Below are positions 1 to 64,000 of a DNA stretch of 64,000 nucleotides, piece after piece. The notes beneath the pieces were generated by a model, which searched no databases, was not told the DNA's origin, and was given only the letters and a program-made list of their open reading frames with translations. This stretch comes from Umezawaea tangerina. Its GTDB lineage: Bacteria > Actinomycetota > Actinomycetes > Mycobacteriales > Pseudonocardiaceae. The translations under genes and the position numbers were made by a program. The stretch is taken from contig NZ_PVTF01000008.1 in the NCBI RefSeq assembly GCF_003002815.1, positions 62,001 through 126,000 on the forward strand, in the 5' to 3' direction. The first letter of the stretch is position 1; each line of letters starts with the position of its first letter.

Positions 1-243
1 GTGGCACGGGTGGAGGAGGCCCCGGCGGTGGGTGCCGACGACGGCGCCACCGCCCGGATCAACTTCCGGCTCCCCGAGCAGCTCAAGGCCTCGATCGAGG
101 AGGCCGCCGCCAAGGAGGGCCGCTCGGTCAACGCGTGGCTCGGCCGGGTCGCGTCGGCGGCGCTGCGGCAGCCGGGCAGGCCCCCGGCCGCCGAGCCGAA
201 CGGCAAGCGCGGCAACAACCGCTACACCGGTTGGGTGCAGTAG
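1..243 (+). CDS. HicB/Arc-type ribbon-helix-helix domain protein, 5' end outside window
   Basis: The visible 80 residues contain a ribbon-helix-helix-like segment (INFRLPEQLK at about 20-29, then a helix rich in E/A/K and SVNAWLGR at about 43-50), as in HicB/CopG antitoxin-type DNA-binding proteins. The basic tail ends in NRYTGWVQ. As I recall, related actinobacterial proteins have an acidic/Ala-Pro N-terminal region of about 70-90 residues before this domain. The GTG at base 1 is therefore probably an internal codon and the gene starts upstream of the window. No HicA toxin partner is visible. It lies 54 bp upstream of the DUF4097 gene on the same strand, so it may regulate the exporter genes that follow; that is inference from position only. 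Confidence 0.7.
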   Translation: MARVEEAPAVGADDGATARINFRLPEQLKASIEEAAAKEGRSVNAWLGRVASAALRQPGRPPAAEPNGKRGNNRYTGWVQ

Positions 244-297
244 CCCAACCCCTTCACCAGCCGAAACGCACATCCGACACCACCACAGGGGACAGCC

Positions 298-1143
298 ATG
301 CCCATTTTCGACACTCCTCAGCCCGTCGACGTCACGGTCGAGATCCCCAGCGGGGACGTGCGGGTCACCGCGGGGGACCGGCTCGACACCCTCGTCGAGG
401 TCCGCCCGAGCGACGCGGGGGACGCGAGCGACGTGCAGGCCGCCGAGCAGACCCGCGTCGAGTTCCAGGACGGCAAGCTGCTGGTCAAGACGCCGCGGCA
501 GCGCGGGATCCCGAACCCCCGCAGGAGCCGCTCGGTCGACGTCCTGATCGAGCTGCCCACCGGGTCGCGGGTGCACGGCCAGACCGGGATGGGCGACCTC
601 CGGCTGACCGGGCGGCTCGGCGAGTGCAGGCTCAAGTCCGGCACCGGGAACATCGAGGTCGACCGGACCGGACCGCTGCACCTGCACACGTCCACCGGCA
701 ACGTCTCCGTGGACGCGGTCGACGGAGACGCCGAGATCTCCACCGCGTCCGGGACGCTGCGCGTCGGCGGGGTCGACGGCGGCGCGGTCGTCAAGAACTC
801 CAACGGCCCCACCACGATCGGCAGGGTCGCGGGCGACCTGCGGGTGCGGGCGTCCAACGGCGACATCTCCGTGGCCGAGGCCGCGGGCGGGGTGGACGCC
901 AAGAGCGCCAACGGTTCCCTGCGGGTCGGCGAGGTGGCGCGCGGCTCGGTCGTGCTCAAGACCTCCATGGGCGACATCGAGGTCGGCATCGCCGAGGACA
1001 CGGCGGCCTGGCTCGACGTGCACACCTCCAGCGGCCGCGTGCGCAACTCGCTCGACCAGTCCGAGGCCCGACCCGACCGGGCCGGGACCGTCGAGGTGCG
1101 CGCGCAGACCTCGTTCGGCGACATCACGATCCACCGTTCCTGA
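298..1143 (+). CDS. DUF4097 family beta-strand repeat protein
   Basis: This 281-residue protein is built from regularly spaced short strands carrying recurring G-D/N-I/L-x-V elements (SGDVRVTAG, GTGNIEVDR, STGNVSVDA, SNGDISVAE, SMGDIEVGI). That is the pattern of the DUF4097/DUF4098 right-handed beta-repeat (putative adhesin-type) domain, which fills nearly the whole length. There is no signal peptide and no membrane segment, so it is probably cytoplasmic or peripheral. The ATG at 298 follows a GGGGA-type ribosome site. It ends 12 bp before the DrrA-like ATPase, so the two are probably co-transcribed. DUF4097 proteins are often encoded beside ABC exporters in actinobacteria, but their molecular role is not established. 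Confidence 0.85.
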   Translation: MPIFDTPQPVDVTVEIPSGDVRVTAGDRLDTLVEVRPSDAGDASDVQAAEQTRVEFQDGKLLVKTPRQRGIPNPRRSRSVDVLIELPTGSRVHGQTGMGDLRLTGRLGECRLKSGTGNIEVDRTGPLHLHTSTGNVSVDAVDGDAEISTASGTLRVGGVDGGAVVKNSNGPTTIGRVAGDLRVRASNGDISVAEAAGGVDAKSANGSLRVGEVARGSVVLKTSMGDIEVGIAEDTAAWLDVHTSSGRVRNSLDQSEARPDRAGTVEVRAQTSFGDITIHRS

Positions 1144-1155
1144 AAGGGGAGTCCC

Positions 1156-2109
1156 GTGCACACCACGCCATCGGCGATCACCACCACCGGACTGCGCAAG
1201 TCCTACGGGGACAAGGTCGTCCTCGACGGCATCGACCTCGACGTCCGGCAGGGCACGATCTTCGCCCTGCTCGGCCCGAACGGGGCGGGCAAGACGACCA
1301 CCGTGCAGATCCTGTCCACCTTGATCAAGGCGGACGGCGGCAAGGTCTCGGTCGGGGGCCACGACCCCGAGCGCGCCCCCGACTCCGTCCGCGCCGCGAT
1401 CGGCGTCACCGGCCAGTTCTCGGCCGTCGACAACCTGCTGACCGCCGAGGAGAACCTGGTCCTCATGGCGGACCTGCACCACCTGGGCAAGGTCGAGGGC
1501 CGCCGCCGGGCCGCCGCGCTGCTGGAGCGGTTCGACCTCGTCGAGTCGGCGAAGAACCTGGCCTCGACGTTCTCCGGCGGCATGCGGCGGCGGCTCGACC
1601 TCGCCATGGGCATGGTGGGCGCCCCGCGCATCGTGTTCCTCGACGAGCCGACCACCGGACTCGACCCGCGCAGCCGCCGCGACATGTGGCGGATGATCCG
1701 CGAGCTCGTGGCGGGCGGCGTCACGATCTTCCTCACCACCCAGTACCTGGACGAGGCCGACGAGCTGGCCGACCGGATCGCCGTGCTGGACCACGGGAAG
1801 CTGGTCGCCGAGGGCACCGCGGAGGAGCTCAAGCGGCTCGTCCCCGGCGGCCACGTCAGCCTCCGCTTCGCCGACCCGGCCGCGCTCGACTCCGCCGTCC
1901 GGGCGTTCGGCGACGTGCCGCGCGACGACGACGCGCTGGTGCTGCGGGTGCCCAGCGACGGCGGCGTGGCCTCCCTGCGCGGTCTGCTCGCCCGGCTCGA
2001 CGCCAACGCCATCGAGGTCTCCGAGCTGACCGTGCACACCCCCGACCTCGACGACGTCTTCCTCGCCCTGACCGGAAAGCCCCAGCACGAAAGGCAACCA
2101 GCGCCATGA
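1156..2109 (+). CDS. DrrA-type ABC exporter ATP-binding protein
   Basis: This 317-residue nucleotide-binding subunit energises export with the permease encoded next. It has a Walker A (GPNGAGKTT at about 40-48), signature FSGGMRRRLDLA, Walker B IVFLDEPTTGLD and a switch-histidine region replaced by TTQYLDEADELADR. The Q-Y variant in place of the usual TH is common in the daunorubicin-resistance (DrrA/CcmA) subfamily. The C-terminal 80 residues form the subfamily's extra domain, ending in LDDVFLALTGK. The GTG at 1156 follows AAAGGGGAG. The stop codon overlaps the permease start (ATGA). The substrate cannot be read from sequence; DrrAB pumps export hydrophobic drugs or lipids. Confidence 0.92.
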   Translation: MHTTPSAITTTGLRKSYGDKVVLDGIDLDVRQGTIFALLGPNGAGKTTTVQILSTLIKADGGKVSVGGHDPERAPDSVRAAIGVTGQFSAVDNLLTAEENLVLMADLHHLGKVEGRRRAAALLERFDLVESAKNLASTFSGGMRRRLDLAMGMVGAPRIVFLDEPTTGLDPRSRRDMWRMIRELVAGGVTIFLTTQYLDEADELADRIAVLDHGKLVAEGTAEELKRLVPGGHVSLRFADPAALDSAVRAFGDVPRDDDALVLRVPSDGGVASLRGLLARLDANAIEVSELTVHTPDLDDVFLALTGKPQHERQPAP

Positions 2110-2885
2110 GCACGCACGCCGTCGCCGACTCCGCCACCATGCTCCGGCGGCAGCTCCGGCACATGAAGCGCTACCCGTCCCTGACGTTCATGCTCGCCGG
2201 GATGCCCGTCGTCTTCCTGCTCCTGTTCGCCTTCGTCCTCGGCGGAGCGCTGGGAGCGGGGATCGGCGGCCCGACCGGCGGCCGCGCCGAGTACATCGAC
2301 TACCTCGTGCCCGGTGTCCTCCTGATGACCGTGGCCTCCGCCGCGCAGGGGACGGCGATCTCGGTCGCGATGGACATGACCGAGGGCATCGTCAACCGGT
2401 TCCGCACCATGGCCATCTCCCGCGCGTCGGTGCTGACCGGGCACGTGCTGGGCAGCCTGGTGCAGACGATGATCAGCATGGCGATCGTCCTCGCCGTGGC
2501 GCTGCTGATCGGCTTCCGCCCCGACGCCACCCCGGTCGAGTGGCTGGCCGTCATCGGTGTCCTGGCCCTGCTCACGTTCGCGCTCGTCTGGCTGTCGGTC
2601 GCGCTCGGCCTGGTGTCCGAGAGCGTCGAGACGGCCAGCAACCTGCCGATGCCGCTGGTCCTGCTGCCCTTCCTGGGCAGCGGTTTCGTGCCCACCGACT
2701 CGATGCCCGCCGGCCTGCGGTGGTTCGCCGAGTACCAGCCCTTCACACCCGTCATCGAGACGCTCCGCGGCCTGCTGCTCGGCACGCCCATCGGCGGCAG
2801 CGGCTACCTCGCGGTCGGCTGGTGCGTCGTGATCGCGCTGGGCGGCTACCTCTGGGCCAAGAAGCTCTACGCCCGCACCCGTTGA
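2106..2885 (+). CDS. DrrB-type ABC exporter permease
   Basis: This 259-residue ABC-2 type membrane subunit has about six hydrophobic segments. The first is [20 protein letters not shown] after a short basic N-terminus, and the last is at the C-terminus before [10 protein letters not shown]. It also carries the ABC-2 loop [19 protein letters not shown], where the F-x-P motif before the last helices is typical of DrrB. The start overlaps the ATPase stop (ATGA), which indicates translational coupling. Together with the upstream ATPase it should form a two-plus-two exporter in the cytoplasmic membrane. The P450 gene follows after 25 bp, so the four genes from 298 to 4098 could be one transcript. 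Confidence 0.92.
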
Positions 2886-2910
2886 CCGGACTCCTTGGGG
2901 GAGAAGAAAG

Positions 2911-4098
2911 ATGAACCCGTCCGACCACCCCGTGACCATGCCCACCGCCCGCCCCGCGGGCTGCCCGTTCGACCCGCCCGTCGAGCTGGCAGGCCTGCGC
3001 GCCGAACAGCCGCTGCGACCGCTGCGCTACCCCGACGGCCACCTCGGCTGGCTGGCCACCGGCCACGCCGTCATCCGCGCGCTCCTCGCCGACCCGCGCT
3101 TCAGCTCGCGCAGTGAGCTCCAGCACTTCCCGCTGGCCCGCGAGGGCTACGACGGCCCCGTCCCGGCCTCGCCGCCGGGCATGTTCATCAACGCCGACGC
3201 CCCCGAGCACACCCGCTACCGCGGGCTGCTGACCGGGAAGTTCACCGTCCGCCGGATGCGGATGCTCACCGCCCGCGTGGAGGAGGTCACCACCGAGCAC
3301 CTGGACGCCATGCGGCGGCAGGGCCCCGTGGTGGACCTGGTGAAGTCGTTCGCCCAGCCGATCCCCGCGCTGGTGATCTGCGAGCTGCTCGGCGCCCCCT
3401 ACGCCGACCGCGACTTCTTCCTGGAGCACACGGCGTCGTTCAACGACCACGAGGCCACCGCGGAACAGCAGGCGGCGTCGGTGGAGGCGTTCTCCGGCTT
3501 CCTGCACGACCTGGTGCTGGCCAAGCGCGCGGCGCCCACCGACGACCTGCTCAGCGACCTGACCGGCACCGACCTGACCGACGAGGAACTGACCAACATC
3601 GCGTTCCTGCTGCTCGGCGCCGGTCTGGACACGACCGCCAACATGATCGCGCTGGGCACGTTCGCGCTGCTGACCCACCCCGCCCAGATCCCCGCCCTGC
3701 GCGAGGACCCGGACCGCGCCGTCGAGGAGCTGCTGCGCTACCTCAGCATCGCCCACACCGGCGTGCGCACGGCACTGGCCGACGTCGAGCTGGCCGGGCA
3801 GCTGATCAAGGCGGGCGACTCGGTGACCATCTCGGTCGAGGCGGGCAACCGCGACCCCGCGCGGTTCCCCGACCCCGACGTGCTCGACCTCGGCAGGCAC
3901 GCCACCGGCCACCTGGCCTTCGGCCACGGCGTCCACCAGTGCCTCGGCCAGCAGCTGGCCCGCGTGGAGATGCGGGTGGCCATGCCCGCCCTGTTCGCCC
4001 GCTTCCCCGCGCTCCGGCTCGCCGTGCCCGCCGAGGAGGTGCCGATGCGCGAGGACGTCGACATCCTCGGCCTGCACCGGCTCCCGGTCACCTGGTGA
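2911..4098 (+). CDS. Cytochrome P450
   Basis: This soluble bacterial P450 of 395 residues has the normal family length. The I-helix oxygen-binding motif is AGLDTT, the K-helix ExxR lies in EELLRYL, and the haem loop [10 protein letters not shown] has the axial cysteine at residue 344. The N-terminus has no membrane anchor. It needs ferredoxin and a reductase, which are not encoded nearby. The ATG at 2911 follows a strong GGGGGAGAAG site, 25 bp after the exporter permease. The pairing with a DrrAB pump suggests co-regulated modification and export or detoxification of one small molecule, but the substrate is unknown. A weaker start exists at the VTMPTARP region. Confidence 0.93.
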
Positions 4099-4159
4099 CG
4101 CTGCGGCACGTGCCGCCCGCGGCTAGCGTGGACCGCAGTCTGCCCAGGAGGTCCGCACC

Positions 4160-5014
4160 GTGCTCGACGGGATGCCGCTGGTCGACGCGCACGTGCACGT
4201 GCCGAGGCTCGGGACGCTGAAGCGGGCCTGGCTCGACTGGGCTCGGGACTTCGGGGCCGACGGCGTCCTGGCGGACGTCTGGGACGCCGACGGCACACCC
4301 CGCCCCGCCCGGCTGGCGGAGCTGTTCGCGGAGCAGGGCGTCGACGTCGCGCTCCTGTTCTGCGAGTACAGCCCGAAGGCGACCGGCACGCAGGCGTTCG
4401 AGGACCTGCTGCCGATCGTCGAGCACGACCCCACCAGGTTCCGCCCGGTGGCCAGCGTCAACCCGCACCTGCACTTCCCGATCGCGGCCGAGGTGCGGCG
4501 GCAGATCGGCCTCGGCGCCGCCGCGCTCAAGCTCCACCCGGTGCACGGCGGCTTCCGCTGCGACTCCGCCGCCCTCTACCCCGCCTACCAGGTCCTGGAG
4601 GAGGCCGGCGTGCCGTTGGTCGTCCACTGCGGAACGAGCTCGTTCCCCGGTTCCTCCAACGAGCACGCCGACCCCGCCTTCCTGATCCCGGTCGTCCGCG
4701 ACTTCCCCGGCCTGGACGTCGTCCTGGCCCACGGCGGCCGCGGCTGGTGGTACGACGCGGCCGCGTTCCTGGCCCTGTCCAACGACACCGTCTGGATCGA
4801 GCTGTCCGGTCTGCCGCCCAAGCGACTGCCCGAGTACTACCGCAACTTCGACCTCGCCAGGCTCGCCGGGCGCTGGATCTTCGGCACCGACTGGCCGGGC
4901 GTGCCCGGCACCGCCCGCAACGCCCGCGCCGTCGCCGCGCTGGTCCCGGACGCGGCGGCCGACGTCCTCGGCGGCAACGCCAGGCGCGTCTACCGGGGTC
5001 TACCCCCGCTCTGA
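4160..5014 (+). CDS. Amidohydrolase family protein (TIM-barrel metal-dependent hydrolase)
   Basis: This 284-residue protein resembles the amidohydrolase_2 group. VDAHVHVPR near the N-terminus supplies the HxH metal pair. LKLHPVHGG (about 117-125) and VVHCGTSSFPG give further barrel histidines, VLAHGGRGWW another, and IFGTDWPG near residue 245 the usual strand-8 aspartate. Members hydrolyse or decarboxylate small carboxylic or cyclic substrates. The GTG at 4160 is preceded by AGGAGG. Its 3' end overlaps the last 15 bp of the convergent oxidoreductase gene. The neighbours do not identify the substrate. Confidence 0.85.
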   Translation: MLDGMPLVDAHVHVPRLGTLKRAWLDWARDFGADGVLADVWDADGTPRPARLAELFAEQGVDVALLFCEYSPKATGTQAFEDLLPIVEHDPTRFRPVASVNPHLHFPIAAEVRRQIGLGAAALKLHPVHGGFRCDSAALYPAYQVLEEAGVPLVVHCGTSSFPGSSNEHADPAFLIPVVRDFPGLDVVLAHGGRGWWYDAAAFLALSNDTVWIELSGLPPKRLPEYYRNFDLARLAGRWIFGTDWPGVPGTARNARAVAALVPDAAADVLGGNARRVYRGLPPL

Positions 5015-5959
5015 CCCCACGGCGACCACCTGCTTGCCCACCACGCCGCCGCGCTCGAAAGCCCGGTGCGCCGAGCTGATCCCGTCGAGCGGGAACACGC
5101 CGTCCACGACCGGGCGCAGGGACCCGGACGCGACGTACCCGGCCAGGTCGTCCAGCACCGCGGTGTCCGGGTTGGCGCTGAACGCCCTGATCCGCCGCGG
5201 ACCGTGCACGACGGACGCGGCGATCTCCACCAGCCCGCCGGGGGACAGGCCGACGGTGACCATCCGGCCACCGGGCGCCAGCCGCCTGCGGAAGCGGCCC
5301 AGGTCGGCGCCGACCGTGTCGACCACCGCGTCGAACGGCCCGATCCCCTCCGCCGCGGCGGTTCCGTAGTCGAGGACCACGTCGGCCCCCAGTCCACGCA
5401 GGACGTCGGCGTGCCGGTCGCGGGCCAGCGCGGTGACGTGCGCGCCCAGCGCGTGCGCCAGCTGCACCGCGGCCGAGCCCACCCCGCCCGCCGCGCCGCG
5501 CACGAGCACCCGTTCGCCGACCGCCACCCGCACGGCGTCCCGCAGCGCGATCAGCGCCGTGACCCCGCCGACGACCAGGGCCGCGGCCTCCACCGACGTC
5601 AGGCTCGACGGCACGTGACCGAGGCGGGTCGCGGGCACCACCACGTACTCGGCCGCCCCACCCACGACGTGCCGCTCGCGCGGGTGCACCGTCCCCCACA
5701 CCCGGTCGCCCTCGGCGACACCGCGGACGCCGGCACCGGTCGCCACGACGACACCGGCGAAGTCCAGCCCGACCCCGATCGGGAACCGCCGCCCCGACAC
5801 GATCTTCAGCCCTCCCGCCCGGACGATCGTGTCGTGCCCGTTCACGCTGCTCGCCCCGACCGACACCAGGACCTCGCCCGCGGCGGGGGCCGGGCGGTCG
5901 ACCTCGTTGACGCGCAGCACGTCCGGGGTGCCGAAGCCGGTGATCTGAGCGGCCTTCAT
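5000..5959 (-). CDS. Zinc-binding-type/quinone NADP-dependent oxidoreductase (MDR superfamily)
   Basis: This 319-residue medium-chain dehydrogenase/reductase begins MKAAQITGFG and has the cofactor-binding motif RGAAGGVGSAAVQLA near residue 145. It lacks the structural and catalytic zinc cysteines, so it belongs to the quinone-oxidoreductase-like group that reduces enones or quinones with NADPH. The ATG at 5959 was preferred over an upstream in-frame start because the family sequence begins there and GGAG precedes it. It is transcribed divergently from the MmyB-type regulator at 6090, which probably controls it. The substrate is unknown. Confidence 0.88.
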   Translation of the reverse strand: MKAAQITGFGTPDVLRVNEVDRPAPAAGEVLVSVGASSVNGHDTIVRAGGLKIVSGRRFPIGVGLDFAGVVVATGAGVRGVAEGDRVWGTVHPRERHVVGGAAEYVVVPATRLGHVPSSLTSVEAAALVVGGVTALIALRDAVRVAVGERVLVRGAAGGVGSAAVQLAHALGAHVTALARDRHADVLRGLGADVVLDYGTAAAEGIGPFDAVVDTVGADLGRFRRRLAPGGRMVTVGLSPGGLVEIAASVVHGPRRIRAFSANPDTAVLDDLAGYVASGSLRPVVDGVFPLDGISSAHRAFERGGVVGKQVVAVGSERG

Positions 5960-5996
5960 GGTGGTGCTCCTCCGTGGTCGGATGTGGTGCCACCGA

Positions 5997-6044
5997 TCCT
6001 GGGACCCGGCGCGGGCGCGACCGTCGGCCGACTTTTCCTGGGAC
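5997..6044. promoter_or_regulatory. Direct repeat in divergent promoter region
   Basis: The 9-bp sequence TCCTGGGAC occurs twice on the + strand, at 5997-6005 and 6036-6044, each followed by a CCGG. It lies between the divergent oxidoreductase (start 5959) and regulator (start 6090). The spacing of 39 bp is close to four helical turns. This is a plausible binding site for the regulator, inferred from position and repetition only. A CATACT sequence at 6078-6083 could be a -10 box giving a nearly leaderless regulator mRNA. Confidence 0.4.
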
Positions 6045-6089
6045 AACCGGACCCACCCTGCGCCGCCGGGGCGTCGGCATACTGGGCCG

Positions 6090-6932
6090 GTGACCGACGA
6101 CGCCCGGCGCGAGCTCGCCGAGTTCCTGCGCGCCCGCCGAACCCGGCTGCTCCCTCGTGACGTCGGCCTGGAACCCGGCCCGCGCCGCCGAGTCGCGGGT
6201 CTGCGCCGCGAGGAGCTGGCCTTGTTGGCCGGGGTGAGCGCGGACTACTACCAGCGCATGGAGCAGGGCCGTGACGTGCGCCCGTCAGACCAGGTCCTCG
6301 ACGCGCTGGCCCGCGCGCTGAACTTCTCCGCCGAGGAGGCCCGGCACCTGCACAGCCTCGCCGCCGCCGCGCGCACGTCCGCCAGGGCGCCGCGCGTCCA
6401 CGAGCCGGAGGAGGTGCCCGCCACGACGTTGCGGCTGCTGCGCACGACGACCTCACCCGCGCTGGTCGTGGGGCGCTTCCTGGACGTGCTGGCCTGGAAC
6501 CCGGTGGCGGGCGCGCTGCTCAGCGGCTTCACCGACCTGCTGGACAACGGGCTGAACCTGCTGGCGCTGCTGCTGCACCCGGAAGCCGACCACGCCTGCC
6601 CGAACCGGGCGGCCACCGTCGCCGAGCTGACCGCGATGCTGCGCGTCCAGGTCGCCGCCGAGCCGGGACACCCGAGGGCCGCGGAGCTGGTCGGCGAGCT
6701 GGCGGTGCGCAGCGACGAGTTCGCGACCCTGTGGGCCCGCCACGACGTGGAGGGCACGACCCGCGGCCGGATGCGGGTCGACCACCCGCTGGTCGGCGAG
6801 CTGGAGCTGGACTGGGACGCCTACCCGATGCCCGGCGCCCCCGGCCCGTTCCTCATCGTCTACACCGCCCCGCCGGGCAGCCCGGACGAGGAGCGCCTCC
6901 AGCTGCTCACCGGCCTGCTGGACCGGCCCTGA
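6090..6932 (+). CDS. XRE-family regulator with MmyB-like ligand-binding domain
   Basis: This 280-residue regulator has an N-terminal helix-turn-helix (GLRREELALLAGVSADYYQR at about 34-53, then MEQGRDVRPS). A MmyB-type sensory domain follows, from LRLLRTTTSPALVVGR through LLALLLHPEA to the C-terminal LLTGLLDRP. This architecture is very common in actinobacteria, where the gene is usually next to a divergent oxidoreductase, as here. The GTG at 6090 follows a possible -10 at 6078-6083 with no clear ribosome site, consistent with a leaderless message. It probably senses a small hydrophobic molecule and represses the reductase at 5000-5959. Confidence 0.88.
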   Translation: MTDDARRELAEFLRARRTRLLPRDVGLEPGPRRRVAGLRREELALLAGVSADYYQRMEQGRDVRPSDQVLDALARALNFSAEEARHLHSLAAAARTSARAPRVHEPEEVPATTLRLLRTTTSPALVVGRFLDVLAWNPVAGALLSGFTDLLDNGLNLLALLLHPEADHACPNRAATVAELTAMLRVQVAAEPGHPRAAELVGELAVRSDEFATLWARHDVEGTTRGRMRVDHPLVGELELDWDAYPMPGAPGPFLIVYTAPPGSPDEERLQLLTGLLDRP

Positions 6933-6933
6933 C

Positions 6934-9924
6934 TCAGGCGGGCTCGGTGGACTCCGACCACACGGCCAGGTGCGCGGCGACCTCCTCGGCCTCCGGCACG
7001 CCCAGCTCCTGGTAGACCGCCAGGCTCAGCTCCCAGTGCAGGCGGGCGGCCTCGGGGTCGGTCGGCGCGACCGCGTGACCGAGGCCGACGTGGGCGCGGG
7101 CCTGCTGGTGGCGGTCGCCGATGTCCAGCGCGTTCGCCAGTGCGCGCTGGTGGTCGGTCTGCGACGGCAGGCCCGCCGCCCGGTGCGCCTCGCCGAAGTC
7201 GTTGAGGACGCTGGTCTCCTGGGCGCGGTCGCCCGTCTCGCGGGTGATCGCCAGCGCCTGCCGCAGGTGCTCCAGCGCCTCGGCGTGCCGACCGGACTCG
7301 CTGAGGACCTGGCCGATGTTCGCGAGCACCTGGCCCTCCCGGTCGCGGTCGGCCAGCTCCCGCATCAGCGCCAGCGCCTCGTGGTGGCAGCGCAGGGCCT
7401 TCTCGCGGTCGCGCAGCCGGTGGTGGACGATCCCGAGGTGGATCAGGGTCTCGCCCTCGCTCCAGCGGTCGCCGAACTCGCGCATGACCACCAGCGCCTG
7501 CTCGCAGTGGCGCAGCGCCTCGCCGTAGCGGCCGAGCCGTTCGCAGACCAGCCCGAGGTTGCTCAGCGTCGTGCCCTCGCCGCGCCGGTCGCCGATCTCG
7601 CGGTACAGGGCGAGCCCTTCCAGGTGGTGGTCGATCGCCTCGACGTAGCGCCCCATCCGGTCGAGCAGCAGCCCGAGGTTCCCGAGCACCGCGGCCTCGC
7701 CCTTGCGCTGCCCCAGCTCGCGGTAGAGCGCCAGCGCGTCCTGGTAGTGCTCCATCGCCTCGGACGTCCGCCTGGCCTGCCAGTGCGCGGTGCCCAGGCC
7801 CTTGAGCACCTCGGCCTCGGCGAACCGGTCCGCCAGCTCGCGCGCGGCCCGCAGCGCCGAGGTGTGCGTGGTGATCCAGTCGTCCAGGTGGCCGCGGATG
7901 AAGTAGAAGCGCCACAACGCCTGCGTCAGCTGCCAGGTGTGCTCGCGCGGTCCGTCCGCGGCCGCCAGCGACACCATCGCCAGCAGGTTCGCGTGCTCGA
8001 CGTCCAGCAGCGCCAACGCCTCCCCGCCGTTCGCGGGTTCCGGGGCGTCGGCGGGCGGGTGGACGATCCGCGGCGGCAGCGCGGCGGGCCCCAGGTGCGC
8101 GCCCGCGGTCGTGGCCAGGTGCAGGTAGTAGTCGGACAGCCGGGCGAGCGCCTCGACGCGGTCCGCCTCGGGCTCGGTCTCCAGGGCGACCGACCGCGCG
8201 TGCTCGCGCAGCAGGTCGTGGAAGCGGTAGCGGTCCGCCGACGGCTGGTCGAGCAGGTGCACGTCGACCAGCTCCTCCAGCAGCCGGTCGGCCTCGTCGG
8301 CGCGGGTGCCGGTCAGCGCGGCGGCGGCGAACGCGTCGAAGTCGGCTCCCGGCACCAGGCCGAGCAACCGGAACAGCCGCCGCTGGAGGTCGGTCAGGTG
8401 GTCGTAGGACAGCGCGAACGCCGCGGCGACGCTGCGGTCGCCCACGGCCAGCTCCGGCAGCCCCTGCCGCAGCCGCTGCGCCAGGTTGGCCACCGTCCAC
8501 TTGGGACGGCTGCGCAGCCGGGCGGCGGCGATCCGCAGTGCCAGCGGCAGGTGGCCGCACAGCCGGACCACCTCCTCCACGACGGCGGGCTCCCGGTCGA
8601 CGCGGTCGTCGCGGCCGACCACCGCGCGGAACAGCGCGACCGCGTCCCGGTGCGGCATCGGCTCCAGCGACAGCACCCGCGCCGTCTCCAGGTCGACCAG
8701 CCGCCTCCTGCTGGTGATCAGCGTGAGCGCGCGGGACGTGCCGGGCAGCAGCGGGCGGACCTGGGAGCTGTCGGCGGCGTTGTCCAGCACGACGACCGCG
8801 CGCCGGGTGGCCAGCTCGGCCCGCCACAGCGCCGACCGCTCGGCGAGGCCCGCCGGGATGCGGTCGCCGGGCACGCCGAGCGCCCGCAGCAGGGTCTCCA
8901 GCGCGGTCATCGGGTCCACGGCCGGGCGGTCGGGGTCGTGCCCGTGCAGGTCCACGAACAGCTGCGCGTCGGGGTAGCGGTCGGTCAGCAGGTGCGCGAG
9001 GTGCACCGCGAGCGCGGTCTTCCCGATGCCCGCCATGCCGTCGATGGCGTCGATCACGACCGCGGTCGGCGCGCCGGGGTTGGCCGGGATCGCCGCGAGC
9101 ACCTGCCGCAGCTCGTCCTCCCGACCGGTGAAGTCGGCCAGGTCGCCGGGCAGGTCGTTGCGGACGACCTTCGCCGCGGGCTCGGCCTCGTCGACCCGGC
9201 CGCGCAGGATGGCCTCGTGCACGCGCCGCAGCGGGGGACTGGGGTCGCTGCCCAGCTCCTTGGCCAGCAGCCGCCGCGTCCGGTCGAAGTGCTCGAGCGC
9301 GTCGGCCTGGCGGCCCGCGTGGTAGAGGGCGACCATGAACTGGGCCGCCAGCCGCTCGTCCAGCGGCTGCTCGGTGGTCCGCGTCCGCAGCGCGGGCAGC
9401 ACGTCCGCGTACCGGCCCAGCCGCAGCGCGAGGTCGTTGCGGTCCAGCTCGGCGGCCAGCCGTTCCCGGCCCAGCTGCTCGCGGACCATCGCCACCCAGG
9501 GCGTGTCCAGGCCCGCGAACGCCTCGCCGCGCCAGAGCCCGAGCGCCTGGTCGTACAGCTCGGGCTCGTCGGTGGCGCGGGCGCGCGTCACCAGGTCGCG
9601 GAAGCGGTGCAGGTCCACGTCGGCCTCCTCGACGTCCAGGACGTAACTGCCGGACGCGCGGGTGATGGTGGCGATGCCGTCCAGTGCCCGCCGGACGCGG
9701 GTCAGGTAGCTGTGCAGGGTCCCGACCGCCCGTTGGGGTGCCCGCTGGCCCCACACGCGGTCGACCAGCTGGTCGACGGTGACGGGTCTGTTGGCGTCCA
9801 TGAGCAGCGCCGCCAGCACGCACTGCTGCCGGGCGGGTCCGACGTCGATCCGGTGGCCGTCGACGAACGCTTCGACGGCGCCGAGCATGCGGAGTCGCAC
9901 CACGGCTTCGCGTGTGGAGGGCAT
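6934..9924 (-). CDS. AfsR/SARP-type transcriptional regulator with NB-ARC ATPase and TPR domains
   Basis: This 996-residue protein is full length for the large SARP class. At the N-terminus is an OmpR-like winged helix (VRLRMLGAVEAF, then LVDRVWG and LHSYLTRVRRAL). A bacterial transcriptional activation domain follows (about 95-240). The NB-ARC/STAND NTPase has P-loop GMAGIGKTALA and Walker B-like RAVVVLDNAAD at about 300-600. The C-terminal third is a run of TPR repeats, each with LGxLG/NLGLV-type helices. SARPs activate secondary-metabolite genes, with the NTPase and TPR parts acting as a switch. No biosynthetic cluster is visible here, so its target may lie outside the window. The start was placed at ATG 9924; a GTG at 9900 is also possible and neither has a good ribosome site. 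Confidence 0.9.
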   Translation of the reverse strand: MPSTREAVVRLRMLGAVEAFVDGHRIDVGPARQQCVLAALLMDANRPVTVDQLVDRVWGQRAPQRAVGTLHSYLTRVRRALDGIATITRASGSYVLDVEEADVDLHRFRDLVTRARATDEPELYDQALGLWRGEAFAGLDTPWVAMVREQLGRERLAAELDRNDLALRLGRYADVLPALRTRTTEQPLDERLAAQFMVALYHAGRQADALEHFDRTRRLLAKELGSDPSPPLRRVHEAILRGRVDEAEPAAKVVRNDLPGDLADFTGREDELRQVLAAIPANPGAPTAVVIDAIDGMAGIGKTALAVHLAHLLTDRYPDAQLFVDLHGHDPDRPAVDPMTALETLLRALGVPGDRIPAGLAERSALWRAELATRRAVVVLDNAADSSQVRPLLPGTSRALTLITSRRRLVDLETARVLSLEPMPHRDAVALFRAVVGRDDRVDREPAVVEEVVRLCGHLPLALRIAAARLRSRPKWTVANLAQRLRQGLPELAVGDRSVAAAFALSYDHLTDLQRRLFRLLGLVPGADFDAFAAAALTGTRADEADRLLEELVDVHLLDQPSADRYRFHDLLREHARSVALETEPEADRVEALARLSDYYLHLATTAGAHLGPAALPPRIVHPPADAPEPANGGEALALLDVEHANLLAMVSLAAADGPREHTWQLTQALWRFYFIRGHLDDWITTHTSALRAARELADRFAEAEVLKGLGTAHWQARRTSEAMEHYQDALALYRELGQRKGEAAVLGNLGLLLDRMGRYVEAIDHHLEGLALYREIGDRRGEGTTLSNLGLVCERLGRYGEALRHCEQALVVMREFGDRWSEGETLIHLGIVHHRLRDREKALRCHHEALALMRELADRDREGQVLANIGQVLSESGRHAEALEHLRQALAITRETGDRAQETSVLNDFGEAHRAAGLPSQTDHQRALANALDIGDRHQQARAHVGLGHAVAPTDPEAARLHWELSLAVYQELGVPEAEEVAAHLAVWSESTEPA

Positions 9925-10032
9925 CGTGACTGGAATATCGCGTCCGACGTGCGGATTCAAGTGGATCACAAGGATCGTGCACCTTCGGCCCAGCACCCTG
10001 GGTGCGTGGCGGCAACGACGCGCCGCGCGGGA

Positions 10033-10200
10033 TCAGGACTCGCCGGTAGGAGGAGCGATGACCAGGACGACGATCCGCATCGGCTGCGGGGCCGCGGGGG
10101 CGACCAGGCGGGCGGGCACGGCGTGCGCCCGTCCGTCGAGCACGCCGACCTGCTGACCGGGTACCACCTCGTGGACCACAGGTCCCCGCACGTGTCGCAT
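10033..10200 (-). CDS. Possible small protein (55 aa), unknown
   Basis: A 55-residue frame opens with ATG at 10200, preceded by AGGAACGC as a possible ribosome site. It has mainly G/C-ending codons and ends in QPMRIVVLVIAPPTGES. There is a hydrophobic VVLVI stretch near the C-terminus but no recognised domain. It sits alone between the SARP regulator (start 9924) and the ABM-domain gene, all on the minus strand. It could be a real small gene or a chance frame in high-GC DNA; I do not recognise a family. Confidence 0.35.
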   Translation of the reverse strand: MRHVRGPVVHEVVPGQQVGVLDGRAHAVPARLVAPAAPQPMRIVVLVIAPPTGES

Positions 10201-10310
10201 GCGTTCCTGGCGTCGGCGGGCCGTTGCTGTCCCTGGTGACCGGGGGAGGACCGGGACAGCGGACGGCCGGGCGGCGATAGCATTTCCCGATGCGGTGCCG
10301 CGCCGCCGCT

Positions 10311-10356
10311 GACCGTGCGGACCGGAGGTCGTCCCTGACCCCCGGTCCGCACGGTC
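10311..10356 (-). terminator. Strong hairpin downstream of the ABM gene
   Basis: The 15-bp arms GACCGTGCGGACCGG (10311-10325) and its exact complement (10342-10356) enclose a 16-nt loop. The structure begins 20 bp past the stop of the ABM-domain gene. It has no T tract, like many actinobacterial terminators, and should end that transcript. Confidence 0.6.
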
Positions 10357-10375
10357 CTTCGCCATCCGGTGCCCG

Positions 10376-10714
10376 TCAGCCGTGGACAGCGCTTTCCCGC
10401 GGGTCCGGCGTGACGTGCACGACCGTGTAGAGACCGGGCTTGGCGGAGACGGGGCCGCGGTCGCCCTTCGCCGGCGCGGAGAAGTACCGGCCGACGGCCT
10501 CCTGCCACTCCTCGACGCTGTCCCAGCGGGCGATGTTGACGACCGGGAACTCGGCGTCGGGGTCGAGCGAGCGGTGCAGCCGGGTGCCGCGGAAGCCCTT
10601 GGCGTCCTTGGCCGCGGCGGTGCTGTTCTCCCAGCCGTCGATGAAGCGGTCGACCACCTCCTTGGGCATCGAGAAGAGGTTGATCAGGACGAGCGGTTCG
10701 GCGTTGTCCGCCAT
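10376..10714 (-). CDS. Antibiotic biosynthesis monooxygenase (ABM) domain protein
   Basis: This 112-residue single-domain protein of the dimeric alpha/beta barrel ABM family has the typical pattern: VLINLFSMPKE at the first strand, FIDGWENS, GFRGTRLHRSLDP, FPVVNIARWDSVEEWQEAV. Such proteins are cofactor-free quinone-forming monooxygenases or stress-related haem or quinol enzymes. The exact substrate is unknown. The ATG at 10714 is preceded by GGGAG. It is divergent from the TetR gene at 10799, with a large palindrome between them, so it is very likely the TetR target. Confidence 0.88.
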   Translation of the reverse strand: MADNAEPLVLINLFSMPKEVVDRFIDGWENSTAAAKDAKGFRGTRLHRSLDPDAEFPVVNIARWDSVEEWQEAVGRYFSAPAKGDRGPVSAKPGLYTVVHVTPDPRESAVHG

Positions 10715-10733
10715 GGTGGGCTCCCGGAGTCAG

Positions 10734-10771
10734 TAGTTTCAGTGACTAGAAATTTACAGTAGCAGAAACTA
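10734..10771. promoter_or_regulatory. Operator palindrome between ABM gene and TetR gene
   Basis: An imperfect palindrome is centred on AAATTT at 10752/10753. Outer arms TAGTTTC (10734-10740) and GAAACTA (10765-10771) are exact complements, and inner positions ACT/AGT also match. It is AT-rich in otherwise GC-rich DNA and lies 20 bp from the ABM start and 28 bp from the TetR start. This arrangement is typical of an operator shared by a TetR repressor and its divergent target. Confidence 0.7.
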
Positions 10772-10798
10772 TCCGGCTGTCGGACTACGCTGGTGCCC

Positions 10799-11500
10799 AT
10801 GAGCGCGCGGACCGTGGACTGGACGGCCCCGGACAGCCCGCCCGGCGGGGCGGCCAAGGGAGAGGGGCTGCGGGAGCGCAAGAAGCGCCGGACGAGGCAG
10901 CAGCTGACGGACGTCGCCACCGAGCTGTTCCTGGAACGCGGCTTCGACGCGGTCCGGGTCGCCGAGATCGCCGAGGCGTGCGGGGTGTCGGAGAAGACCG
11001 TCTTCAACTACTTCCCGACCAAGGAGTCGCTGGTCCTCGACCACCCCGAGGCCGCGATGGCCGCGGTCCGGTCCGGGTTCGCCGACCCGGCGGTGACGCC
11101 GACGGAGGCCGCCTTGCGGATCCTCGCCACCGAGCTGGACGGCATGACGTCGTGGCTGGCCGACCAGCAGGACCCCGTCGCGGCGGGGGAGAAGATCCGG
11201 CGCTTCGACGAGCTGGTCCAGGGGACGCCGTCGCTGCGCGCGCACCAGCGGGACATGACCGACCGGATCGTCGTGGTCGCGGCGACCGTGCTGGCCGGGC
11301 GGGCGGGGATGGCGGCTGACGCACCGGAGCCGCAGATCGCCGCGACGGCGCTGCTGGGGTTGTGGAAGGTGCAGTTCGGGGGCCTGCGGAAGTACCTCGA
11401 CGGGACCCGGACGCCGGAAGAGGTCCGGCGGGCCGTCACGGCGGACGTCCGGGCCGCGGCCCGGTTGGTCGACGGAGGCCTGGCCGGGTTCGGGGTGTAG
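10799..11500 (+). CDS. TetR-family transcriptional regulator
   Basis: This 233-residue repressor has an N-terminal helix-turn-helix (RKKRRTRQQLTDVATELFLERGFDAVRVAEIAEACGVSEKTVFNYF; recognition helix VSEKTVFNYFPTK at about 62-74). A MftR-type all-helical ligand domain follows, ending LVDGGLAGFGV. The ATG at 10799 and a GTG at 10793 are both possible starts. A TACGCT at 10785-10790 would give a leaderless transcript from the ATG. It probably represses the divergent ABM-domain gene and itself through the palindrome at 10734-10771. Confidence 0.88.
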   Translation: MSARTVDWTAPDSPPGGAAKGEGLRERKKRRTRQQLTDVATELFLERGFDAVRVAEIAEACGVSEKTVFNYFPTKESLVLDHPEAAMAAVRSGFADPAVTPTEAALRILATELDGMTSWLADQQDPVAAGEKIRRFDELVQGTPSLRAHQRDMTDRIVVVAATVLAGRAGMAADAPEPQIAATALLGLWKVQFGGLRKYLDGTRTPEEVRRAVTADVRAAARLVDGGLAGFGV

Positions 11501-11512
11501 CGCCGTCGGGGG

Positions 11513-11830
11513 TCAGGGCCTGGTGCCCGCCGGCAGTTCGATGATCTCGTCGGTGGTGCCGGTCTCGCTGAGCAGCGGGAAGACGGCCTGGACCGAGCCC
11601 CGGTTGCGCTTGGTGACGGTGATGTCCTCCTGGTGACCGGCGAGGTTGTTGACGACCCGGTCCCGGCCCTCCGCCGGAGTGTCCGCCGAACGGCCGGACA
11701 TGTCGGTGCGGCCGGGTGTGGCGTCGGAGCCGTTGGTGGTGAACCGGACGGGGTGAGGCGGTCGTCGCCGGCGTCGCGGCTGTCGTCGACCATGGCGCGG
11801 CCCGCGGCAGTCGGGGGGAGGAGCTGGCGG
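11513..11830 (-). pseudogene. Remnant of an unrecognised gene with probable frameshift
   Basis: On the minus strand, G/C-ending codons run from about 11755 to the stop at 11513, ending in DEIIELPAGTRP. Reading back, the same codon pattern continues in another frame as DPTDGRRQLLPPTAA...MVDDSRDAGDDRLTP. A one-base frameshift near 11745 joins them. Upstream of about 11850 nothing coherent is left. I do not recognise the family. The remains lie between the TetR gene and a structured repeat. Confidence 0.4.
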
Positions 11831-11949
11831 CGGCCGTCGGTGGGGTCCTGGCGGCGTTCGGCGAGAGCGCGGGTGGGGCTTGGTGTTGGTTTTGGGGGTG
11901 CCCACCTTCTGGTGAAGCCCGGCCCCCGGTGCGCGATTGTCTCAATGCT

Positions 11950-11998
11950 CCACCCCCGCTTGTCAAGACGATAAAGCCATCTTGACAAGCGGGGGTGG
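11950..11998. repeat. Stem-loop repeat family B, copy 1
   Basis: A perfect 19-bp stem (arms 11950-11968 and 11980-11998, reading CCACCCCCGCTTGTCAAGA and its complement) encloses an 11-nt loop. The core CGCTTGTCAAGACGATA and its return arm are shared with a second copy at 39483-39545, while outer pairs differ in a compensatory way. It could act as a bidirectional terminator. There is no T tract. Confidence 0.85.
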
Positions 11999-12033
11999 GG
12001 CAGGAGGGCGCTGTTTATCGGGGGCGGGAGGGG

Positions 12034-12210
12034 ATCTGGCTTCGCCAGCATCGAGCTGCGCTCGACAGGGCATCGGGCTGCGCCCGACAAGGCATCCTCG
12101 GCTGCGCCGTTGGACGGGGCATCCGCGCTTCGCGGCGGACAGAGCATCGGCTGGCGCCGACGAGGCCCCAGGCGCTTCGCGCCGGATGCGCGCTGGCGGG
12201 CTGCGCCCAT
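12034..12210. repeat. Array of mini-hairpins following stem-loop family B, copy 1
   Basis: Tandem units of about 21-26 bp each begin with GGCATC or AGCATC and end with GACA or GACG. Each contains a tiny stem with a 3-4-nt loop, for example CTGGCttcGCCAG, TCGGGCtgcGCCCGA, CCGCGcttCGCGG, TCGGCtggcGCCGA and GGCGCttcGCGCC. A 40-bp segment at 12163-12202 is identical to 39665-39704 in the second array. There is no protein signal; short frames through it are spurious. It fills the space up to the 3' end of the phosphotriesterase gene. The rest of 11501-12279 shows nothing else I can name. Confidence 0.8.
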
Positions 12211-12279
12211 CGGGGAGGGGTGGCTGCTGCTTCGCTTTGCGTCGGATGCGTGCTGGTGGGCGTGTGGTTGTGGTCCTTG

Positions 12280-13245
12280 TTATTTGGTGCTGAGGATGGT
12301 GCGGGGGTTGTGGATGAGCATTTGGTCGATTTGCTGTTGGGTGGTGCCGCGTTCCAGTAGGGCGGGTAGTACCTCGTCGTGGAGGTGGGTGAAGCGCCAG
12401 CGGGGGAGTAGTTCGCGTTTGACCTCGACGTCGAAGTTGTGGGTGAAGCAGGCGGCGTCGTGGGAGAGGACGATGCGGTCGGCGTAGCCCTCGGCGCAGA
12501 GGGAGGCGACGGTGGCTACGCGGTCTTCGAAGGGGAGCATGAGGTCGAGGCCGAAGCGGTCCATGCCGATGTAGGAGCCGGCGTCCATGAGTTTGCGGAG
12601 GTAGACCAGGTCCGTCGTGTCGCCGGAGTGGCCGATGACGACGCGGGTCAGGTCGACGCCCTCCTCGCGGAAGATGGCCTGTTGTTCGAGGCCGCGTTCG
12701 GTGAGGGCGTGGGTGTGGGTGGAGATGGGGACGCCGGTTTCCAGGTGGGTGCGGGCTACGGCGCGCAGGACGCGGTCGACGCCCTCGGTGACGCCGGAGC
12801 GGTCGGTGGCGCACTTGAGGATGGCGGCCTTGACGCCGGTGTCGCCGATGCCCTCGGTGATGTCGCGGACGAAGAACTCGGTGAGGAGCTCGGGGCCGTC
12901 GACGAGTTTTCCGGGACCGCGGAAGCGGAAGAACATGGGGACGTCGTCGTAGGTGTACAGGCCGGTGGCGGCGAGGATCTGGACGTCGACCTGCTTGGCG
13001 ACCTCGACGACGCGGGGGACGTTGCGGCCGAGGCCCAGGACGGTGAGGTCGACGATGGTGCGGACGCCGCGGGAGGCGACGTCCTGGAGCTTCTGGCGGG
13101 CGTCCGCCATGCGCTCCTCCTCGTCCCAGCGGCCGGGGTAGTTGGACTCGATCTCCTGGTCGAGGACGAACACGTGCTCGTGCATCAAGGTCTGACCGAG
13201 GTCGTCGGCGTCGATCGGGCCGAGGACGGATTCGACAGCGGGCAT
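12280..13245 (-). CDS. Phosphotriesterase-family metal-dependent hydrolase (lactonase-like)
   Basis: This 321-residue TIM-barrel enzyme carries the binuclear-metal ligands of the family in order. They are HEH in LMHEHVFVLD (about 21-23), the carboxylated-lysine region GVKAAILKCATD (about 150), ISTHTHA, VVIGHSGDT, and the final aspartate in IVLSHDAACF. Bacterial members with this pattern are usually phosphotriesterase-like lactonases that open lactone rings. True paraoxonase activity is normally a side activity. The ATG at 13245 follows GGAG. It is 23 bp downstream of the LLM oxidoreductase on the same strand, and divergent from the acyl-CoA operon. That context favours opening of a lactone intermediate. 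Confidence 0.9.
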   Translation of the reverse strand: MPAVESVLGPIDADDLGQTLMHEHVFVLDQEIESNYPGRWDEEERMADARQKLQDVASRGVRTIVDLTVLGLGRNVPRVVEVAKQVDVQILAATGLYTYDDVPMFFRFRGPGKLVDGPELLTEFFVRDITEGIGDTGVKAAILKCATDRSGVTEGVDRVLRAVARTHLETGVPISTHTHALTERGLEQQAIFREEGVDLTRVVIGHSGDTTDLVYLRKLMDAGSYIGMDRFGLDLMLPFEDRVATVASLCAEGYADRIVLSHDAACFTHNFDVEVKRELLPRWRFTHLHDEVLPALLERGTTQQQIDQMLIHNPRTILSTK

Positions 13246-13268
13246 CGCCGGTACTCCACTTCTGCGGG

Positions 13269-14144
13269 CTAGAACTTCGCGATCACGGATTCCTGGAAGC
13301 GGGCCAGCTCGTCGGTGATGTGCTCGTGGTCGAACAGCAGCGTGGACACGGTCACGCGGTCCACGCCCAGGTCGGCGAGCCGGTGCAGGACGTCGAGGTC
13401 CGCGAGCGCGTCGCGGTCCTTGGTCCACCGGCTGGTGATCTCGATGGCGTCGGGGTCGCGGCCGTGGGCGACGGCCTCCTCGCGGCAACGGCGGATCAGC
13501 ACGTCGAGCCGGTCGAGGTCGTAGCCGCCGGGGAAGAAGCCGTCGCCGAGCCTGCCCGCCCTGATGGACGCCGGGACGGTGAAACCGCCGATGTGGATCG
13601 GGACCGACGAGCCGTGCGGGCGCGGTGAGCTGACCACGCCGGTGAAGTCGACCGAGTCGCTGGTGAAGTCCGTCGGCCCACCCGACCACAGGGCGCGCAT
13701 CGCGCCGATGGTGTCGTTCATCCGCCTGCCGCGGTCCTCGAAACCGACCCGCAGGGCGTCGAACTCCTCGCGCAACCAGCCGGCGCCGACCCCCAGGAGC
13801 GTTCGCCCGCCGGAGAGCCGGTCGAGGGTCGCGACCTCCTTCGCGGTGATCAGGGCGTTGCGCTGGGGCAGGACGAGCACGGCCGTGCCGAGCTTGATCG
13901 TGCTGGTGCGGGCCGCGGCGAACGCCATCCAGACCAGCGGGTCGGCGATCGGGTGGTCGGGGGCGAACGGGATCCGGCCGTCGGCCGTCTCCGGGTAGAG
14001 CGGCTCGTACTCGGTGGGCAGCACGACGTGCTCGATGGTCCACAGCGAGTCGAAACCGGAGGCCTCCGCGGCCACGGCGACCTCGGCCGCCGCCTCCGGG
14101 TCCGCGAAGCGGCCGATGTTGCCGTGGGTCAGTCCGAATCTCAT
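13269..14144 (-). CDS. LLM-class F420-dependent oxidoreductase
   Basis: This 291-residue luciferase-like TIM-barrel protein begins MRFGLTHGNIGRFADPE and has WTIEHVVLPTEY, IKLGTAVLVLPQRN, LLGVGAGWLREEFDALG-like and PIHIGGFTVPASIRAGR segments. These are typical of the TIGR03619-type F420-dependent group. Members use reduced F420 or FMN for hydride transfer or for oxygenation, including Baeyer-Villiger-like reactions. The ATG at 14144 follows AAGGAGTC. It is the first gene of a two-gene unit with the phosphotriesterase-like lactonase and is transcribed away from the synthetase operon, sharing the operator-promoter region at 14181-14211. Confidence 0.88.
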   Translation of the reverse strand: MRFGLTHGNIGRFADPEAAAEVAVAAEASGFDSLWTIEHVVLPTEYEPLYPETADGRIPFAPDHPIADPLVWMAFAAARTSTIKLGTAVLVLPQRNALITAKEVATLDRLSGGRTLLGVGAGWLREEFDALRVGFEDRGRRMNDTIGAMRALWSGGPTDFTSDSVDFTGVVSSPRPHGSSVPIHIGGFTVPASIRAGRLGDGFFPGGYDLDRLDVLIRRCREEAVAHGRDPDAIEITSRWTKDRDALADLDVLHRLADLGVDRVTVSTLLFDHEHITDELARFQESVIAKF

Positions 14145-14180
14145 CCGGCGACTCCTTGATCTTGTGTGCTCCAGGACACT

Positions 14181-14211
14181 ACTTGACACTGAATTCAGGT
14201 TCAAGTTACAT
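14181..14211 (+). promoter_or_regulatory. Palindromic operator overlapping a sigma70-type promoter
   Basis: A TTGACA -35 box (14183-14188) is separated by 17 bp from a TTACAT -10 box (14206-14211), reading toward the synthetase operon. A 26-bp palindrome sits on the spacer: ACTTGA, CTGAATTCAG, TCAAGT, with only the CA/GT pairs mismatched (14181-14206, centre 14193/14194). A repressor bound here would block the promoter and possibly the divergent LLM promoter too. The TetR gene at the far end of the operon is the natural candidate. Confidence 0.7.
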
Positions 14212-14260
14212 GCTCGCAACACCCCGCCAGTCCGAACCAGTCCTCCCAGGGAGCCGCCAG

Positions 14261-16456
14261 GTGTCCGACGCCGCAACGTTCACCCCGCCCGGCGGACTCG
14301 CAGCCGGTGCCGGTCGCACGACCGCCGACGGCCTCACCGCCCTGTTCCGACCGAGGGCGATCGCCGTGCTCGGCGCGTCCGGCCGGGTCGGCAACCCCTT
14401 CGCCCGCCCGCTGACCTACCTCGTGGAGCACGGGTTCGCCGGGGACGTCTACCCGGTCAACCCCGGTTACCAGACCCTCGGAGGCCTCACCTGCTACCCG
14501 TCGCTGGACGACCTGCCCGGTGAGGTCGACCTGGTCCTGATGCTGGTCTCCGCCCCCGAGGTCGTGCGGCTGCTGCCCGCCGTGGCCAAGGCGGGCGCGA
14601 AGGCGGCGGTCGTGTTCGCGTCCGGCTTCGCCGAGACCGGGCCGGACGGGCAGGCGCTGCAGGACGAGCTCGTCCGGCTGGCCCGCCACCACGGCGTCCG
14701 GCTGCTCGGCCCGAACTGCCAGGGTCTCGTCGCGGTCCACGACCACGTGGTCGCCTCGTTCACCGCGGCGCTGGAGCTGGGCGTGCCCGAGCCGGGCAAC
14801 ATCGCCTACATCGGCCAGAGCGGCGCGGTCGGCGGCTCGATCTTCAGCCTCGCCAGGGAGCGCGGGCTGCGGATCGGCACCTGGGCCAGCACCGGCAACC
14901 AGGCCGACCTCGGCGCCACCGAGATCGCGAACCACCTGGTCGAGGACCCGCGGATCGAGGTCCTCACGATGTACCTCGAGAGCCCGGTGCCCGGCGCGGA
15001 GTTCGACCGGCTGACCGCGCGGGCCGCCGAGCTGGGCAAGTCGGTGCTGGTGCTGCGGTCCGCGCTGTCGCGGTCCGGGGCGCGCGCCGCCACCTCGCAC
15101 ACCGGCGCGATCATCGGCGACGACGCGGCGTTCACGGCGATGTGCCGGGAGCGCGGGGTCGTGCAGGCCGACGACGTCGAGGACTTCATCGCCACGGCCC
15201 ACGCGCTGAGCGTGCTGCCCCGGTCGGGCGGCAACCGGCTCGGCATCATCACGACCTCCGGCGGCGCGGGCAGCCTGGCCGCGGACCAGGCCGAGGCGCG
15301 CGGCATGACCGTGGACGACCTGACCGAGCCGGTGCAGCGCAGGCTGGCCGAGGTCGTCCCGGACTTCGGCGCGGTGACCAACCCGGTCGACGTGACCGCG
15401 CAGATGTTCAAGGCCAACGAGACCGACGGGTTCATCGCGGTCTGCGACGAGCTGCTGGCCGACCCGACGGTCGACTCCGTCCTGGTCGTCCTGACGATGG
15501 TGACCGGCGACCTGGCCACGTCGATGGCGCACGGCCTGTGCGGGCTGTGGGCCCGCGCGACCAAGCCGGTCGTGGTCGTGTGGCTGGCCGCCCGCCAGCA
15601 GACCGACGTGGCCAGGGAGATCCTGCGCGCCAACGGGATGCCGGTGTACGACTCGCCGCGCACCGGTGTCGGCGTGCTGCACGCCCTGGCCACCGCGGCC
15701 CCGCGGGGACCGCGTCCGCTCGTCCAACCGTCCACATCGGACATTTCCGTCGTCGACGTCCTCGGCGGCCTGCACGGCGGCGTGCTGACCGAGCACGAGG
15801 GTGCCGAGGTCCTGGCCGCACTGGGGATCTCGCGTCCCGCCGAACGGCTGGTCGACTCCGCGAACCGGGCCGCCGACGCTGCCCGCGCGCTGGGCGGCCC
15901 GCTGGTGCTGAAGATCCAGTCGCCCGAGGTGCCGCACAAGACGGAACGGGGCGGTGTCCGCCTCGGGGTCGGCGCGGAGGAGGCGGCGACGGTCTACCAC
16001 GACCTGGTCCGGCGCTTCGAGGCCGAAGGCGCGATCGACGTGCTGGTGCAGGAGCAGGTGGGGGAGGGGCCCGAGCTGCTCGTCGGGATCACCAACACCG
16101 AACCGGGGTTCCCGCCGCTGCTCACCGTCGGCATGGGCGGCGTCACCACCGAGCTGTACAAGGACACCACGACCCGGCTCGCCCCGGTCGACGCGACCGT
16201 CGCCAAGGAGATGGTCCTGGAGCTGAAGGCCGCGCCGCTGCTGACCGGCTTCCGCGGTCGGCCCGGCTGCGCGCTGGACGCCGCCGCCGAGGCGATCGCC
16301 CGGCTGAGCAGGCTCGCCGTGCTCGTGGGCGACCGGCTGGTCGAGCTGGAGGTCAACCCGCTCCGGCTGGTCGACGCGGGGGAGCGCGCGATCGCGCTGG
16401 ACTTCCTGCTCCGCCTGGGCGGCGCGCCCCACCCCACCGAGGAGACGACGACATGA
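14261..16456 (+). CDS. Acyl-CoA synthetase, NDP-forming type (acetate--CoA ligase family)
   Basis: This 731-residue fused alpha-beta enzyme converts a carboxylic acid, ATP and CoA to acyl-CoA. A CoA-binding Rossmann domain comes first (AIAVLGASGRVGNPFARPL at about 38-56). Two succinyl-CoA-ligase-like flavodoxin domains follow, with the SHTGAIIGDDAAF motif whose histidine is phosphorylated. The C-terminal ATP-grasp domain has LVLKIQSPEVPHKTERGGVR and LVELEVNPLRLV. The GTG at 14261 was chosen because AGGGAG lies just upstream; an ATG at 14210 overlaps the -10 box. It is the first gene of the catabolic operon and overlaps the next gene by ATGA. Confidence 0.9.
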   Translation: MSDAATFTPPGGLAAGAGRTTADGLTALFRPRAIAVLGASGRVGNPFARPLTYLVEHGFAGDVYPVNPGYQTLGGLTCYPSLDDLPGEVDLVLMLVSAPEVVRLLPAVAKAGAKAAVVFASGFAETGPDGQALQDELVRLARHHGVRLLGPNCQGLVAVHDHVVASFTAALELGVPEPGNIAYIGQSGAVGGSIFSLARERGLRIGTWASTGNQADLGATEIANHLVEDPRIEVLTMYLESPVPGAEFDRLTARAAELGKSVLVLRSALSRSGARAATSHTGAIIGDDAAFTAMCRERGVVQADDVEDFIATAHALSVLPRSGGNRLGIITTSGGAGSLAADQAEARGMTVDDLTEPVQRRLAEVVPDFGAVTNPVDVTAQMFKANETDGFIAVCDELLADPTVDSVLVVLTMVTGDLATSMAHGLCGLWARATKPVVVVWLAARQQTDVAREILRANGMPVYDSPRTGVGVLHALATAAPRGPRPLVQPSTSDISVVDVLGGLHGGVLTEHEGAEVLAALGISRPAERLVDSANRAADAARALGGPLVLKIQSPEVPHKTERGGVRLGVGAEEAATVYHDLVRRFEAEGAIDVLVQEQVGEGPELLVGITNTEPGFPPLLTVGMGGVTTELYKDTTTRLAPVDATVAKEMVLELKAAPLLTGFRGRPGCALDAAAEAIARLSRLAVLVGDRLVELEVNPLRLVDAGERAIALDFLLRLGGAPHPTEETTT

Positions 16457-17250
16457 CGCCCGCAGTCCGGTTCGAACGCAAGCACGGGATCGCCGTCCTC
16501 ACCGTCAGCAATCCCGCCATCAAGAACGCGCTGACCCTCGACATGGCCCACCAGCTCACCGACCTGTGCGAGCGGATCGACGCCGACCCGACGATCGGGG
16601 CGGTGGTCGTCCGCGGCGACGGCGGCACGTTCTGCTCCGGCGCGGACACCCGCTCGTGGAGCGGCACCTACGCCGACCCGATGAGCGACAGCGCCTACGC
16701 CGAGACCGACGACATCTACGGGGCGTTCTACCGGGTCGGCCAGATCCAGGTCCCCACCATCTGCGCGGTGCGCGGTGCGGCGGTCGGCGCGGGCCTGAAC
16801 CTGGCGCTGGCGGCCGACCTCCGGATCGTCGCGCGGGACGCCCGTCTCATCGCGGGGTTCCTCAAGGCGGGCATCCACCCCGGCGGCGGCTTCTTCACCA
16901 TCTCCTCCCGCGTGGCGGGCCGCGAGGCGGCCGCGGCGATGGGCGTGTTCAGCGAGGAGGTCTCCGGCGAGCGCGCCGTCCACATAGGACTGGCGTGGGA
17001 GGCGCTGGACGACGATCTGGTCGAGGACAGGGCGTTCGAGCTCGCGGGGCGGGTCGCCGGTGACCCGGTGCTGGCCCGCCGGGTGGCCAGGTCGTTCCGC
17101 GCGGAGGCCGACCCGTCGCCGCTGCCGTGGTCGACGGCCATCGAGGTCGAGCGCGGCGTGCAGATCTGGACCCAGGCCCGGCGGCTCCGCGCGAACGGCA
17201 ACGGCAGCGGCTCGGCGAACGGCGACGTGACGGCGGGGGCGGGCCGATGA
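16453..17250 (+). CDS. Enoyl-CoA hydratase/isomerase family protein (first copy)
   Basis: This 265-residue crotonase-fold protein begins MTPAVRFERKHGIAVLTVSNP. It has the first oxyanion-hole segment GGTFCSGADTRSW and the second, RGAAVGAGLNLALAADLRI. FLKAGIHPGGGFFTISSRV replaces the usual catalytic-glutamate loop, so the exact reaction (hydration, isomerisation or C-C cleavage) is uncertain. The tail is low-complexity (ANGNGSGSANGD). The start overlaps the synthetase stop and the end overlaps the dehydrogenase start, so it is translationally coupled on both sides. Confidence 0.88.
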   Translation: MTPAVRFERKHGIAVLTVSNPAIKNALTLDMAHQLTDLCERIDADPTIGAVVVRGDGGTFCSGADTRSWSGTYADPMSDSAYAETDDIYGAFYRVGQIQVPTICAVRGAAVGAGLNLALAADLRIVARDARLIAGFLKAGIHPGGGFFTISSRVAGREAAAAMGVFSEEVSGERAVHIGLAWEALDDDLVEDRAFELAGRVAGDPVLARRVARSFRAEADPSPLPWSTAIEVERGVQIWTQARRLRANGNGSGSANGDVTAGAGR

Positions 17251-18398
17251 TCGAGTTCCGGCCTTCGGGCCTGACCGAGGACGAGGAGAAGCTGCGCACC
17301 GAGGTGCGCGAGTTCGTGGCGGAGGAGTTCCCCAGCGGCACCTACCTGCCGGAGCTGGGCATCAACGCCGCCGCCGACCCGGAGTTCAGCCGCAGGCTGG
17401 CCGCGCGCGGCTGGGTGGGCATGGTCGTGCCCGAGGAGTACGGCGGGCCGGGCAGGTCGGCGACCGAGCGGTTCCTCGTCGTGGAGGAGCTGCTCGCCGC
17501 GGGCGCCCCCGTCGGCGCGCACTGGGTCGCCGACCGGCAGACCGCGCCGGTCATCCTGTCCTTCGGCAGCGAACGGCTCAAGCGCGAGTTCCTGCCCCGC
17601 ATCGTCGCGGGCGACGCGTTCTTCTGCCTGGGCATGAGCGAGCCCGACAGCGGGTCGGACCTCGCGTCGGTGCGCACCAGGGCGACCCGCACCGAGGGCG
17701 GCTGGCTGCTCAACGGCCGCAAGGTGTGGACGTCGGGCGCGCAGTACTGCCACTACGCCATGACGCTGTGCCGCACGTCCCCGCAGGAGGGCCGCAAGCA
17801 CGTCGGGCTGAGCCAGCTGATCGTCGACCTGACGTCGGACGGCCTGACCGTGTCGCCCATCAGGCTGCTCAACGGGCAGCACCACTTCAACGAGGTCGTG
17901 TTCACCGACGTCTTCGTGCCCGACCACATGGTGCTCGGCGAGATCGGCTCCGGGTGGCACCAGGTCACCTCCGAGCTGGCCTACGAGCGCTCCGGCCCGG
18001 ACCGCTTCCTGACCACCTTCCCGGTGCTGCGGTACTTCCTGGACTTCCGGGAGGTGTCGGGCCCGGAGGCGGAGCTGCGGCTCGGCGCGCTGGCCGCCCG
18101 GTACTGGGTGCTGCGCAACATGTCCCTGTCGATCGCCAGGTCGCTCGACCAGGGCGAGGTCCCCGCGGTCGAGGCGACCCTGGTCAAGGACCTCGGCACC
18201 TCGTTCGAGCACGACGTGCTCGACCTGGTCCGCGACCTCACCGGCGGCGAGCAGGAACCCGACGGCGACCTGTTCGGCAGGCTGCTGGCCGAGGCGACCG
18301 TCACCGCCCCGACCTTCACCCTGCGCGGCGGCACCAACGAGGTGCTGCGGACCGTCGCGGCCAAGCACCTGCTGCGCGAGAAGCGGAGGGCACTGTGA
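17247..18398 (+). CDS. Acyl-CoA dehydrogenase, large partner
   Basis: This 383-residue FAD enzyme has the full three-domain acyl-CoA dehydrogenase fold. The N-terminal helices include WVGMVVPEEYGGPG, the middle strands FCLGMSEPDSGSDLAS (FAD/substrate signature) and the C-terminal helices TLRGGTNEVLRTVAAKHLL. It oxidises acyl-CoA thioesters at C2-C3. It lies in tandem with a second, divergent dehydrogenase gene (GTGA overlap). In actinobacterial steroid and cyclic-compound degradation such pairs form alpha2-beta2 heterotetramers; I infer the same here. Confidence 0.92.
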   Translation: MIEFRPSGLTEDEEKLRTEVREFVAEEFPSGTYLPELGINAAADPEFSRRLAARGWVGMVVPEEYGGPGRSATERFLVVEELLAAGAPVGAHWVADRQTAPVILSFGSERLKREFLPRIVAGDAFFCLGMSEPDSGSDLASVRTRATRTEGGWLLNGRKVWTSGAQYCHYAMTLCRTSPQEGRKHVGLSQLIVDLTSDGLTVSPIRLLNGQHHFNEVVFTDVFVPDHMVLGEIGSGWHQVTSELAYERSGPDRFLTTFPVLRYFLDFREVSGPEAELRLGALAARYWVLRNMSLSIARSLDQGEVPAVEATLVKDLGTSFEHDVLDLVRDLTGGEQEPDGDLFGRLLAEATVTAPTFTLRGGTNEVLRTVAAKHLLREKRRAL

Positions 18399-19456
18399 GC
18401 GACGAACTCCAGCTCCTGGACGGGACGCTGCGCGCGATCTTCGCCAAGCACTTCGACCGGGACACCCGCGCCGCCACCGGCCGCGAGTTCCCGCGCGACC
18501 TGTGGACCGTGCTCGACAAGGCCGGACTGACCGCGCTCGGCGACGTCGAGTCCGGCGCGGGACTGGCCGAGCTGGTCGTGCTGGCACGGGCCGTCGGCCG
18601 CGCCGCAGCACCGGTGCCGCTGGTGGAGACGGCGGGACTGGCGGCCTGGCTGGTGACCGGGGCGGGTCTCGACCTGCCGCCGGGCATCACGACCTGCGCG
18701 GCCGCCCACCCGGACGACGACCTGACCCTGGCCCGCTCGGGCGACGGCTGGACGGCGACCGGTGTGCTGCACCGCGTCCCGTGGGGCCGCGACAGCGACC
18801 AGGTGGCCGCCGTCGCCACGGGGGAGGGCACCGCGTTCGCCGTGGTGCTGCCGATCCCCGACGACGTCCGACGCGGCACCAACCTCGGCGAGGAGCCGCG
18901 CGACACCGTGCGGTTCGACGGTGTCGCCCTGGCCGCGGACGCGGTGGCGCCGACGACCGTCGACCACGACGCCCTGCGCGAACGGGGTGCGGTGCTGCGC
19001 GCCGCGTCCATGGGCGGTGCCATGGAGTCCGCGCTGGAGCTGTCGCTGGCCTACGCCGGTGAACGCGAGCAGTTCGGCCAGCCGATCTCCTCGTTCCAGG
19101 CGGTGCAGCACCACCTCGTCGCCATCGCCGAGGAGACCATGTGCACGGGGATGGCCGTGCAGCTGGCGGTGTCCGCGACCGCCGAGCAGGCGGCGTTCGC
19201 GGTCGCGGCGGCCAAGAACACCGCGGGCCGCGCCGCCCGGATCGTGACCAAGCGGGCGCACCAGGTCCACGGCGCCATCGGCGTCACCGACGAGCACGCG
19301 CTGCCGTGGTTCACCACGCGGCTGTGGGCGTGGCAGGACGAGTTCGGCACGACCCGCGACTGGGCCGCGAGGCTGGGCCGGGGCGTGCTCGCCGACGGCG
19401 GGGCAGGCCTCTGGCCGCGGCTCAGCGCCAGCGTGGGCGGGGGCGACGCCGGATGA
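18395..19456 (+). CDS. Acyl-CoA dehydrogenase, small partner
   Basis: This 353-residue acyl-CoA dehydrogenase-family protein is shorter and more divergent than its neighbour. It has a reduced N-terminal domain (VLDKAGLTALGDVESGAGLAELV), a weak middle domain and a clear C-terminal helical bundle (YAGEREQFGQPISSFQAVQHHLV, KRAHQVHGAIGVTDEHALPWFT). The GREQFG-like R at about 224 and the QVHGAIG segment are FAD-binding signatures. It probably forms a heteromer with the protein at 17247-18398. The GTG start overlaps the previous stop and the end overlaps the next ATG. Confidence 0.9.
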   Translation: MSDELQLLDGTLRAIFAKHFDRDTRAATGREFPRDLWTVLDKAGLTALGDVESGAGLAELVVLARAVGRAAAPVPLVETAGLAAWLVTGAGLDLPPGITTCAAAHPDDDLTLARSGDGWTATGVLHRVPWGRDSDQVAAVATGEGTAFAVVLPIPDDVRRGTNLGEEPRDTVRFDGVALAADAVAPTTVDHDALRERGAVLRAASMGGAMESALELSLAYAGEREQFGQPISSFQAVQHHLVAIAEETMCTGMAVQLAVSATAEQAAFAVAAAKNTAGRAARIVTKRAHQVHGAIGVTDEHALPWFTTRLWAWQDEFGTTRDWAARLGRGVLADGGAGLWPRLSASVGGGDAG

Positions 19457-20232
19457 ACGCGCCCCTGCTGCTGGACATCGCCGACTCGGTGGCGACGGTG
19501 ACCCTGAACCGCCCCGACCACCTGAACGCGCTCAGCACGGAGCTCCAGCGGGAGCTGGTCGAGGTGTTCGCGGACCTCGACCGCGACGACTCCGTGCGGG
19601 TCGTGCTGCTGACCGCCAACGGGGACCGCGCGTTCAGCGCGGGCGCGGACCTCAAGCAGATGAACGGGAACGACCGGGCGGGTGCCGCCGCGTACCTGCC
19701 GATGGCGGGGCCGACGCGCAACCTCTACGAAACCGTGCTGGAGTGCGGGAAACCGACGCTCGCGGTGCTGCACGGCTGGGTCGTCGGAGGCGGCCTGGAA
19801 CTGGCGATGGCGTGCGACCTGCGCATCGCCGCCGACGACGCGCGGCTGATGCTGCCGGAGTCGAAAGTGGGGCTGGGGGCGAACTTCGGCAGCCAGATGC
19901 TGCCGAGGCTGGTGCCGATGGGGATCGCGTTCCAGATGCTGTACCTGGGCGAGCCGCTGGACGCGGCCGACGCCCACCGGGTGGGGCTGGTCAACTGGCT
20001 TGCCCCGCGAGCGGAGTTGGCGGACCGGGCAAGGGGGATCGCCGCGCAGCTCGTCGAGCGCGCGCCGGTGACCCTGCGCCGCTACAAGGCGATGGTGCGG
20101 GTGGGCTCGACGCTGCCCATCTCGACCGCGCTCCGCCTGGATCCGGGTCCGAGCCCGTACACGAGCGCCGATCGGCTTGAGGGGGCCGCGGCGTTCGTCG
20201 AGAAGCGAAAACCGCACTGGACCGGTCGATGA
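19453..20232 (+). CDS. Enoyl-CoA hydratase (second copy)
   Basis: This 259-residue crotonase is close to canonical. VATVTLNRPDHLNALS is followed by an oxyanion-hole GDRAFSAGADLKQM, then GWVVGGGLELAMACDLRIAADDARLMLPE and the active-site loop SKVGLGANFGSQMLPRLV. The C-terminus holds the trimerisation helices. It should hydrate the 2-enoyl-CoA produced by the dehydrogenase pair upstream. It overlaps the preceding gene by ATGA. It is followed by the binding-protein gene whose frame begins at the stop codon, though the likely start is at 20310. Confidence 0.92.
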   Translation: MNAPLLLDIADSVATVTLNRPDHLNALSTELQRELVEVFADLDRDDSVRVVLLTANGDRAFSAGADLKQMNGNDRAGAAAYLPMAGPTRNLYETVLECGKPTLAVLHGWVVGGGLELAMACDLRIAADDARLMLPESKVGLGANFGSQMLPRLVPMGIAFQMLYLGEPLDAADAHRVGLVNWLAPRAELADRARGIAAQLVERAPVTLRRYKAMVRVGSTLPISTALRLDPGPSPYTSADRLEGAAAFVEKRKPHWTGR

Positions 20233-20309
20233 CAGTCGGTTCTTCGCGAGCAAGTCAGCACCACAACTCCTCGGGCGCGACGCGCCTCCCAATGGCGAGA
20301 GGTACCAAG

Positions 20310-21635
20310 ATGGTCACCAACAACCCCGGCGGTCTGCTCGGCATCCAGGCGTCCCGGCGCCGCTTCCTGATCGGCGCGGGTGCCCTGGGCGCCACGGGCC
20401 TGCTGGCGGCCTGCGGCGACTCGGGCTCCGCCTCCGGCGGCAGCGGCGGCGGCAACCCGATCACCATCGGCTACGTCGCCTCGCTCACCGGGGCGACCGC
20501 GGCCTACGGCACGCAGACGCTCAACGCCCTGCAGCTGGCCGCGAAGGACCTCAACGGGCTGGGCGGGATCCTCGGACGCCAGGTCGTGATCAAGGCCGTC
20601 GACAACCAGTCCAAGCCCGACGCCGTGCCCGCGCTGATGAAGCAGCTCGTCCAGGACGGCTGCAAGATCATGCTCGGCGCGTCCGCCAGCCCGCCCACCG
20701 TCGTGGCGGCGACGACCGCCGACCAGATCAAGGTGCCGCTGCTGGTCCCGATGGAGGCCGCCGCGTCGATCATCGGCGACGGCCGCAAGTACGCGTTCAA
20801 GCTCGAGCCCACGATGCCCGACCAGAAGGGCTGGGCCGCCGCGTCGGTCCGCGCCGTCATGGCGGGCGCCAAGGCCGCCGGGAGCCCGGTGCGGACCGCG
20901 GTGATCGTCCACGCGAGCCTCGGCGCCTTCCCGGAGGCCAAGACCGCCTGGGAGCGCACGCTCAAGGACGAGTTCCCCGACGTGAAGCTGCTCGACACGA
21001 TCTCCTACGACGAGGCGTCGACCAGCGACTACGCGCCGCTGGTGAGCAAGGTGCAGGCGGCCAACCCGGACGTGCTGATCTTCGGCGGCAACCCGCAGGG
21101 CACGTTCCAGTTCTACCCCGCGCTCAAGGCGTCCGGGTTCGTCCCGCGCGCGACCGTCGGCGTGCTCGGCGGCAACACCAACACCAAGTTCGTCGAGTCG
21201 GCGGGCGACATCGCGGAGAACGACCTGGCGGGCAGCTACTGGACCCAGAAGCTGAAGGCCAAGGAGGGCTCCAAGTTCTCGCCGCAGAAGTTCTACGACG
21301 ACTACGTGGCGGCCTACGACGGCCAGAAGCCCGACGGCATCGGGGCGTGCTACTACTCCGCGCTCGCCGTCGCCGCCGAGGCGATCACGATCGCGGGCAC
21401 GGCCGACGACTCGGAGAAGATCGCGCAGGCGCTGCGCAAGGTCGACTTCGACGGGCTCGGCGGTGACAAGAACGGCATGTACATCATCGGCCACGGCGTG
21501 AAGTTCGACGAGAAGGGCCTGAACTCCAAGGCCGAGGGCATCGTCACCCAGGTGCAGGGCGGTGAGTTCATCCCGGTGTACCCGGAGAACGTGGCCACCG
21601 CGAAGGTCGTCTACCCGCGTCCCGGAAGCAAGTAG
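20310..21635 (+). CDS. ABC importer substrate-binding lipoprotein (Liv/HAA5 type)
   Basis: This 441-residue periplasmic-binding-protein-like lipoprotein begins with a twin-arginine signal (SRRRFLIGAGALG at 15-27) and lipobox LAAC with the cysteine at residue 35, then a Ser/Gly linker. The mature part has ITIGYVASLTGATAAYGTQ and DVLIFGGNPQGTFQFYPAL, typical of type I Liv-family binding proteins. These bind amino acids, amides or aromatic and cyclic carboxylates. The ATG at 20310 follows GAGAGG and gives a normal signal peptide; the in-frame ATG at 20229 would add 27 unlikely residues. It should capture the substrate of this catabolic operon. Confidence 0.9.
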   Translation: MVTNNPGGLLGIQASRRRFLIGAGALGATGLLAACGDSGSASGGSGGGNPITIGYVASLTGATAAYGTQTLNALQLAAKDLNGLGGILGRQVVIKAVDNQSKPDAVPALMKQLVQDGCKIMLGASASPPTVVAATTADQIKVPLLVPMEAAASIIGDGRKYAFKLEPTMPDQKGWAAASVRAVMAGAKAAGSPVRTAVIVHASLGAFPEAKTAWERTLKDEFPDVKLLDTISYDEASTSDYAPLVSKVQAANPDVLIFGGNPQGTFQFYPALKASGFVPRATVGVLGGNTNTKFVESAGDIAENDLAGSYWTQKLKAKEGSKFSPQKFYDDYVAAYDGQKPDGIGACYYSALAVAAEAITIAGTADDSEKIAQALRKVDFDGLGGDKNGMYIIGHGVKFDEKGLNSKAEGIVTQVQGGEFIPVYPENVATAKVVYPRPGSK

Positions 21636-21640
21636 CGGCC

Positions 21641-22378
21641 ATGACGACGTTGGAGATCGAGGGCCTCAGCGTCAGGCGGGGCCGGTCCGAGGTGCTGCAC
21701 CAGGTCGACCTGGTGGTCCGCGAGGGCGAGTGCGTCTGCCTCGTCGGGTCCAACGGGGCGGGCAAGACGTCGCTGATCGAGGGCGTGCTGGGGATGCTGC
21801 CCAGCAAGGCGAAGACCTTGTCCTTCCTCGGCGAGTCGCTGCTCGGCGTCCGCCCCTGGGACCGGGTCCGCCGGGGCCTGGTCGTGGTCCCCCAGAACCG
21901 CGACCTGTTCTCCGGCATGACCGTGGAGGAGAACCTGCGGCTCGGCGCGGTCGCCGTGGCGGACCGGACGTCGACCGACCAGGTGCTCGCCGAGATCTAC
22001 GAGCTGTTCCCGCGGCTGGCCGAACGCGCCGACCAGCTCGCGGGGACGCTCAGCGGCGGCGAGCGCAGCATGCTGGCCATCGGCCGCGGGCTGATGTCCC
22101 AGCCGAGGATGCTCGTCTTCGACGAGCCGTCGCTCGGGCTGGCGCCGCTGGTCGTCACGTCGATCATGCGGACCATCGCCGAGATCAACGAACGCGGGAC
22201 GACGGTCCTGCTGGTGGAGCAGAACGTGCACCAGGCGTTCGCGCTCGCCTCCAGGGCCTACGTCCTGGAGAACGGCGTGATCGCGGGGGAGGGCCCGACC
22301 GCCGAGCTGGCGGACTCGGAGCTGATGCGGCGCGGGTACCTCGGCAGCGCCGCGACCGGAGGGGTGGTGAAGGCATGA
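21641..22378 (+). CDS. Liv-type ABC importer ATPase (LivF-like)
   Basis: This 245-residue nucleotide-binding protein has Walker A VGSNGAGKTSLIE, signature LSGGERSMLAIGRGL, Walker B RMLVFDEPSLGLAP and an H-loop region in which the switch residue is in LLVEQNVHQAF (Q in place of H, normal in LivF). It starts 5 bp after the binding-protein stop and overlaps the permease start (ATGA). With the ATPase at 24362 it powers the heterodimeric permease. Confidence 0.92.
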   Translation: MTTLEIEGLSVRRGRSEVLHQVDLVVREGECVCLVGSNGAGKTSLIEGVLGMLPSKAKTLSFLGESLLGVRPWDRVRRGLVVVPQNRDLFSGMTVEENLRLGAVAVADRTSTDQVLAEIYELFPRLAERADQLAGTLSGGERSMLAIGRGLMSQPRMLVFDEPSLGLAPLVVTSIMRTIAEINERGTTVLLVEQNVHQAFALASRAYVLENGVIAGEGPTAELADSELMRRGYLGSAATGGVVKA

Positions 22379-23283
22379 GCACGGTTCTCCAGCTGGCGTC
22401 CACCGGACTGCTGCAGGGACTGATCTACTCGCTGATCGGCATCGGCCTGTACCTGGTGTTCACCGTCATGAGGGTGGTGAACTTCGCCCACGGCTACTTC
22501 GTGCTGATCGGGATGTACGGGGTGCTCACCCTGAAGCCGCAGGGGTTCCCCGCCTTCATCGGCGCGATCGTCCTGGCGGCGCTGGGCGGCGCGCTCGTGG
22601 GGTACCTGGTGCAGCGGTTCCTGCTGGAGTCGGGGCTGGCCAAGGGCGGCCACAGCCAGCTGGTGATCACGCTGAGCCTGGGCATCGCCATCCAGTACCT
22701 GTTCCAGGTGCTGCACCCGGAACCGTTCGAGACGATCCCCAACCCGTACCCGTTCGAGGCGTTCACCTCCTCCGGCGTGACGATCAGCGCGCCCAGGATG
22801 GCCGCGGGCGTGCTGAGCCTGGTGCTGGTGCTGCTGGTGTCGTTCCTGGTCTACCGGACCAGGATCGGCAGCATCATCCGCGGCTGCTCGGAGAGCCTCA
22901 ACGGCGCGATCCACGTGGGCATCAACGTCCGGCGCGTCTACCGGCTCACCTTCGCCCTGGGCTGCGGCCTGGCGGCGATCGCGGGCGGGCTGCTGCTGCC
23001 GATCCAGCCGGTGTCGCCCGCGCTGGGCCTGGAGCTGACGATCAAGGCGTTCATCGTCGTGGTCATCGGCGGCGCGGGCTCGCTGTGGGGGACCGTCGCC
23101 GCGGGCGTCCTGCTCGGGCTCGCCGAGGCGCTCGGCAGCCTCTACGCGCCGGGGACCTTCGCCACGGCGCTGGTGTACGGGCTGTTCTTCCTGGTGATCC
23201 TGGTCAGGCCGCAGGGCCTGGTGGTGCGGGCGGCCGCGCGGATCAAGCCGCGGACGTCGCTGACGAAGGTGGGTGTGGGATGA
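22375..23283 (+). CDS. Liv-type ABC importer permease (LivH-like)
   Basis: This 302-residue integral membrane protein has about eight hydrophobic segments. The family signature GLYLVFTVMRVVNFAHGYFVLIGMY comes near the N-terminus, followed later by the coupling-helix region GCSESLNGAIHVGINVRRVYRLTFALG and ending VRPQGLV. It is one half of the membrane channel. It overlaps both neighbours by ATGA. Confidence 0.92.
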   Translation: MSTVLQLASTGLLQGLIYSLIGIGLYLVFTVMRVVNFAHGYFVLIGMYGVLTLKPQGFPAFIGAIVLAALGGALVGYLVQRFLLESGLAKGGHSQLVITLSLGIAIQYLFQVLHPEPFETIPNPYPFEAFTSSGVTISAPRMAAGVLSLVLVLLVSFLVYRTRIGSIIRGCSESLNGAIHVGINVRRVYRLTFALGCGLAAIAGGLLLPIQPVSPALGLELTIKAFIVVVIGGAGSLWGTVAAGVLLGLAEALGSLYAPGTFATALVYGLFFLVILVRPQGLVVRAAARIKPRTSLTKVGVG

Positions 23284-24362
23284 CGATCGGAAACCCGCTG
23301 CGGTACCTCGACACTCCACTGAGGAGGGTCAACGCCGTCGTCGTCGTGGTCGCCCTGGTGTTCGCGGTCGTCTACCCCTCGCTGGTGCCGCCGCCCATGA
23401 TCGGCGTCGGGTTCGTCGCGCTGCTCTACGCGCTGCGCAACTTCACCTGGAACATCGCGGGCGGCTACGTCGGCCAGCTGTCCCTGTCGCACATCGTGGC
23501 GTTCGGCACGGGCGCGTTCTCGGTGGCCGTGCTGACCTGGCGGCACGAGGTCAACGCGTGGGTCGCCCTGGTGGTCGGGGTCCTCATCTCCGCCGTCATC
23601 GGCTTCCTGATCAGCCTGCTGATGAGCAGGTTCGGCGTGAACGCGTTCTTCCTCGCGCTGGGCACGCTCGCGCTCAGCCTGGCGGCCGCGGGCGTGGCGG
23701 CGTCGTGGACGTTCCTGGGCGACACCAACGGGATCTCCTACTCCGGTACCGAGGAGGGCTTCGCCCACCTGCAGTGGTACGTCGACCCGAGCGGCTTCTA
23801 CTACACGACGCTGGGCTTCCTCGTGGTGATCACCGCGGGCACCGCGGCGCTGATGAGGTTCACCCACTTCGGACGGTCGCTGCCGTTCATCCGCGAGGAC
23901 CCGGTGATCGCGGCCAGCATGGGCATCCGCGTCGTCCGCAACCAGGCGCTGGCGATGGCGCTGAGCATGGGGCTCACCTCGATCGCCGGAACCCTGATCG
24001 CGCAGTACGTCCAGATCGTCAGCTACGAGTCCGTGCTGACCGTGGAGATCGGCGTGGCCATGATGGTCGGCTCGATCATCGGCGGCGCCGGGACGCTGGC
24101 CGGTCCGATCGTCGCGGGCATCGGCATCGCCGTGCTGGAGGAGTTCCTCCGCTCGTTCTCGGTGTCCTCGGCCAACGTCAGCAGCTACACCCAGATCGCC
24201 TACGCCGTGGTGGTGATCCTCCTCCTGCGGTTCGGCACCGGCGGCATCATGCCGCTGTGGGAGGCGGGCGTGCGCGCGGTCTTCGGGAGCGGTCGCAAGG
24301 AGAAGGTGCCCGAAGCGCCGGAACAGCCGGTCGGGGAGCTCGTCGACGGGAGGGTGGGCTGA
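23280..24362 (+). CDS. Liv-type ABC importer permease (LivM-like)
   Basis: This 360-residue membrane subunit has about nine to ten hydrophobic segments. It has the LivM signature NFTWNIAGGYVGQLSLSHIVAFGTGAF (FGHAAFFG-type) and the coupling loop GRSLPFIREDPVIAASMGIRVVRNQALAMALS. The C-terminal tail is cytoplasmic and charged (GRKEKVPEAPEQPVG). It pairs with the LivH-like subunit. Its stop overlaps the following ATPase start by one base. Confidence 0.92.
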   Translation: MTIGNPLRYLDTPLRRVNAVVVVVALVFAVVYPSLVPPPMIGVGFVALLYALRNFTWNIAGGYVGQLSLSHIVAFGTGAFSVAVLTWRHEVNAWVALVVGVLISAVIGFLISLLMSRFGVNAFFLALGTLALSLAAAGVAASWTFLGDTNGISYSGTEEGFAHLQWYVDPSGFYYTTLGFLVVITAGTAALMRFTHFGRSLPFIREDPVIAASMGIRVVRNQALAMALSMGLTSIAGTLIAQYVQIVSYESVLTVEIGVAMMVGSIIGGAGTLAGPIVAGIGIAVLEEFLRSFSVSSANVSSYTQIAYAVVVILLLRFGTGGIMPLWEAGVRAVFGSGRKEKVPEAPEQPVGELVDGRVG

Positions 24363-25126
24363 TGCTCAGCGTCTCGAACGTCGCGAAGAGCTTCGGTGGG
24401 CTGCACGTGCTGCACGACGTGAACTTCACCGCCGACTCCGCCTCCATCACCGCGCTCATCGGACCCAACGGCGCCGGGAAGTCCACCCTGGTCAACATCA
24501 TCGGCGGGGTGCTGAAGCCCGACGCGGGCCGGGTCCACCTCGACGGCGAGGACGTGACCGGGGTGCCGTCGGCGACCGCGTTCGCCAAGGGCATCACCCG
24601 CACCTTCCAGATCTCCGGCAACGTCGGCTCGCTCAACGTGTTCGAGTCGGTCGCGGTGGCGGCCTACCGGCAGGCCCGCGGCTACCGGCAGGCCAACGCC
24701 CTGGCCCGCGCCGAGCTGGAGCGGTTCGAGCTGTGGGAGTACCGCGACCAGCAGCTGGGCAGCATCCCGACGGCGTTGACGCGACTGGTCGACTTCGCCC
24801 GCGCGATGGTGTCGCGGCCCAAGGTGCTGCTGCTGGACGAGGTGATGGCCGGGCTCACGCCGCACGAGGTGGACCTGGTCATCAGGCAGGTCGGAACGTG
24901 CCGGGAGCAGGGCGTCGCGATCGTTATGATCGAACACGTCATGCAGGCCGTCGAGGCACTGGCGGACCACGTGGTCGTGCTGAACCAGGGCCAGGTGATC
25001 GCGAGTGGCTCCCTCGGGGATGTGAGCCGCAACGCGGAGGTCGTCGAGGCGTACCTGGGTACACCTCCGTCCGAACGCGACGAGGTCCGCGTCCCCGCCG
25101 ACACTCCGGCAAAGGGGCAGCAGTGA
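24362..25126 (+). CDS. Liv-type ABC importer ATPase (LivG-like) with unusual signature loop
   Basis: This 254-residue ATPase has Walker A GPNGAGKSTLVN, Walker B KVLLLDEVMAGLTPHE (V in place of the usual P, known for this subgroup) and H-loop VMIEHVMQA. The ABC signature normally reads LSGGQ or, in this subgroup, roughly LPLGL. Here it is IPTALTRLVDFARAM, so the central glycine is alanine. In a heterodimer with the LivF-like subunit this site may be slower or non-hydrolytic. It overlaps the TetR gene by GTGA. Confidence 0.9.
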   Translation: MLSVSNVAKSFGGLHVLHDVNFTADSASITALIGPNGAGKSTLVNIIGGVLKPDAGRVHLDGEDVTGVPSATAFAKGITRTFQISGNVGSLNVFESVAVAAYRQARGYRQANALARAELERFELWEYRDQQLGSIPTALTRLVDFARAMVSRPKVLLLDEVMAGLTPHEVDLVIRQVGTCREQGVAIVMIEHVMQAVEALADHVVVLNQGQVIASGSLGDVSRNAEVVEAYLGTPPSERDEVRVPADTPAKGQQ

Positions 25127-25809
25127 GCTCAGCTACAGGCGATCCGTCGACGGGGGGACCGGCACCCGCGGTGGCCGAACCGGACTGGAACGAGGGCATC
25201 CTGGTCCCGCGCAGCGAGCGCGGGTTCCGCACCCAGGAACGACTTCTGGAGGCGGCGAGCGAGATCTTCGTGCGCGACGGCTTCCTGGACGCGAAGATCA
25301 CCGACATCACGGCGCTGGCCAAGATGTCGAGCGGGTCGTTCTACACCTACTTCGACTCCAAGGAAGCCATCTTCACCGCGGTCATCAAGAAGGTGAACGA
25401 GGGGCTGTACGTCGCGGCGTCGGTCCCCACCGGGTCGTCGCGGGACCCCCTGGAGCGCTTCGAGCTGGTGACGCGGGCCTACGTCCGCGCCTACCAGGAG
25501 AACGCCGGTCTGCTCGCCATCCTGGAGCAGGTCGCGACGATCAGCCCGCGGTTCCGCGAGATGCGCCGCAACATCCGGCAGATCTTCCGCAACCGCTCGG
25601 AGAAGGGCATCCGCAGGTTGCAGGGTGAGGGCAGGGTCGACCCGACGCTGTCCCCGCGCTGCGTCGCGGAGGCCATCACGTCGATGGTGAGCAACTTCTG
25701 CTACGTGTGGCTCGTCCTCGGCGAGGACTACGAGGAGGAAGAGGTCATCCAGACCTTGACCACCCTGTGGGCGTCCGGGATCGGCTTAAAACCCGCGGTG
25801 GAGTCCTAG
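25123..25809 (+). CDS. TetR-family regulator of the catabolic operon
   Basis: This 228-residue protein has a 38-residue leader before the helix-turn-helix (RTQERLLEAASEIFVRDGFLDAKITDITALAKMSSGSFYTYFDSKEAIF). A ligand-binding domain rich in R and E follows (YVRAYQENAGLLAILEQVATISPRFREMR). Its type resembles TetR/AcrR regulators of acyl-CoA or steroid catabolism. The GTG at 25123 overlaps the LivG-like stop, and AGGGG lies upstream, so it is co-transcribed and probably autoregulatory. The palindrome at 14181-14206 in the operon promoter is its likely operator (inferred). Confidence 0.88.
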   Translation: MSSATGDPSTGGPAPAVAEPDWNEGILVPRSERGFRTQERLLEAASEIFVRDGFLDAKITDITALAKMSSGSFYTYFDSKEAIFTAVIKKVNEGLYVAASVPTGSSRDPLERFELVTRAYVRAYQENAGLLAILEQVATISPRFREMRRNIRQIFRNRSEKGIRRLQGEGRVDPTLSPRCVAEAITSMVSNFCYVWLVLGEDYEEEEVIQTLTTLWASGIGLKPAVES

Positions 25810-25920
25810 TTCCCCGAAACCCTGCACGGAGACGGATTCCCCCGCGGTTCGACGTCGGCGACGACCGGTGGTCCAGGTCGTGATCGCAACCCCTTACGAA
25901 CGGCGCGGAAAGGATCCTCG

Positions 25921-27738
25921 ATGACCATCCCCGAAGACACCCAGGGCGCGGAGCGGCGGCGGGTCGCCGAGGCCTGGCTGGCAGGCCTCGGCTCCGCGCT
26001 GGAGGCCCGCGACTACGCCGCGGCGGCGTCGCTGTTCACCCCGGACTGCTACTGGCGCGACCTGCTGGCCCTCACCTGGGACATCCGCACGTTCCGGGGG
26101 CCGGGGGAGGTCGAGGCGGCGCTCGGCGCCGCCCACGAGCCCAGCGGGTTCACCGATCCCGTGCTGGAGGACGGCGACCCGGTCGAGGGGGTGATCGGCG
26201 ACCGGACCGGGGTGGTCGAGGCGTTCTTCGGCTTCCGCACGGCGATGGGCCGCGGCCGGGGGTTCGTGCGGCTGGTGCGGGACGAGGCCGGTGCCGTCCG
26301 CGCGTTCACGTTCCTCACCACGCTCCAGGAGCTGGAGGGGTACCCGGAGAAGACCGGGGTCCACCGGCGCCGCGACAGCAGGCGCTCCACCGACGAGGGC
26401 CGGGAGAACTGGCTGGACCGCAGGCTCGCGACGGCCGAGTTCGCTGACCGGGACCCCGAGGTGCTGGTGATCGGCGCCGGGCAGGCCGGGTTCACCCTGG
26501 CCGCGCGGCTCGGGCAGCTGGACGTGCCCACCCTGGTGGTGGACCGGATGGAGCGGATCGGCGACAACTGGCGCGGCCGCTACCACTCGTTGACGCTGCA
26601 CAACGAGATCTGCGTCAACCACATGCCGTACCTGCCGTTCCCGGACACCTGGCCGATCTACATCCCGAAGGACATGCTCGCGGACTGGTTCGAGTCCTAC
26701 GCCAAGGCCCTCGAGCTGAACGTGTGGACCGGCACCGAGTTCCTCGACGGCCGCTTCGACGAGGCCGACCGCCGGTGGACCGTGCGGCTGCGCAGGGCGG
26801 ACGGTTCAATCCGCACGCTGCGGCCCGGCCACCTCGCGATGGCGACCGGCGTCAGCGGCATCCCCAACGTCACCTCGTTCGAGGGGATGGACGACTTCCA
26901 GGGGCAGGTCGTGCACTCCAGCGGGCGCACCGAGGACCTGGACGTCCAAGGCCGCACGGCGTTGGTCGTCGGCGCGGGCAACAGCGCGCACGACATCGCG
27001 CAGGACCTCTACCTGCGCGGCGCGGACGTGACGATGCTCCAGCGCTCCTCGACCACGGTCGTGAGCCTGGAACCCAGTGCCGCCAGGGTGTTCACGCTGT
27101 ACAGCCAGGCCGAGGGCGTGCGACCGCTGGAGGACACCGACCTGCGCAGCGCGTCCGTGCCCAACGCGCTGCTGCACGAGCTGCACGGCCCGTTGAGCAA
27201 GGTGATGGCCGAGGACGACAAGGAGCTGCTGGACGGTCTGCGCGCGGTGGGGTTCGCGCTGGACAACGGCGAGGACGACACCGGGTTCTACCTCAAGCTG
27301 ATCCGGTACTTCGGCGGCTACTACATCAACGTCGGCGCGTCGGACCTGATCATCGAGGGCAAGATCAAGCTCAAGCAGGGCAAGGGGGTCGACCACTTCA
27401 CCGCCGACGGCGTCGTGCTCGCCGACGGCGACGAGGTGAAGGCGGACCTCGTCGTGCTCGCCACCGGGTTCAAGCCCATGCAGGAGGGCGTGCGGGCGAT
27501 GCTGGGCGACGAGGTCGCCGACCGGGTCGGGCCCATCTGGGGGCCGGGCGCGGACTGGGAGCAGCGCGGCATGTGGTCCAGGACCGGTCAGGACAACCTC
27601 TTCGTCCTCGGCGGCAGCTTCGCCATGTGCCGCATCTACTCCAGGTTCGTCGCGTTGCAGATCAAGGCCGCCGTCGAGGGCATCGCCCCGCCGCGGTGGA
27701 ACCCCGACACCACAGCGGAAGCAAGGAGTGCGCGATGA
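25921..27738 (+). CDS. NTF2-like domain fused to flavin-containing monooxygenase
   Basis: This 605-residue two-part protein has an NTF2/SnoaL-like cone domain in residues 1-150 (AWLAGLGSALEARDYAAAASLFTPDCYWRDLLALTWDIRTF). From about 178 a class B flavoprotein monooxygenase begins, with FAD motif VIGAGQAGFTLAARL, NADPH motif VVGAGNSAHDIAQDL and the C-terminal VVLATGFKP element. Such enzymes add oxygen to ketones (Baeyer-Villiger), amines or sulfides. The ATG at 25921 follows GGAAAGG. It overlaps the SDR downstream by ATGA. In this locus it could make the lactone opened by the phosphotriesterase-like enzyme; that is inference. Confidence 0.88.
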   Translation: MTIPEDTQGAERRRVAEAWLAGLGSALEARDYAAAASLFTPDCYWRDLLALTWDIRTFRGPGEVEAALGAAHEPSGFTDPVLEDGDPVEGVIGDRTGVVEAFFGFRTAMGRGRGFVRLVRDEAGAVRAFTFLTTLQELEGYPEKTGVHRRRDSRRSTDEGRENWLDRRLATAEFADRDPEVLVIGAGQAGFTLAARLGQLDVPTLVVDRMERIGDNWRGRYHSLTLHNEICVNHMPYLPFPDTWPIYIPKDMLADWFESYAKALELNVWTGTEFLDGRFDEADRRWTVRLRRADGSIRTLRPGHLAMATGVSGIPNVTSFEGMDDFQGQVVHSSGRTEDLDVQGRTALVVGAGNSAHDIAQDLYLRGADVTMLQRSSTTVVSLEPSAARVFTLYSQAEGVRPLEDTDLRSASVPNALLHELHGPLSKVMAEDDKELLDGLRAVGFALDNGEDDTGFYLKLIRYFGGYYINVGASDLIIEGKIKLKQGKGVDHFTADGVVLADGDEVKADLVVLATGFKPMQEGVRAMLGDEVADRVGPIWGPGADWEQRGMWSRTGQDNLFVLGGSFAMCRIYSRFVALQIKAAVEGIAPPRWNPDTTAEARSAR

Positions 27739-28469
27739 CCAAGGTGTGCGTCGTCAGCGGATCGGCACGCGGCCTCGGCGCCGCCATCGCGGAGCGGATG
27801 AGCGAGGCGGGCTACGCGGTCGTCGGTCTCGACCTCGGCTACCCGGAGGACCGCGACCTCTCGACCCTGCCGGACGAGGCGAAGCCGGGCGTGTACCCGG
27901 TGCACGGCGACATCAGCGACCGGGACGCGGTGCTCAAGCTGGTCGCGGTGGTCAACGAGCGGCTCGGCGGCCCGCACGTCGTGGTCAACAACGCCGCGTG
28001 GATCCACTACGCGCTGCTGCCCGACGTCGAGGAGGAGGTCCTCGACCGGATGATCGCCATCGGCATCAAGGGCATGGTGTGGCTCAGCCAGGGCGCGGCC
28101 AAGGCCATGGGCGACGACGGCGGGTCCATCATCAACATCACCTCGATCACCTCCACCACCGGGTTCCCGCGGGCCACCATGTACGGCGCGCTCAAGGGCG
28201 CCGGTGCCAGCATGACCCGGCAGCTGGCCGTCGAGCTGGCGCCCAACGGGATCCGGGTCAACGCGGTCGCCCCCGGTTTCGTCCCCACTCCGGGTTCGCT
28301 CGACGTGGTCGACGCCGCGGGCGTGGACCGCAGGCAGAGCCGCACCCCGTTGCGCCTCGCGACGCCGCTGGACATCGCCAACGCCGTCGCGTTCCTGGCC
28401 TCGGACCAGGCCGGTGCGATCACCGGCCAGACGCTCGTCGTGGACGGGGGCCTGACCGTGTCGCTCTGA
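27735..28469 (+). CDS. Short-chain dehydrogenase/reductase (SDR)
   Basis: This 244-residue classical SDR has cofactor motif SGSARGLGAAIAERM (TGxxxGxG type), VVNNAAW, catalytic Ser in ITSITSTTG and the Y-x-x-x-K dyad in TMYGALKGAGAS. It ends with the SDR C-terminal GQTLVVDGGLTVSL. It oxidises an alcohol or reduces a ketone with NAD(P). It is translationally coupled to the monooxygenase, so the two probably act in succession, with the SDR supplying the ketone. It converges on the MFS gene with 4 bp between stops. Confidence 0.92.
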   Translation: MTKVCVVSGSARGLGAAIAERMSEAGYAVVGLDLGYPEDRDLSTLPDEAKPGVYPVHGDISDRDAVLKLVAVVNERLGGPHVVVNNAAWIHYALLPDVEEEVLDRMIAIGIKGMVWLSQGAAKAMGDDGGSIINITSITSTTGFPRATMYGALKGAGASMTRQLAVELAPNGIRVNAVAPGFVPTPGSLDVVDAAGVDRRQSRTPLRLATPLDIANAVAFLASDQAGAITGQTLVVDGGLTVSL

Positions 28470-28473
28470 GGCG

Positions 28474-29910
28474 TCACGCGGTCACTGGCGCGCGGCGGGC
28501 GAACAGCAGGACCGCCGTCACGGCCGCGGTGCCCAGGAGCAGGGCCGCGAGGGCGGTCGCGCAGGTGTGGACGGCGTCGGCGTGACCGGCTCCGGCGTGC
28601 AGCCGGGCCGCGAACACGACGCCGACCACCGCCGCGCCCAGCGCCCCGCCGAGCTGGCGCACGGCGTTGTTGGCCGCGCCCGCCATCCCGGCGAGCTCAC
28701 CGGGCACCGACTGGACGGCGACGGCGGTGCTCGTGGCGATGACCAGCCCGCAGCCCGCGCCGGTCACCAGCAGCCGCCACGAGAACCCGCCGAGACCGCT
28801 GGTGTCGGTCGTCCCCAGCAGCGCGACGAGCCCGGCCGCCGCGACCAGCAGTCCTGCCGTGAGCACGACCTTCGGCCCGAACACCGCCTGCAGCCGGGCG
28901 GCGGCGAAGCTGGCCACGGCGTTCCCGCCGAACAGGCACGCCAACCGCACGGCGATGCCCAGCGGAGGCACCTCCTGGTGGGCGAAGAACAGGCTCAGCA
29001 CGAACACCACGCCCACGATCGTGAACAGCACCACCATCGCCGCGAGCCCGGCCGCGCTGAACCCGCGCGAGGCGAACAGCGCGGGCCGCAGCAGCGGCGT
29101 CGCCGACCGCTGTTCCACCACCACGAACACCCCCAGCACCACCACCCCGACCCCGAGCCCGACCAGCGCCTGGACCGACCCCCACCCGGACACCCCACCG
29201 CTGATCACGCCGTACACCAGCGCCACCACCCCCACCGCCCCGCTGACCTGCCCCGCCCAGTCCGCCGACCGCCCCTCCGGCGCCGACGACTCCAACGCAC
29301 GACTCGCCCCGAACACCATCACCACCACGGTGAGCACCGCGATCGGCGGGTACAGCCAGTACCAACCGGCCCGCTCCGCCACCACCCCCGACAGGAACGG
29401 CCCACCACCCAACCCCAGCACGTTCGCCGCCGCCCACGCCGCGATCCCCCGATCGCGCGCCACCACCCCCACCGCCGTCGACGCGACCAACGCCAACGTC
29501 GCCGACATCACCAACCCCGCCCCCAGCCCTGCAGCGGCCTGCGCCGCCCACAACACCGAAATCCCCACCCCACCGGCCACCCCACCCGCCAAGAACCCCA
29601 ACACCGTCCCCACCACCGTCAACCCCAACCCACCCAACGCGACCCGCCTGCGCCCATGCAGATCCCCAAGCACCCCACCCGACAGCACAGCCCCCACCAA
29701 CGCCACCGTGAACGCCGCCGACACCCACTGCAAACCCGCCGTACTGGCCCCGGTGCCGGCTCGAACCGCACCCAACACCCCGTTCACCGCCGAAAAGGGC
29801 AGGTACGACACCAACATCGCCGCACACGCGAACACCGGCGTCGTCCACTGAGGACGGTCCAACCGCGCCGCGCGACGATGACGACGCGGCGAAACCTCAA
29901 GTGTGGTCAT
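28474..29910 (-). CDS. MFS drug-efflux transporter (DHA2-like)
   Basis: This 478-residue membrane protein has about 14 hydrophobic segments and the motif A-like loop GDLHGRRRVALGG between helices 2 and 3. Helix 5 is rich in glycine (GLGAGLVMSATLALVAS), as in drug/proton antiporters. The coding strand is rich in GGG/GTG runs. The ATG at 29910 was preferred over an upstream in-frame ATG because the operator-like DNA at 29922-29955 would otherwise be coding. It is divergent from the repeat-bearing region. Confidence 0.88.
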   Translation of the reverse strand: MTTLEVSPRRHRRAARLDRPQWTTPVFACAAMLVSYLPFSAVNGVLGAVRAGTGASTAGLQWVSAAFTVALVGAVLSGGVLGDLHGRRRVALGGLGLTVVGTVLGFLAGGVAGGVGISVLWAAQAAAGLGAGLVMSATLALVASTAVGVVARDRGIAAWAAANVLGLGGGPFLSGVVAERAGWYWLYPPIAVLTVVVMVFGASRALESSAPEGRSADWAGQVSGAVGVVALVYGVISGGVSGWGSVQALVGLGVGVVVLGVFVVVEQRSATPLLRPALFASRGFSAAGLAAMVVLFTIVGVVFVLSLFFAHQEVPPLGIAVRLACLFGGNAVASFAAARLQAVFGPKVVLTAGLLVAAAGLVALLGTTDTSGLGGFSWRLLVTGAGCGLVIATSTAVAVQSVPGELAGMAGAANNAVRQLGGALGAAVVGVVFAARLHAGAGHADAVHTCATALAALLLGTAAVTAVLLFARRAPVTA

Positions 29911-29921
29911 GGCGAAGACGG

Positions 29922-29955
29922 TATCTAATGATACTGATATAAGCAAGCTTAGATA
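29922..29955. promoter_or_regulatory. AT-rich dyad upstream of the MFS gene
   Basis: TATCTAA at 29922-29928 and its complement TTAGATA at 29949-29955 flank an AT-rich spacer. The left arm is also part of a smaller palindrome, GTATC-taat-GATAC (29921-29934). The site is 12 bp upstream of the transporter start codon. It looks like an operator for a TetR- or MarR-type repressor. No such gene is adjacent. Confidence 0.5.
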
Positions 29956-30000
29956 GAGTCTCGGTCATGACCAACGACTCTGGAACCAACACACAAGCTG

Positions 30001-30240
30001 CCCAGCAACGCTGGAAGCGACAAGCCAAGTCGCCCTACCCAACGACGCTGGAAGCGAGCATGCTCGTCCGCTCGTGCGGTCGGCTTGACTTGGGGTTTTT
30101 GGGCTTAAACTTGCGGCGGCGGGCAGGCTCTACCACCTGCCCTTTTTCGCCCGACGAAGCCCAAAAAAAGGGCCCCAAGTCAAGCCGACCGCACCGCCCA
30201 CGGCTGTAGCGATACCCCCGGAGACCACCGCAGCGACACC
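30001..30240. repeat. Branched-hairpin repeat family A, copy 1
   Basis: The core hairpin spans 30074-30194. Outer arms GTGCGGTCGGCTTGACTT and its complement pair over 18 bp and continue through GGGG/CCCC, TTTTT/AAAAA and GGGC/GCCC. Inside is a second stem, GGGCAGG (30121-30127) with CCTGCCC (30136-30142), followed by TTTTT, which is a classic intrinsic terminator on the + strand. Two CTGGAAGCGA-type direct repeats precede it (30001-30020, 30038-30057), and AGCGACACCCC-type short repeats follow. It lies between the divergent MFS and histidine-kinase genes. The whole gap 29911-30312 holds only this element and the MFS dyad. Open frames through it are artefacts. Confidence 0.88.
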
Positions 30241-30312
30241 CCCCGACTACACCCCCAGGCCTACACCCCCAAGCCCACGACGCCACCCCACCCCCTCCGT
30301 ACCCTGACCCCC

Positions 30313-31554
30313 ATGCCGCCCGACCCCCTCCCCCCTCCCACCCGGCGGTTCACCCCACCCCAACTCCTCGCCTTCGACCTCCTCGTAGTCGCAGCCCTCG
30401 CCGTAGTCGGCCAAGCCCCCTACCTCGCCCACACCCGCTACGACATGCCATACGCCCACGAGGTCGAGATCACCATCTGGGTCCTCGTCTCGGTCTGCGT
30501 CCTCTGCCGCCGCCGCTTCCCACGCCAGGCCCTCGTCCTCGTCGTCGTGCTGGGCATGGTGGCCCTGTGGATGCGTTCGCACGCGCCGATCAGCCAGTAC
30601 GTCGCTCTGGTCGTGTACTCCGTGGTGACGGTGTCCACGCGCCGGGCGGGCATGATCGCCGCGGGGGTCACCGGTGTGCTCGTGGTGGGCGCGACCTACC
30701 TGGGCACCATGGAGCCGGTGCCGATCCTGAGCCTGGGGGAGGGCGCGACCATCGTCATCGGCTGGTTGGCGGGGGAGTACGTCCGGGTGTCGCGCGAGCG
30801 CGCGGTCGAGTACGCCGGGATCGTGGCGGAGCGGGCCGCGGCCGCCGACGCCGACCGGCGCGACCAGGTCGTGCGGGCGGTGGCCGAGGAGCGGGTCAAG
30901 CTGGCCAGGGAGCTGCACGACGTGGTGGCGCACGCGATGAGCGTGATCGCGGTGCGCGCGGGCGTGGCCAGGGTGGTGATCGACTCCCAGCCCGACCAGG
31001 CGCGGGAGGCGCTCGGCATCATCGAGACCACCACCCGCCGCACGTTGCAGGAGATGCGCCTGCTGGTCGGTGTCCTGCGCGGCTCCGACACCGCGCCCGC
31101 CGAGCTGGGGCCGGCTCCGGGGCTCGCCGACCTGCCCCGGCTGATCTCGGAGGTCGAGGTGACCGGGGTGGCCGTGGACCTCGACGTGCGGGGGCGGGTG
31201 CGGGCGCTGAACCCGGCCGTCGACCTGTCGGCGTACCGGATCGTGCAGGAGGCGCTGACCAACGTCGTGCGGCACGCCGGGCCGACGCGGGCGAACGTCG
31301 TCCTGTCCTACGGGGCGAACCAGGTGGGCATCGACGTCCACGACACCGGTCGCCGCACCCGGCCGGACCCCGCGCTGGTCCGCGAGGGCACCGGCCACGG
31401 CCTGATCGGCATCCGCGAGCGGGCCGCGCTGTTCGGCGGCCACGCGACCGCGGGTCCGGACGGCGACGGCTACCGCGTCCGCGTCGTGCTGCGCACCAAC
31501 GACCTCGACCACGCCGTCGAGGACGACGCCCACCAGGAGGAGCCCGCCCGATGA
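30313..31554 (+). CDS. Two-component sensor histidine kinase (NarL/DesK class)
   Basis: This 413-residue membrane kinase has four or five hydrophobic segments in residues 20-160, a short cytoplasmic linker, then a HisKA_3 dimerisation helix with the phospho-accepting histidine in ARELHDVVAHAMS. The HATPase domain has the N-box region YRIVQEALTNVVRHAG and G-box GTGHGLIGIRERAALFGG. It lacks a periplasmic sensor domain. The stop overlaps the response regulator start (ATGA), so they form a pair. The signal is unknown; such pairs often control neighbouring exporters. Confidence 0.92.
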   Translation: MPPDPLPPPTRRFTPPQLLAFDLLVVAALAVVGQAPYLAHTRYDMPYAHEVEITIWVLVSVCVLCRRRFPRQALVLVVVLGMVALWMRSHAPISQYVALVVYSVVTVSTRRAGMIAAGVTGVLVVGATYLGTMEPVPILSLGEGATIVIGWLAGEYVRVSRERAVEYAGIVAERAAAADADRRDQVVRAVAEERVKLARELHDVVAHAMSVIAVRAGVARVVIDSQPDQAREALGIIETTTRRTLQEMRLLVGVLRGSDTAPAELGPAPGLADLPRLISEVEVTGVAVDLDVRGRVRALNPAVDLSAYRIVQEALTNVVRHAGPTRANVVLSYGANQVGIDVHDTGRRTRPDPALVREGTGHGLIGIRERAALFGGHATAGPDGDGYRVRVVLRTNDLDHAVEDDAHQEEPAR

Positions 31555-32216
31555 CGATCACCGTGGTCATCGCCGACGACCAGGCGCTGGTGCGCGGCGG
31601 GTTCCGCGTCCTGGTCGACGCCGCCGCGGACATGACCGTGCTCGGCGAGGCCGCCGACGGCGCGGAGGCGGTCGACCTGGCGGCGCGGCTGCACCCCGAC
31701 GTGGTGCTGATGGACATCAGGATGCCGGTCATCGACGGCATCGAGGCCACCCGCCGCATCACCGCGGCCGACGACACCGAGGCCACGAAGGTGCTGATGC
31801 TGACCACCTTCGACCCCGACGAGTACGTCTACGCCGCTCTGCGCGCGGGCGCCAGCGGCTTCCTGCTCAAGGACACCAGGCCCGAGGACCTGCTGGAGGC
31901 CATCCGGGTGCTGGCCGCCGGGGACGCGCTGCTCGCGCCGAACGTCACCCGCAGGCTCATCAAGGAGTTCGCCGACCGCCCCGAGCGGAACGGCCGGCCG
32001 GTACCCGACGTCCTGAGTGGACTGTCCAAGCGCGAGCAGGAGGTGCTCGTGGAGATCGCGGGCGGCTGGAACAACACCGAGATCGGCGCCCGCCTGCACA
32101 TCAGCGCCGCCACCGCCAAGACCCACGTCAGCAGGCTCCTGCTGAAGCTCCGGGCCCGCGACCGGGCCCAGCTCGTCATGATCGCCTACGAGTCCGGTCT
32201 GGTCACCCCCGGCTGA
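31551..32216 (+). CDS. NarL/LuxR-type response regulator
   Basis: This 221-residue regulator has a receiver domain (VVIADDQALVRGG; phospho-acceptor Asp in VVLMDIRMPVIDG at about residue 54; conserved Lys in GFLLKDTRPEDL). The C-terminal LuxR helix-turn-helix (LSKREQEVLVEIAGGWNNTEIGARLHISAATAKTHVSRLLLKL) lies at about 155-200. It is the partner of the kinase encoded immediately upstream. Confidence 0.94.
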   Translation: MTITVVIADDQALVRGGFRVLVDAAADMTVLGEAADGAEAVDLAARLHPDVVLMDIRMPVIDGIEATRRITAADDTEATKVLMLTTFDPDEYVYAALRAGASGFLLKDTRPEDLLEAIRVLAAGDALLAPNVTRRLIKEFADRPERNGRPVPDVLSGLSKREQEVLVEIAGGWNNTEIGARLHISAATAKTHVSRLLLKLRARDRAQLVMIAYESGLVTPG

Positions 32217-32226
32217 GGGCCGGTCG

Positions 32227-33156
32227 TCAGCTCACGTCGAGCACGGCCTTGCCGTGCAGCTTGCGGCCCACCAGCGCCTGCGCGGCGGTCGCCACGTCCT
32301 CCCAGCCGCCGCGCCAGGCGATCTGGGGGTCCAGGTGTCCGGCCGCCACCTGCTGCGCGAGCCAGGTCAGGTCCGGCCCCAGCCCTTGGCCGCCCGCGAG
32401 GAAGAACGAGGTGACCGAGCGGTTGTGCCGTCCCCTCGAACCCTCGAAGGCGCTCTGCAGGAACGTCTCGCGTTCGTCGGACGACCGCCCGACCGACGCC
32501 AGCGTCCCGTGCTCGGCGAGCTTGTCGTAGGCGCGCACGAGCACCGGCCCGCCGACCACGTCGAGCACGCCGTGGACCGGTTCGGCGAAGTCCAGCCGCT
32601 CGTCGACCACCTCGTGCGCACCCAGCGCCCGCAGCTCGTCCCCGCGCAGGTCGGGCGCACCGGTGGAGGCGATCACGTACGCGCCCCCGCGCCGGGCCAG
32701 CTGCACCGCGAACCTCCCGACCCCGCCCGTCGCCCCGGTCACCAGGATCCGCCGCGCCAGCAGGGGCCCGAGTCGGTGCAGTGCGCGCAACGCGCTGCCC
32801 GCCGCGACCGGAAGGGTGCTCAGCGCACCCGGATCGGTGCCCTCCGGCGCCACCCCGAGGTAACCGGTGTCCACGGCCCGCAACCGCGCCCACGCCCCCG
32901 CGAGCCCCAGCGTCACCACCAGCGTCCCCTCAGCAGGCCCGGACCCGTCCGCGGCCGCCCGTTCCACCACCCCCGCGGCGTCCCACCCCAGCACCGCTCC
33001 GGGCGGCGCCCCCTGCAACGCCCCCTTCACCTCCCCGCTGTTGAGCGAGGTCGCGGAAACCCTGACCAGCGCCTCGTTCGGCGCGGGAACCGGATCGGGC
33101 GCCTCACCGAGCCGCAGCCCGCCCGGCGCGGCGGGATCCACCAGGAGTGCGCGCAC
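32227..33156 (-). CDS. Zinc-free MDR-superfamily oxidoreductase (quinone reductase-like)
   Basis: This 309-residue protein begins [22 protein letters not shown]. It has the GroES-like N-terminal domain and cofactor motif [20 protein letters not shown] at about 138, but no zinc-ligand cysteines. It probably reduces quinones or activated alkenes with NADPH. It is divergent from the TetR gene at 33239 with a perfect palindrome between them, so it is the likely target. It converges on the response-regulator gene. Confidence 0.9.
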
Positions 33157-33181
33157 AGTGCCTACCTTCCTCGACCAAAAG

Positions 33182-33196
33182 TGCCACTCAGTGGCA
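33182..33196. promoter_or_regulatory. Perfect palindrome between oxidoreductase and TetR genes
   Basis: TGCCACT-C-AGTGGCA is an exact 15-bp inverted repeat with a one-base centre. It is 26 bp from the oxidoreductase start and 43 bp from the TetR start. This is a likely TetR operator controlling both promoters. Confidence 0.72.
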
Positions 33197-33238
33197 TAAG
33201 CCTACGGGAGGCAAACGCTCCTGCGCTACCCTGGTCCC

Positions 33239-33889
33239 GTGCCCACCGCCGCTTCGTCGCAGACCGCTCTTCCCCTGCGGGAGCGCAAGAAGCGGCGCAC
33301 GCGCGAAGACCTGATCGAGACCGCCCTGCGGCTGTTCGACGAAAACGGCTTCGCCGCCACCACCCTCGACGAGCTGTGCGACGCGGTCGGCGTCTCCAAA
33401 CGAACCTTCTTCCGCTACTTCACCAGCAAGGAAGACGTCGCCGCCGCCCCGTCCCAGGACCTCTGGACAACGTTCCTCGACCAGCTGCGCACCACCGACC
33501 CGACCGACCGCACCGTCATCGCCCTCCTCCACGAAGCCCTCCTCGCGGCCCTGGCCGAAATGCCCGCCGCCAACTGGCCCACCCGCGTCCTCCTGACCAG
33601 ACGCCTGGCCTCCGAAACGCCGTCCATGAAGGCCCACGACCTCTACTTCTGCCACCGCACCACCAAAACCGCCCTGAACCTCCTCCACACCCGCCTCGTC
33701 CTCACCCCACAAGACGACCTCCGCGTCCACCTGGCCCTGGACCTCCTCCTCTCGGCATTCCACCTGGCCCAGGAAGCCTGGGCGGCACAACCGACAACCC
33801 CCACGAAGAACGACCTCATCACCCACATCGCCACAGTCTTCGAGGCCGTCCCCCAAAGCCTCACCGTAAAAGCGATAGCCCGACCCTGA
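33239..33889 (+). CDS. TetR-family transcriptional regulator
   Basis: This 216-residue repressor has its helix-turn-helix at about 20-60 (REDLIETALRLFDENGFAATTLDELCDAVGVSKRTFFRYFTSKE) and a helical ligand domain. The GTG at 33239 lies just 3' of a TACCCT that could be a -10 box of a leaderless message. It likely represses the divergent oxidoreductase at 32227-33156 through the palindrome at 33182-33196. Repeat element copy 2, carrying an intrinsic terminator in the right orientation, follows the stop. Confidence 0.9.
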   Translation: MPTAASSQTALPLRERKKRRTREDLIETALRLFDENGFAATTLDELCDAVGVSKRTFFRYFTSKEDVAAAPSQDLWTTFLDQLRTTDPTDRTVIALLHEALLAALAEMPAANWPTRVLLTRRLASETPSMKAHDLYFCHRTTKTALNLLHTRLVLTPQDDLRVHLALDLLLSAFHLAQEAWAAQPTTPTKNDLITHIATVFEAVPQSLTVKAIARP

Positions 33890-33940
33890 AGTCCACATAG
33901 GACTGTCTAACCCGGACGGTCTAGTGAATAGGTAGCCACC

Positions 33941-34175
33941 CAACCCAGCTGGAAGCGAGCATGCTCGTCCGCTAGTGCGGTCGGCTTGACTTGGGGTTTT
34001 TGGGCTTAAACTTGCGGCGGCGGGCAGGCTCTACCACCTGCCCTTTTTCGCCCGACGAAGCCCAAAAAAGGGGCCCCAAGTCAAGCCGACCGCACCCGGA
34101 GACAGCTGTAGCGACACCCCCGGAGACCGCGGTTAGCGACACACCCGGAGACCACCGCAGCGACACCCCCGTAGC
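33941..34175. repeat. Branched-hairpin repeat family A, copy 2
   Basis: The core hairpin at 33975-34095 is nearly identical to copy 1. Its inner stem is GGGCAGG (34022-34028) / CCTGCCC (34037-34043), followed by TTTTT at 34044-34048. One CTGGAAGCGAGC leader repeat precedes it (33941-33960). Three tail units of about 24 bp, each ending near AGCGACAC and starting CGGAGAC, follow (about 34096-34168). It lies downstream of the TetR gene in the orientation where the inner stem would terminate that transcript. Within 33890-34430 the only other content is the transporter-gene remnant at 34224-34355. Confidence 0.88.
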
Positions 34176-34223
34176 AACCGCCGAACTCCCACACCACAGA
34201 CCGATCCCGCACACCCCCCACAC

Positions 34224-34355
34224 CCCATCCGGCTCTTGACCGACGAGACCGGACACGGTGTGGTGATGGTGACGCACAGCGTCGCCGACGCCGTTCCAGG
34301 CCCCCGCGTCGTCGTGCCCACCGACCGGCCGGGAAAGGGTGGCGTTGGACGCCCC
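34224..34355 (+). pseudogene. C-terminal remnant of a TauB/SsuB-type ABC ATPase gene
   Basis: In frame with the downstream dioxygenase, about 40 codons read IRLLTDETGHGVVMVTHSVADAV...PRVVVPTDRPGK. This matches the family's H-loop and D-loop end (VTHDVDEAVxLADRVVVLxxRPG) seen in nitrate/sulfonate/taurine importer ATPases. Walker A, signature and Walker B regions are gone. Structured repeat copy 2 and its tail occupy the space where they would be. Its position next to a TauD-type gene fits a decayed sulfonate-uptake operon. Confidence 0.55.
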
Positions 34356-34430
34356 GATCACGTTGCTCCGCAAAGAGGTCCCTGCCGCCGTCCGGGTGAC
34401 CGTTTCCCGACCAGACACGAGAGGACGACC

Positions 34431-35291
34431 ATGACTGTCGTATCCGCGGTGGTGCCGCTCACGGCCACCATCGGCGCGCGGGTCTCCGGCTTCGACCTGT
34501 CCAGGCCCCAGACCCCGGCGGAGGTCGCGGACATCCGCGCCGCACTGCTCCAGCACAAGGTCCTGGTCTTCCACAACCAGAACCTGACCCCCACGGCCCA
34601 CCGCGACTTCGCCGCCACCCTCGGCGAGCTCACCCCCGCCCACCCCGTGGTGCCCGGCCTGGACGACGACCACCCGGAGATCTACGTCCTGGACAGCGGC
34701 GACGGCGGCAAGTCCCCGGTCTGGCACACCGACGTCACCTTCATGCCCCGTCCACCACTGGGCTCCGTGCTCCGCGCGGTCTCCTTGCCCCCGGTCGGCG
34801 GCGACACCTGCTGGACCGACCTGGAAGCCGCTTACCTGGCCCTCTCACCGCACGTCCGCTCGCTCGCCGACCGCTTGACCGCACTGCACGACGGCCGCAA
34901 GGACTTCGAGGACTACCTCCACACCCGCCTCGGCGGCGAGGGCAGCACCTGGGAGGGCGAACGCGTCACCTCCCTCGAACCCTCAGTTCACCCCGTCGTC
35001 CGCGTCCACCCCGAAACCGGCCGCCGCAGCCTCTTCGTCAGCCCCGGCTTCACCACCCGCATCCTCGACGTCACCGAAGCCGAAAGCCGCGCCCTCCTCA
35101 CCCTCTTCTTCTCCGTCATCGGCCTCCCCGAACACAGCGTCCGCCACCGCTGGAGCCCCGGCGACCTCCTCATCTGGGACAACCGCAGCACCGCCCACTA
35201 CGCCGTCGACGACTACGGCGACCAACACCGCGTCATGCACCGCGTCACCATCCGCGGCGACGCACCCTTCGGCGTAGACCGGGAAAGCTGA
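34431..35291 (+). CDS. TauD/TfdA-family 2-oxoglutarate-dependent dioxygenase
   Basis: This 286-residue non-haem iron enzyme has the metal ligands His99 and Asp101 in VWHTDVTFM, the distal histidine in WDNRSTAHYAVDDYG and the 2-oxoglutarate-binding arginine in HRVMHRVTIRGD. Length and spacing match taurine dioxygenases, which release sulfite from taurine or related sulfonates. The ATG at 34431 follows GAGAGGACG. No intact transporter genes remain beside it, only a short ATPase remnant upstream, so its present role may be changed. Repeat copy 3 lies 40 bp past its stop. Confidence 0.9.
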   Translation: MTVVSAVVPLTATIGARVSGFDLSRPQTPAEVADIRAALLQHKVLVFHNQNLTPTAHRDFAATLGELTPAHPVVPGLDDDHPEIYVLDSGDGGKSPVWHTDVTFMPRPPLGSVLRAVSLPPVGGDTCWTDLEAAYLALSPHVRSLADRLTALHDGRKDFEDYLHTRLGGEGSTWEGERVTSLEPSVHPVVRVHPETGRRSLFVSPGFTTRILDVTEAESRALLTLFFSVIGLPEHSVRHRWSPGDLLIWDNRSTAHYAVDDYGDQHRVMHRVTIRGDAPFGVDRES

Positions 35292-35330
35292 CCAGCAAGC
35301 CAAGCAAACCAACTAACCAACCAACCAACG

Positions 35331-35520
35331 GCCCAACGACGCTGGAAGCGAACACAAGCCGCCCAACGACGCTGGAAGCGAGCACGCCCGTCCGCCAGCG
35401 GCCGGCTTGACTTGGGGTTTTTGGGCTTAAAATTAGTCGGCGGGCAGGCTCTACCACCTGCCCTTTTTCGCCCGACGAAGCCCAAAAAGAGGGGCCCCAA
35501 GTCAAGCCGGCCGCACCTCA
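35331..35520. repeat. Branched-hairpin repeat family A, copy 3
   Basis: The core hairpin at 35398-35514 has outer arms GCGGCCGGCTTGACTT and complement. Relative to copies 1 and 2, a T is C in the left arm and the opposite A is G in the right arm, so pairing is kept. The inner terminator stem is at 35442-35463 with TTTTT at 35464-35468. Two exact leader repeats containing CCCAACGACGCTGGAAGCGA start at 35331 and 35361, 30 bp apart. It lies between convergent genes; 35521-35643 is a degenerate tail of short AC-rich repeats with nothing else visible. Confidence 0.88.
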
Positions 35521-35643
35521 CACGGCGGATGCGACCCCAGCCGATCGACCACGATCAGCGACGGCCCCCGACAAACCACAACGGCAACCCCGCCGACCAA
35601 CCACGATCAGCAACAGTCCCCGATCAGTCACAGCGGCACCCCC

Positions 35644-36459
35644 TCACCCCACCGACCGATAAGCCACCCCAGTCGCATTAGCCGTACTCCCCGTGTACAA
35701 CCCCGTCCGATGCGTCGAAGTCGACAGCGTGAACCACGAGTACCGCTCCACGAACGACAACCCCTGCAGCATCAACGCCGAGTTCTTCGCGAACGCCGCC
35801 TGCTGGTCCGACGACGGGTACCGCGGTGTGCTCGTCGAGAAGTCGATCAGCGCGTACTCGGTCAACCAGATCGGCTTGTGGTACCGGTTGTACACGTTCT
35901 GCAGGTACCCCTGGAGCTGTCCGACGGCCGCCGCCGAGAAGTCCCCGCCGTACCAGTGCAGCGGGATGAAGTCCACCCGGTACCCCCGTGACGCCGCCCC
36001 GCTCATGAACCGGTCCAGCCACCCGCCCGCCGTGTCGCCGCCGAACGCCACCGCGGGTGCGCTCAGCCTCATCCCCGTGCCCTGCAACTGGGGCCACAGC
36101 TGCAACGCCTGGTCGACCGACATGTTCGCCTGCCCGCCCATGTCCGGTTCGTTGAACGCCAGCAGCGTGGTGCCGAGCGACTTGGCCTGGTTGAGCTGGG
36201 TCTGGTTGACCGACCCCGACCCCCAGATCATCGGCACGAACTCGGCGCTGGAGGGCGCGTTGATGCCCTGCTTGTCGGACGCCCACGTGTAGTACCACCC
36301 CGCGCCCACGTCGCTCAGCGCCGCCGTGACGCCGGAGAAGTTGGCGGCGCTGACCCCTTTCTTCTTGACGGCCGGGAGTGCCGATACCGGTGACGGCACC
36401 AGGCTCAGCGCGGTGAGCAGGGCCAGCGCCATGAGCAGCAGCCGGTGTGCGAATCGCAT
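35644..36459 (-). CDS. Secreted glycoside hydrolase (Asl1-like / GH128 type)
   Basis: This 271-residue protein has a Sec signal peptide (MRFAHRLLLMALALLTALSLV...VSA, cleavage about residue 27). The catalytic core has the two expected acids: the acid/base Glu in LLAFNEPDMGG and the nucleophile Glu in IWLTEYALIDF. Other marks are GAGWYYTWASDKQG, FVPMIWGSG and FIPLHWYGGD. The Asl1/GH128 family cleaves beta-1,3-glucans, so the likely role is extracellular glucan degradation. It is divergent from the AraC gene at 36595 and converges on repeat copy 3. Confidence 0.9.
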   Translation of the reverse strand: MRFAHRLLLMALALLTALSLVPSPVSALPAVKKKGVSAANFSGVTAALSDVGAGWYYTWASDKQGINAPSSAEFVPMIWGSGSVNQTQLNQAKSLGTTLLAFNEPDMGGQANMSVDQALQLWPQLQGTGMRLSAPAVAFGGDTAGGWLDRFMSGAASRGYRVDFIPLHWYGGDFSAAAVGQLQGYLQNVYNRYHKPIWLTEYALIDFSTSTPRYPSSDQQAAFAKNSALMLQGLSFVERYSWFTLSTSTHRTGLYTGSTANATGVAYRSVG

Positions 36460-36594
36460 GGGGAATCCCTTCTACGACGTCGCGGCGGCGCGGGCCGAAC
36501 GACCTCATCGTGGCGCAGGACGGGCGCCTTGTCGCTGTGGGACCACCGTAGGACCGCACTGCTACCGTCGGTCGTCCCGGACGAGGGAGCGCCC

Positions 36595-37644
36595 ATGGGT
36601 GACATCGCGATCCAGTTCGTGCGCTCCGCGCTGGCCACGGCCGCCCCGGACGACGTCCGCCGCCTGCTCGACGGGGTGCCGCCCCGCTCGGCGCGCGTCC
36701 CGGTCGGCAAGGCGAGCGAGCTGGCGCGGTCGGTGTGGGCGTTGACGGGCGACGAGCTGTTCGGGCTCGGCCCGCGGCCGGTCCCGCTCGGCACGTTCCG
36801 GATGATCGCCATGGGCGTGGTGCACGCGCCCGACCTGCGCACGGCGTTGGAGCGCGCGGTGGCGTTCGCGTCCATCACGACGGGTTTCACGCGCACCGGG
36901 CTGGTCGTGGCGGGCGGCACGTGCCGGGTCGAGTTTGCCGCCGACGAGGGAGTGGTCGAGGAGCCGTTCGCGCTGGAGCTCGTGCTGGCGTTCGCCCACC
37001 GGTTCCTGGCCTGGCTCACCGGGCAGCGGATCGTGCTGTCCCACCTCGACCTCCCGTTCGCCGAACCCGGTCACAGCGCCGAGTACGAGCGGATCTTCGG
37101 TGTGGCCGCGTCGTTCCACGCGCCGGTGGCCGCGTTCGGCTTCGACGCGCGGTACCTCGACGCGCCGGTCGTGCGGGACGAGCCCGCGCTGGAGGCGTTC
37201 CTGCGGGACTCGCCGATGGACCTGATCGAGCACCGCGACCACGGCGACACGACCGCCGACCGCGTCCGCAAGGTCCTGGAGCGAGGCGAGCCCGGTCCTG
37301 CGGCCCGGTCGGCGGACGACGTCGCGGCCCGGTTGGCGATCAGCGCCCAGCACATGCGGCGGCTCCTGCGGCGGGAGGGCACTTCGTTCCACGAGATCCG
37401 CGAGGACGTGCTGCGCGCCATCGCCGTGGCGGGCCTGGAGAGCGGCCGGGAGTCGGTCGACGGGCTGTCGAGGCGGCTGGGGTTCTCCGAGCCCAGCGCG
37501 TTCCGCCGGGCGTTCGCCCGGTGGGTGGGGATCCCACCGGGCGAGTACCGCCGTCAGGCCCTGGACCGCCGCAGGCGGGCGCCGGTCGTGACCACCGCAC
37601 CGGCCACGCACAGCCAGGCGAACAGGTCGCCGACGACGCGGTAG
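36595..37644 (+). CDS. AraC-family regulator with arabinose-binding-like sensory domain
   Basis: This 349-residue protein has an N-terminal OruR/ArgR-like domain of about 200 residues and a C-terminal pair of AraC helix-turn-helix motifs (DVAARLAISAQHMRRLLRREGTSFHEI; LSRRLGFSEPSAFRRAFARWVGIPPGEYR) at about 245-325. The ATG at 36595 follows GAGGGAG. The last 30 codons run over the 3' end of the opposite-strand Lnt-like gene for 91 bp. The tail after GEYRRQ is not family-like, so a stop codon may have been lost. Confidence 0.87.
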   Translation: MGDIAIQFVRSALATAAPDDVRRLLDGVPPRSARVPVGKASELARSVWALTGDELFGLGPRPVPLGTFRMIAMGVVHAPDLRTALERAVAFASITTGFTRTGLVVAGGTCRVEFAADEGVVEEPFALELVLAFAHRFLAWLTGQRIVLSHLDLPFAEPGHSAEYERIFGVAASFHAPVAAFGFDARYLDAPVVRDEPALEAFLRDSPMDLIEHRDHGDTTADRVRKVLERGEPGPAARSADDVAARLAISAQHMRRLLRREGTSFHEIREDVLRAIAVAGLESGRESVDGLSRRLGFSEPSAFRRAFARWVGIPPGEYRRQALDRRRRAPVVTTAPATHSQANRSPTTR

Positions 37645-39056
37645 ACGGTGGTCACGCCGTGCGTCGGCACGTCGGAGTGGACGACGTGCACGTCCGAGCC
37701 CGCGTAGTCGTGGGAGGCGAGCACCCGGCCGTGCCGGTCGACCGCGCCGGACACCCCGAACTCGGCCTGGCGGACCAGCGAGTACCCGTTCTCGACCGCC
37801 CGCAGGGCCGCCTTCCCGCTGTGCACCGAGCCGACCTCGGGCCAGTCCCGCGCGGGCACGAGCAGGATGTCGGCGTCCACGCGGGTCAGCGCCGGGAAGT
37901 CGGCGTCGAAGCACGTCACCGTGGCCAGCCGCCCGTACGGGGTGTCGACCACCGGCACCACCCCCGGACCCTCCGGGTAGCTCTCCAGACCGAGGACCGG
38001 GTGCGACTTGTCGTAGGCCCACAACCGGGTCCCGGCCGGGTCGAACAGGTACGTGCGGTTCGCCGTGTAGGGGGAGTCCGGCAGGTACAGGTACACGGCG
38101 ACCTCGAGGTGGATCCGCTTCTGCCGCGCCGTGGCCGCCGCCTCGGCGAGGAACGCCGGTTCGTCGGCCGCCAGGACGTTCGCCGCCTGCTCGGACCACA
38201 CCACGATCCGCGCGCCCGCCCGCGCCGCCTCCCGCGTCCTGGCGAACAGGTTCGCGTTGACCTTGGCGAACTCGGGCCGCACGAGCGCGGGATCCTGGTC
38301 CAGCACGCTGCGCGGGGTGAAGTCGTCGCCGATCAGCCCGCGCAGCTCGTCGGTCACCCGCGTGTCCGGACTGATGCCCGCGACCCGCACGCTCGGGCCG
38401 GACGTCGGGGAGAGCGCGAGCACGGCACCGCCGCCGACCAGCACCAGGACGAGCACCAGGCCGAAGCGGCGGCTCGCCCGCCACCACCCGGCCGGATCAG
38501 CCCACACCGCGTTGGCCGTGGTCGCGAACCACCCGATCAGGAACGCGATGCCGTACGGGCCGGTCACCCCGACGACCTGGAGCAGGGCGGTGGCGTCGTG
38601 CTGCGTCGGGGCCAGCACGCCGAACGCCGCGCCGAACGGGCTGACCACCGTCATCAGGAACTCGCACGCGACGAGGGCGGCGGGGAACAGCAGCACGCGG
38701 GCCCTCGGCGCGACGAGCCGGTCCAGCGCGAACGGCAGGGCTGTCACCGCGGTCAACGCGACGATGCCCACCACGGTGACCACCGTCATCGGCACGGCCG
38801 TCTCGACCATCCAGAACAGCCCGCTGACCGCCGACGCCAGCCACACCAGCAGCAGGCCGGAGGCCGCGGGTCCGGTGCGGGTGAAGCGCAGCAGGAACAC
38901 GGGGAAGAGCCACGCCGCCACCGCGACGTCGAACCGGCCGTGCACCGCCAGCAGCCACAACACCGCCCCGACACCCCACCAGAGCCTGCGCCGCCGGTCG
39001 ACCGCGGCCGTTCGCGGCGCTGAGTCAGGGCTCCGCACCGCCTGTTCAGTGATCAT
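37554..39056 (-). CDS. Apolipoprotein N-acyltransferase-like membrane protein
   Basis: This 500-residue protein has six or more N-terminal hydrophobic helices (about 20-205) and then a nitrilase-fold domain with the full catalytic triad. Glu is in VVWSEQAANVL, Lys in YDKSHPVLGLESYPEG and Cys in ATVTCFDADFP. A last hydrophobic segment is at the C-terminus. Lnt enzymes attach the third acyl chain to lipoproteins in the membrane. Actinobacteria often carry several homologues, so lipoprotein acylation is likely but not certain. The ATG at 39056 follows GGAG. Its 3' end overlaps the AraC gene by 91 bp. Confidence 0.87.
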   Translation of the reverse strand: MITEQAVRSPDSAPRTAAVDRRRRLWWGVGAVLWLLAVHGRFDVAVAAWLFPVFLLRFTRTGPAASGLLLVWLASAVSGLFWMVETAVPMTVVTVVGIVALTAVTALPFALDRLVAPRARVLLFPAALVACEFLMTVVSPFGAAFGVLAPTQHDATALLQVVGVTGPYGIAFLIGWFATTANAVWADPAGWWRASRRFGLVLVLVLVGGGAVLALSPTSGPSVRVAGISPDTRVTDELRGLIGDDFTPRSVLDQDPALVRPEFAKVNANLFARTREAARAGARIVVWSEQAANVLAADEPAFLAEAAATARQKRIHLEVAVYLYLPDSPYTANRTYLFDPAGTRLWAYDKSHPVLGLESYPEGPGVVPVVDTPYGRLATVTCFDADFPALTRVDADILLVPARDWPEVGSVHSGKAALRAVENGYSLVRQAEFGVSGAVDRHGRVLASHDYAGSDVHVVHSDVPTHGVTTVYRVVGDLFAWLCVAGAVVTTGARLRRSRA

Positions 39057-39482
39057 CGATGCTGCTCCGGTGGGTGCGATCTCGTTGCGGCCAATGGGTT
39101 TGCGGTCGCGGATCGACGTTAGCGACGCCCTTGGGGGCATCGCTGTGACCGCACCTCGCAGCTTTCGTGACCGCGGTGGTCACGCGGCGTCGCGGCCGGT
39201 CGGCGCCTCCCGTGTGGTGTCGACGGCCGGGTCGGATGCCACGCGAAGAGGGGGCGTGCCCGTCATCCTCCTCCCGCCGGCAGTTGCGCACGGGCGGTGG
39301 TGCCCTCATCGGGTCCACTGTGGAGGGTCGGCTCGCCGTCGAGTGCGGACACCCGGTCGTGCAGGCCCGGCAGAGCCGTGCCGCGCCGAGACCCGCGCCG
39401 AGACGGGGGCGAGGACTCGGCGGGCCGGGGAGTAGGCGGTGGTGGTTGGGGTGTTGCTTGGGGCACCCCGATTGCCGAGTAT

Positions 39483-39545
39483 TCTATGCCCACCACCGCT
39501 TGTCAAGACGATAGGGCTGTCTTGACAAGCGGTGGTGGGCATAGA
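39483..39545. repeat. Stem-loop repeat family B, copy 2
   Basis: A perfect 27-bp stem (arms 39483-39509 and 39519-39545) encloses a 9-nt loop, with the same CGCTTGTCAAGACGATA core as copy 1 at 11950. Outer pairs differ: CCACCACCGC/GCGGTGGTGG here and CCACCCCCGC/GCGGGGGTGG there, so both sides changed together. The gap 39057-39797 contains this, the array below and about 420 bp upstream (39057-39482) in which I see no gene. Confidence 0.88.
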
Positions 39546-39589
39546 GATGGCTTCTCGTCGGGGTGCGTGGGGGGAGTGTGGGTGGGGAG

Positions 39590-39704
39590 GGCATCCGACG
39601 CTCCGCGACGGACAGGACATCCTCGCTGCGCGTCGGACAGGGCATCCTTGCTGCGCGGCGGACAAGGCCCCAGGCGCTTCGCGCCGGATGCGCGCTGGCG
39701 GGCT
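39590..39704. repeat. Array of mini-hairpins following stem-loop family B, copy 2
   Basis: Three units of 25-26 bp start GGCATCC or GACATCC and end GGACAG or GGACAA (39590-39664). They are followed by a 40-bp segment (39665-39704) identical to 12163-12202. Each unit forms a small stem with a 3-4-nt loop. As with copy 1, the array points at the 3' end of the next left-going gene (Ogt, 39798). Confidence 0.82.
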
Positions 39705-39797
39705 TCGCCCGTGGGGGTGGTCTGTGCTCGGCTTTGCTTTGGGTGGGGAAGGCATCCTTGCTGTGTGTTGGGGGTGGTGGTTTGGGAGTGGTTTTTG

Positions 39798-40415
39798 TTA
39801 GTGCTGTTGGGTTTTGGCTTGGGTGGCTTCGAGGGTTAGGAGGGTGTGTTTGGCGGTTTCGCCGCCTGCGTACTGGCCGTAGGAGCCGTCGGAGCGGACT
39901 ACGCGGTGGCAGGGGACGATTAGGGGGAGGGGGTTTGTGGCGCAGGCGGAGCCGACTGCGCGGACGGCTTTGGGGCTGCCTGCGGCGGTGGCTACCTGGG
40001 CGTAGCTTTCGGTTGTGCCGTAGTGGATGGCGGGTAGGTGGGTGAGTACGGCGCGGCGGAAGCCCTTGGAGAGGCGGAAGTCCAGGGGTAGGTCGAAGTG
40101 GTGGCGGGTGCCTGCGAAGTACTCGTCCAGTTGGCGGGCGACGGGGTCGAGTTTGGCGGGGGCGTGCAGGACGCGGGGGCTGATGAGGGTGGCCAGGGAG
40201 GTGAGGGTGGCGTTGTGGTCCTGGCGTTCGAAGGCGACTCGGATGAGGCCGGTGGTGGTAGTGGCCAGGAGTAGTGGGCCGACGGGGGAGTCGAGGGTGC
40301 GGTAGGCGATGTCGAGGAGGCCTTCCTGGGTGGCGGTGGACACCAGGCGGGCGTGGAGGCGGCGGGTGGTGGGCTCGTCGACTTCGGGGAGGGAGTCGAA
40401 GGGGTTGTGGGTCAT
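39798..40415 (-). CDS. ogt: Methylated-DNA--protein-cysteine methyltransferase
   Basis: This 205-residue suicide repair protein has the active-site motif IVPCHRVVRSDGS, whose cysteine takes the alkyl group from O6-alkylguanine. The DNA-binding helix-turn-helix region SYAQVATAAGSPKAVRAVG comes just before it. The N-terminal domain (SPVGPLLLATTTTGLIRVAFE) is complete. The ATG at 40415 follows AAGGAG. It overlaps the stop of the upstream sigma-factor gene by ATGA, so sigma factor and repair protein are made from one message. Confidence 0.93.
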   Translation of the reverse strand: MTHNPFDSLPEVDEPTTRRLHARLVSTATQEGLLDIAYRTLDSPVGPLLLATTTTGLIRVAFERQDHNATLTSLATLISPRVLHAPAKLDPVARQLDEYFAGTRHHFDLPLDFRLSKGFRRAVLTHLPAIHYGTTESYAQVATAAGSPKAVRAVGSACATNPLPLIVPCHRVVRSDGSYGQYAGGETAKHTLLTLEATQAKTQQH

Positions 40416-40894
40416 GGCTTTGCTCCTTGCTGGTAGGTGGCGCGCAAGGTCTTCATGCCGTCGGCGGCGGCACGGCGGGCGGCGTCGGTGGAGCCGCCGG
40501 TGATGGTGGCGATGTCCTTGTAGGGCAAGCCCGCGACGTAGTGGTAGGCGACGACGGCGCGTTGCTTGTCGGGTAGCTGGGCCAAGGCGGTCCACAGGTC
40601 GCCGTCCCAGTCCTCGGGGCGGCCGCGGGTGCTCGGGCGGTCGGGGACCTCGTGCACCGGGACGGCGCGGCGGGCCCTGGCGCGGGTGATGTCGATGGCC
40701 TTGCGGTGCGCGATCGTGACGAGCCAGGCGCCGACGTCGGCGTCGTCGGGCAGGTCGGGGTAGGCCCTGAGGGCGGACAGGAACGTCTCGGACCAGGCGT
40801 CCTCGGCGTCCACGGGGCCGACGACGGCGCGGCACACCCGCAGGACGGCGGGGCCGTGCTCGTCCACGACCTGTTCGAACGGTTTCACGGTCAC
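40412..40894 (-). CDS. ECF-type RNA polymerase sigma factor
   Basis: This 160-residue sigma factor consists of region 2 (SETFLSALRAYPDL...GAWLVTIAHRKAIDITRARAR, about 35-75) and region 4 (LPDKQRAVVAYHYVAGLPYKDIATITGGSTDAARRAAADGMKTLR, about 107-152). There is no anti-sigma gene nearby. The start is GTG at 40894. Its operon with ogt suggests that it responds to, or directs transcription during, DNA alkylation. Sigma-plus-Ogt pairs recur in actinobacteria. Confidence 0.9.
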   Translation of the reverse strand: MTVKPFEQVVDEHGPAVLRVCRAVVGPVDAEDAWSETFLSALRAYPDLPDDADVGAWLVTIAHRKAIDITRARARRAVPVHEVPDRPSTRGRPEDWDGDLWTALAQLPDKQRAVVAYHYVAGLPYKDIATITGGSTDAARRAAADGMKTLRATYQQGAKP

Positions 40895-41010
40895 ATCTTG
40901 TAGACGTCCGAACCGGGGAGAACGTGAGGTCGGGGTTCCCTGGTCACGATAGCTTCAGTGTTGAGTGAAACGAACCGTCGAGAACCAGCCGGGGAGGAAC
41001 GCGGGGAGGG

Positions 41011-41757
41011 TCAGCCCAGGAGGACGCGGTCGGCGACCAGTGCGGTGGCGTTGTCGCGGCCGCCGTTGGCGTAGGCGGTGTCGACCATGGTCTCGACGGC
41101 GTGGCCGGGGGTGGGGCTGTCGGCGAGGACGGTCTTGATGGTGGTGATGTCCAGGGACTTGTGCATGCCGTCGGTGCTCAGCAGCAGGCGGCCGACGGCC
41201 GAGCCGGTCTTGGCGTGGCCCATGTCGGCGGGGCGGACGGTGCGCACGGACGTCGTGACGATGTGCTCCATGCGGGGCGTCGGCTCGTTGCCGCGGGCCC
41301 GGAAGAACTCGGCGAGGGTGTGGTCGGTGGTGATCAGGTGCAGCATCCGGCCGTTCCACCGGTAGGCGCGGCAGTCGCCGACCCAGGCGATGTCGCACGG
41401 CCCGTCCGGGCGGTCGGCGGCGGGCAGCACGGCCACCACGAGCACGGTGTCGGCCTCGGGCTGGGGGAACTGCCGGACCAGTTCGCGCTGGGCGGCCATG
41501 ATGCCCGCGCGTGCGCCCCGACGTGCGCCGACCCGCGCCGCGACCAGCGCGGCGGTCCGCGACGCCCTGGCGGCGAGCAGGTGGTCGCCGATGCCGTCGG
41601 CGACGACGAACGCGGTCTGCCCGGTGGTCGGGTCGGTCGCGGTGGCCAGTGCGTCGGCGTTCACCGAACGCGGGCCGCGCCTGCTGGCCGACTCGCAGGT
41701 CGTGCCCGTCATCCGGGCTGCGTCGGGAAGGGGGATTGCGGCGGTGTCTGCGGACAT
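41011..41757 (-). CDS. PP2C-family serine/threonine protein phosphatase
   Basis: This 248-residue soluble phosphatase has recognisable PP2C motifs: VNADALA (the N-E-D motif reduced to N-A-D), FVVADGIGDH (metal-binding Asp-Gly), DIAWVGDCRAYRW, LLSTDGMHK and GGRDNATALV. The metal-binding aspartates appear intact. There are no transmembrane or sensor domains. The ATG at 41757 follows GAGGAGG. It probably reverses Ser/Thr kinase action; no kinase is nearby. The gap 40895-41010 holds nothing obvious. Confidence 0.88.
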   Translation of the reverse strand: MSADTAAIPLPDAARMTGTTCESASRRGPRSVNADALATATDPTTGQTAFVVADGIGDHLLAARASRTAALVAARVGARRGARAGIMAAQRELVRQFPQPEADTVLVVAVLPAADRPDGPCDIAWVGDCRAYRWNGRMLHLITTDHTLAEFFRARGNEPTPRMEHIVTTSVRTVRPADMGHAKTGSAVGRLLLSTDGMHKSLDITTIKTVLADSPTPGHAVETMVDTAYANGGRDNATALVADRVLLG

Positions 41758-41819
41758 GACCGGACCTCCTCGGCGGGGTGCTGCACCCAGTCAACTGCCG
41801 GGATCCCCGGAAAGTGCCC

Positions 41820-42587
41820 TCAGACCCCCGAACCAGGCCTCAATTGTGAGGCCTGCTCAGGTGCTAGTCCATCACCGGGATCGACCGGTCGTTCACCGCG
41901 TTCCCGTCGCCACGCGCTGAACACAGCGGTCATCGCGGTCACCCACGCCGCTCCGAGGGTGTACCCGGCCAGCACGTCGGACACGTAGTGCACGGAGAGC
42001 GCCACCCGCGACAGGCCGATGCCCAGCACCATCACGACCGAGAGCACCAGCGCCACCCACCGCCACCCCCGGCTCATCGCGGGCCAGAACAGCAGCGACA
42101 GCACCGAGTACGACACCACCGCCGCCTGCGAGTGCCCGCTCGGGAAGCTCAGCCCGGAGGCGTGGGCCAGCGGGTCGGCCACGATCGGTCGGGCCCGGTG
42201 CACGACCGCCTTGACCACCTCGTTGAGCGCCGCGCCGCCCAGCTGGGTCACCACGACGAACGCCGCCAGCCGGTGCAGCTCCCTGCGCAGCAGCCAGCCG
42301 GCGAGCACCGTGAACACGACGAAGTAGACCGGGGCGGACCCGACGAAGCTGAGCACCTTCATGGCCGTGGCGAACACGTCGTGGGCCAGCGCGAACCGGT
42401 GCAGGCCGTCGCGGGCGTCGTCGTCCACGGTCTGCAGCGGCGGCCACTGGTCCTGCACGAAGAACAGCAGGAGCCCGAACGGCACGGCGGCCAGCGCCAG
42501 CGCGACCAGGGCGAGGACCGACCGCAGGCCGAACCGGGTGTCGGAGGGGCGCATCGGCGGTGTGCTCACCGACGAGGAATAACCCAT
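41820..42587 (-). CDS. PAP2-family membrane phosphatase
   Basis: This protein of about 255 residues has six hydrophobic segments and the three PAP2 motifs in order: KAVVHRARP, PSGHS and SRVALSVHYVSDVLAG. Such enzymes dephosphorylate lipid phosphates such as undecaprenyl diphosphate or phosphatidic acid at the outer face of the membrane. The start is uncertain: ATG 42587 is used, but GTGs at 42602 and 42569 are in frame and no start has a good ribosome site. Confidence 0.88.
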   Translation of the reverse strand: MGYSSSVSTPPMRPSDTRFGLRSVLALVALALAAVPFGLLLFFVQDQWPPLQTVDDDARDGLHRFALAHDVFATAMKVLSFVGSAPVYFVVFTVLAGWLLRRELHRLAAFVVVTQLGGAALNEVVKAVVHRARPIVADPLAHASGLSFPSGHSQAAVVSYSVLSLLFWPAMSRGWRWVALVLSVVMVLGIGLSRVALSVHYVSDVLAGYTLGAAWVTAMTAVFSAWRRERGERPVDPGDGLAPEQASQLRPGSGV

Positions 42588-42630
42588 CCGTCCGTTCGGC
42601 ACACCTGCCTGTCACCCGAACGGGTGAAGG

Positions 42631-43614
42631 TCATGTCAGGAGGCCGTCGACGAACCGCAGCTTCCCCAGGACGACGGGCGACAGCACGAACGGGTACAGG
42701 TCGTCCTTGCCCATGCTGCGGTTGAGCTGGTTCACCGCGCGCGAGAGCGGCACCCAGGTGTCGACGAGGTCGTCGAACTCCACCGCCTCCTCCGACGGGA
42801 CGGCGTCGACCGGGGCGTGCGGGTGCGGGGTGATGTCGCGGCCCGCGACCAGGACCCCGTAGGCCGCCGCGGTCTGCACCGTGTCGCGGATGTGCAGCAG
42901 GTGCGCGAACGTCTCCGCCCAGTCCTCCCACGGGTGCGCGGTCGCGTACGTGCTGACGTGCGACTCCTCCCACCCCGGCGCGGGCTCGTTGGCGTAGTGC
43001 GCCTCCAGGGCCGCCTGGTAGTCGGCGCGCTCGTCGCCGAACACGGCGCGGAAGGCCTCGTGGAAGCCCGCCCGGTCGATCAGCACGTCCCAGTACCAGT
43101 GGCCGACCTCGTGGCGGAAGTGGCCGAGCAGCGTGCGGTACGGCTCGGCGAGCCGGGCGCGCATCGCCTCGCGGTGGCTGTCGTCGCCCTCGGCGAGGTC
43201 GATGGTGATCACGCCGTTCGCGTGCCCGGTGACCACGTGCTCCTGGTCGCTGGACAGCAGGTCGAACGCCAGCCCGCCGTCCGGGTCCTCGGTGCGCGGG
43301 GTGACCGGCAGGCCGAGGTCGTCCAACTGGTGCAGCAGCCGTCGTTTCGCTGCTTCGGCGCGGGCGAACGGCTCGGCGGAGACGCCGTCGGCGGGGCGGG
43401 TGCGGGTCAGGGCGCAGCAGTCGCACAGCACGTCCTCGCCGTCGACGAGCCAGTTGCAGCCCGCGACGACGGAGTTGGCGCAGCGCTGCCGTCCGGACAG
43501 GGCGACCAGTGCGCGGTCGTCGCGCGAGTAGCCGACCGCCGTCCCGCACACCACGCAGCTGTAGTTCTCGAAGAACAGCAGGTTTCCGCACGAGGGGCAG
43601 GTGAACGAGCGCAC
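42631..43614 (-). CDS. Zinc-ribbon, zinc-binding metallopeptidase-family protein
   Basis: This 327-residue protein has an N-terminal zinc ribbon (FTCPSCGNLLFFENYSCVVCG at 4-24) and a second CxxC pair in LCDCC. A putative gluzincin/zincin core follows with HEVGHWYWDVL (HExxH type) and downstream HPWEDWAETFAHLLH, which supplies the third ligand region. I recognise it as the putative zinc-binding metallopeptidase family (PF15887-like). Its substrate is unknown. The GTG at 43614 follows GGAGG. Confidence 0.88.
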   Translation of the reverse strand: MRSFTCPSCGNLLFFENYSCVVCGTAVGYSRDDRALVALSGRQRCANSVVAGCNWLVDGEDVLCDCCALTRTRPADGVSAEPFARAEAAKRRLLHQLDDLGLPVTPRTEDPDGGLAFDLLSSDQEHVVTGHANGVITIDLAEGDDSHREAMRARLAEPYRTLLGHFRHEVGHWYWDVLIDRAGFHEAFRAVFGDERADYQAALEAHYANEPAPGWEESHVSTYATAHPWEDWAETFAHLLHIRDTVQTAAAYGVLVAGRDITPHPHAPVDAVPSEEAVEFDDLVDTWVPLSRAVNQLNRSMGKDDLYPFVLSPVVLGKLRFVDGLLT

Positions 43615-43689
43615 GGCGGTGCCTCCAGGGCTTCCGGGGGAGTCGCCTCCGGGTACCCGTTCCGCGGCGCGGCAAGCGTGATGCCGCGC

Positions 43690-44718
43690 TCAGCGCGCCC
43701 GGCGGGTGTAGGCGGCGGGGGTGACGCCCTTCCAGCGCTTGAAGGCGTGGATGAAGCTCGACGCCTCCGCGTAGCCCAGCCGCAGAGCGACGTCCTCGAC
43801 GGCGAGCGCCCTGATGGCCAGCAGCTCCTCCGCGAGCGCCTCGCGCACCTCGTCGAGCAGCTCCTGGTAGCTCGTGCCGGAGTCGGCGAGCCTGCGCCGC
43901 AGCGTGCGGGTGCTCACGGCCAGCTCGCGTGCGACGTGGTCCATGCCGAGGCCGATCGCGCCGGGGCGGGCCAGCAGTTCGCGCACCTCGTGGGCGATCC
44001 CGGCCCGCGCGCGCCGCTTCGCCACGAGCTCGCGGCAGCGGGCCTCGCAGAGCGCGACGGTGTGCGGGTCGGCCTGGGGGAGCGGGCGGGCGAGGAACGC
44101 CGCGTCGAACGTGGCCACCGTGCGCGGGCGGCCGAACCGGGGCCGCAGGCCGAACACCCGCTCGTGGCGGTCTACGTCGGCGGGTTCGGGGAAGCGGAAG
44201 TCGACGGCGAGCAGCGGGGCGTCGTCGGGCAGCAGCTCGCCGATGACGGTGTGGATCGCGGCCAGGTCGCGTTCCACCAGGAACCGCGCCACCGGCCGGG
44301 GCAGCGCGCTGTCGTCCAGCTCGATGTGCGCGCGGCCGTCGGACAGCGAGGCGCGCGGGATGCTGAACGTGAAGCTGAGGTCCAGGAAGCGCAGCGCGAC
44401 GTTGACCGCGGCCAGCATCGTCGGGCTGCTGATGAAGGCGTAGCCGAGGAACCCGAACGTCGTCACGTGGTATCGGCCGCCGAGGGTGGGCCCCGCGTCG
44501 GGCATCAGCGCGGCCAGCGTGCGGATGACCCGCAGCTCCTGGCCCGCGGCCACCTCGGCGTCGGGGTCGGTCAGGTCGGCGGGGGAGATCCCGCTGTCCG
44601 CGAGCAGCCGGTCGGCGGGGATGCCGTGCTCGGCGCCGAAGCGCACCAGCAGCGCGACCCCGGCCACGCTCCGCGGGAAGTCCCAGTGCCCGACCACCGG
44701 CTCCGCGAGTGACGTCAT
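43690..44718 (-). CDS. AraC-family regulator (OruR/arabinose-binding-domain type)
   Basis: This 342-residue protein has an N-terminal ligand domain (SVAGVALLVRFGAEHGIPADRLLADSGIS) and two C-terminal helix-turn-helix motifs (DHVARELAVSTRTLRRRLADSGTSYQELL; VALRLGYAEASSFIHAFKRWKGVTPAAYTRR). An ATG at 44727 adds three residues and is equally possible. It is divergent from the BVMO operon and separated from it by the promoter at 44753-44782, so it probably activates that operon. Confidence 0.88.
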   Translation of the reverse strand: MTSLAEPVVGHWDFPRSVAGVALLVRFGAEHGIPADRLLADSGISPADLTDPDAEVAAGQELRVIRTLAALMPDAGPTLGGRYHVTTFGFLGYAFISSPTMLAAVNVALRFLDLSFTFSIPRASLSDGRAHIELDDSALPRPVARFLVERDLAAIHTVIGELLPDDAPLLAVDFRFPEPADVDRHERVFGLRPRFGRPRTVATFDAAFLARPLPQADPHTVALCEARCRELVAKRRARAGIAHEVRELLARPGAIGLGMDHVARELAVSTRTLRRRLADSGTSYQELLDEVREALAEELLAIRALAVEDVALRLGYAEASSFIHAFKRWKGVTPAAYTRRAR

Positions 44719-44752
44719 GGCCGACATTGTCGATTCCCCGTCCTCTCCTGTC

Positions 44753-44782
44753 TTGGGCCGGACGTGTGGAGATCCCTAACGT
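44753..44782 (+). promoter_or_regulatory. Promoter of the BVMO operon, leaderless type
   Basis: TTGGGC (44753-44758) and TAACGT (44777-44782) are separated by 18 bp. The GTG start codon at 44790 follows 7 bp after the -10 box, so the transcript would begin at or within a base of the start codon. No ribosome site precedes the GTG, which fits a leaderless mRNA. Confidence 0.6.
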
Positions 44783-44789
44783 CGGCCGG

Positions 44790-46265
44790 GTGCCCCGTCC
44801 CCCGCGCCGCCTCCGCGGACCCCGTGTCGTCGTCATCGGCGCGGGGTTCGCGGGGATCGGCGTGGCCGCCGAGCTGCTGCGCGACGGGTTCGCGGTGACC
44901 GTGCTGGAACGCGCGGACGACGTCGGCGGGGTGTGGCGCGACAACACCTACCCGGGTGCCGCCTGCGACGTGCCGTCCTCGTTGTACTCCTACTCGTTCG
45001 CGCCGAACCCGTCGTGGCCGCGCCGGTACGCCCGGCAGCCCGACATCCTGGACTACCTGCGCCGGGTCGCGGAGGACACCGGGGTGCTCGACCGGGTGCG
45101 GCTGGGCGCGGACGTGGTGGCCGCCGAGTTCGACGAGACCGCGCACCGGTGGCGGGTGGAGCTGGCAGGCGGCGGGGTCGTCGAGGCGGACGTGCTGGTG
45201 TCCGCGGTCGGGCAGCTGTCCCGGCCGGTCGTGCCGGACCTGCCCGGCGCGGAGTCGTTCCGCGGCCCGGCGTTCCACAGCGCCCGCTGGGAGCACGACC
45301 ACGACCTCACCGGGCGGCGGGTGGCGGTGATCGGCACCGGTGCCAGCGCCGTCCAGTTCGTGCCGCACCTGCAGCGCGCCGCCGCGCGGCTCACGGTGTT
45401 CCAGCGGTCCGCGACGCACGTCGTGCCCAAGCCCGACCGCGCCTACCGGCCGTGGCACCACCGGGTGTTCCGGACCTGGCCCTCGGTGTTGCGGGCCGCC
45501 CGGCTGGGCGTGTGGCTGCTGGGCGAGGGGCTGACCGCGGCGCTCACGTCCGCGCAGGCGCTCGGCGGGCCGGTGGCCGGGGCGTCCCGGCTGCACCTGC
45601 GCCGCCAGGTCCGCGACCCGCGGCTGCGCGCCCGGCTGGTGCCGGGGCACCGCGTCGGCTGCCACCGGCTGTTGTTCTCCAACGACTGGTACCCGGCGCT
45701 CGCGCGGCCCAACGTGGACCTGGTCACCGAGCCGATCACCGGGCTGACGCCGACCGGTGTGCGCACCGCCGACGGCGTGGAGCACCCGGCGGACGTGATC
45801 GTGTACGGCACCGGGTTCGCCGCGACGGACTTCCTCGCGCCGATGGAGGTCCGCGGCCGAGGCGGGCGCAAGCTGGCCGACGAGTGGGCCGCCGGGGCGC
45901 GGGCGCACCTGGGCATGACGGTGCCGGGTTTCCCCAACCTCTTCCTGCTCTACGGCCCCAACACGAACCTCGGCGGCAACTCGGTCGTGTACATGATCGA
46001 GCGGCAGTGCCGTTACGTGGTGCGGGTGCTGCGGTACATGGCGGCGATGCGGGTGTCCACAGTGGAGGTCCGCCGCGAGGCCGCCGAGCGGTTCGACGCC
46101 GAGACGCAGGCCAGGCTGGCGCGCAGCGCGTGGAGCCGCTGTTCGAGCTGGTACCGCGACGCCACCGGGCGGATCACGACGAACTGGCCCGGCCTGGTGT
46201 GGGAGTACCGCCGCCGCACCAGGTGGGTGGACCACCGGGACTTCGACCACGGGGGCAGGCCATGA
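44790..46265 (+). CDS. Type I Baeyer-Villiger-like flavoprotein monooxygenase
   Basis: This 491-residue enzyme has FAD motif VVVIGAGFAGIGVAAELL, the fingerprint FRGPAFHSARW (FxGxxxHxxxW), NADPH motif VAVIGTGASAVQFVPHL and VIVYGTGFAATDFL. These are the signatures of class B Baeyer-Villiger monooxygenases, which turn ketones to esters or lactones. The GTG at 44790 is chosen from the promoter geometry. It overlaps the GMC oxidase gene by ATGA. Confidence 0.9.
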   Translation: MPRPPRRLRGPRVVVIGAGFAGIGVAAELLRDGFAVTVLERADDVGGVWRDNTYPGAACDVPSSLYSYSFAPNPSWPRRYARQPDILDYLRRVAEDTGVLDRVRLGADVVAAEFDETAHRWRVELAGGGVVEADVLVSAVGQLSRPVVPDLPGAESFRGPAFHSARWEHDHDLTGRRVAVIGTGASAVQFVPHLQRAAARLTVFQRSATHVVPKPDRAYRPWHHRVFRTWPSVLRAARLGVWLLGEGLTAALTSAQALGGPVAGASRLHLRRQVRDPRLRARLVPGHRVGCHRLLFSNDWYPALARPNVDLVTEPITGLTPTGVRTADGVEHPADVIVYGTGFAATDFLAPMEVRGRGGRKLADEWAAGARAHLGMTVPGFPNLFLLYGPNTNLGGNSVVYMIERQCRYVVRVLRYMAAMRVSTVEVRREAAERFDAETQARLARSAWSRCSSWYRDATGRITTNWPGLVWEYRRRTRWVDHRDFDHGGRP

Positions 46266-47938
46266 CCGACTACGACGTCCTGGTGATCGGCTCGGGGTTC
46301 GGCGGTTCGGTCACCGCGCTGCGGCTGACCGAGAAGGGCTACCGGGTCGGCGTGCTGGAGGCCGGGCGGCGCTTCGCCGACGACGAGTTCGCCGCCAGCT
46401 CGTGGCACCTGCGCGACTACCTGTTCGCCCCTCGGTTGGGGTGCCTGGGCATCCAGCGGGTCGACCTGCTGCGCGACGTGCTCGTGCTCAGCGGCGCCGG
46501 GGTCGGCGGCGGGTCGCTGGTCTACGCGAACACGCTGTACGAGCCGCCGGAGCCGTTCTTCCGCGACCGGAGGTGGGCCGGGATCACCGACTGGCACGCG
46601 GAGCTGGCGCCCTGGTACGACCAGGCGCGGCGGATGCTCGGGGTCATGGAGTACCCCGGCACGACACCGGCCGACCGGGTGCTGCGGTCGGTCGCCGACG
46701 ACCTCGGGGTCGGCGCGAGCTACCACCGCGCGGAGGTCGGCGTCTTCTTCGGCACGCCCGGCGAACGGGTCGCGGACCCGTACTTCGGCGGGGCGGGGCC
46801 CGACCGCGCCGGCTGCGTGCACTGCGGCGAGTGCATGACCGGGTGCCGGCACAACGCCAAGAACACGCTGGTGAAGAACTACCTGCACCTGGCCGAACGC
46901 GCCGGTGCCGTCGTGCACCCGCTGACCACCGCCGTGGACGTGCGGCCGGTCCGCGGCGGCTACCGGGTCGACACCCGGCGCACCGGGGTGCTGTCCGGTG
47001 GGCGGCGGACGTTCACCGCGGGGCAGGTCGTGTTCTCCGCGGCGGCGCTGGGCACGCAGAAGCTGCTGCACCGGCTGCGCGACCGGGGCAGCCTGCCCGC
47101 GATCTCGCCGCGGCTGGGGTTGTTGTCCCGCACCAACTCCGAGGCCGTCCTGGGCGTCCGGGCGCGCACGGCCGCGGCGGACTACTCGCGCGGCGTCGCG
47201 GTCACCTCGTCGATCCACCCCGACGACCACACCCACGTCGAACCGGTGCGCTACGGGCGCGGCAGCAACCTGATGGGGCTGCTGATGACCGTGCTGGTCG
47301 ACGCGGAACCGGGCACGCCCCGGTGGCGGCTGGGGGTGCGGGAGCTCGTGCGGCGGCGCAAGGACCTGCGCAAGCTGCTCGACCCGCGGCGCTGGTCGGA
47401 GGAGACCGTGGCGCTGCTGGTCATGCAGGACCTCGACAACTCGTTGACCACCCGCACCCGCCAGGGCCTGTTCGGCAGGCGGCTGACCACGTCGGCGGGG
47501 GAGGGCGAGGCCAGTCCGGTGTGGATCCCCGGCGGGCACGACGCCGCGCGCCGGGTCGCCGCGAAGATCGGCGGCATCCCCGGCGGCGCGTGGACCGACC
47601 TCGCGGACATCCCGATGACCGGCCACTTCATCGGCGGGTGCGTCATCGGTGACACGGCGGCCTCCGGTGTCGTCGACCCGTACCACCGGCTGCACGGCCA
47701 CGAGGGCCTGCACGTGGTGGACGGGTCGACCATCCCGGCCAACCCCGGCGTGAACCCCTCGCTCACCATCACCGCGCTGGCCGAGCGCGCGATGTCGTTG
47801 TGGCCCAACAAGGGCGACCCCGACCCGCGGCCCACGGCGGGCTCGCCGTACGCGCGGGTCGCACCCGTCGCGCCGGACCACCCCGTCGTGCCGCGCACCG
47901 CGCCCGGCGCGCTGCACCTGCCCATCACCCCGAAATGA
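46262..47938 (+). CDS. GMC oxidoreductase (cholesterol-oxidase-like)
   Basis: This 558-residue FAD enzyme has N-terminal dinucleotide motif VLVIGSGFGGSVTALRL, GAGVGGGSLVYANTLYEPP, a cysteine-rich segment CVHCGECMTGCRHNAKN, and the GMC C-terminal signature HVVDGSTIPANPGVNPSLTITALAERAM. It oxidises an alcohol, probably a sterol-like or cyclic alcohol, to a ketone. No signal peptide is seen. The product could be the ketone for the BVMO. It is translationally coupled to the BVMO gene and is followed 10 bp later by the decarboxylase-like gene. Confidence 0.9.
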   Translation: MTDYDVLVIGSGFGGSVTALRLTEKGYRVGVLEAGRRFADDEFAASSWHLRDYLFAPRLGCLGIQRVDLLRDVLVLSGAGVGGGSLVYANTLYEPPEPFFRDRRWAGITDWHAELAPWYDQARRMLGVMEYPGTTPADRVLRSVADDLGVGASYHRAEVGVFFGTPGERVADPYFGGAGPDRAGCVHCGECMTGCRHNAKNTLVKNYLHLAERAGAVVHPLTTAVDVRPVRGGYRVDTRRTGVLSGGRRTFTAGQVVFSAAALGTQKLLHRLRDRGSLPAISPRLGLLSRTNSEAVLGVRARTAAADYSRGVAVTSSIHPDDHTHVEPVRYGRGSNLMGLLMTVLVDAEPGTPRWRLGVRELVRRRKDLRKLLDPRRWSEETVALLVMQDLDNSLTTRTRQGLFGRRLTTSAGEGEASPVWIPGGHDAARRVAAKIGGIPGGAWTDLADIPMTGHFIGGCVIGDTAASGVVDPYHRLHGHEGLHVVDGSTIPANPGVNPSLTITALAERAMSLWPNKGDPDPRPTAGSPYARVAPVAPDHPVVPRTAPGALHLPITPK

Positions 47939-47948
47939 GGTCGTCCCC

Positions 47949-48551
47949 GTGGACACCGAGTACCCGCCCGAACCGTGGGACCTGCACGGTCACGGCTGCG
48001 TGTCGCTGTGGAGGGTGCAGCAGGACATGCTGCCGCCGCTGCCCTCCGGCGTCCGGCCGGTGACCGCGTTCGGGCGCGCGGTGGTGGCGACCGCGTTCGT
48101 CGACTACCTGCCGGGCAGCCTGCTGCCCTACCGCGAGCTGCTGGCCGCGGTGGTCGTGCGCGACGGCCTGCGGCTCGGGCTGTCGATCACGCACATCTGG
48201 GTGGACAGCCCGGCCTCCAAGGCGGGTGGGCGCGAGCTGTGGGGCATCCCCAAGGAGCTGGCCGGGTTCAAGGTGGTCCCGGCGCCCGCGTTCGCCGCCG
48301 TGGCCACCGACATCGCCGAGGCCGAGCACTCCTCCTACGGCCGTGGGGTCCCGGCTCCGGTGGCCGGGTCGGTGTTCCAGACGCTGCACGGCTCGACCGT
48401 CCGGACCCCGGTGCGGATGAGCGGGCGGGTGCGGGTGGCGAAGGTCGGGTGGCGGTTCGCGCCGGAGGGCCCGCTCGCGTGGCTGGACGGACTGACGCCC
48501 GCGCTCGGGCTGTCGGTGGTGTCGTTCCGGATGCGCTTCGGGCCGCGGTGA
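47949..48551 (+). CDS. Acetoacetate decarboxylase-family protein
   Basis: This 200-residue protein of the ADC/AmnC-like beta-cone fold has the expected Schiff-base lysine at residue 102 in ELWGIPKELAGF. It also has FVDYLPGSLLPYRELL and THIWVDSPASKAGGRELWGIPK. Family members decarboxylate beta-keto acids or act as hydratases or aldolases, so the exact reaction is open. The GTG at 47949 follows GAGG. It is the third gene of the BVMO-GMC operon and ends 19 bp from the convergent TetR gene. Confidence 0.85.
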   Translation: MDTEYPPEPWDLHGHGCVSLWRVQQDMLPPLPSGVRPVTAFGRAVVATAFVDYLPGSLLPYRELLAAVVVRDGLRLGLSITHIWVDSPASKAGGRELWGIPKELAGFKVVPAPAFAAVATDIAEAEHSSYGRGVPAPVAGSVFQTLHGSTVRTPVRMSGRVRVAKVGWRFAPEGPLAWLDGLTPALGLSVVSFRMRFGPR

Positions 48552-48570
48552 CGCCGTCCGCGGGGCCCGC

Positions 48571-49197
48571 TCAGGCGGGGAAGAGGGTGCCGACGAGCCG
48601 CAGGACGTTGGCGCGCAGCTCGGCGCCCGCCTGCTCCTGACCGGCCAGCTGGCGCAGCAGCGCCTGCTGGAACAGGCCGTCGACCATCGCGTACAGCGGC
48701 GCGGGCGGCACCGCGACCTCCCGGCCGACCAGCTCGGCGTAGCGGCTGACGATGCGCCAGATCATCCGCTCCAGCATCGCGTCGATCTCCAGCACGTCCT
48801 CGCGGAACGACGGCTCGAACAGCGCCTGCGAGCGCAGGTCGTACCAGAGGCGGTGCATCGTGGCGTCGTCGACGAGCGTGGCGATGAGGGCGTCGGTGAA
48901 GCCGTCGGCCAGCGTCTGCGGGGTCTCCGCGGTGGCGACGATCGTGTCGTAGCGCTGCGCGCACGCGGTCTTGTACTGCCGGACGCAGTACGTGATCAGC
49001 TCGACCTTGTCGCGGAAGTAGTAGTGCAGGACGCCGTGCGAGAACGCCGAGTTCTGCGCGATCTCCCGCAGGCTCGTGCGGGCGTAGCCGAGTTCGGACA
49101 GCGTTTGGAGCGCCGCACCCGCGAGCTCGCGGCGGCGCTCCTCGAACTTGTCGACCTGTCGCCGTGAGACGCGGTCGAGCTTCTCGGCAGTGGACAT
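48571..49197 (-). CDS. TetR-family transcriptional regulator
   Basis: This 208-residue repressor has helix-turn-helix RRRELAGAALQTLSELGYARTSLREIAQNSAFSHGVLHYYFRDKVELI at about 22-69 and a TetR_C ligand domain. The ATG is at 49197. It is divergent from the SDR gene at 49318. Two copies of TTGAC-AGTC/GGTT-GTCCAA lie between them, one covering the -35 of the SDR promoter, so it probably represses the SDR-DUF5938-synthetase operon and itself. Confidence 0.9.
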   Translation of the reverse strand: MSTAEKLDRVSRRQVDKFEERRRELAGAALQTLSELGYARTSLREIAQNSAFSHGVLHYYFRDKVELITYCVRQYKTACAQRYDTIVATAETPQTLADGFTDALIATLVDDATMHRLWYDLRSQALFEPSFREDVLEIDAMLERMIWRIVSRYAELVGREVAVPPAPLYAMVDGLFQQALLRQLAGQEQAGAELRANVLRLVGTLFPA

Positions 49198-49227
49198 CGC
49201 CGCTCAGAGTAGCTGATCGGGTGCATC

Positions 49228-49278
49228 TTGACGGTTGTCCAAGAAAAGCTTGACAGTCGTCCAAACCGTTCCTAGCGT
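49228..49278 (+). promoter_or_regulatory. Tandem operators and promoter of the SDR operon
   Basis: Two 15-bp near-identical sites, TTGACGGTTGTCCAA (49228-49242) and TTGACAGTCGTCCAA (49250-49264), are imperfect palindromes with TTG and CAA ends and lie 22 bp apart. The second contains the -35 TTGACA (49250-49255), followed after 17 bp by -10 TAGCGT (49273-49278). Binding there would block RNA polymerase. Confidence 0.75.
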
Positions 49279-49317
49279 GTGGTCCACATCACTGGCGATG
49301 GCGAAAGGCGGCATGGG

Positions 49318-50109
49318 ATGAGCCGAATGGATCTGTCCGGGAGGTGCGTCCTCGTCACCGGAGGCGCCCGCGGCCTCGGAGCGGGCATGGCGCAGGCGCT
49401 CACCGCCGCCGGAGCTCGGGTGATGATCGCCGACGTGCTCAAGGACGCGGGGGAGCAGACCGCGGCCGGGCTGGAGGGCGGCGGGTTCGTCGAGCTGGAC
49501 GTCACCGACGACGCCGCGTGGGAGAACGCGGTCGCGCACACCGTCGCCGAGTTCGGCGGGCTGGACGTCGTGGTCAACAACGCGGGCATCGAGGTCACGG
49601 CGCTGATCGTGGACGTCGACCCGGACGAGACGCGCAAGATGCTCGAGGTCAACATCCTCGGCACGATGCTGGGCCTCAAGCACGGCATGCGCGCCATGCG
49701 GCCCGGCGGAGCGGCGGGCAAGGGCGGCACGATCATCAACATCGCCTCGGTCGCGGCCACCATCGCGTTCCCCGCGATCGGCGGCTACTCGGCCACGAAG
49801 TCCGCGGTCGACCGGCTCACCCGCGTCGCGGCCGCCGAGTCCGGCAAGCTCGGCTACGGCGTGCGCGTCAACTGCGTGTACCCCGGCCTGGTCGCCACGG
49901 ACATGGGCATGAAGCTCGCCGTCGAGACCGCGGGCATCGGCCTGTTCGAGAGCCCCGAGGCCGCCGTGGGCGCGGTCGTCGAGCTGACGCCCTCCGGACG
50001 GCTGGGCGAGGTGTCCGACATGGCCGACGCGGTGGTGTTCCTCGCCTCCGACGCGTCGAGGTTCGTCAACGGCGCAGGCCTGCCGGTCGACGGCGGGATG
50101 GGGATGTGA
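49318..50109 (+). CDS. Short-chain dehydrogenase/reductase (SDR)
   Basis: This 263-residue SDR has cofactor motif VTGGARGLGAGMAQAL, VVNNAGIE, catalytic Ser region IINIASVAATIAF and the active YxxxK in GGYSATKSAVDRL, ending VNGAGLPVDGGMGM. It interconverts a ketone and an alcohol with NAD(P). The ATG at 49318 follows AAAGGCGG. It is separated by 1 bp from the DUF5938-like gene, so it forms a three-gene operon with it and the acyl-CoA synthetase. Confidence 0.92.
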   Translation: MSRMDLSGRCVLVTGGARGLGAGMAQALTAAGARVMIADVLKDAGEQTAAGLEGGGFVELDVTDDAAWENAVAHTVAEFGGLDVVVNNAGIEVTALIVDVDPDETRKMLEVNILGTMLGLKHGMRAMRPGGAAGKGGTIINIASVAATIAFPAIGGYSATKSAVDRLTRVAAAESGKLGYGVRVNCVYPGLVATDMGMKLAVETAGIGLFESPEAAVGAVVELTPSGRLGEVSDMADAVVFLASDASRFVNGAGLPVDGGMGM

Positions 50110-50110
50110 C

Positions 50111-51238
50111 ATGAGCTCCTCCACCAAGCCTGTCGTCGTCTACGGCGTGTCGGGTTACACCGGTCGGCTGATCTGCGAGTACCTCCGCGAGTACCACGTG
50201 CCGTTCATCGCCGCGGGCCGTGACGGCAAGAAGGTGCAGGAGGTCGTCGACCGCATCCCCGGCATCGAGACGGCGGACTACGAGGTCGTCGAGGTGAGCC
50301 ACGACGTCGATGCGCTCACCTCGTTGTTCTCCGGCGCGTCCGTCGTCTGCAACACCGTCGGCCCGTTCATCAAGCTCGGCCCGGAGGCCGTGGAGGCCAG
50401 CCTCGCGGCGGGCTGCCACTACCTCGACACGACCGGCGAGCAGGACTGGGCGCTGGCGGCGAAGGAGAAGTGGGGCCAGGCGTTCGCCGACGCGGGGCTC
50501 CTGCTCTCGCCGGGTGTCGCGCAGATGTACACCACCGGCGAGATCGCCGCCAACATCGCGCTGGAGACCGTGCCCGGCCTGGACACGCTGGACATGCTGG
50601 TGCTGTGGAAGGGCTTCCCGACCTACGCCTCCACCCAGACGATCTTCACCATCCTCAAGGCCGACTGGTTCCACCTGCAGAACAACCAGTACGTGGCCTG
50701 GGACCACCGGGCGACCCGCGAGTGCGTCGTCCCCGGCCAGCACGGCACCGCGCTGACCGTCCCGTGGGGCGGCACGCTGCACCCGGTGTGGTTCAAGGAC
50801 GACCCGCGCGTGGCGACGTGCCTGGTCACCGGCGGTGTCATGGACCGCGCGGTGATGGACGGCGTCGTCGCCACCACCGGCATGTTCGAGGAGCAGATCC
50901 GGCCGCTGGACCCGGAGGCGCAGGAGGCCGCGCTGTCCGACATCGCCGCCGGGCTCCAGGCCGACATGCCGCCCAGGGAGAACCCGCGCGTCAACACCTC
51001 CATCGACTCGGTGCACGCCACCGGGCCGCTGGGGCGGGTGCACGTGGCCATCCACGGCAACTCCAACTACAAGCAGACCGGTCTGCTCCAGGCGTTCGCC
51101 GCGTACTCGCTGCTCCAGCAGGCGCCGCGGCGCACCGGGTTCGCGTCGGCGTGCCAGGCGTTCGGCCACCGCGAGCTGCTCGGCGTGCTGCGCAACTTCG
51201 GCCTGGTCCTCAACCCCGTCGTGGAAGCGCACACCTGA
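50111..51238 (+). CDS. DUF5938 / saccharopine-dehydrogenase-like NAD(P)-binding protein
   Basis: This 375-residue protein begins with a Rossmann motif VVVYGVSGYTGRLICEYL and shares the saccharopine-dehydrogenase-like N-terminal fold (VVCNTVGPFIKLGPEAVEASLAAGCHYLDTTGEQDW). The following part matches what I know of the DUF5938 family, seen beside acyl-CoA synthetases in actinobacteria. No reaction has been assigned that I can name. It is tightly spaced with both neighbours (1 bp each), so it belongs to the same pathway. Confidence 0.8.
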   Translation: MSSSTKPVVVYGVSGYTGRLICEYLREYHVPFIAAGRDGKKVQEVVDRIPGIETADYEVVEVSHDVDALTSLFSGASVVCNTVGPFIKLGPEAVEASLAAGCHYLDTTGEQDWALAAKEKWGQAFADAGLLLSPGVAQMYTTGEIAANIALETVPGLDTLDMLVLWKGFPTYASTQTIFTILKADWFHLQNNQYVAWDHRATRECVVPGQHGTALTVPWGGTLHPVWFKDDPRVATCLVTGGVMDRAVMDGVVATTGMFEEQIRPLDPEAQEAALSDIAAGLQADMPPRENPRVNTSIDSVHATGPLGRVHVAIHGNSNYKQTGLLQAFAAYSLLQQAPRRTGFASACQAFGHRELLGVLRNFGLVLNPVVEAHT

Positions 51239-51239
51239 C

Positions 51240-52748
51240 ATGTCCCTGACGGCCTACCTGGACAAGGGGGCGTCGCTCGGTCGTGACGCCCCCTGCCTGA
51301 CGATGGACGGCGTGTCGCTCTCCTACGGCGACGTGCAGGACCTGTCGCACTCGGTCGCCCGCGCGCTGGCCCGCGCGGGCGTCCGGGCGGGCGACAAGGT
51401 GGGGATCCTGTCGGGCAACGACCCGAAAGCGTTCGCGTGCGTCTTCGGCGTCGCGCGCCGCGGGGCCGTGTGGTGCCCGATCAACCCGCGCAACGCGGCG
51501 GGGGAGAACCGGGAGCTGCTGGAGCTGTTCGACTGCGTCGCCCTCCTGCACGCCCCCGCCTACGCCGACCTCGTCGCCGAGATCGCCCCCACCCTGCCCC
51601 TGCTCACCACGGTGGTCCCGCTCGACGACCTGGACGCCTGGCTCACCGGCGACCCCGTCGACTACGACCCCTCACCGCCCGACGACACCGTCATGATCGT
51701 CGGTACCGGCGGCACCACCGGCAGGCCGAAGGGCGTGCAGCTGACCGACCGCAACCTCGAGACCATGACCGCCCTCACCCTCATGGCCTACCCGTTCGAC
51801 CCGCGCCCGGTCTACCTCGCCATGGCCCCGCTCACCCACGCCGCGGGCGTGCTCTGCTTCCCGGTCATGGCCATGGGCGGCGAGGTCGTCGTCATGCCCG
51901 CCCCCGACCTCGGCTCGTTCCTCGACCTCGTCGAGCGGCACCGCGTCACCCACACGTTCCTGCCGCCGACCCTCGTCTACATGCTGCTGGCCCACGAACG
52001 ACTGTCCACAACGGACCTGACGTCGCTGCGCTGCTTCTGGTACGGCGCCGCCCCCATGTCCCCGGCCAGGCTCGAACAGGCCCTCACCGCCATCGGCCCC
52101 GTCATGGCCCAGCTCTTCGGCCAGTCCGAAGCCCCCATGATGGTCTCCATGCTCGCCCCGGCCGACCACTTCCTCCCCGACGGCACCATCGCCCACACCC
52201 GCCTCGCCTCGGCGGGCCGCCCCGGCCCCCTCGTCACCGTCGCGATCATGGACGACGAGGGCACCCTGCTCCCCACCGGCTCCCGCGGCGAGATCGTCGT
52301 CCGCGGCTCCCTGGTCATGCGCGGCTACTACAAGAACGCGGCGGCCACCGAGGAAGCCTCCAGGTTCGGCTGGCACCACACCGGCGACATCGGCTACCTC
52401 GACGACGACGGCTACCTCTACGTGGTCGACCGCGCCAAGGACATGATCATCACCGGCGGCTTCAACGTCTACTCCGCCGAGGTGGAACAGGCCCTCATGG
52501 CCCACCCCTCCGTACGCGACTGCGGCGTGGTCGGCCTCCCCGACGAGAAGTGGGGCGAACGCGTAGTAGCGGTGGTCCAACCCCACCCCGACACCACCGC
52601 CGACCCCGAAGAGCTCGCGGCCTTCGTCAAACAACGCATCGGCAGCGTCAAGACCCCCAAGCAAATCCACATCTGGCCCGACCTCCCCCGCTCGACCGTG
52701 GGGAAGGTCCTCAAAACCGCCATCAAATCGACACTCCGGTCCGGCTGA
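51240..52748 (+). CDS. Acyl-CoA synthetase / AMP-dependent ligase
   Basis: This 502-residue ANL-superfamily enzyme has phosphate-binding loop [13 protein letters not shown], A5-type [12 protein letters not shown], A7/A8 core [34 protein letters not shown]-like sequence ([12 protein letters not shown] ... [11 protein letters not shown]) and the C-terminal catalytic lysine in [10 protein letters not shown]. It activates a carboxylic acid to its CoA thioester. It starts 1 bp after the DUF5938 stop and is followed by a strong hairpin, so it closes the operon. Confidence 0.93.
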   Translation: [502 protein letters not shown]

Positions 52749-52774
52749 TCCCCCTCACCGGACCCCACCACCGC

Positions 52775-52814
52775 GTCGCCGACCGGTCCACCCCCACCCG
52801 GACCGGTCGGCGAC
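52775..52814 (+). terminator. Hairpin terminator of the SDR-synthetase operon
   Basis: Perfect 15-bp arms GTCGCCGACCGGTCC (52775-52789) and its complement (52800-52814) enclose a C-rich 10-nt loop, 26 bp after the synthetase stop. No T tract follows. Confidence 0.68.
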
Positions 52815-52938
52815 CGGGCCCCACGCGAACACCGGCGGTTTCGTGCGGGCACGACACGGGCTGCTGCCGCGCTGCCGGACGACCTCGATCTGCTCGACCC
52901 CACCACCCGCGGGGCTCGGGGCCGCTGACTCCGGCCTC

Positions 52939-53690
52939 TCAGGTGCCCGAGGTGAAGAACCGGCGCAGGTGCTCGGCGATGACCGCGGGGTTGCCGCCTT
53001 GGGTCTGAGGGCCGCCGTGGTTGACGCCGGGGACGTCGACGCGAGTCGCCCGCGGCAGCACGTCCTCCAAGGCGTCCAGGGTTCCGGTGAACAGCTCCGG
53101 GGCGCCCACGCCGCACAGCAGCAGGACCTCGGCGGTCACGTTCCGGTAGTCGGCGATGGTGCCCTCACTGGCTTCCACCACGGCCAACTCCTGTTCCCAC
53201 GCCACGATCAAGTCGCTTAGCGGGACGTCGTCACCCTTGGCCAGGTGGGCATCGGCCCACAGCAACGCCCGGTTGACGGCCGGCCGCGTCATGATCCTCC
53301 CCATCAGGCGGTACGGCGCTGAAACGGCTCGTGCCCGCGGGTCCGAGCCCTGCGCGTCCCTGGCGAGGCTTGCCATGGCTCCGCCGACGTCCCCGTCGGC
53401 GAGCAGGCGTCGCCCCCGGCTGATCACCGCTGTGAACTCCTCCAGGCCCGGTTGGCCGACGAACAGGACCGGCTCGAACACGGCGACCTTGCTGATCGCG
53501 GGTGTCGACATGGCGCCGTGCAGCGCGAACAACCCGCCGTCGGCGACCCCGAAGACGTACCGCGCGCCGGTGGCCGTGACGATCGCGTCGAGCCGCGGCC
53601 ACGTCGGTCGGGGAGGTGAACGGTGAACTGGTCGGCCAACGCGGCGCCCAGTTCCATGTAGTGCTGCGAGGACAGGGCGCTGCCATCGTT
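52939..53690 (-). pseudogene. Frameshifted alpha/beta hydrolase
   Basis: The N-terminal part (GSALSSQHYMELGAALADQF, then VHLPDRRGRG) reads in one frame from about 53690 to 53595. The rest (DAIVTATGARYVFGVADGG ... HGGPQTQGGNPAVIAEHL) reads in another down to the stop at 52939. At the switch, about 20 residues expected before the lid region are missing, so a deletion caused the frameshift. The oxyanion-hole and start-codon region upstream is also gone. The C-terminal histidine region (VDVPGVNHGGP) remains. It is not functional as it stands. Confidence 0.7.
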
Positions 53691-54227
53691 TCGACCTGCT
53701 CGCGGCTGAGCGCGGTGACGCTGCCGTCGGGGAGTCCGAGGATGCGGTCGACGGCCAGGGCGTGAAGCCTGAACCTCGTGGCGAGAACGTCGATCGCGTG
53801 CTCTCGGGCCGACTCGTCGGCGGCGTCGACCAGCTGCAACAGGGTCACCTTGATGCGCGCGGCCAGAGCGTGGACCATGTCGGCGACGCCCTCGGGGTCG
53901 AACGTGTCGAACGCCCCCTGCGCCACACCCTCGGAGATCAACCGCGTGAGCACCGGCCGAAGCAGGCCCTCTTCGAGTGTGACGATTCGTTCGTACAGGT
54001 GGGCGTTCTCAGGCCTCAACAGCGATACCGCGGCGGCCAGCCGCTCGGGCGTTCCTGTCGCCATCTTGACGTCGAAACCGGCTTGCAGCAGTGCGTTCAA
54101 CCGATCCAGCGCGTCACCCCGGCATCGGGTCGCGGCGGCTTCCACGGCGGCGAACTGGTCGCGCGCACTGCGGTCGGCCAGAGCGGCTATCAGCGCGTCC
54201 TTCGACGGGAACCAATCGTCGGGGCGT
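53687..54227 (-). pseudogene. N-terminally truncated TetR-family regulator
   Basis: About 180 residues of a TetR protein remain: the end of the helix-turn-helix (DDWFPSKDALIAALADRSARDQF), then a ligand domain (ERIVTLEEGLLRPVLTRLISEGVAQGAF ... FRLHALAVDRILGLPDGSV). A stop codon lies in frame just upstream at 54228-54230, and the DNA-binding helices before it are missing. At its 3' end the normal stop is lost and the frame runs into hydrolase DNA near 53690, so one deletion joined the two genes. The region 54228-54349 shows nothing else. Confidence 0.65.
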
Positions 54228-54349
54228 CAACGGGATGGCGTCCACGGTCAAGACCGGGATGTCCTGACGTGACCTGCCGGAACGGCACGTGCCGTGGAGG
54301 ACGGCCTGTGCCGGTTCCGGCGGTGGTCGTGCGACGACACCCCACCGCG

Positions 54350-56092
54350 TCAGGAGTGCTGAGCCCCCACAGCCTCCAACCACCCCCGCCTCGACACCCC
54401 CCTCCTGAACTCCCGCACGTGCACCCCCGCCCTCAACCACGCCACCGGGAACGCATCCCCCGCATCCCTGACCACCCTCCCGAACACATCCCTCTCCCGA
54501 TCCCTCGACGTCCCCGCCAAATCCGCCAGTAGACCCGCCGTCGTCACCAACCCCATCCGCCCCAGAGCCGTCACGTCCCGAGAAGCCGACGACACCGCCG
54601 CCACAGCCCTCCCGCCCAACGCCACCCGGTGCACCACGTTCTCCAGCGGCCTCAACGGCTCCGGTACCCCATCGTCCCCTTCGGACCGAGGCGGCAACTC
54701 CCGAAGTCCGTCACTCACGTGCGACCGCTGAACCTGGTCCAACGCCAGGTCCACGTGGTGACGCAGCTCGGACGGCAACGCCAACTCGGCGCTGGACACC
54801 GCCAGGGCCGACACGACCCCCGGCCGGTCCGGTACCAACCGCCCGACCACCCGAAGACCAAGCCCGGCGGCTCCGGCCAACACCCTCAGGTTCTCCCGAA
54901 CCCGCTGGTCCCCGACAAGATCCACGTGCGCCTCACCCAGGGACAGCCGCAACGCCGCACCGGCCGCCCCGACCACCGTTCCCTCCAGGAACAGCAGATC
55001 CTCCCCGGCAGGCCGATGCCCCACGGGCCGCGTGTCCGCGTGGAACGCCCGCGCCACCTGCTCGGCCAACGGCTGCTCCCACAAGCCCGCCAACGGCGCC
55101 GCGTCCCACCCCGCGCCGGAGGCGGCGACCGCCCGCACGGCCTTCCCCGCCCCGAGCCGCCGATCCGGTGATCCGGTCCCGCCCGACAACAACATGCCCG
55201 CCCGCCCCAGCTCCCGCTGGGTCAGCCCGGACTCGCCGATGGCCACCGCACCTCCCGCGGCCGCCGTCACCCGCTCGGCTCCACCGGGCATGATCGCCGG
55301 CACCGTCCACAACAGACCGGTCTCGTCCACGAGGTGCGTCACCACCCCGCTGTACCCGGACGACGCCACCACGACCTCGGTGCACAACCCGTACAACCGC
55401 AACGCCCCGACGGGGGAGTACTCCCGCCGAGCCGTCCCGCGCAGCTCGGCCGAGACCGTGCCGCCACGCAGGTCGTGGCACAGCAGCATCAGGTCGACCA
55501 GCTCACCCGTCAGAACCTCGCGGTCGAACGAGGAGTCCCCGGCCCGCGCCGCCGCCAACGCCGCGGCGATCCTCAGCCCACCAGCGGAAGCGCGGTGCAA
55601 CCCCGCCACCCTGGCCACGTGCACCGCCCGCAGCAGTTCGGCCCGCACCACCGCCCCGCTACCGGCGGCCCCGGACCGGAGCACCGTCGCACACGCCTCC
55701 CACAACGCCCCCGCCGCTGCCCGCTCGTCCTCGCGCGCCTCGGCGACCTCGACCGGCTCCTCCGCGACCGCCTCCACGACCTCGGAAGCGGCCGCGGCGG
55801 GGGCGACCACGTCGGCGACCTCGGCCGCCGCGACAGCCACCCCGCGGTGCAGGCACCTGGGCGCCAGCAGGCAACTGCACACCAGGTCCTCGGCGGCGGC
55901 GAGCACCCCGCCGCTCAACGTCCACGTCAGCGACGTGTCGGCGTCGAGCTCCGCCCGAGCCGTGTCGCCGTCGACGACGACGTCCCACGTCCCCGCCCGG
56001 TCCAACGACGCGTCGACCCGCTTGCGCAGCCGCGGCGGGAGGTCGTCGAGCACGTCGGCCAGGACCGCGGGCGCCACCGGTGGCGGGGTCAT
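54350..56092 (-). CDS. SWIM zinc-finger domain protein (YehQ-like)
   Basis: This 580-residue protein has a SWIM zinc-finger near the N-terminus: Cys72, Cys74, Cys80 and His82 in VCSCLLAPRCLHRG (CxCxnCxH). An Ala/Val/Glu-rich linker (about 85-125) is followed by a long mixed region with no further recognised domain. Its start overlaps the VWA gene by ATGA. Together with the VWA and MoxR genes it matches the order of E. coli yehL-yehM-yehP-yehQ, where YehQ is the SWIM protein. SWIM domains bind DNA or proteins. Its role in this system is not known. Confidence 0.8.
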   Translation of the reverse strand: MTPPPVAPAVLADVLDDLPPRLRKRVDASLDRAGTWDVVVDGDTARAELDADTSLTWTLSGGVLAAAEDLVCSCLLAPRCLHRGVAVAAAEVADVVAPAAAASEVVEAVAEEPVEVAEAREDERAAAGALWEACATVLRSGAAGSGAVVRAELLRAVHVARVAGLHRASAGGLRIAAALAAARAGDSSFDREVLTGELVDLMLLCHDLRGGTVSAELRGTARREYSPVGALRLYGLCTEVVVASSGYSGVVTHLVDETGLLWTVPAIMPGGAERVTAAAGGAVAIGESGLTQRELGRAGMLLSGGTGSPDRRLGAGKAVRAVAASGAGWDAAPLAGLWEQPLAEQVARAFHADTRPVGHRPAGEDLLFLEGTVVGAAGAALRLSLGEAHVDLVGDQRVRENLRVLAGAAGLGLRVVGRLVPDRPGVVSALAVSSAELALPSELRHHVDLALDQVQRSHVSDGLRELPPRSEGDDGVPEPLRPLENVVHRVALGGRAVAAVSSASRDVTALGRMGLVTTAGLLADLAGTSRDRERDVFGRVVRDAGDAFPVAWLRAGVHVREFRRGVSRRGWLEAVGAQHS

Positions 56093-59000
56093 CCGCGCAC
56101 CTTCTCCCCGACCCAGCGCGCGAGCGCTTGCGGGCTGAGCGCGGCCACCGGCATCCCGGCCGCCACCAGCGCTCCCGCCACCGACGTGGAGTACCGCGCG
56201 ACCCCGCTGTCGTCGAGGCTCGCGCACCCCAGCACCGTCACGCCGGACGTCACGAGCTCCCGGACCTGCCCGACGAGGGCGCCCACCGGGCCGCCCTCCT
56301 CGAAGTCGCTCACCAACACCACCATCGTCCTCTCCGGCACGGTCACCATCGAGCGGGCGTGCCGCAGCGCGCCCGCGATGTGCGTGCCGCCTCCGACCCG
56401 CACCTCCAGCAGCAGCGACAGCGGGTCCGCCACCCGGTCGGTCAAGTCGACGACCTCGGTGGAGAACGCCAGGAAGTGCGTCGACAGCGACGGCACCCCG
56501 GCGAACACCGCGGCGGTGAGCGCGGACCACACCGTGGACGCCTCCATCGAGCCCGACACGTCCACCACGAGCACCAGCCGCCAGTCCATGGACTTGCGGC
56601 CGCGGGTGCGGAACACCGGCCGCTCCGGCACCACCAGCACCCGGCCGTTCGCGTCCCGGCGCGCGGTCGCGAGGTTCGCCCGCAACGTGCGGGGCAGGTC
56701 GAGCTTCCCGCCGGGCCGACGGGTGGGCACCGGCAGCTGCATCCCGGTCAGCGCGGGCCGGACCCGCGTGGCCAGCTGCGCCGTCAGCTCGCGCACCAGC
56801 CGGGCGACCAGCGGTCGCAGCCGGGCCAGCGACGACTCCGACAGACCGCCCGCCAACGACAGGACGTTGCGCAGCAGCTCCACCGACGGCCGCACCGAGC
56901 CGGGGTCGATCTCGAGCGCGGCCTCCAGGCGCCCGCCCTCGGCGGCGGCCGCCAGGACCTCTTCGCGGACGTGGTCGCCGAACAGCTCCCGCAGCTCGTC
57001 CGACCACTCGCGCACGTCGGGGAACGGGGAGGACCGGTCGGCGCCGAGGTCGCCGCGCTCGGCGCCCTCGCCGCGGTCGCGCCCGTACAGCTCGTCCAGC
57101 GCGGCGGCGTACCGACCGGCCCCCGCGGGGCGTTCACCCCGTGCTCCGAGCACCAGCCGCCAGCGGATCGCGGCGGGAAGCTCGTTCCCCACCACGGGTT
57201 TCGCGTCCGCGGTGGACTCGGGTTCGGCGGTCGGAGCAGGTGCCTCGTAGGCGGGGCGGTCCAGGCCGTGGGCGCGCAGCGCTTCCGCGGCCGCGTGCTC
57301 CGCGTCCAGCCAGACCGCGAGCAGCTCGGGGTCGGGCAGGTGGGCGCCGTCGACCCGGTCGCCCGTGCGCTGCTCGACCACCGCGAGCACCCGTGCCCGC
57401 GCCGCCGGGCCGACGGAGGTGAACGCGCCGCGCAGCGCGGGAAGGCGGTCGAGGAAAGCCCGGTCGGCCAGCTCCTCCACCCGGTCCAGCAGCGGCGACA
57501 GCGCCTCCGGCGTCTCCAGCAGCGGGGCCGCGGCGGCCAGCACGCCGGTGAGGCCGCGGCGCAGCACGTCCCGTCGTTCGGGGGTGGTGGCGCTGTCGAG
57601 CCAGGACGCGACCCGTTCGCCCAGCGCGGCGGGCGGGGTGAGGCCGAGCAGGACCTGGGCGGCACCCGCCGCACCGGCGATCAACGGCGCGGCGGTGTCG
57701 CCCAGCCGCCGCAGGGTCGCGGTCAGCCGCAGCCCGGTGCCGTGCTTGTCGTGGCGCTGCCCCAGTTCCACCAGCGCGTGCGCGTCGGCCGGGTCCTCCG
57801 ACCCGGCCAGGCCGTCGAGCTGGGCCACGGCCGCGGTGTCCAGGTCCGGTGCCAGCCGCGGGTGCGCGTCCAGGACGTCACCGGGGGTGCCGGGCAGGTG
57901 TCCGGCCTTCAGCCGGTCGAGCAGGTCGAGGCAGGCCAGCAGCTCCGGCAGCGTCGCGGCCGAGGGCAGGACGGTCGCGGCGTCCGACAGCACGTCGCCC
58001 ACGAGGTCCGGCAGGCCGCACGCGGCGGCGTCGGTCAGGTCGGCCAGCACGTCGCCGGGGGTCTGACCGCCCTTCAGCTCGCGGTCGGCGCGGCGGGCGC
58101 GCAGGCGGCCCGAGGCGGCCAGCGGCAGGGTCGAGCCCCACAGCCCGGCGACCGGCAGGGTGGCCGCGGTCGACGGGGTCCACGTCGCGGTCCAGCGGGT
58201 GGTGAGCGCGTCCCCACCGCCGACGCCGGTCGTGGCGGTCGGCTCGGCGTAGGTGACGCCCAGGACGGACAGCCTGCGCAGCGCGACCTCGCGGCGCGCG
58301 TCCAGCGCGGAGCGCAACGGGTCCAGCCGCAGCACCGCCGGTTCACGGGTGCCGGGACCGGGCAGGCGGAGCTCCGCCAGCTGCGCCTCCACCGCGGGCG
58401 CCAGCCCGGAGCGGGGTGTGCCGGGTGCCAGCAGCCCGGTGCGGTGGCCGACCAGCACATCACCCGCGGCACGGGCCACGACCCGGCCCCGTCCCAGCGG
58501 TTCGGCGTGGGTCAGCACGGTCTGCACCGCCTCGACGACCTCGCTGCGGCCGGGCGCGGGCAGCCCGCGCAGCCGGGCCAGGTCGACCGCCAGCCGCAAC
58601 GCCTCCCGCGCCTCACCGGGACCGGCCGGATGCCCCAGTTCCCGCACCCGCACGCAGATCCGCACGATCACCGACGCGGCGGCGGCCTCCACGGCGACCG
58701 GGTCGCCCGCCGCCTCCAGCACCGCCTGCTGCCACTCCGGGTCGCGGATGCCCGCCGGGTAGCCGGACCGCTCGTCCAGCAGCGAGAACCCGTACGGCAC
58801 CAACGAGGTCACCGCCTCCGGCCCGCTCGGCTCCGCCTCCACCGCGTCCCCTTCGGGGCCGCGCAGCAGGGCGGCGGCGTGGAACGAGCCGACCACCGCC
58901 GCGCAGCGCCGACCACCCACGAGCGACACCGCCCGCCGCATCCACGCCTCACGCCGCAGGTCGAACCCGTCGACCCCGGTGCCGTCCGCCCCCGCGGCGT

Positions 59001-59574
59001 CGCTGCGCATCGCCCAGCCCACCATCAACGCCGCCCGCCGCACCGCCTCGGCGCTCTGACCGGGTGCCGCCGCCTCCACCAGCCGATCCCACAGGTCGTC
59101 CCCGTCCCGCCCCGTGGTGGCCCGGCGCAACGCGTCGGTCAACGGCGACGGCCCCCGCTCCGACCCCGTGTGCCCTTCGCCGCGCAGTGCCAGCGGCAGG
59201 TCGCACGGCCGCACCTCCACCCCGTTGCGGTGCGCCCACCGGACCGCCGCCAGCTCGGGCGAGAAGTCCGCGAACGGGTAGAACGCCAGACTCCCGCCGT
59301 CGCGCGCCGCCCCGGACAACGCCACCGGCGCCGTCAGCCCCGGATCGGCCAGGTGCGGCAACCACCGACCGAGCTCCTCGGGCAGCTCGACCAGCAACAC
59401 CTCGGGCTCGGCGGCCGCCAGCAGGTCGGGCATCGCCGCGGCCAGCGCGGGGGAGTGGTGCCGCACCCCGATCAGGTGCGGCACGTCGTGCGCCGCCAAG
59501 CGCTCCAGCACGGCGGACTGGTCGGTGTGCAAGGGGTCTTCCTGCGCGGCGTCGGTGGGTGAGGTGGTCGTCAT
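56089..59574 (-). CDS. DUF5682 and VWA domain fusion protein (YehM-YehP-like)
   Basis: This is a 1161-residue protein. The N-terminal region begins with PHLIGVRHHSPALAAAMP (His39-His40) and VLLVELPEELG (Glu63), and has VGSFHAAALL. This fits the DUF5682 domain, which resembles ChaN/EreA-type hydrolase folds. A long alpha-helical middle follows. The C-terminal VWA domain, from about residue 1000, has a complete MIDAS: DVSGSM, then T in GGGTHIAGAL, then D in LVSDFEEGG. MoxR ATPases typically act with VWA partners, and in E. coli these two parts are separate proteins, YehM and YehP. The ATG at 59574 follows GAGG. It overlaps the SWIM gene by ATGA. Confidence 0.85.
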   Translation of the reverse strand: MTTTSPTDAAQEDPLHTDQSAVLERLAAHDVPHLIGVRHHSPALAAAMPDLLAAAEPEVLLVELPEELGRWLPHLADPGLTAPVALSGAARDGGSLAFYPFADFSPELAAVRWAHRNGVEVRPCDLPLALRGEGHTGSERGPSPLTDALRRATTGRDGDDLWDRLVEAAAPGQSAEAVRRAALMVGWAMRSDAAGADGTGVDGFDLRREAWMRRAVSLVGGRRCAAVVGSFHAAALLRGPEGDAVEAEPSGPEAVTSLVPYGFSLLDERSGYPAGIRDPEWQQAVLEAAGDPVAVEAAAASVIVRICVRVRELGHPAGPGEAREALRLAVDLARLRGLPAPGRSEVVEAVQTVLTHAEPLGRGRVVARAAGDVLVGHRTGLLAPGTPRSGLAPAVEAQLAELRLPGPGTREPAVLRLDPLRSALDARREVALRRLSVLGVTYAEPTATTGVGGGDALTTRWTATWTPSTAATLPVAGLWGSTLPLAASGRLRARRADRELKGGQTPGDVLADLTDAAACGLPDLVGDVLSDAATVLPSAATLPELLACLDLLDRLKAGHLPGTPGDVLDAHPRLAPDLDTAAVAQLDGLAGSEDPADAHALVELGQRHDKHGTGLRLTATLRRLGDTAAPLIAGAAGAAQVLLGLTPPAALGERVASWLDSATTPERRDVLRRGLTGVLAAAAPLLETPEALSPLLDRVEELADRAFLDRLPALRGAFTSVGPAARARVLAVVEQRTGDRVDGAHLPDPELLAVWLDAEHAAAEALRAHGLDRPAYEAPAPTAEPESTADAKPVVGNELPAAIRWRLVLGARGERPAGAGRYAAALDELYGRDRGEGAERGDLGADRSSPFPDVREWSDELRELFGDHVREEVLAAAAEGGRLEAALEIDPGSVRPSVELLRNVLSLAGGLSESSLARLRPLVARLVRELTAQLATRVRPALTGMQLPVPTRRPGGKLDLPRTLRANLATARRDANGRVLVVPERPVFRTRGRKSMDWRLVLVVDVSGSMEASTVWSALTAAVFAGVPSLSTHFLAFSTEVVDLTDRVADPLSLLLEVRVGGGTHIAGALRHARSMVTVPERTMVVLVSDFEEGGPVGALVGQVRELVTSGVTVLGCASLDDSGVARYSTSVAGALVAAGMPVAALSPQALARWVGEKVRG

Positions 59575-59623
59575 GCGCCCACCTCGCTCGTGCTCGGGGT
59601 TCCGCATCGCCGGCGAACAAGGT

Positions 59624-59638
59624 TCGTGGAAACCACGA
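59624..59638. promoter_or_regulatory. Perfect palindrome upstream of the VWA gene
   Basis: TCGTGG-aaa-CCACGA is an exact inverted repeat with a 3-base centre, 50 bp upstream of the DUF5682-VWA start codon. It could be an operator or a small leader hairpin. It lies in the 287-bp gap between the MoxR and VWA genes, which contains no frame I can support. Confidence 0.35.
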
Positions 59639-59820
59639 GTGTCGTGTGGACACCCGGCGTTCGCGGCGGTGTCCGGTCGTGGTGGCCAGGAACCGCGGAC
59701 GCGTTGGTGGGCAAGGAAGTCGCGCGTCCACCTCGCCGGTGGGCGGGTGGTGCGGGGGTGGTGGTTCGGGGGATCACGTGGGGGCCTCGGGCTCGGTGGT
59801 GCGTGGACGGCGGGTGGGGT

Positions 59821-59858
59821 GCGGGGGTGCCGTGGTCGTCGGGCCGCGGCACCCCCGC
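59821..59858 (-). terminator. Hairpin downstream of the MoxR gene
   Basis: Arms GCGGGGGTGCCG (59821-59832) and its complement (59847-59858) form a 12-bp stem 3 bp past the MoxR stop on the minus strand. It should end or attenuate transcription before the VWA and SWIM genes, which then need their own promoter in the 59575-59820 gap. Confidence 0.6.
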
Positions 59859-59861
59859 GCC

Positions 59862-61019
59862 TCAGTCGTCCAGGACGTCGCGGAGCTCCCACATGCGGCG
59901 CCAGGTGCGGGAGCCGGATTCGGCTCGGCGGCGGACGGCGCCGTCCCAGTAGCCGAGCAGCCTGGCCGCGTCGCCGGGGTCGTCCTTGCGGACGACGCCG
60001 AGCAGGTGGCCGGGCAGCAGGGAGAGCGGGTCGCGGTCGCCGGGGAAGTAGGTGCCCGCCAACCCGAGCGACGTGGCGACCGACACCGCCTCGGCGGTGC
60101 TCATGACCGTGGACGGGCGTTCGACGGCCCAGCCCTCCTCGGACACGCCGTTGCGCAGGTCGCGGAACGCGGTGACCAGCGCCTCCAGCACGACGTCGTC
60201 GACGGCGAACGGCGCCTTCACCCGGTCGAGCGCCGCACTGGCCTGCCTGCGGACCAGGGCGATCTCCGAGGCGAGGTCGCCGATCGGGCCGACGGACTCG
60301 AAGTTGAACCGGCGCTTGAGGGCCGCCGACATCTCCGACACACCCCGGTCGCGCAGGTTCGCCGTGGCGATCACGGTGAAACCGGGCGCGGCGTGCACGG
60401 TGGCGCCGTCGGTGCCCGACAGCTCGGGCACGGCGATCCGCCGGTCCGACAGGATCGACACCAGCGCGTCCTGCACCTCCGGCAGGCAGCGGGTGACCTC
60501 CTCGACCCGCACCACACCGCCGGTGCGCATCGCGGTGAACACCGGCGAGGGCACCAGCGCCCGCGGGCTCGGCCCCTCGGCGAGCAGCAGCGCGTAGTTC
60601 CAGCCGTAGCGCAGCTGGTCCTCCGTCGTGCCCGCGGTGCCCTGCACCACCAGCTGGCTGCTGCCCGACACGGCGGCGGCCAGCAGCTCCGACAGCATCG
60701 ACTTCGCGGTACCCGGCTCGCCGACGAGCAGCAGGCCGCGCTCCCCGGCCAGGGTGATCACCGACCGCTCCACCAGCGCCCGCTCGCCGACGAACTTCGG
60801 ACTGATCACCAGCCGGGACGGCACGCCGTCGGCCGCCACGCCCTTGGGCAGCGCCAGCGCGTCACCGCCGCTGCCGGTCACGTACGTGACGACGGCGCGC
60901 GGGGTGAGCCGCCAGCCCGGCGGCCGGGGGCCGTCGTCGTAGGCCGCCAGGAACGCCAGTTCCTCGCGGTGGGCGTCCTCGGCGGGGTCGACCTGCCTCG
61001 GGGCGGTGCTCGCGGTCAC
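59862..61019 (-). CDS. MoxR-type AAA+ ATPase (YehL-like)
   Basis: This 385-residue AAA+ protein has Walker A VGEPGTAKSMLSELL at about 98-112 and sensor 1 asparagine in VIATANLRDRG. The arginine-finger region is in SAALKRRFNFE, with lid helices to the C-terminus. The Walker B strand reads VVRVEEVTRC, with Glu where Asp is usual. The GTG at 61019 overlaps the stop of the giant upstream gene (GTGA), so the two are coupled. With a VWA partner it is expected to act as a chaperone-like or remodelling ATPase. A terminator-like hairpin follows its stop. Confidence 0.88.
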   Translation of the reverse strand: MTASTAPRQVDPAEDAHREELAFLAAYDDGPRPPGWRLTPRAVVTYVTGSGGDALALPKGVAADGVPSRLVISPKFVGERALVERSVITLAGERGLLLVGEPGTAKSMLSELLAAAVSGSSQLVVQGTAGTTEDQLRYGWNYALLLAEGPSPRALVPSPVFTAMRTGGVVRVEEVTRCLPEVQDALVSILSDRRIAVPELSGTDGATVHAAPGFTVIATANLRDRGVSEMSAALKRRFNFESVGPIGDLASEIALVRRQASAALDRVKAPFAVDDVVLEALVTAFRDLRNGVSEEGWAVERPSTVMSTAEAVSVATSLGLAGTYFPGDRDPLSLLPGHLLGVVRKDDPGDAARLLGYWDGAVRRRAESGSRTWRRMWELRDVLDD

Positions 61020-64000
61020 CTGCGTCCTCCGGTCTTGAGCTCTTCGTAGGCGGGGGTGTCGCCGTCCACCACGCGCTGCCAGGCGCGGGCGAACAGGGAG
61101 GCGACCGGCTCGTGGGGCGCGATGACACCCCACGCGCGGTCGGTGAAGCCGAACATCGGGGCCTTCCACGACTCCAGCGGCAGGTGCGGCGAGCCGAGGG
61201 CCAGCCATCCGCCGGGCAGGAAGAGCGACCGCCCCGCCCTGGCGCGCTTGGCCGTCAGCACCAGGTCCGTCGCGGCCAGCGCGGCCCGCGCCTTCTTGAG
61301 CCGCGCGGGCTTCCACCCGGTCCACCGCGCCACGTTCGCGTCGGTCGGGTCGGGCAGCGCCAGCAGCTGCAGGTACAGCGCGGCGGCGTCCTCGTCGAGC
61401 CCGAGCTTCCCCGCGGCCTCCGCCACCAGGTGCGGGACCGACACCGTCGGGTCCTGGTAGTAGGTCGCCGGGTCGACGCCCTCGGGCGCGGTCACGGCGC
61501 ACGCGGCGGCCAGCCCCTCGTCGGCCAGGACGTCCAGGTTGCGCAGCAGGCGCTGGGTGTAGGTGCTCTCGGTGACCGCTACCAGCAGGTCGCGGTCCTG
61601 CGGGGTGAGCAGGCCGGGCGCCACGAACAGCTTGCAGTGGTAGTCGTTGACGCCGACCACGGTCAGCCACGGGCGGTGCCGCACGACCGAGCCCGGTGCG
61701 GGCGGCTCGATGCCGAGCAGCTTGCTGGTGTCCTCCAGCGAGACCCACGAGCCGACCTCGACGACGAAACCGGGGTGCGCGACCCGTTGCCGGGCCAGCG
61801 CCAGCGCCTCCGGCAGCCGCGCCCGCAGCGGTGAGCCCACGGTGAGCCGCTGCGCCAGCCACGGCAGCACCTGGGCCACGACGTCCACGGTGTGGCTGGT
61901 GAACCCGTTGCCGTTCTTGGACTTCAGCGAGCCCTCCTCCAGCCGGGCGTCGCAGTCGACGGTGAGCCACGACGTGCTGTCCGGGTTGACGACACCGGTC
62001 ACGTACTCGCCGGTGTGCGACAGCGTCAGCCTCTTCGCCGCGTCCACCAGCACGTCGTCCGGCACCGGCGAGCGGTGCCCGTGCTCGGCGGTCCACACGG
62101 CGGCGACGGCCTCGACGTCCGGACCGGTGGTCCACAGCTCGACCGGGTCGGCGGGCACGGCCGCGGCGAGCAGGCGGCGGCGGTAGCCGTCGTCCAGCCG
62201 CTTGAGCCGCTCCTTGCCCGCCTTGGCGCTGCCCGCGGACAGGCCGAGCAGGTGCCGTTCGGCGGTGCTGAGGTAGTTCGCGTCCCAGCGGTCGACGCCG
62301 GGCATGCCCGCCAGCAGCACCGTCGCCTCGCCGCTGCCCAGGCCGGTGCGCTCGACCAGCGCGGGCACCGCCTCCGGGCGCCACGGCGCGGGACCGCGCT
62401 CGGCGAGCACGTCGAGGAACCGGGTGATCCGCTCGCGCCCGAACGGCAGGCTCACGTCCTCCGACGTCTCCAGCACCCAGCCGCGCGGGGTGTCGAAGCT
62501 GCCGGGGGTGCGGGTGAACTGGACCCCGTCGTAGCGGTGGCCGCTGTTGTGCCGCCAGTTCTCCTCGAACACGGCGATGAACCCGCCGGCGACCGGGACG
62601 ACGCGGTCCTTCGGGTCGGCCGCGCCCTTGGGGAGCACGAACCCGACCGTGCGCCAGTGCCCGTCGCCCTCGGCCATGCCGCTGTCGGCCAGGTGGCGCA
62701 GCAGCATCACCAGCGCCTCGCGGTGCTCGTCGGAGGTCAGCGGTGACGCGGCCCGGTGCGCGAGCGCGCCGAGAGCGGGCAGGAACTCGAACCAGTCCGA
62801 GCAGGTCGTCTCCGGCAGCGCCCGGCCCTCGGCCTTGGGCAGTGCCGCGGTCTGGGCCAACGCGGTGACGAGCTCGGGCAGGGTGGTCGGGGTGGAGCCG
62901 TGGTCGCTGCTGGACCGGTAGCCGCCGAACCAGCCGAGCGCGGTGTTGAGCTGCCCCTCGGTCACCGCGGGCCCGGAGGGCACGAGCGAGGCGAGGTCGA
63001 CGGCCCGAGCCGCCGCGGCGATCGGGGCGTAGCCGCGGAAGGTCCGCAGCTGCTTGGCCGCGCGGCGGACCACGTCGAGCACACCGGCGAGCAGGCCGGG
63101 GTGGGTCAGGCCGGGCAGGGCGTTCGCGACGGTGCGGGCGAGGTCGTCGCGGTCGCCGCGGACCAACGAGGTGAGCCGGTCGCGCAGGGACGGCTTCGAC
63201 TCCTTGCCGTCCTCCTCCAGCTCCGCCAGCGCCGCGGCGAGCATCTTCTCCACGGCGGAGGTGCTCACCGCGCGCAGGGCGGCCGACCCGGCCTCGTCGC
63301 GCGGCCTGAGCAGGTGCCACCAGTCCAGCGGCACCACGAGCGGCGTGCCGGCGGCGTAGGACGAGTGGGCCTCCCTGGTGGACACGCTGCCCATGAGCGT
63401 GCCCTCCTGGTCGAGCAGCGCCAGCGTCTGGTACTCGCTGGCCAGGACGAGCTCGCCGCCGCCGGGCAGCCGGAGCACGCCCACGGGCTGGCGACGGCCG
63501 CGGCGCAGCCGCACGCGACGGCCGTCGACGCCCTCGCCGAGCCAGGACCCGTCGGCCTCGGTGCGCACTCGCCAGCCGTGCAGGCCGTCGGCGACACCGA
63601 GCGGACTGCTCCGGGTGGACTGGTCCGCGGGACGCAGGTCGCAGTCGGTCAGCGCCAGGGTGGTGCCGTCCGCGGCGAAGTCCTCGAGGAACCTCGGCAG
63701 GCTGGCGCGGCCGATCTCGCCGGTGGCCGGGTCGACCTCGAACCAGCGCCACTTCTGGTCGTGGTGCACGACCGTCCACACGGTCGTGCCGTCGCCGACC
63801 GCCTTGAGGCGCCCCGGCACCTGGGTGTCGCCGCGGTGCACGGCCCGACGGCCCGCGAACCGGGCCCCGTCGGGCAGCGCGATGGACGGGGTCGGCGTGT
63901 CGTTGCCGTAGGACGGGCTGGAGGTGGAGCGCGCGAAGATCTGGTCGGGCGCGTCGCTCCAGTAGCCCAGCTCGGCGTCGTCGCTGTGCCAGCGGACCAG
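61016..64000 (-). CDS. Large protein of MoxR-VWA locus, 5' end outside window
   Basis: At least 995 codons are open on the minus strand, and the frame is still open at base 64000. The N-terminal visible third has many short W/G/D-rich beta strands (VWTVVHHDQKWRWFEVDPATG, GWRVRTEADGSWLGEGVDGRR), like a beta-propeller. The rest is helical with patches such as TPTTLPELVTALAQTA and LDDGYRRRLLAAAVPADP. I recognise no catalytic motif. Comparable E. coli loci carry a large DUF4132 protein (YehI), but I cannot confirm that this protein is homologous. Its stop overlaps the MoxR start, so the pair is translationally coupled. Confidence 0.75.
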   Translation of the reverse strand: MVRWHSDDAELGYWSDAPDQIFARSTSSPSYGNDTPTPSIALPDGARFAGRRAVHRGDTQVPGRLKAVGDGTTVWTVVHHDQKWRWFEVDPATGEIGRASLPRFLEDFAADGTTLALTDCDLRPADQSTRSSPLGVADGLHGWRVRTEADGSWLGEGVDGRRVRLRRGRRQPVGVLRLPGGGELVLASEYQTLALLDQEGTLMGSVSTREAHSSYAAGTPLVVPLDWWHLLRPRDEAGSAALRAVSTSAVEKMLAAALAELEEDGKESKPSLRDRLTSLVRGDRDDLARTVANALPGLTHPGLLAGVLDVVRRAAKQLRTFRGYAPIAAAARAVDLASLVPSGPAVTEGQLNTALGWFGGYRSSSDHGSTPTTLPELVTALAQTAALPKAEGRALPETTCSDWFEFLPALGALAHRAASPLTSDEHREALVMLLRHLADSGMAEGDGHWRTVGFVLPKGAADPKDRVVPVAGGFIAVFEENWRHNSGHRYDGVQFTRTPGSFDTPRGWVLETSEDVSLPFGRERITRFLDVLAERGPAPWRPEAVPALVERTGLGSGEATVLLAGMPGVDRWDANYLSTAERHLLGLSAGSAKAGKERLKRLDDGYRRRLLAAAVPADPVELWTTGPDVEAVAAVWTAEHGHRSPVPDDVLVDAAKRLTLSHTGEYVTGVVNPDSTSWLTVDCDARLEEGSLKSKNGNGFTSHTVDVVAQVLPWLAQRLTVGSPLRARLPEALALARQRVAHPGFVVEVGSWVSLEDTSKLLGIEPPAPGSVVRHRPWLTVVGVNDYHCKLFVAPGLLTPQDRDLLVAVTESTYTQRLLRNLDVLADEGLAAACAVTAPEGVDPATYYQDPTVSVPHLVAEAAGKLGLDEDAAALYLQLLALPDPTDANVARWTGWKPARLKKARAALAATDLVLTAKRARAGRSLFLPGGWLALGSPHLPLESWKAPMFGFTDRAWGVIAPHEPVASLFARAWQRVVDGDTPAYEELKTGGRR

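Follow-up and report, generated by a model that had tools for sequence, protein, structure and literature searches.

Branched hairpins dispersed behind genes in Umezawaea tangerina are related to hairpins beside DUF222-HNH genes in other genera

ERIC, NEMIS/Correia and BOX/RUP elements are imperfect intergenic palindromes of roughly 100–150 bp that occur in many copies. The hairpin family described here is set apart from them, by description, through its link to DUF222-HNH genes, its AGGGG bulge and its covariation across genera. REP/REPIN sequences, as described in PMC3116915, consist of short REPs arranged in inverted doublets and linked to the RAYT tyrosine transposase, REPINs being non-autonomous miniature mobile DNA. 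Like them, the present hairpins are dispersed extragenic palindromes in many copies with a nuclease-type gene linked in the genome (RAYT in the REP case). Unlike them, each is a single branched unit of about 121–130 nt, the linked gene in relatives is of the DUF222-HNH kind, no Y1 gene was detected in five genomes, and the units of the window are not inverted doublets. REP13E12, HNH endonuclease and DUF222 have been grouped together (PMC10589994), and mycobacterial 13E12 repeats were placed among the most frequently gene-converted loci, without defined function (PMC13061034). The hairpin-linked genes of relatives belong by name to the same DUF222-HNH protein family, whereas the Umezawaea copies lack such a gene. 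The hairpins also resemble intrinsic terminators, with an inner GC stem-loop followed by T5 and a position mostly after genes; they differ from them in that this stem-loop lies inside an outer hairpin of roughly 30 bp, of near-constant sequence and in many copies. Among the matches listed in a literature search on titles and abstract openings, with subscription papers mostly outside its reach, no paper dealt with these hairpins or with a hairpin–DUF222 link.

Three copies are present on the + strand of the window, the whole 64,000-nt stretch of the U. tangerina genome that was analyzed. Copy 1 (30074–30194) lies between divergent genes encoding an MFS transporter and a histidine kinase (both from Pfam). 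Copy 2 (33975–34095) starts 85 nt past a TetR-type gene, and copy 3 (35398–35514) stands between a convergent pair, a dioxygenase-like gene (identified by eye, with no Pfam match) and a glycosyl hydrolase gene (Pfam). R1, a covariance model built from the genus only, matched them at 30071–30197 (135.8 bits, E 6e-30), 33972–34098 (139.8 bits) and 35393–35519 (136.6 bits). The unit is a single 121-nt branched hairpin, and copies 1 and 2 share 97% identity over 159 nt. The arms of the outer stem P1 (33975–33996 and 34074–34095 in copy 2) are separated by 77 nt and perfectly complementary over 22 bp (20 bp in copy 3); the computed folding energy of copy 2 is -84.7 kcal/mol (z = -10.0), a value equaled by 0 of 200 shuffled sequences. 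The arm motif was recovered in the window three times without mismatch and once with two mismatches, the latter being the opposite arm of copy 1, against 0.00 expected from shuffles. All three copies contain an inner GGGCAGG/CCTGCCC stem with TTTTT immediately behind it (30121–30147, 34022–34048 and 35442–35468, all on the + strand). The first-pass annotation, made from the letters of the window, had described these three copies with a common architecture, a pairing outer stem and a terminator-like inner stem on the + strand, copy 1 between divergent genes and copies 2 and 3 after + strand genes; the sequence check, the perfect arms, the fold of copy 2 and the neighboring genes agree with it on each of these points. 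Its description of three copies within 5.5 kb holds as far as the three are present, but the element is not local, since about 84–112 copies were counted in the genome.

This count was obtained from the 10.68-Mb U. tangerina genome (G000), where 112 exact occurrences of the 3' arm AGGGGCCCCARGTCAA were counted and none of its reversed pattern. A pattern with the T-rich arm gave 86 places, 84 of which are elements by sequence while two were judged to be chance matches; a second listing of 87 matches likewise came down to 84 after one opposite-strand match, one chance match and one duplicate of a window copy had been dropped. Four of the additional AGGGGCCCCARGTCAA places were inspected and all were full elements of another outer-stem class. 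An absence of further copies in the genome had been named beforehand as the result that would speak for a local duplication; 112 exact arms and 84 full copies were found, and this copy number rules such a duplication out.

Within the host family, the exact 3' arm was present in 10 of 390 genomes, the own genome included: 112 times in G000, 73 and 64 times in two genomes of the same genus (G001 and G002), 39, 25 and 45 times in three genomes of genus g34, and 10, 6, 32 times and once in G257, G261, G288 and G099. The reversed pattern was absent from all ten arm-bearing genomes and gave 4 matches in the other 380. The single G099 match was rejected as chance, being a short palindrome directly after the apparent end (by eye) of a translation-factor gene. 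When the model was run across the order under strict filters, 6 of 249 genomes were positive, again including the own genome; among them are G009, where a DUF222-HNH gene is adjacent, and G073, which carries hairpins and no DUF222 gene. A single model match (L349, E 9e-7) in a 78% complete genome from another family of the order (G490) may be a distant member. The window element had no match in plasmid and phage collections. Most of the listed places in G001 hold single hairpins, and some hold inverted pairs of full hairpins. Such pairs, a few hundred bases apart (L086/L090, L106, L108, L110), show the arrangement seen around the DUF222 genes of G257, but with a spacing too small for such a gene. 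In G002, one hairpin (about 2,615,490–2,616,970, L101/L125) apparently has its inner loop interrupted by about 1.3–1.4 kb of inserted DNA, the visible ends of which resemble inverted repeats, and near position 1487 of L105 the 5' half of a hairpin runs straight into a frame resembling a UvrA-type ATPase by eye.

The search with the exact arm motif through the 390 family genomes led, in the loci inspected, to hairpins and DUF222-HNH units. In G257, the motif forms five inverted pairs 1.3–2.4 kb apart; four enclose a DUF222 match and the fifth (L235) encloses, from its reading frames, a broken gene of the DUF222 kind. Compared with Pfam, two G257 proteins both contained DUF222, with HNH in one of them at 20.9 bits, just below the cut-off of 21.4; the protein encoded beside the hairpin of the Lentzea-genus genome G009 was above the cut-off for both DUF222 and HNH. 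No convincing PDB relative of one DUF222-HNH protein was found by sequence (best E 0.29). In G035, 24 of 39 hairpins lie 280–535 bp from the 5' side of a DUF222 gene, against 0.56 expected, and all 24 point away from the 5' end of the gene; the other 15 have no listed DUF222 gene nearby, 33 of the 50 genes of this genome being listed. Inverted repeats of 130–230 bp on both sides were detected at 8 of 30 DUF222 loci versus 0 of 98 control regions; the two-sided repeat was absent at 22 of the 30, a few of which end at contig ends.

Model R1 was searched against 43 selected sources and matched hairpins next to DUF222 genes in genera g34, g27 and g8, with E values of about 1e-14 to 1e-6 and mostly over the full length. 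The same end hairpin, by sequence and by structure, thus stands at DUF222 loci of three other genera. R1 gave no match at the DUF222 loci searched in G002 (3), G258 (3), G288 (3) and G261 (2). Two of the eight loci with two-sided repeats belong to Lentzea G288 and carry another palindrome family without R1 match. DUF222 genes of this genome lie near ACGTTGGCATTTTCG-type palindromes at L255, L264 and L273, on both sides in the latter two, which suggests that DUF222-HNH units may as a rule be flanked by hairpins. The linkage is present in relatives and lacking in the own genome: no DUF222 gene was found in G000, G001 or G073, and these genomes therefore have no such enzyme available at present. 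G002 has 7 DUF222 genes, none of them beside a listed hairpin, and the three g34 genomes have 50, 46 and 61.

Taken together, these data support a single family of hairpins with two modes of existence, one in linkage with DUF222-HNH genes, seen in some genera, and one, in Umezawaea, orphan, placed at gene ends and terminator-bearing. Since about a hundred hairpins stand behind genes and are akin to those of nuclease genes, the window hairpins look like remains of a so far undescribed kind of mobile element that would have been reused as transcription stops. More precisely, we consider with about even confidence that the three copies are non-autonomous, orphan members of the family that brackets or adjoins DUF222-HNH genes elsewhere, copied by a nuclease and reused as terminators. 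In this mechanism the nuclease, ancestrally a DUF222-HNH enzyme, would act on the folded or duplex hairpin and open the site, and repair would then copy in the hairpin from another site. Such copying would spread hairpins, overwrite existing ones in place and leave no target duplication. In Umezawaea the nuclease gene would have been lost or unlinked, and the copies, lying mostly downstream of genes, would offer their inner stem-loop and T-run as an intrinsic terminator. Movement, cutting and termination are all steps that we infer from sequence.

The architecture is kept by compensatory changes within the genus and across three genera. The outer stem P1 of about 22 bp is followed by a near-constant AGGGG bulge on the 3' side, beside CCCC, with GGGG opposite CCCC, and then by stem P2; the inside holds a TAAACT-type loop in several genera (g1, g58 and g27; 0 of 28 copies in G035 and 1 of 15 in G288) and, in the orphan families, an inner stem-loop followed by T residues. 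Cores were extracted from 190 of 195 elements, and 55 of the 165 unique cores formed the genus alignment A1. Over its 28 pairs, 98.3% of cells were paired versus 88.7% after shuffling, and 145 cells showed double changes versus 41 in shuffled alignments and 9–29 when the pairing was slid. In a three-genus alignment (A2; 22 rows from g1, g58 and g8), 15 of 22 P1 pairs had double changes, 94.8% of P1 cells were paired and the covariation score was 0.555 versus 0.161 for shuffles; one P1 pair appears as G-C, A-U, C-G and U-A. P2 was weaker across genera (70.8% paired), partly because of misalignment. The number of distinct pair types was no higher than in shuffles (22 versus 21.0 in A1, 43 versus 44.3 in A2). 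These figures cover the P1/P2 region, the alignment slipping at the inner helices P3 and P4. Relatives in g58 keep the bulge, the loop and the T-run, with much of P1 altered on both sides. The first-pass annotation had asked for conserved base pairs in a larger alignment, failing which the element would count as a local duplication; double changes were found in both the genus and the three-genus sets. No gathering match to any of 4227 Rfam families was obtained in 10 loci, and the window region 29900–35700 gave one chance-level match, outside the hairpins.

Of two gene callers made in-house, the better one, which was correct for the window gene 35644–36459, was used to score placement relative to genes; the other gave similar figures for G000, but the wrong strand for that gene. 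Elements less than 700 nt from a locus end, copy 3 included, and one G035 element without a called neighbor were set aside. Among 86 copies in G000, 44 lie between convergent genes, 30 are sense, 8 antisense and 4 divergent (sense versus antisense, p = 0.0005; convergent versus divergent, p = 1.5e-9), and 74 of them have a left gene transcribed towards the element. The corresponding numbers of convergent, sense, antisense and divergent copies were 32, 21, 10 and 2 in G002 (n = 65), 19, 22, 11 and 3 in G001 (n = 55) and 7, 6, 1 and 0 in G288 (n = 14). The excess of convergent over divergent positions was also significant in G001 (p = 0.0009) and G002 (p = 7e-8); that of sense over antisense did not reach significance in G002 (p = 0.07), G001 (p = 0.08) or G288 (p = 0.12). 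G035 has a different distribution (2, 0, 18 and 8; n = 28), because the hairpin stands there upstream of the DUF222 gene.

A terminator-like stem with T-run was present in all 83 G000 cores examined. Interior TTTT was counted in 84 of 84 copies in G000, 35 of 64 in G002 and 21 of 45 in G001, and a looser T-run rule was positive for 53 of 62 and 36 of 45 copies in the latter two. A T-run also occurs in g58 and in the Lentzea-genus copies of G009 and G289. Interior TTTT was absent from every copy counted in G035 (28), G257 (11), G261 (2) and G288 (15), and a terminator function is therefore not general to the family. Behind genes of Umezawaea, the inner stem-loop and its T-run would act as a predicted intrinsic terminator. 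The earlier remark that termination alone does not explain the family is upheld by the relatives without T-run, by the copy number and by the DUF222 linkage elsewhere.

Copying by a nuclease is the reading that we judge most likely, though we would not put it above an even chance, and its main rival, a possible but clearly more doubtful one, starts from the host. The hairpin would be a structured RNA, or a regulatory element of 3' ends, that is selected by the host and homogenized by ordinary gene conversion, and the DUF222-HNH gene would be a guest that uses it as a landing or recognition site rather than its origin. The strong compensatory change, the near-constant bulge and loop motifs and the placement after genes argue for such an element, as do the orphan hairpins in the DUF222-free genomes G000, G001 and G073 and the T-runs that orphan families carry in both g1 and g58. 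They have to be weighed against the G035 hairpins, which precede the nuclease gene and face away from it instead of standing at gene 3' ends, against the patchy distribution (10 of 390 family genomes by the exact arm, 6 of 249 order genomes by the model) and against the lack of any Rfam match.

Positions were compared between species using 83 elements from G000, 66 from G002 and 46 from G001, the last genome being covered in part. Between G000 and G002, both 3-kb flanks are shared by fifteen pairs of elements in like orientation and by one pair in inverted orientation, about one or fewer shared gaps being expected at random from an estimated nine thousand or so gene gaps. All four gaps between flank and element were below 450 bp in 10 of the 15 pairs, and the other five had one gap of 0.8–1.9 kb. 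The cores at shared positions, compared for 13 of the 15 pairs, had a mean identity of 0.819 (ranks 5–61 of 62), versus 0.824 for random G000–G002 pairs, 0.943 within G000 and 82–95% for the flanking genes. The shared gaps imply either repeated insertion into the same gaps or overwriting of old copies. In addition, G000 copies combine outer-stem classes and loop classes in many ways, and these mixed combinations speak for exchange between copies. In genomes without DUF222, ordinary homologous recombination could do the homogenizing. No clean empty site was seen, nor any variation within species.

Some positions bear traces of rearrangement. At one G002–G001 position (L144/L193) the hairpin is reversed, with flank homology to within 15–35 nt, and at L011/L118 hairpins occupy the same place in opposite orientation; two other reversed G002–G001 matches are due to inverted pairs of hairpins at those places in G001. 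In the window, copies 1 and 2, which are direct repeats, enclose a block of four genes (30313–33889; histidine kinase, response regulator, zinc oxidoreductase and TetR by Pfam), which was not found at the corresponding place in G002, where 583 bp of the interval were unread. The 3'-terminal remnant of an ABC-transporter ATPase gene (34235–34390, + strand), whose homology begins about 140 nt to the right of copy 2, is degenerate in the window, and the corresponding frame is open in G001 and G002 (PF00005 in both proteins). Given the block not found in G002 and the ATPase remnant, copy 2 therefore lies near a rearrangement point. A hairpin is present at the G002 place corresponding to copy 3, where its distance from the left gene is greater by about 730 bp. 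It is conceivable that the hairpins are recombination sites, that is dispersed homology or site-specific points for the exchange of gene blocks: the 97%-alike repeats around the four-gene block, the proximity of copy 2 to the broken end of the former ATPase gene and the opposite orientations at L011/L118 and L144/L193 would fit. We nevertheless regard this as improbable, as a single block was inspected in detail, orientation was kept at 15 shared G000–G002 positions against one inverted, and the DUF222 linkage would be left unexplained.

The suggestion in the first-pass annotation of a mobile non-autonomous element or a structured RNA is supported by the copies and the covariation; its "mobile" part is what we infer, and it came with no target-site duplication signal. 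Over three genomes, no convincing excess of boundary k-mers was detected (best z 4.8 in 7,956 tests). This same result counts against mobilization of the hairpins by a DDE transposase, as in classical MITEs, or by a RAYT (Y1) transposase, as in REPINs, a reading suited to inverted arms, absence of a gene and many dispersed copies, which we disfavor as very unlikely. The Y1 transposase domain Y1_Tnp (PF01797) was found in none of five genomes searched (G000, G001, G002, G073 and G075), while controls gave a signal in 5 of 14; inner stem pairs covary too, beyond the ends; and the sole linked gene found in the loci inspected is DUF222-HNH. Ordinary intrinsic terminators or a local duplication without further meaning, to which the terminator-like inner stem-loop with T-run and the position of most copies after genes might point, are refuted by a copy number of about 84–112 genome-wide with 0.943 mean identity in G000, by homology across genera including relatives without T-runs (G035, G257, G261 and G288), and by the nuclease-gene linkage in other genera.

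A wider and distinctly tentative proposal is that DUF222-HNH genes with hairpin ends form a distinct mobile class acting by nuclease-directed gene conversion, REP13E12-type repeats included, whose orphans would spread, overwrite one another chromosome-wide and become host terminators. DUF222-HNH (13E12) genes can be very numerous, with 46–61 copies in each of the three g34 genomes, and the cognate hairpin at or beside them is a concrete and testable candidate substrate. The family would also offer a natural example of concerted evolution acting genome-wide on short non-coding elements, because copies in the same gap of two species are no more alike than random copies. Should the hairpins terminate transcription, a mobile repeat would supply about a hundred gene ends per genome.

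Arrays of short repeats, with units mostly of 24–31 nt, extend beyond many hairpins. The direct repeat CTGGAAGCGA, which had been reported ahead of the core, occurs five times in the window, always before one of the three cores, versus 0.09 expected. Upstream of copy 1 (29998–30057, + strand), two clear units with a GCTGGAAGCGA core start 37 nt apart; copy 2 has one upstream unit (33938–33974, + strand), with CTGGAAGCGA at 33949–33958 and a small GAGC..GCTC palindrome, and copy 3 has two 30-nt units (35324–35383, + strand). The short repeats announced after the core were recovered for copy 2 as three AGCGACACCCCCGGAG-type units at a spacing of 24–25 nt (34093–34174, + strand), the first bases of which overlap the end of P1. 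Downstream of copy 1, the repeats are of AGCGAYACCCC type (30200–30243, + strand; repeat families D6 and D10), and copy 3 is followed by two 52-nt units that are 77% alike (35536–35639, + strand).

Across the genome, GCTGGAA occurs 133 times within 150 nt upstream of 84 G000 elements, against 1.4 expected, always on the same strand and mostly at a spacing of 29–32 nt; at least one CTGGAA lies within 300 nt of 67 of 87 G000 elements. The heptamer is enriched downstream instead in G001 (23 versus 1.1 expected), weakly represented in G002 (5 and 2 versus 1.4) and hardly enriched in G288 (1 and 0 versus 0.24), and in G035 the shorter CTGGAA is enriched on both sides, pointing outward. At L236 in G257 (1941–2125), an array of 25-nt repeats directly 3' of the hairpin has a AGCCGCCC-AAC-CTGGAA core, which resembles the core of the 30-nt units preceding the Umezawaea hairpins. 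Finally, a small palindrome of the form GAGC-N2/3-GCTC, with a variable loop, stands just ahead of many G000 hairpins and is represented in the window within 33938–33974.
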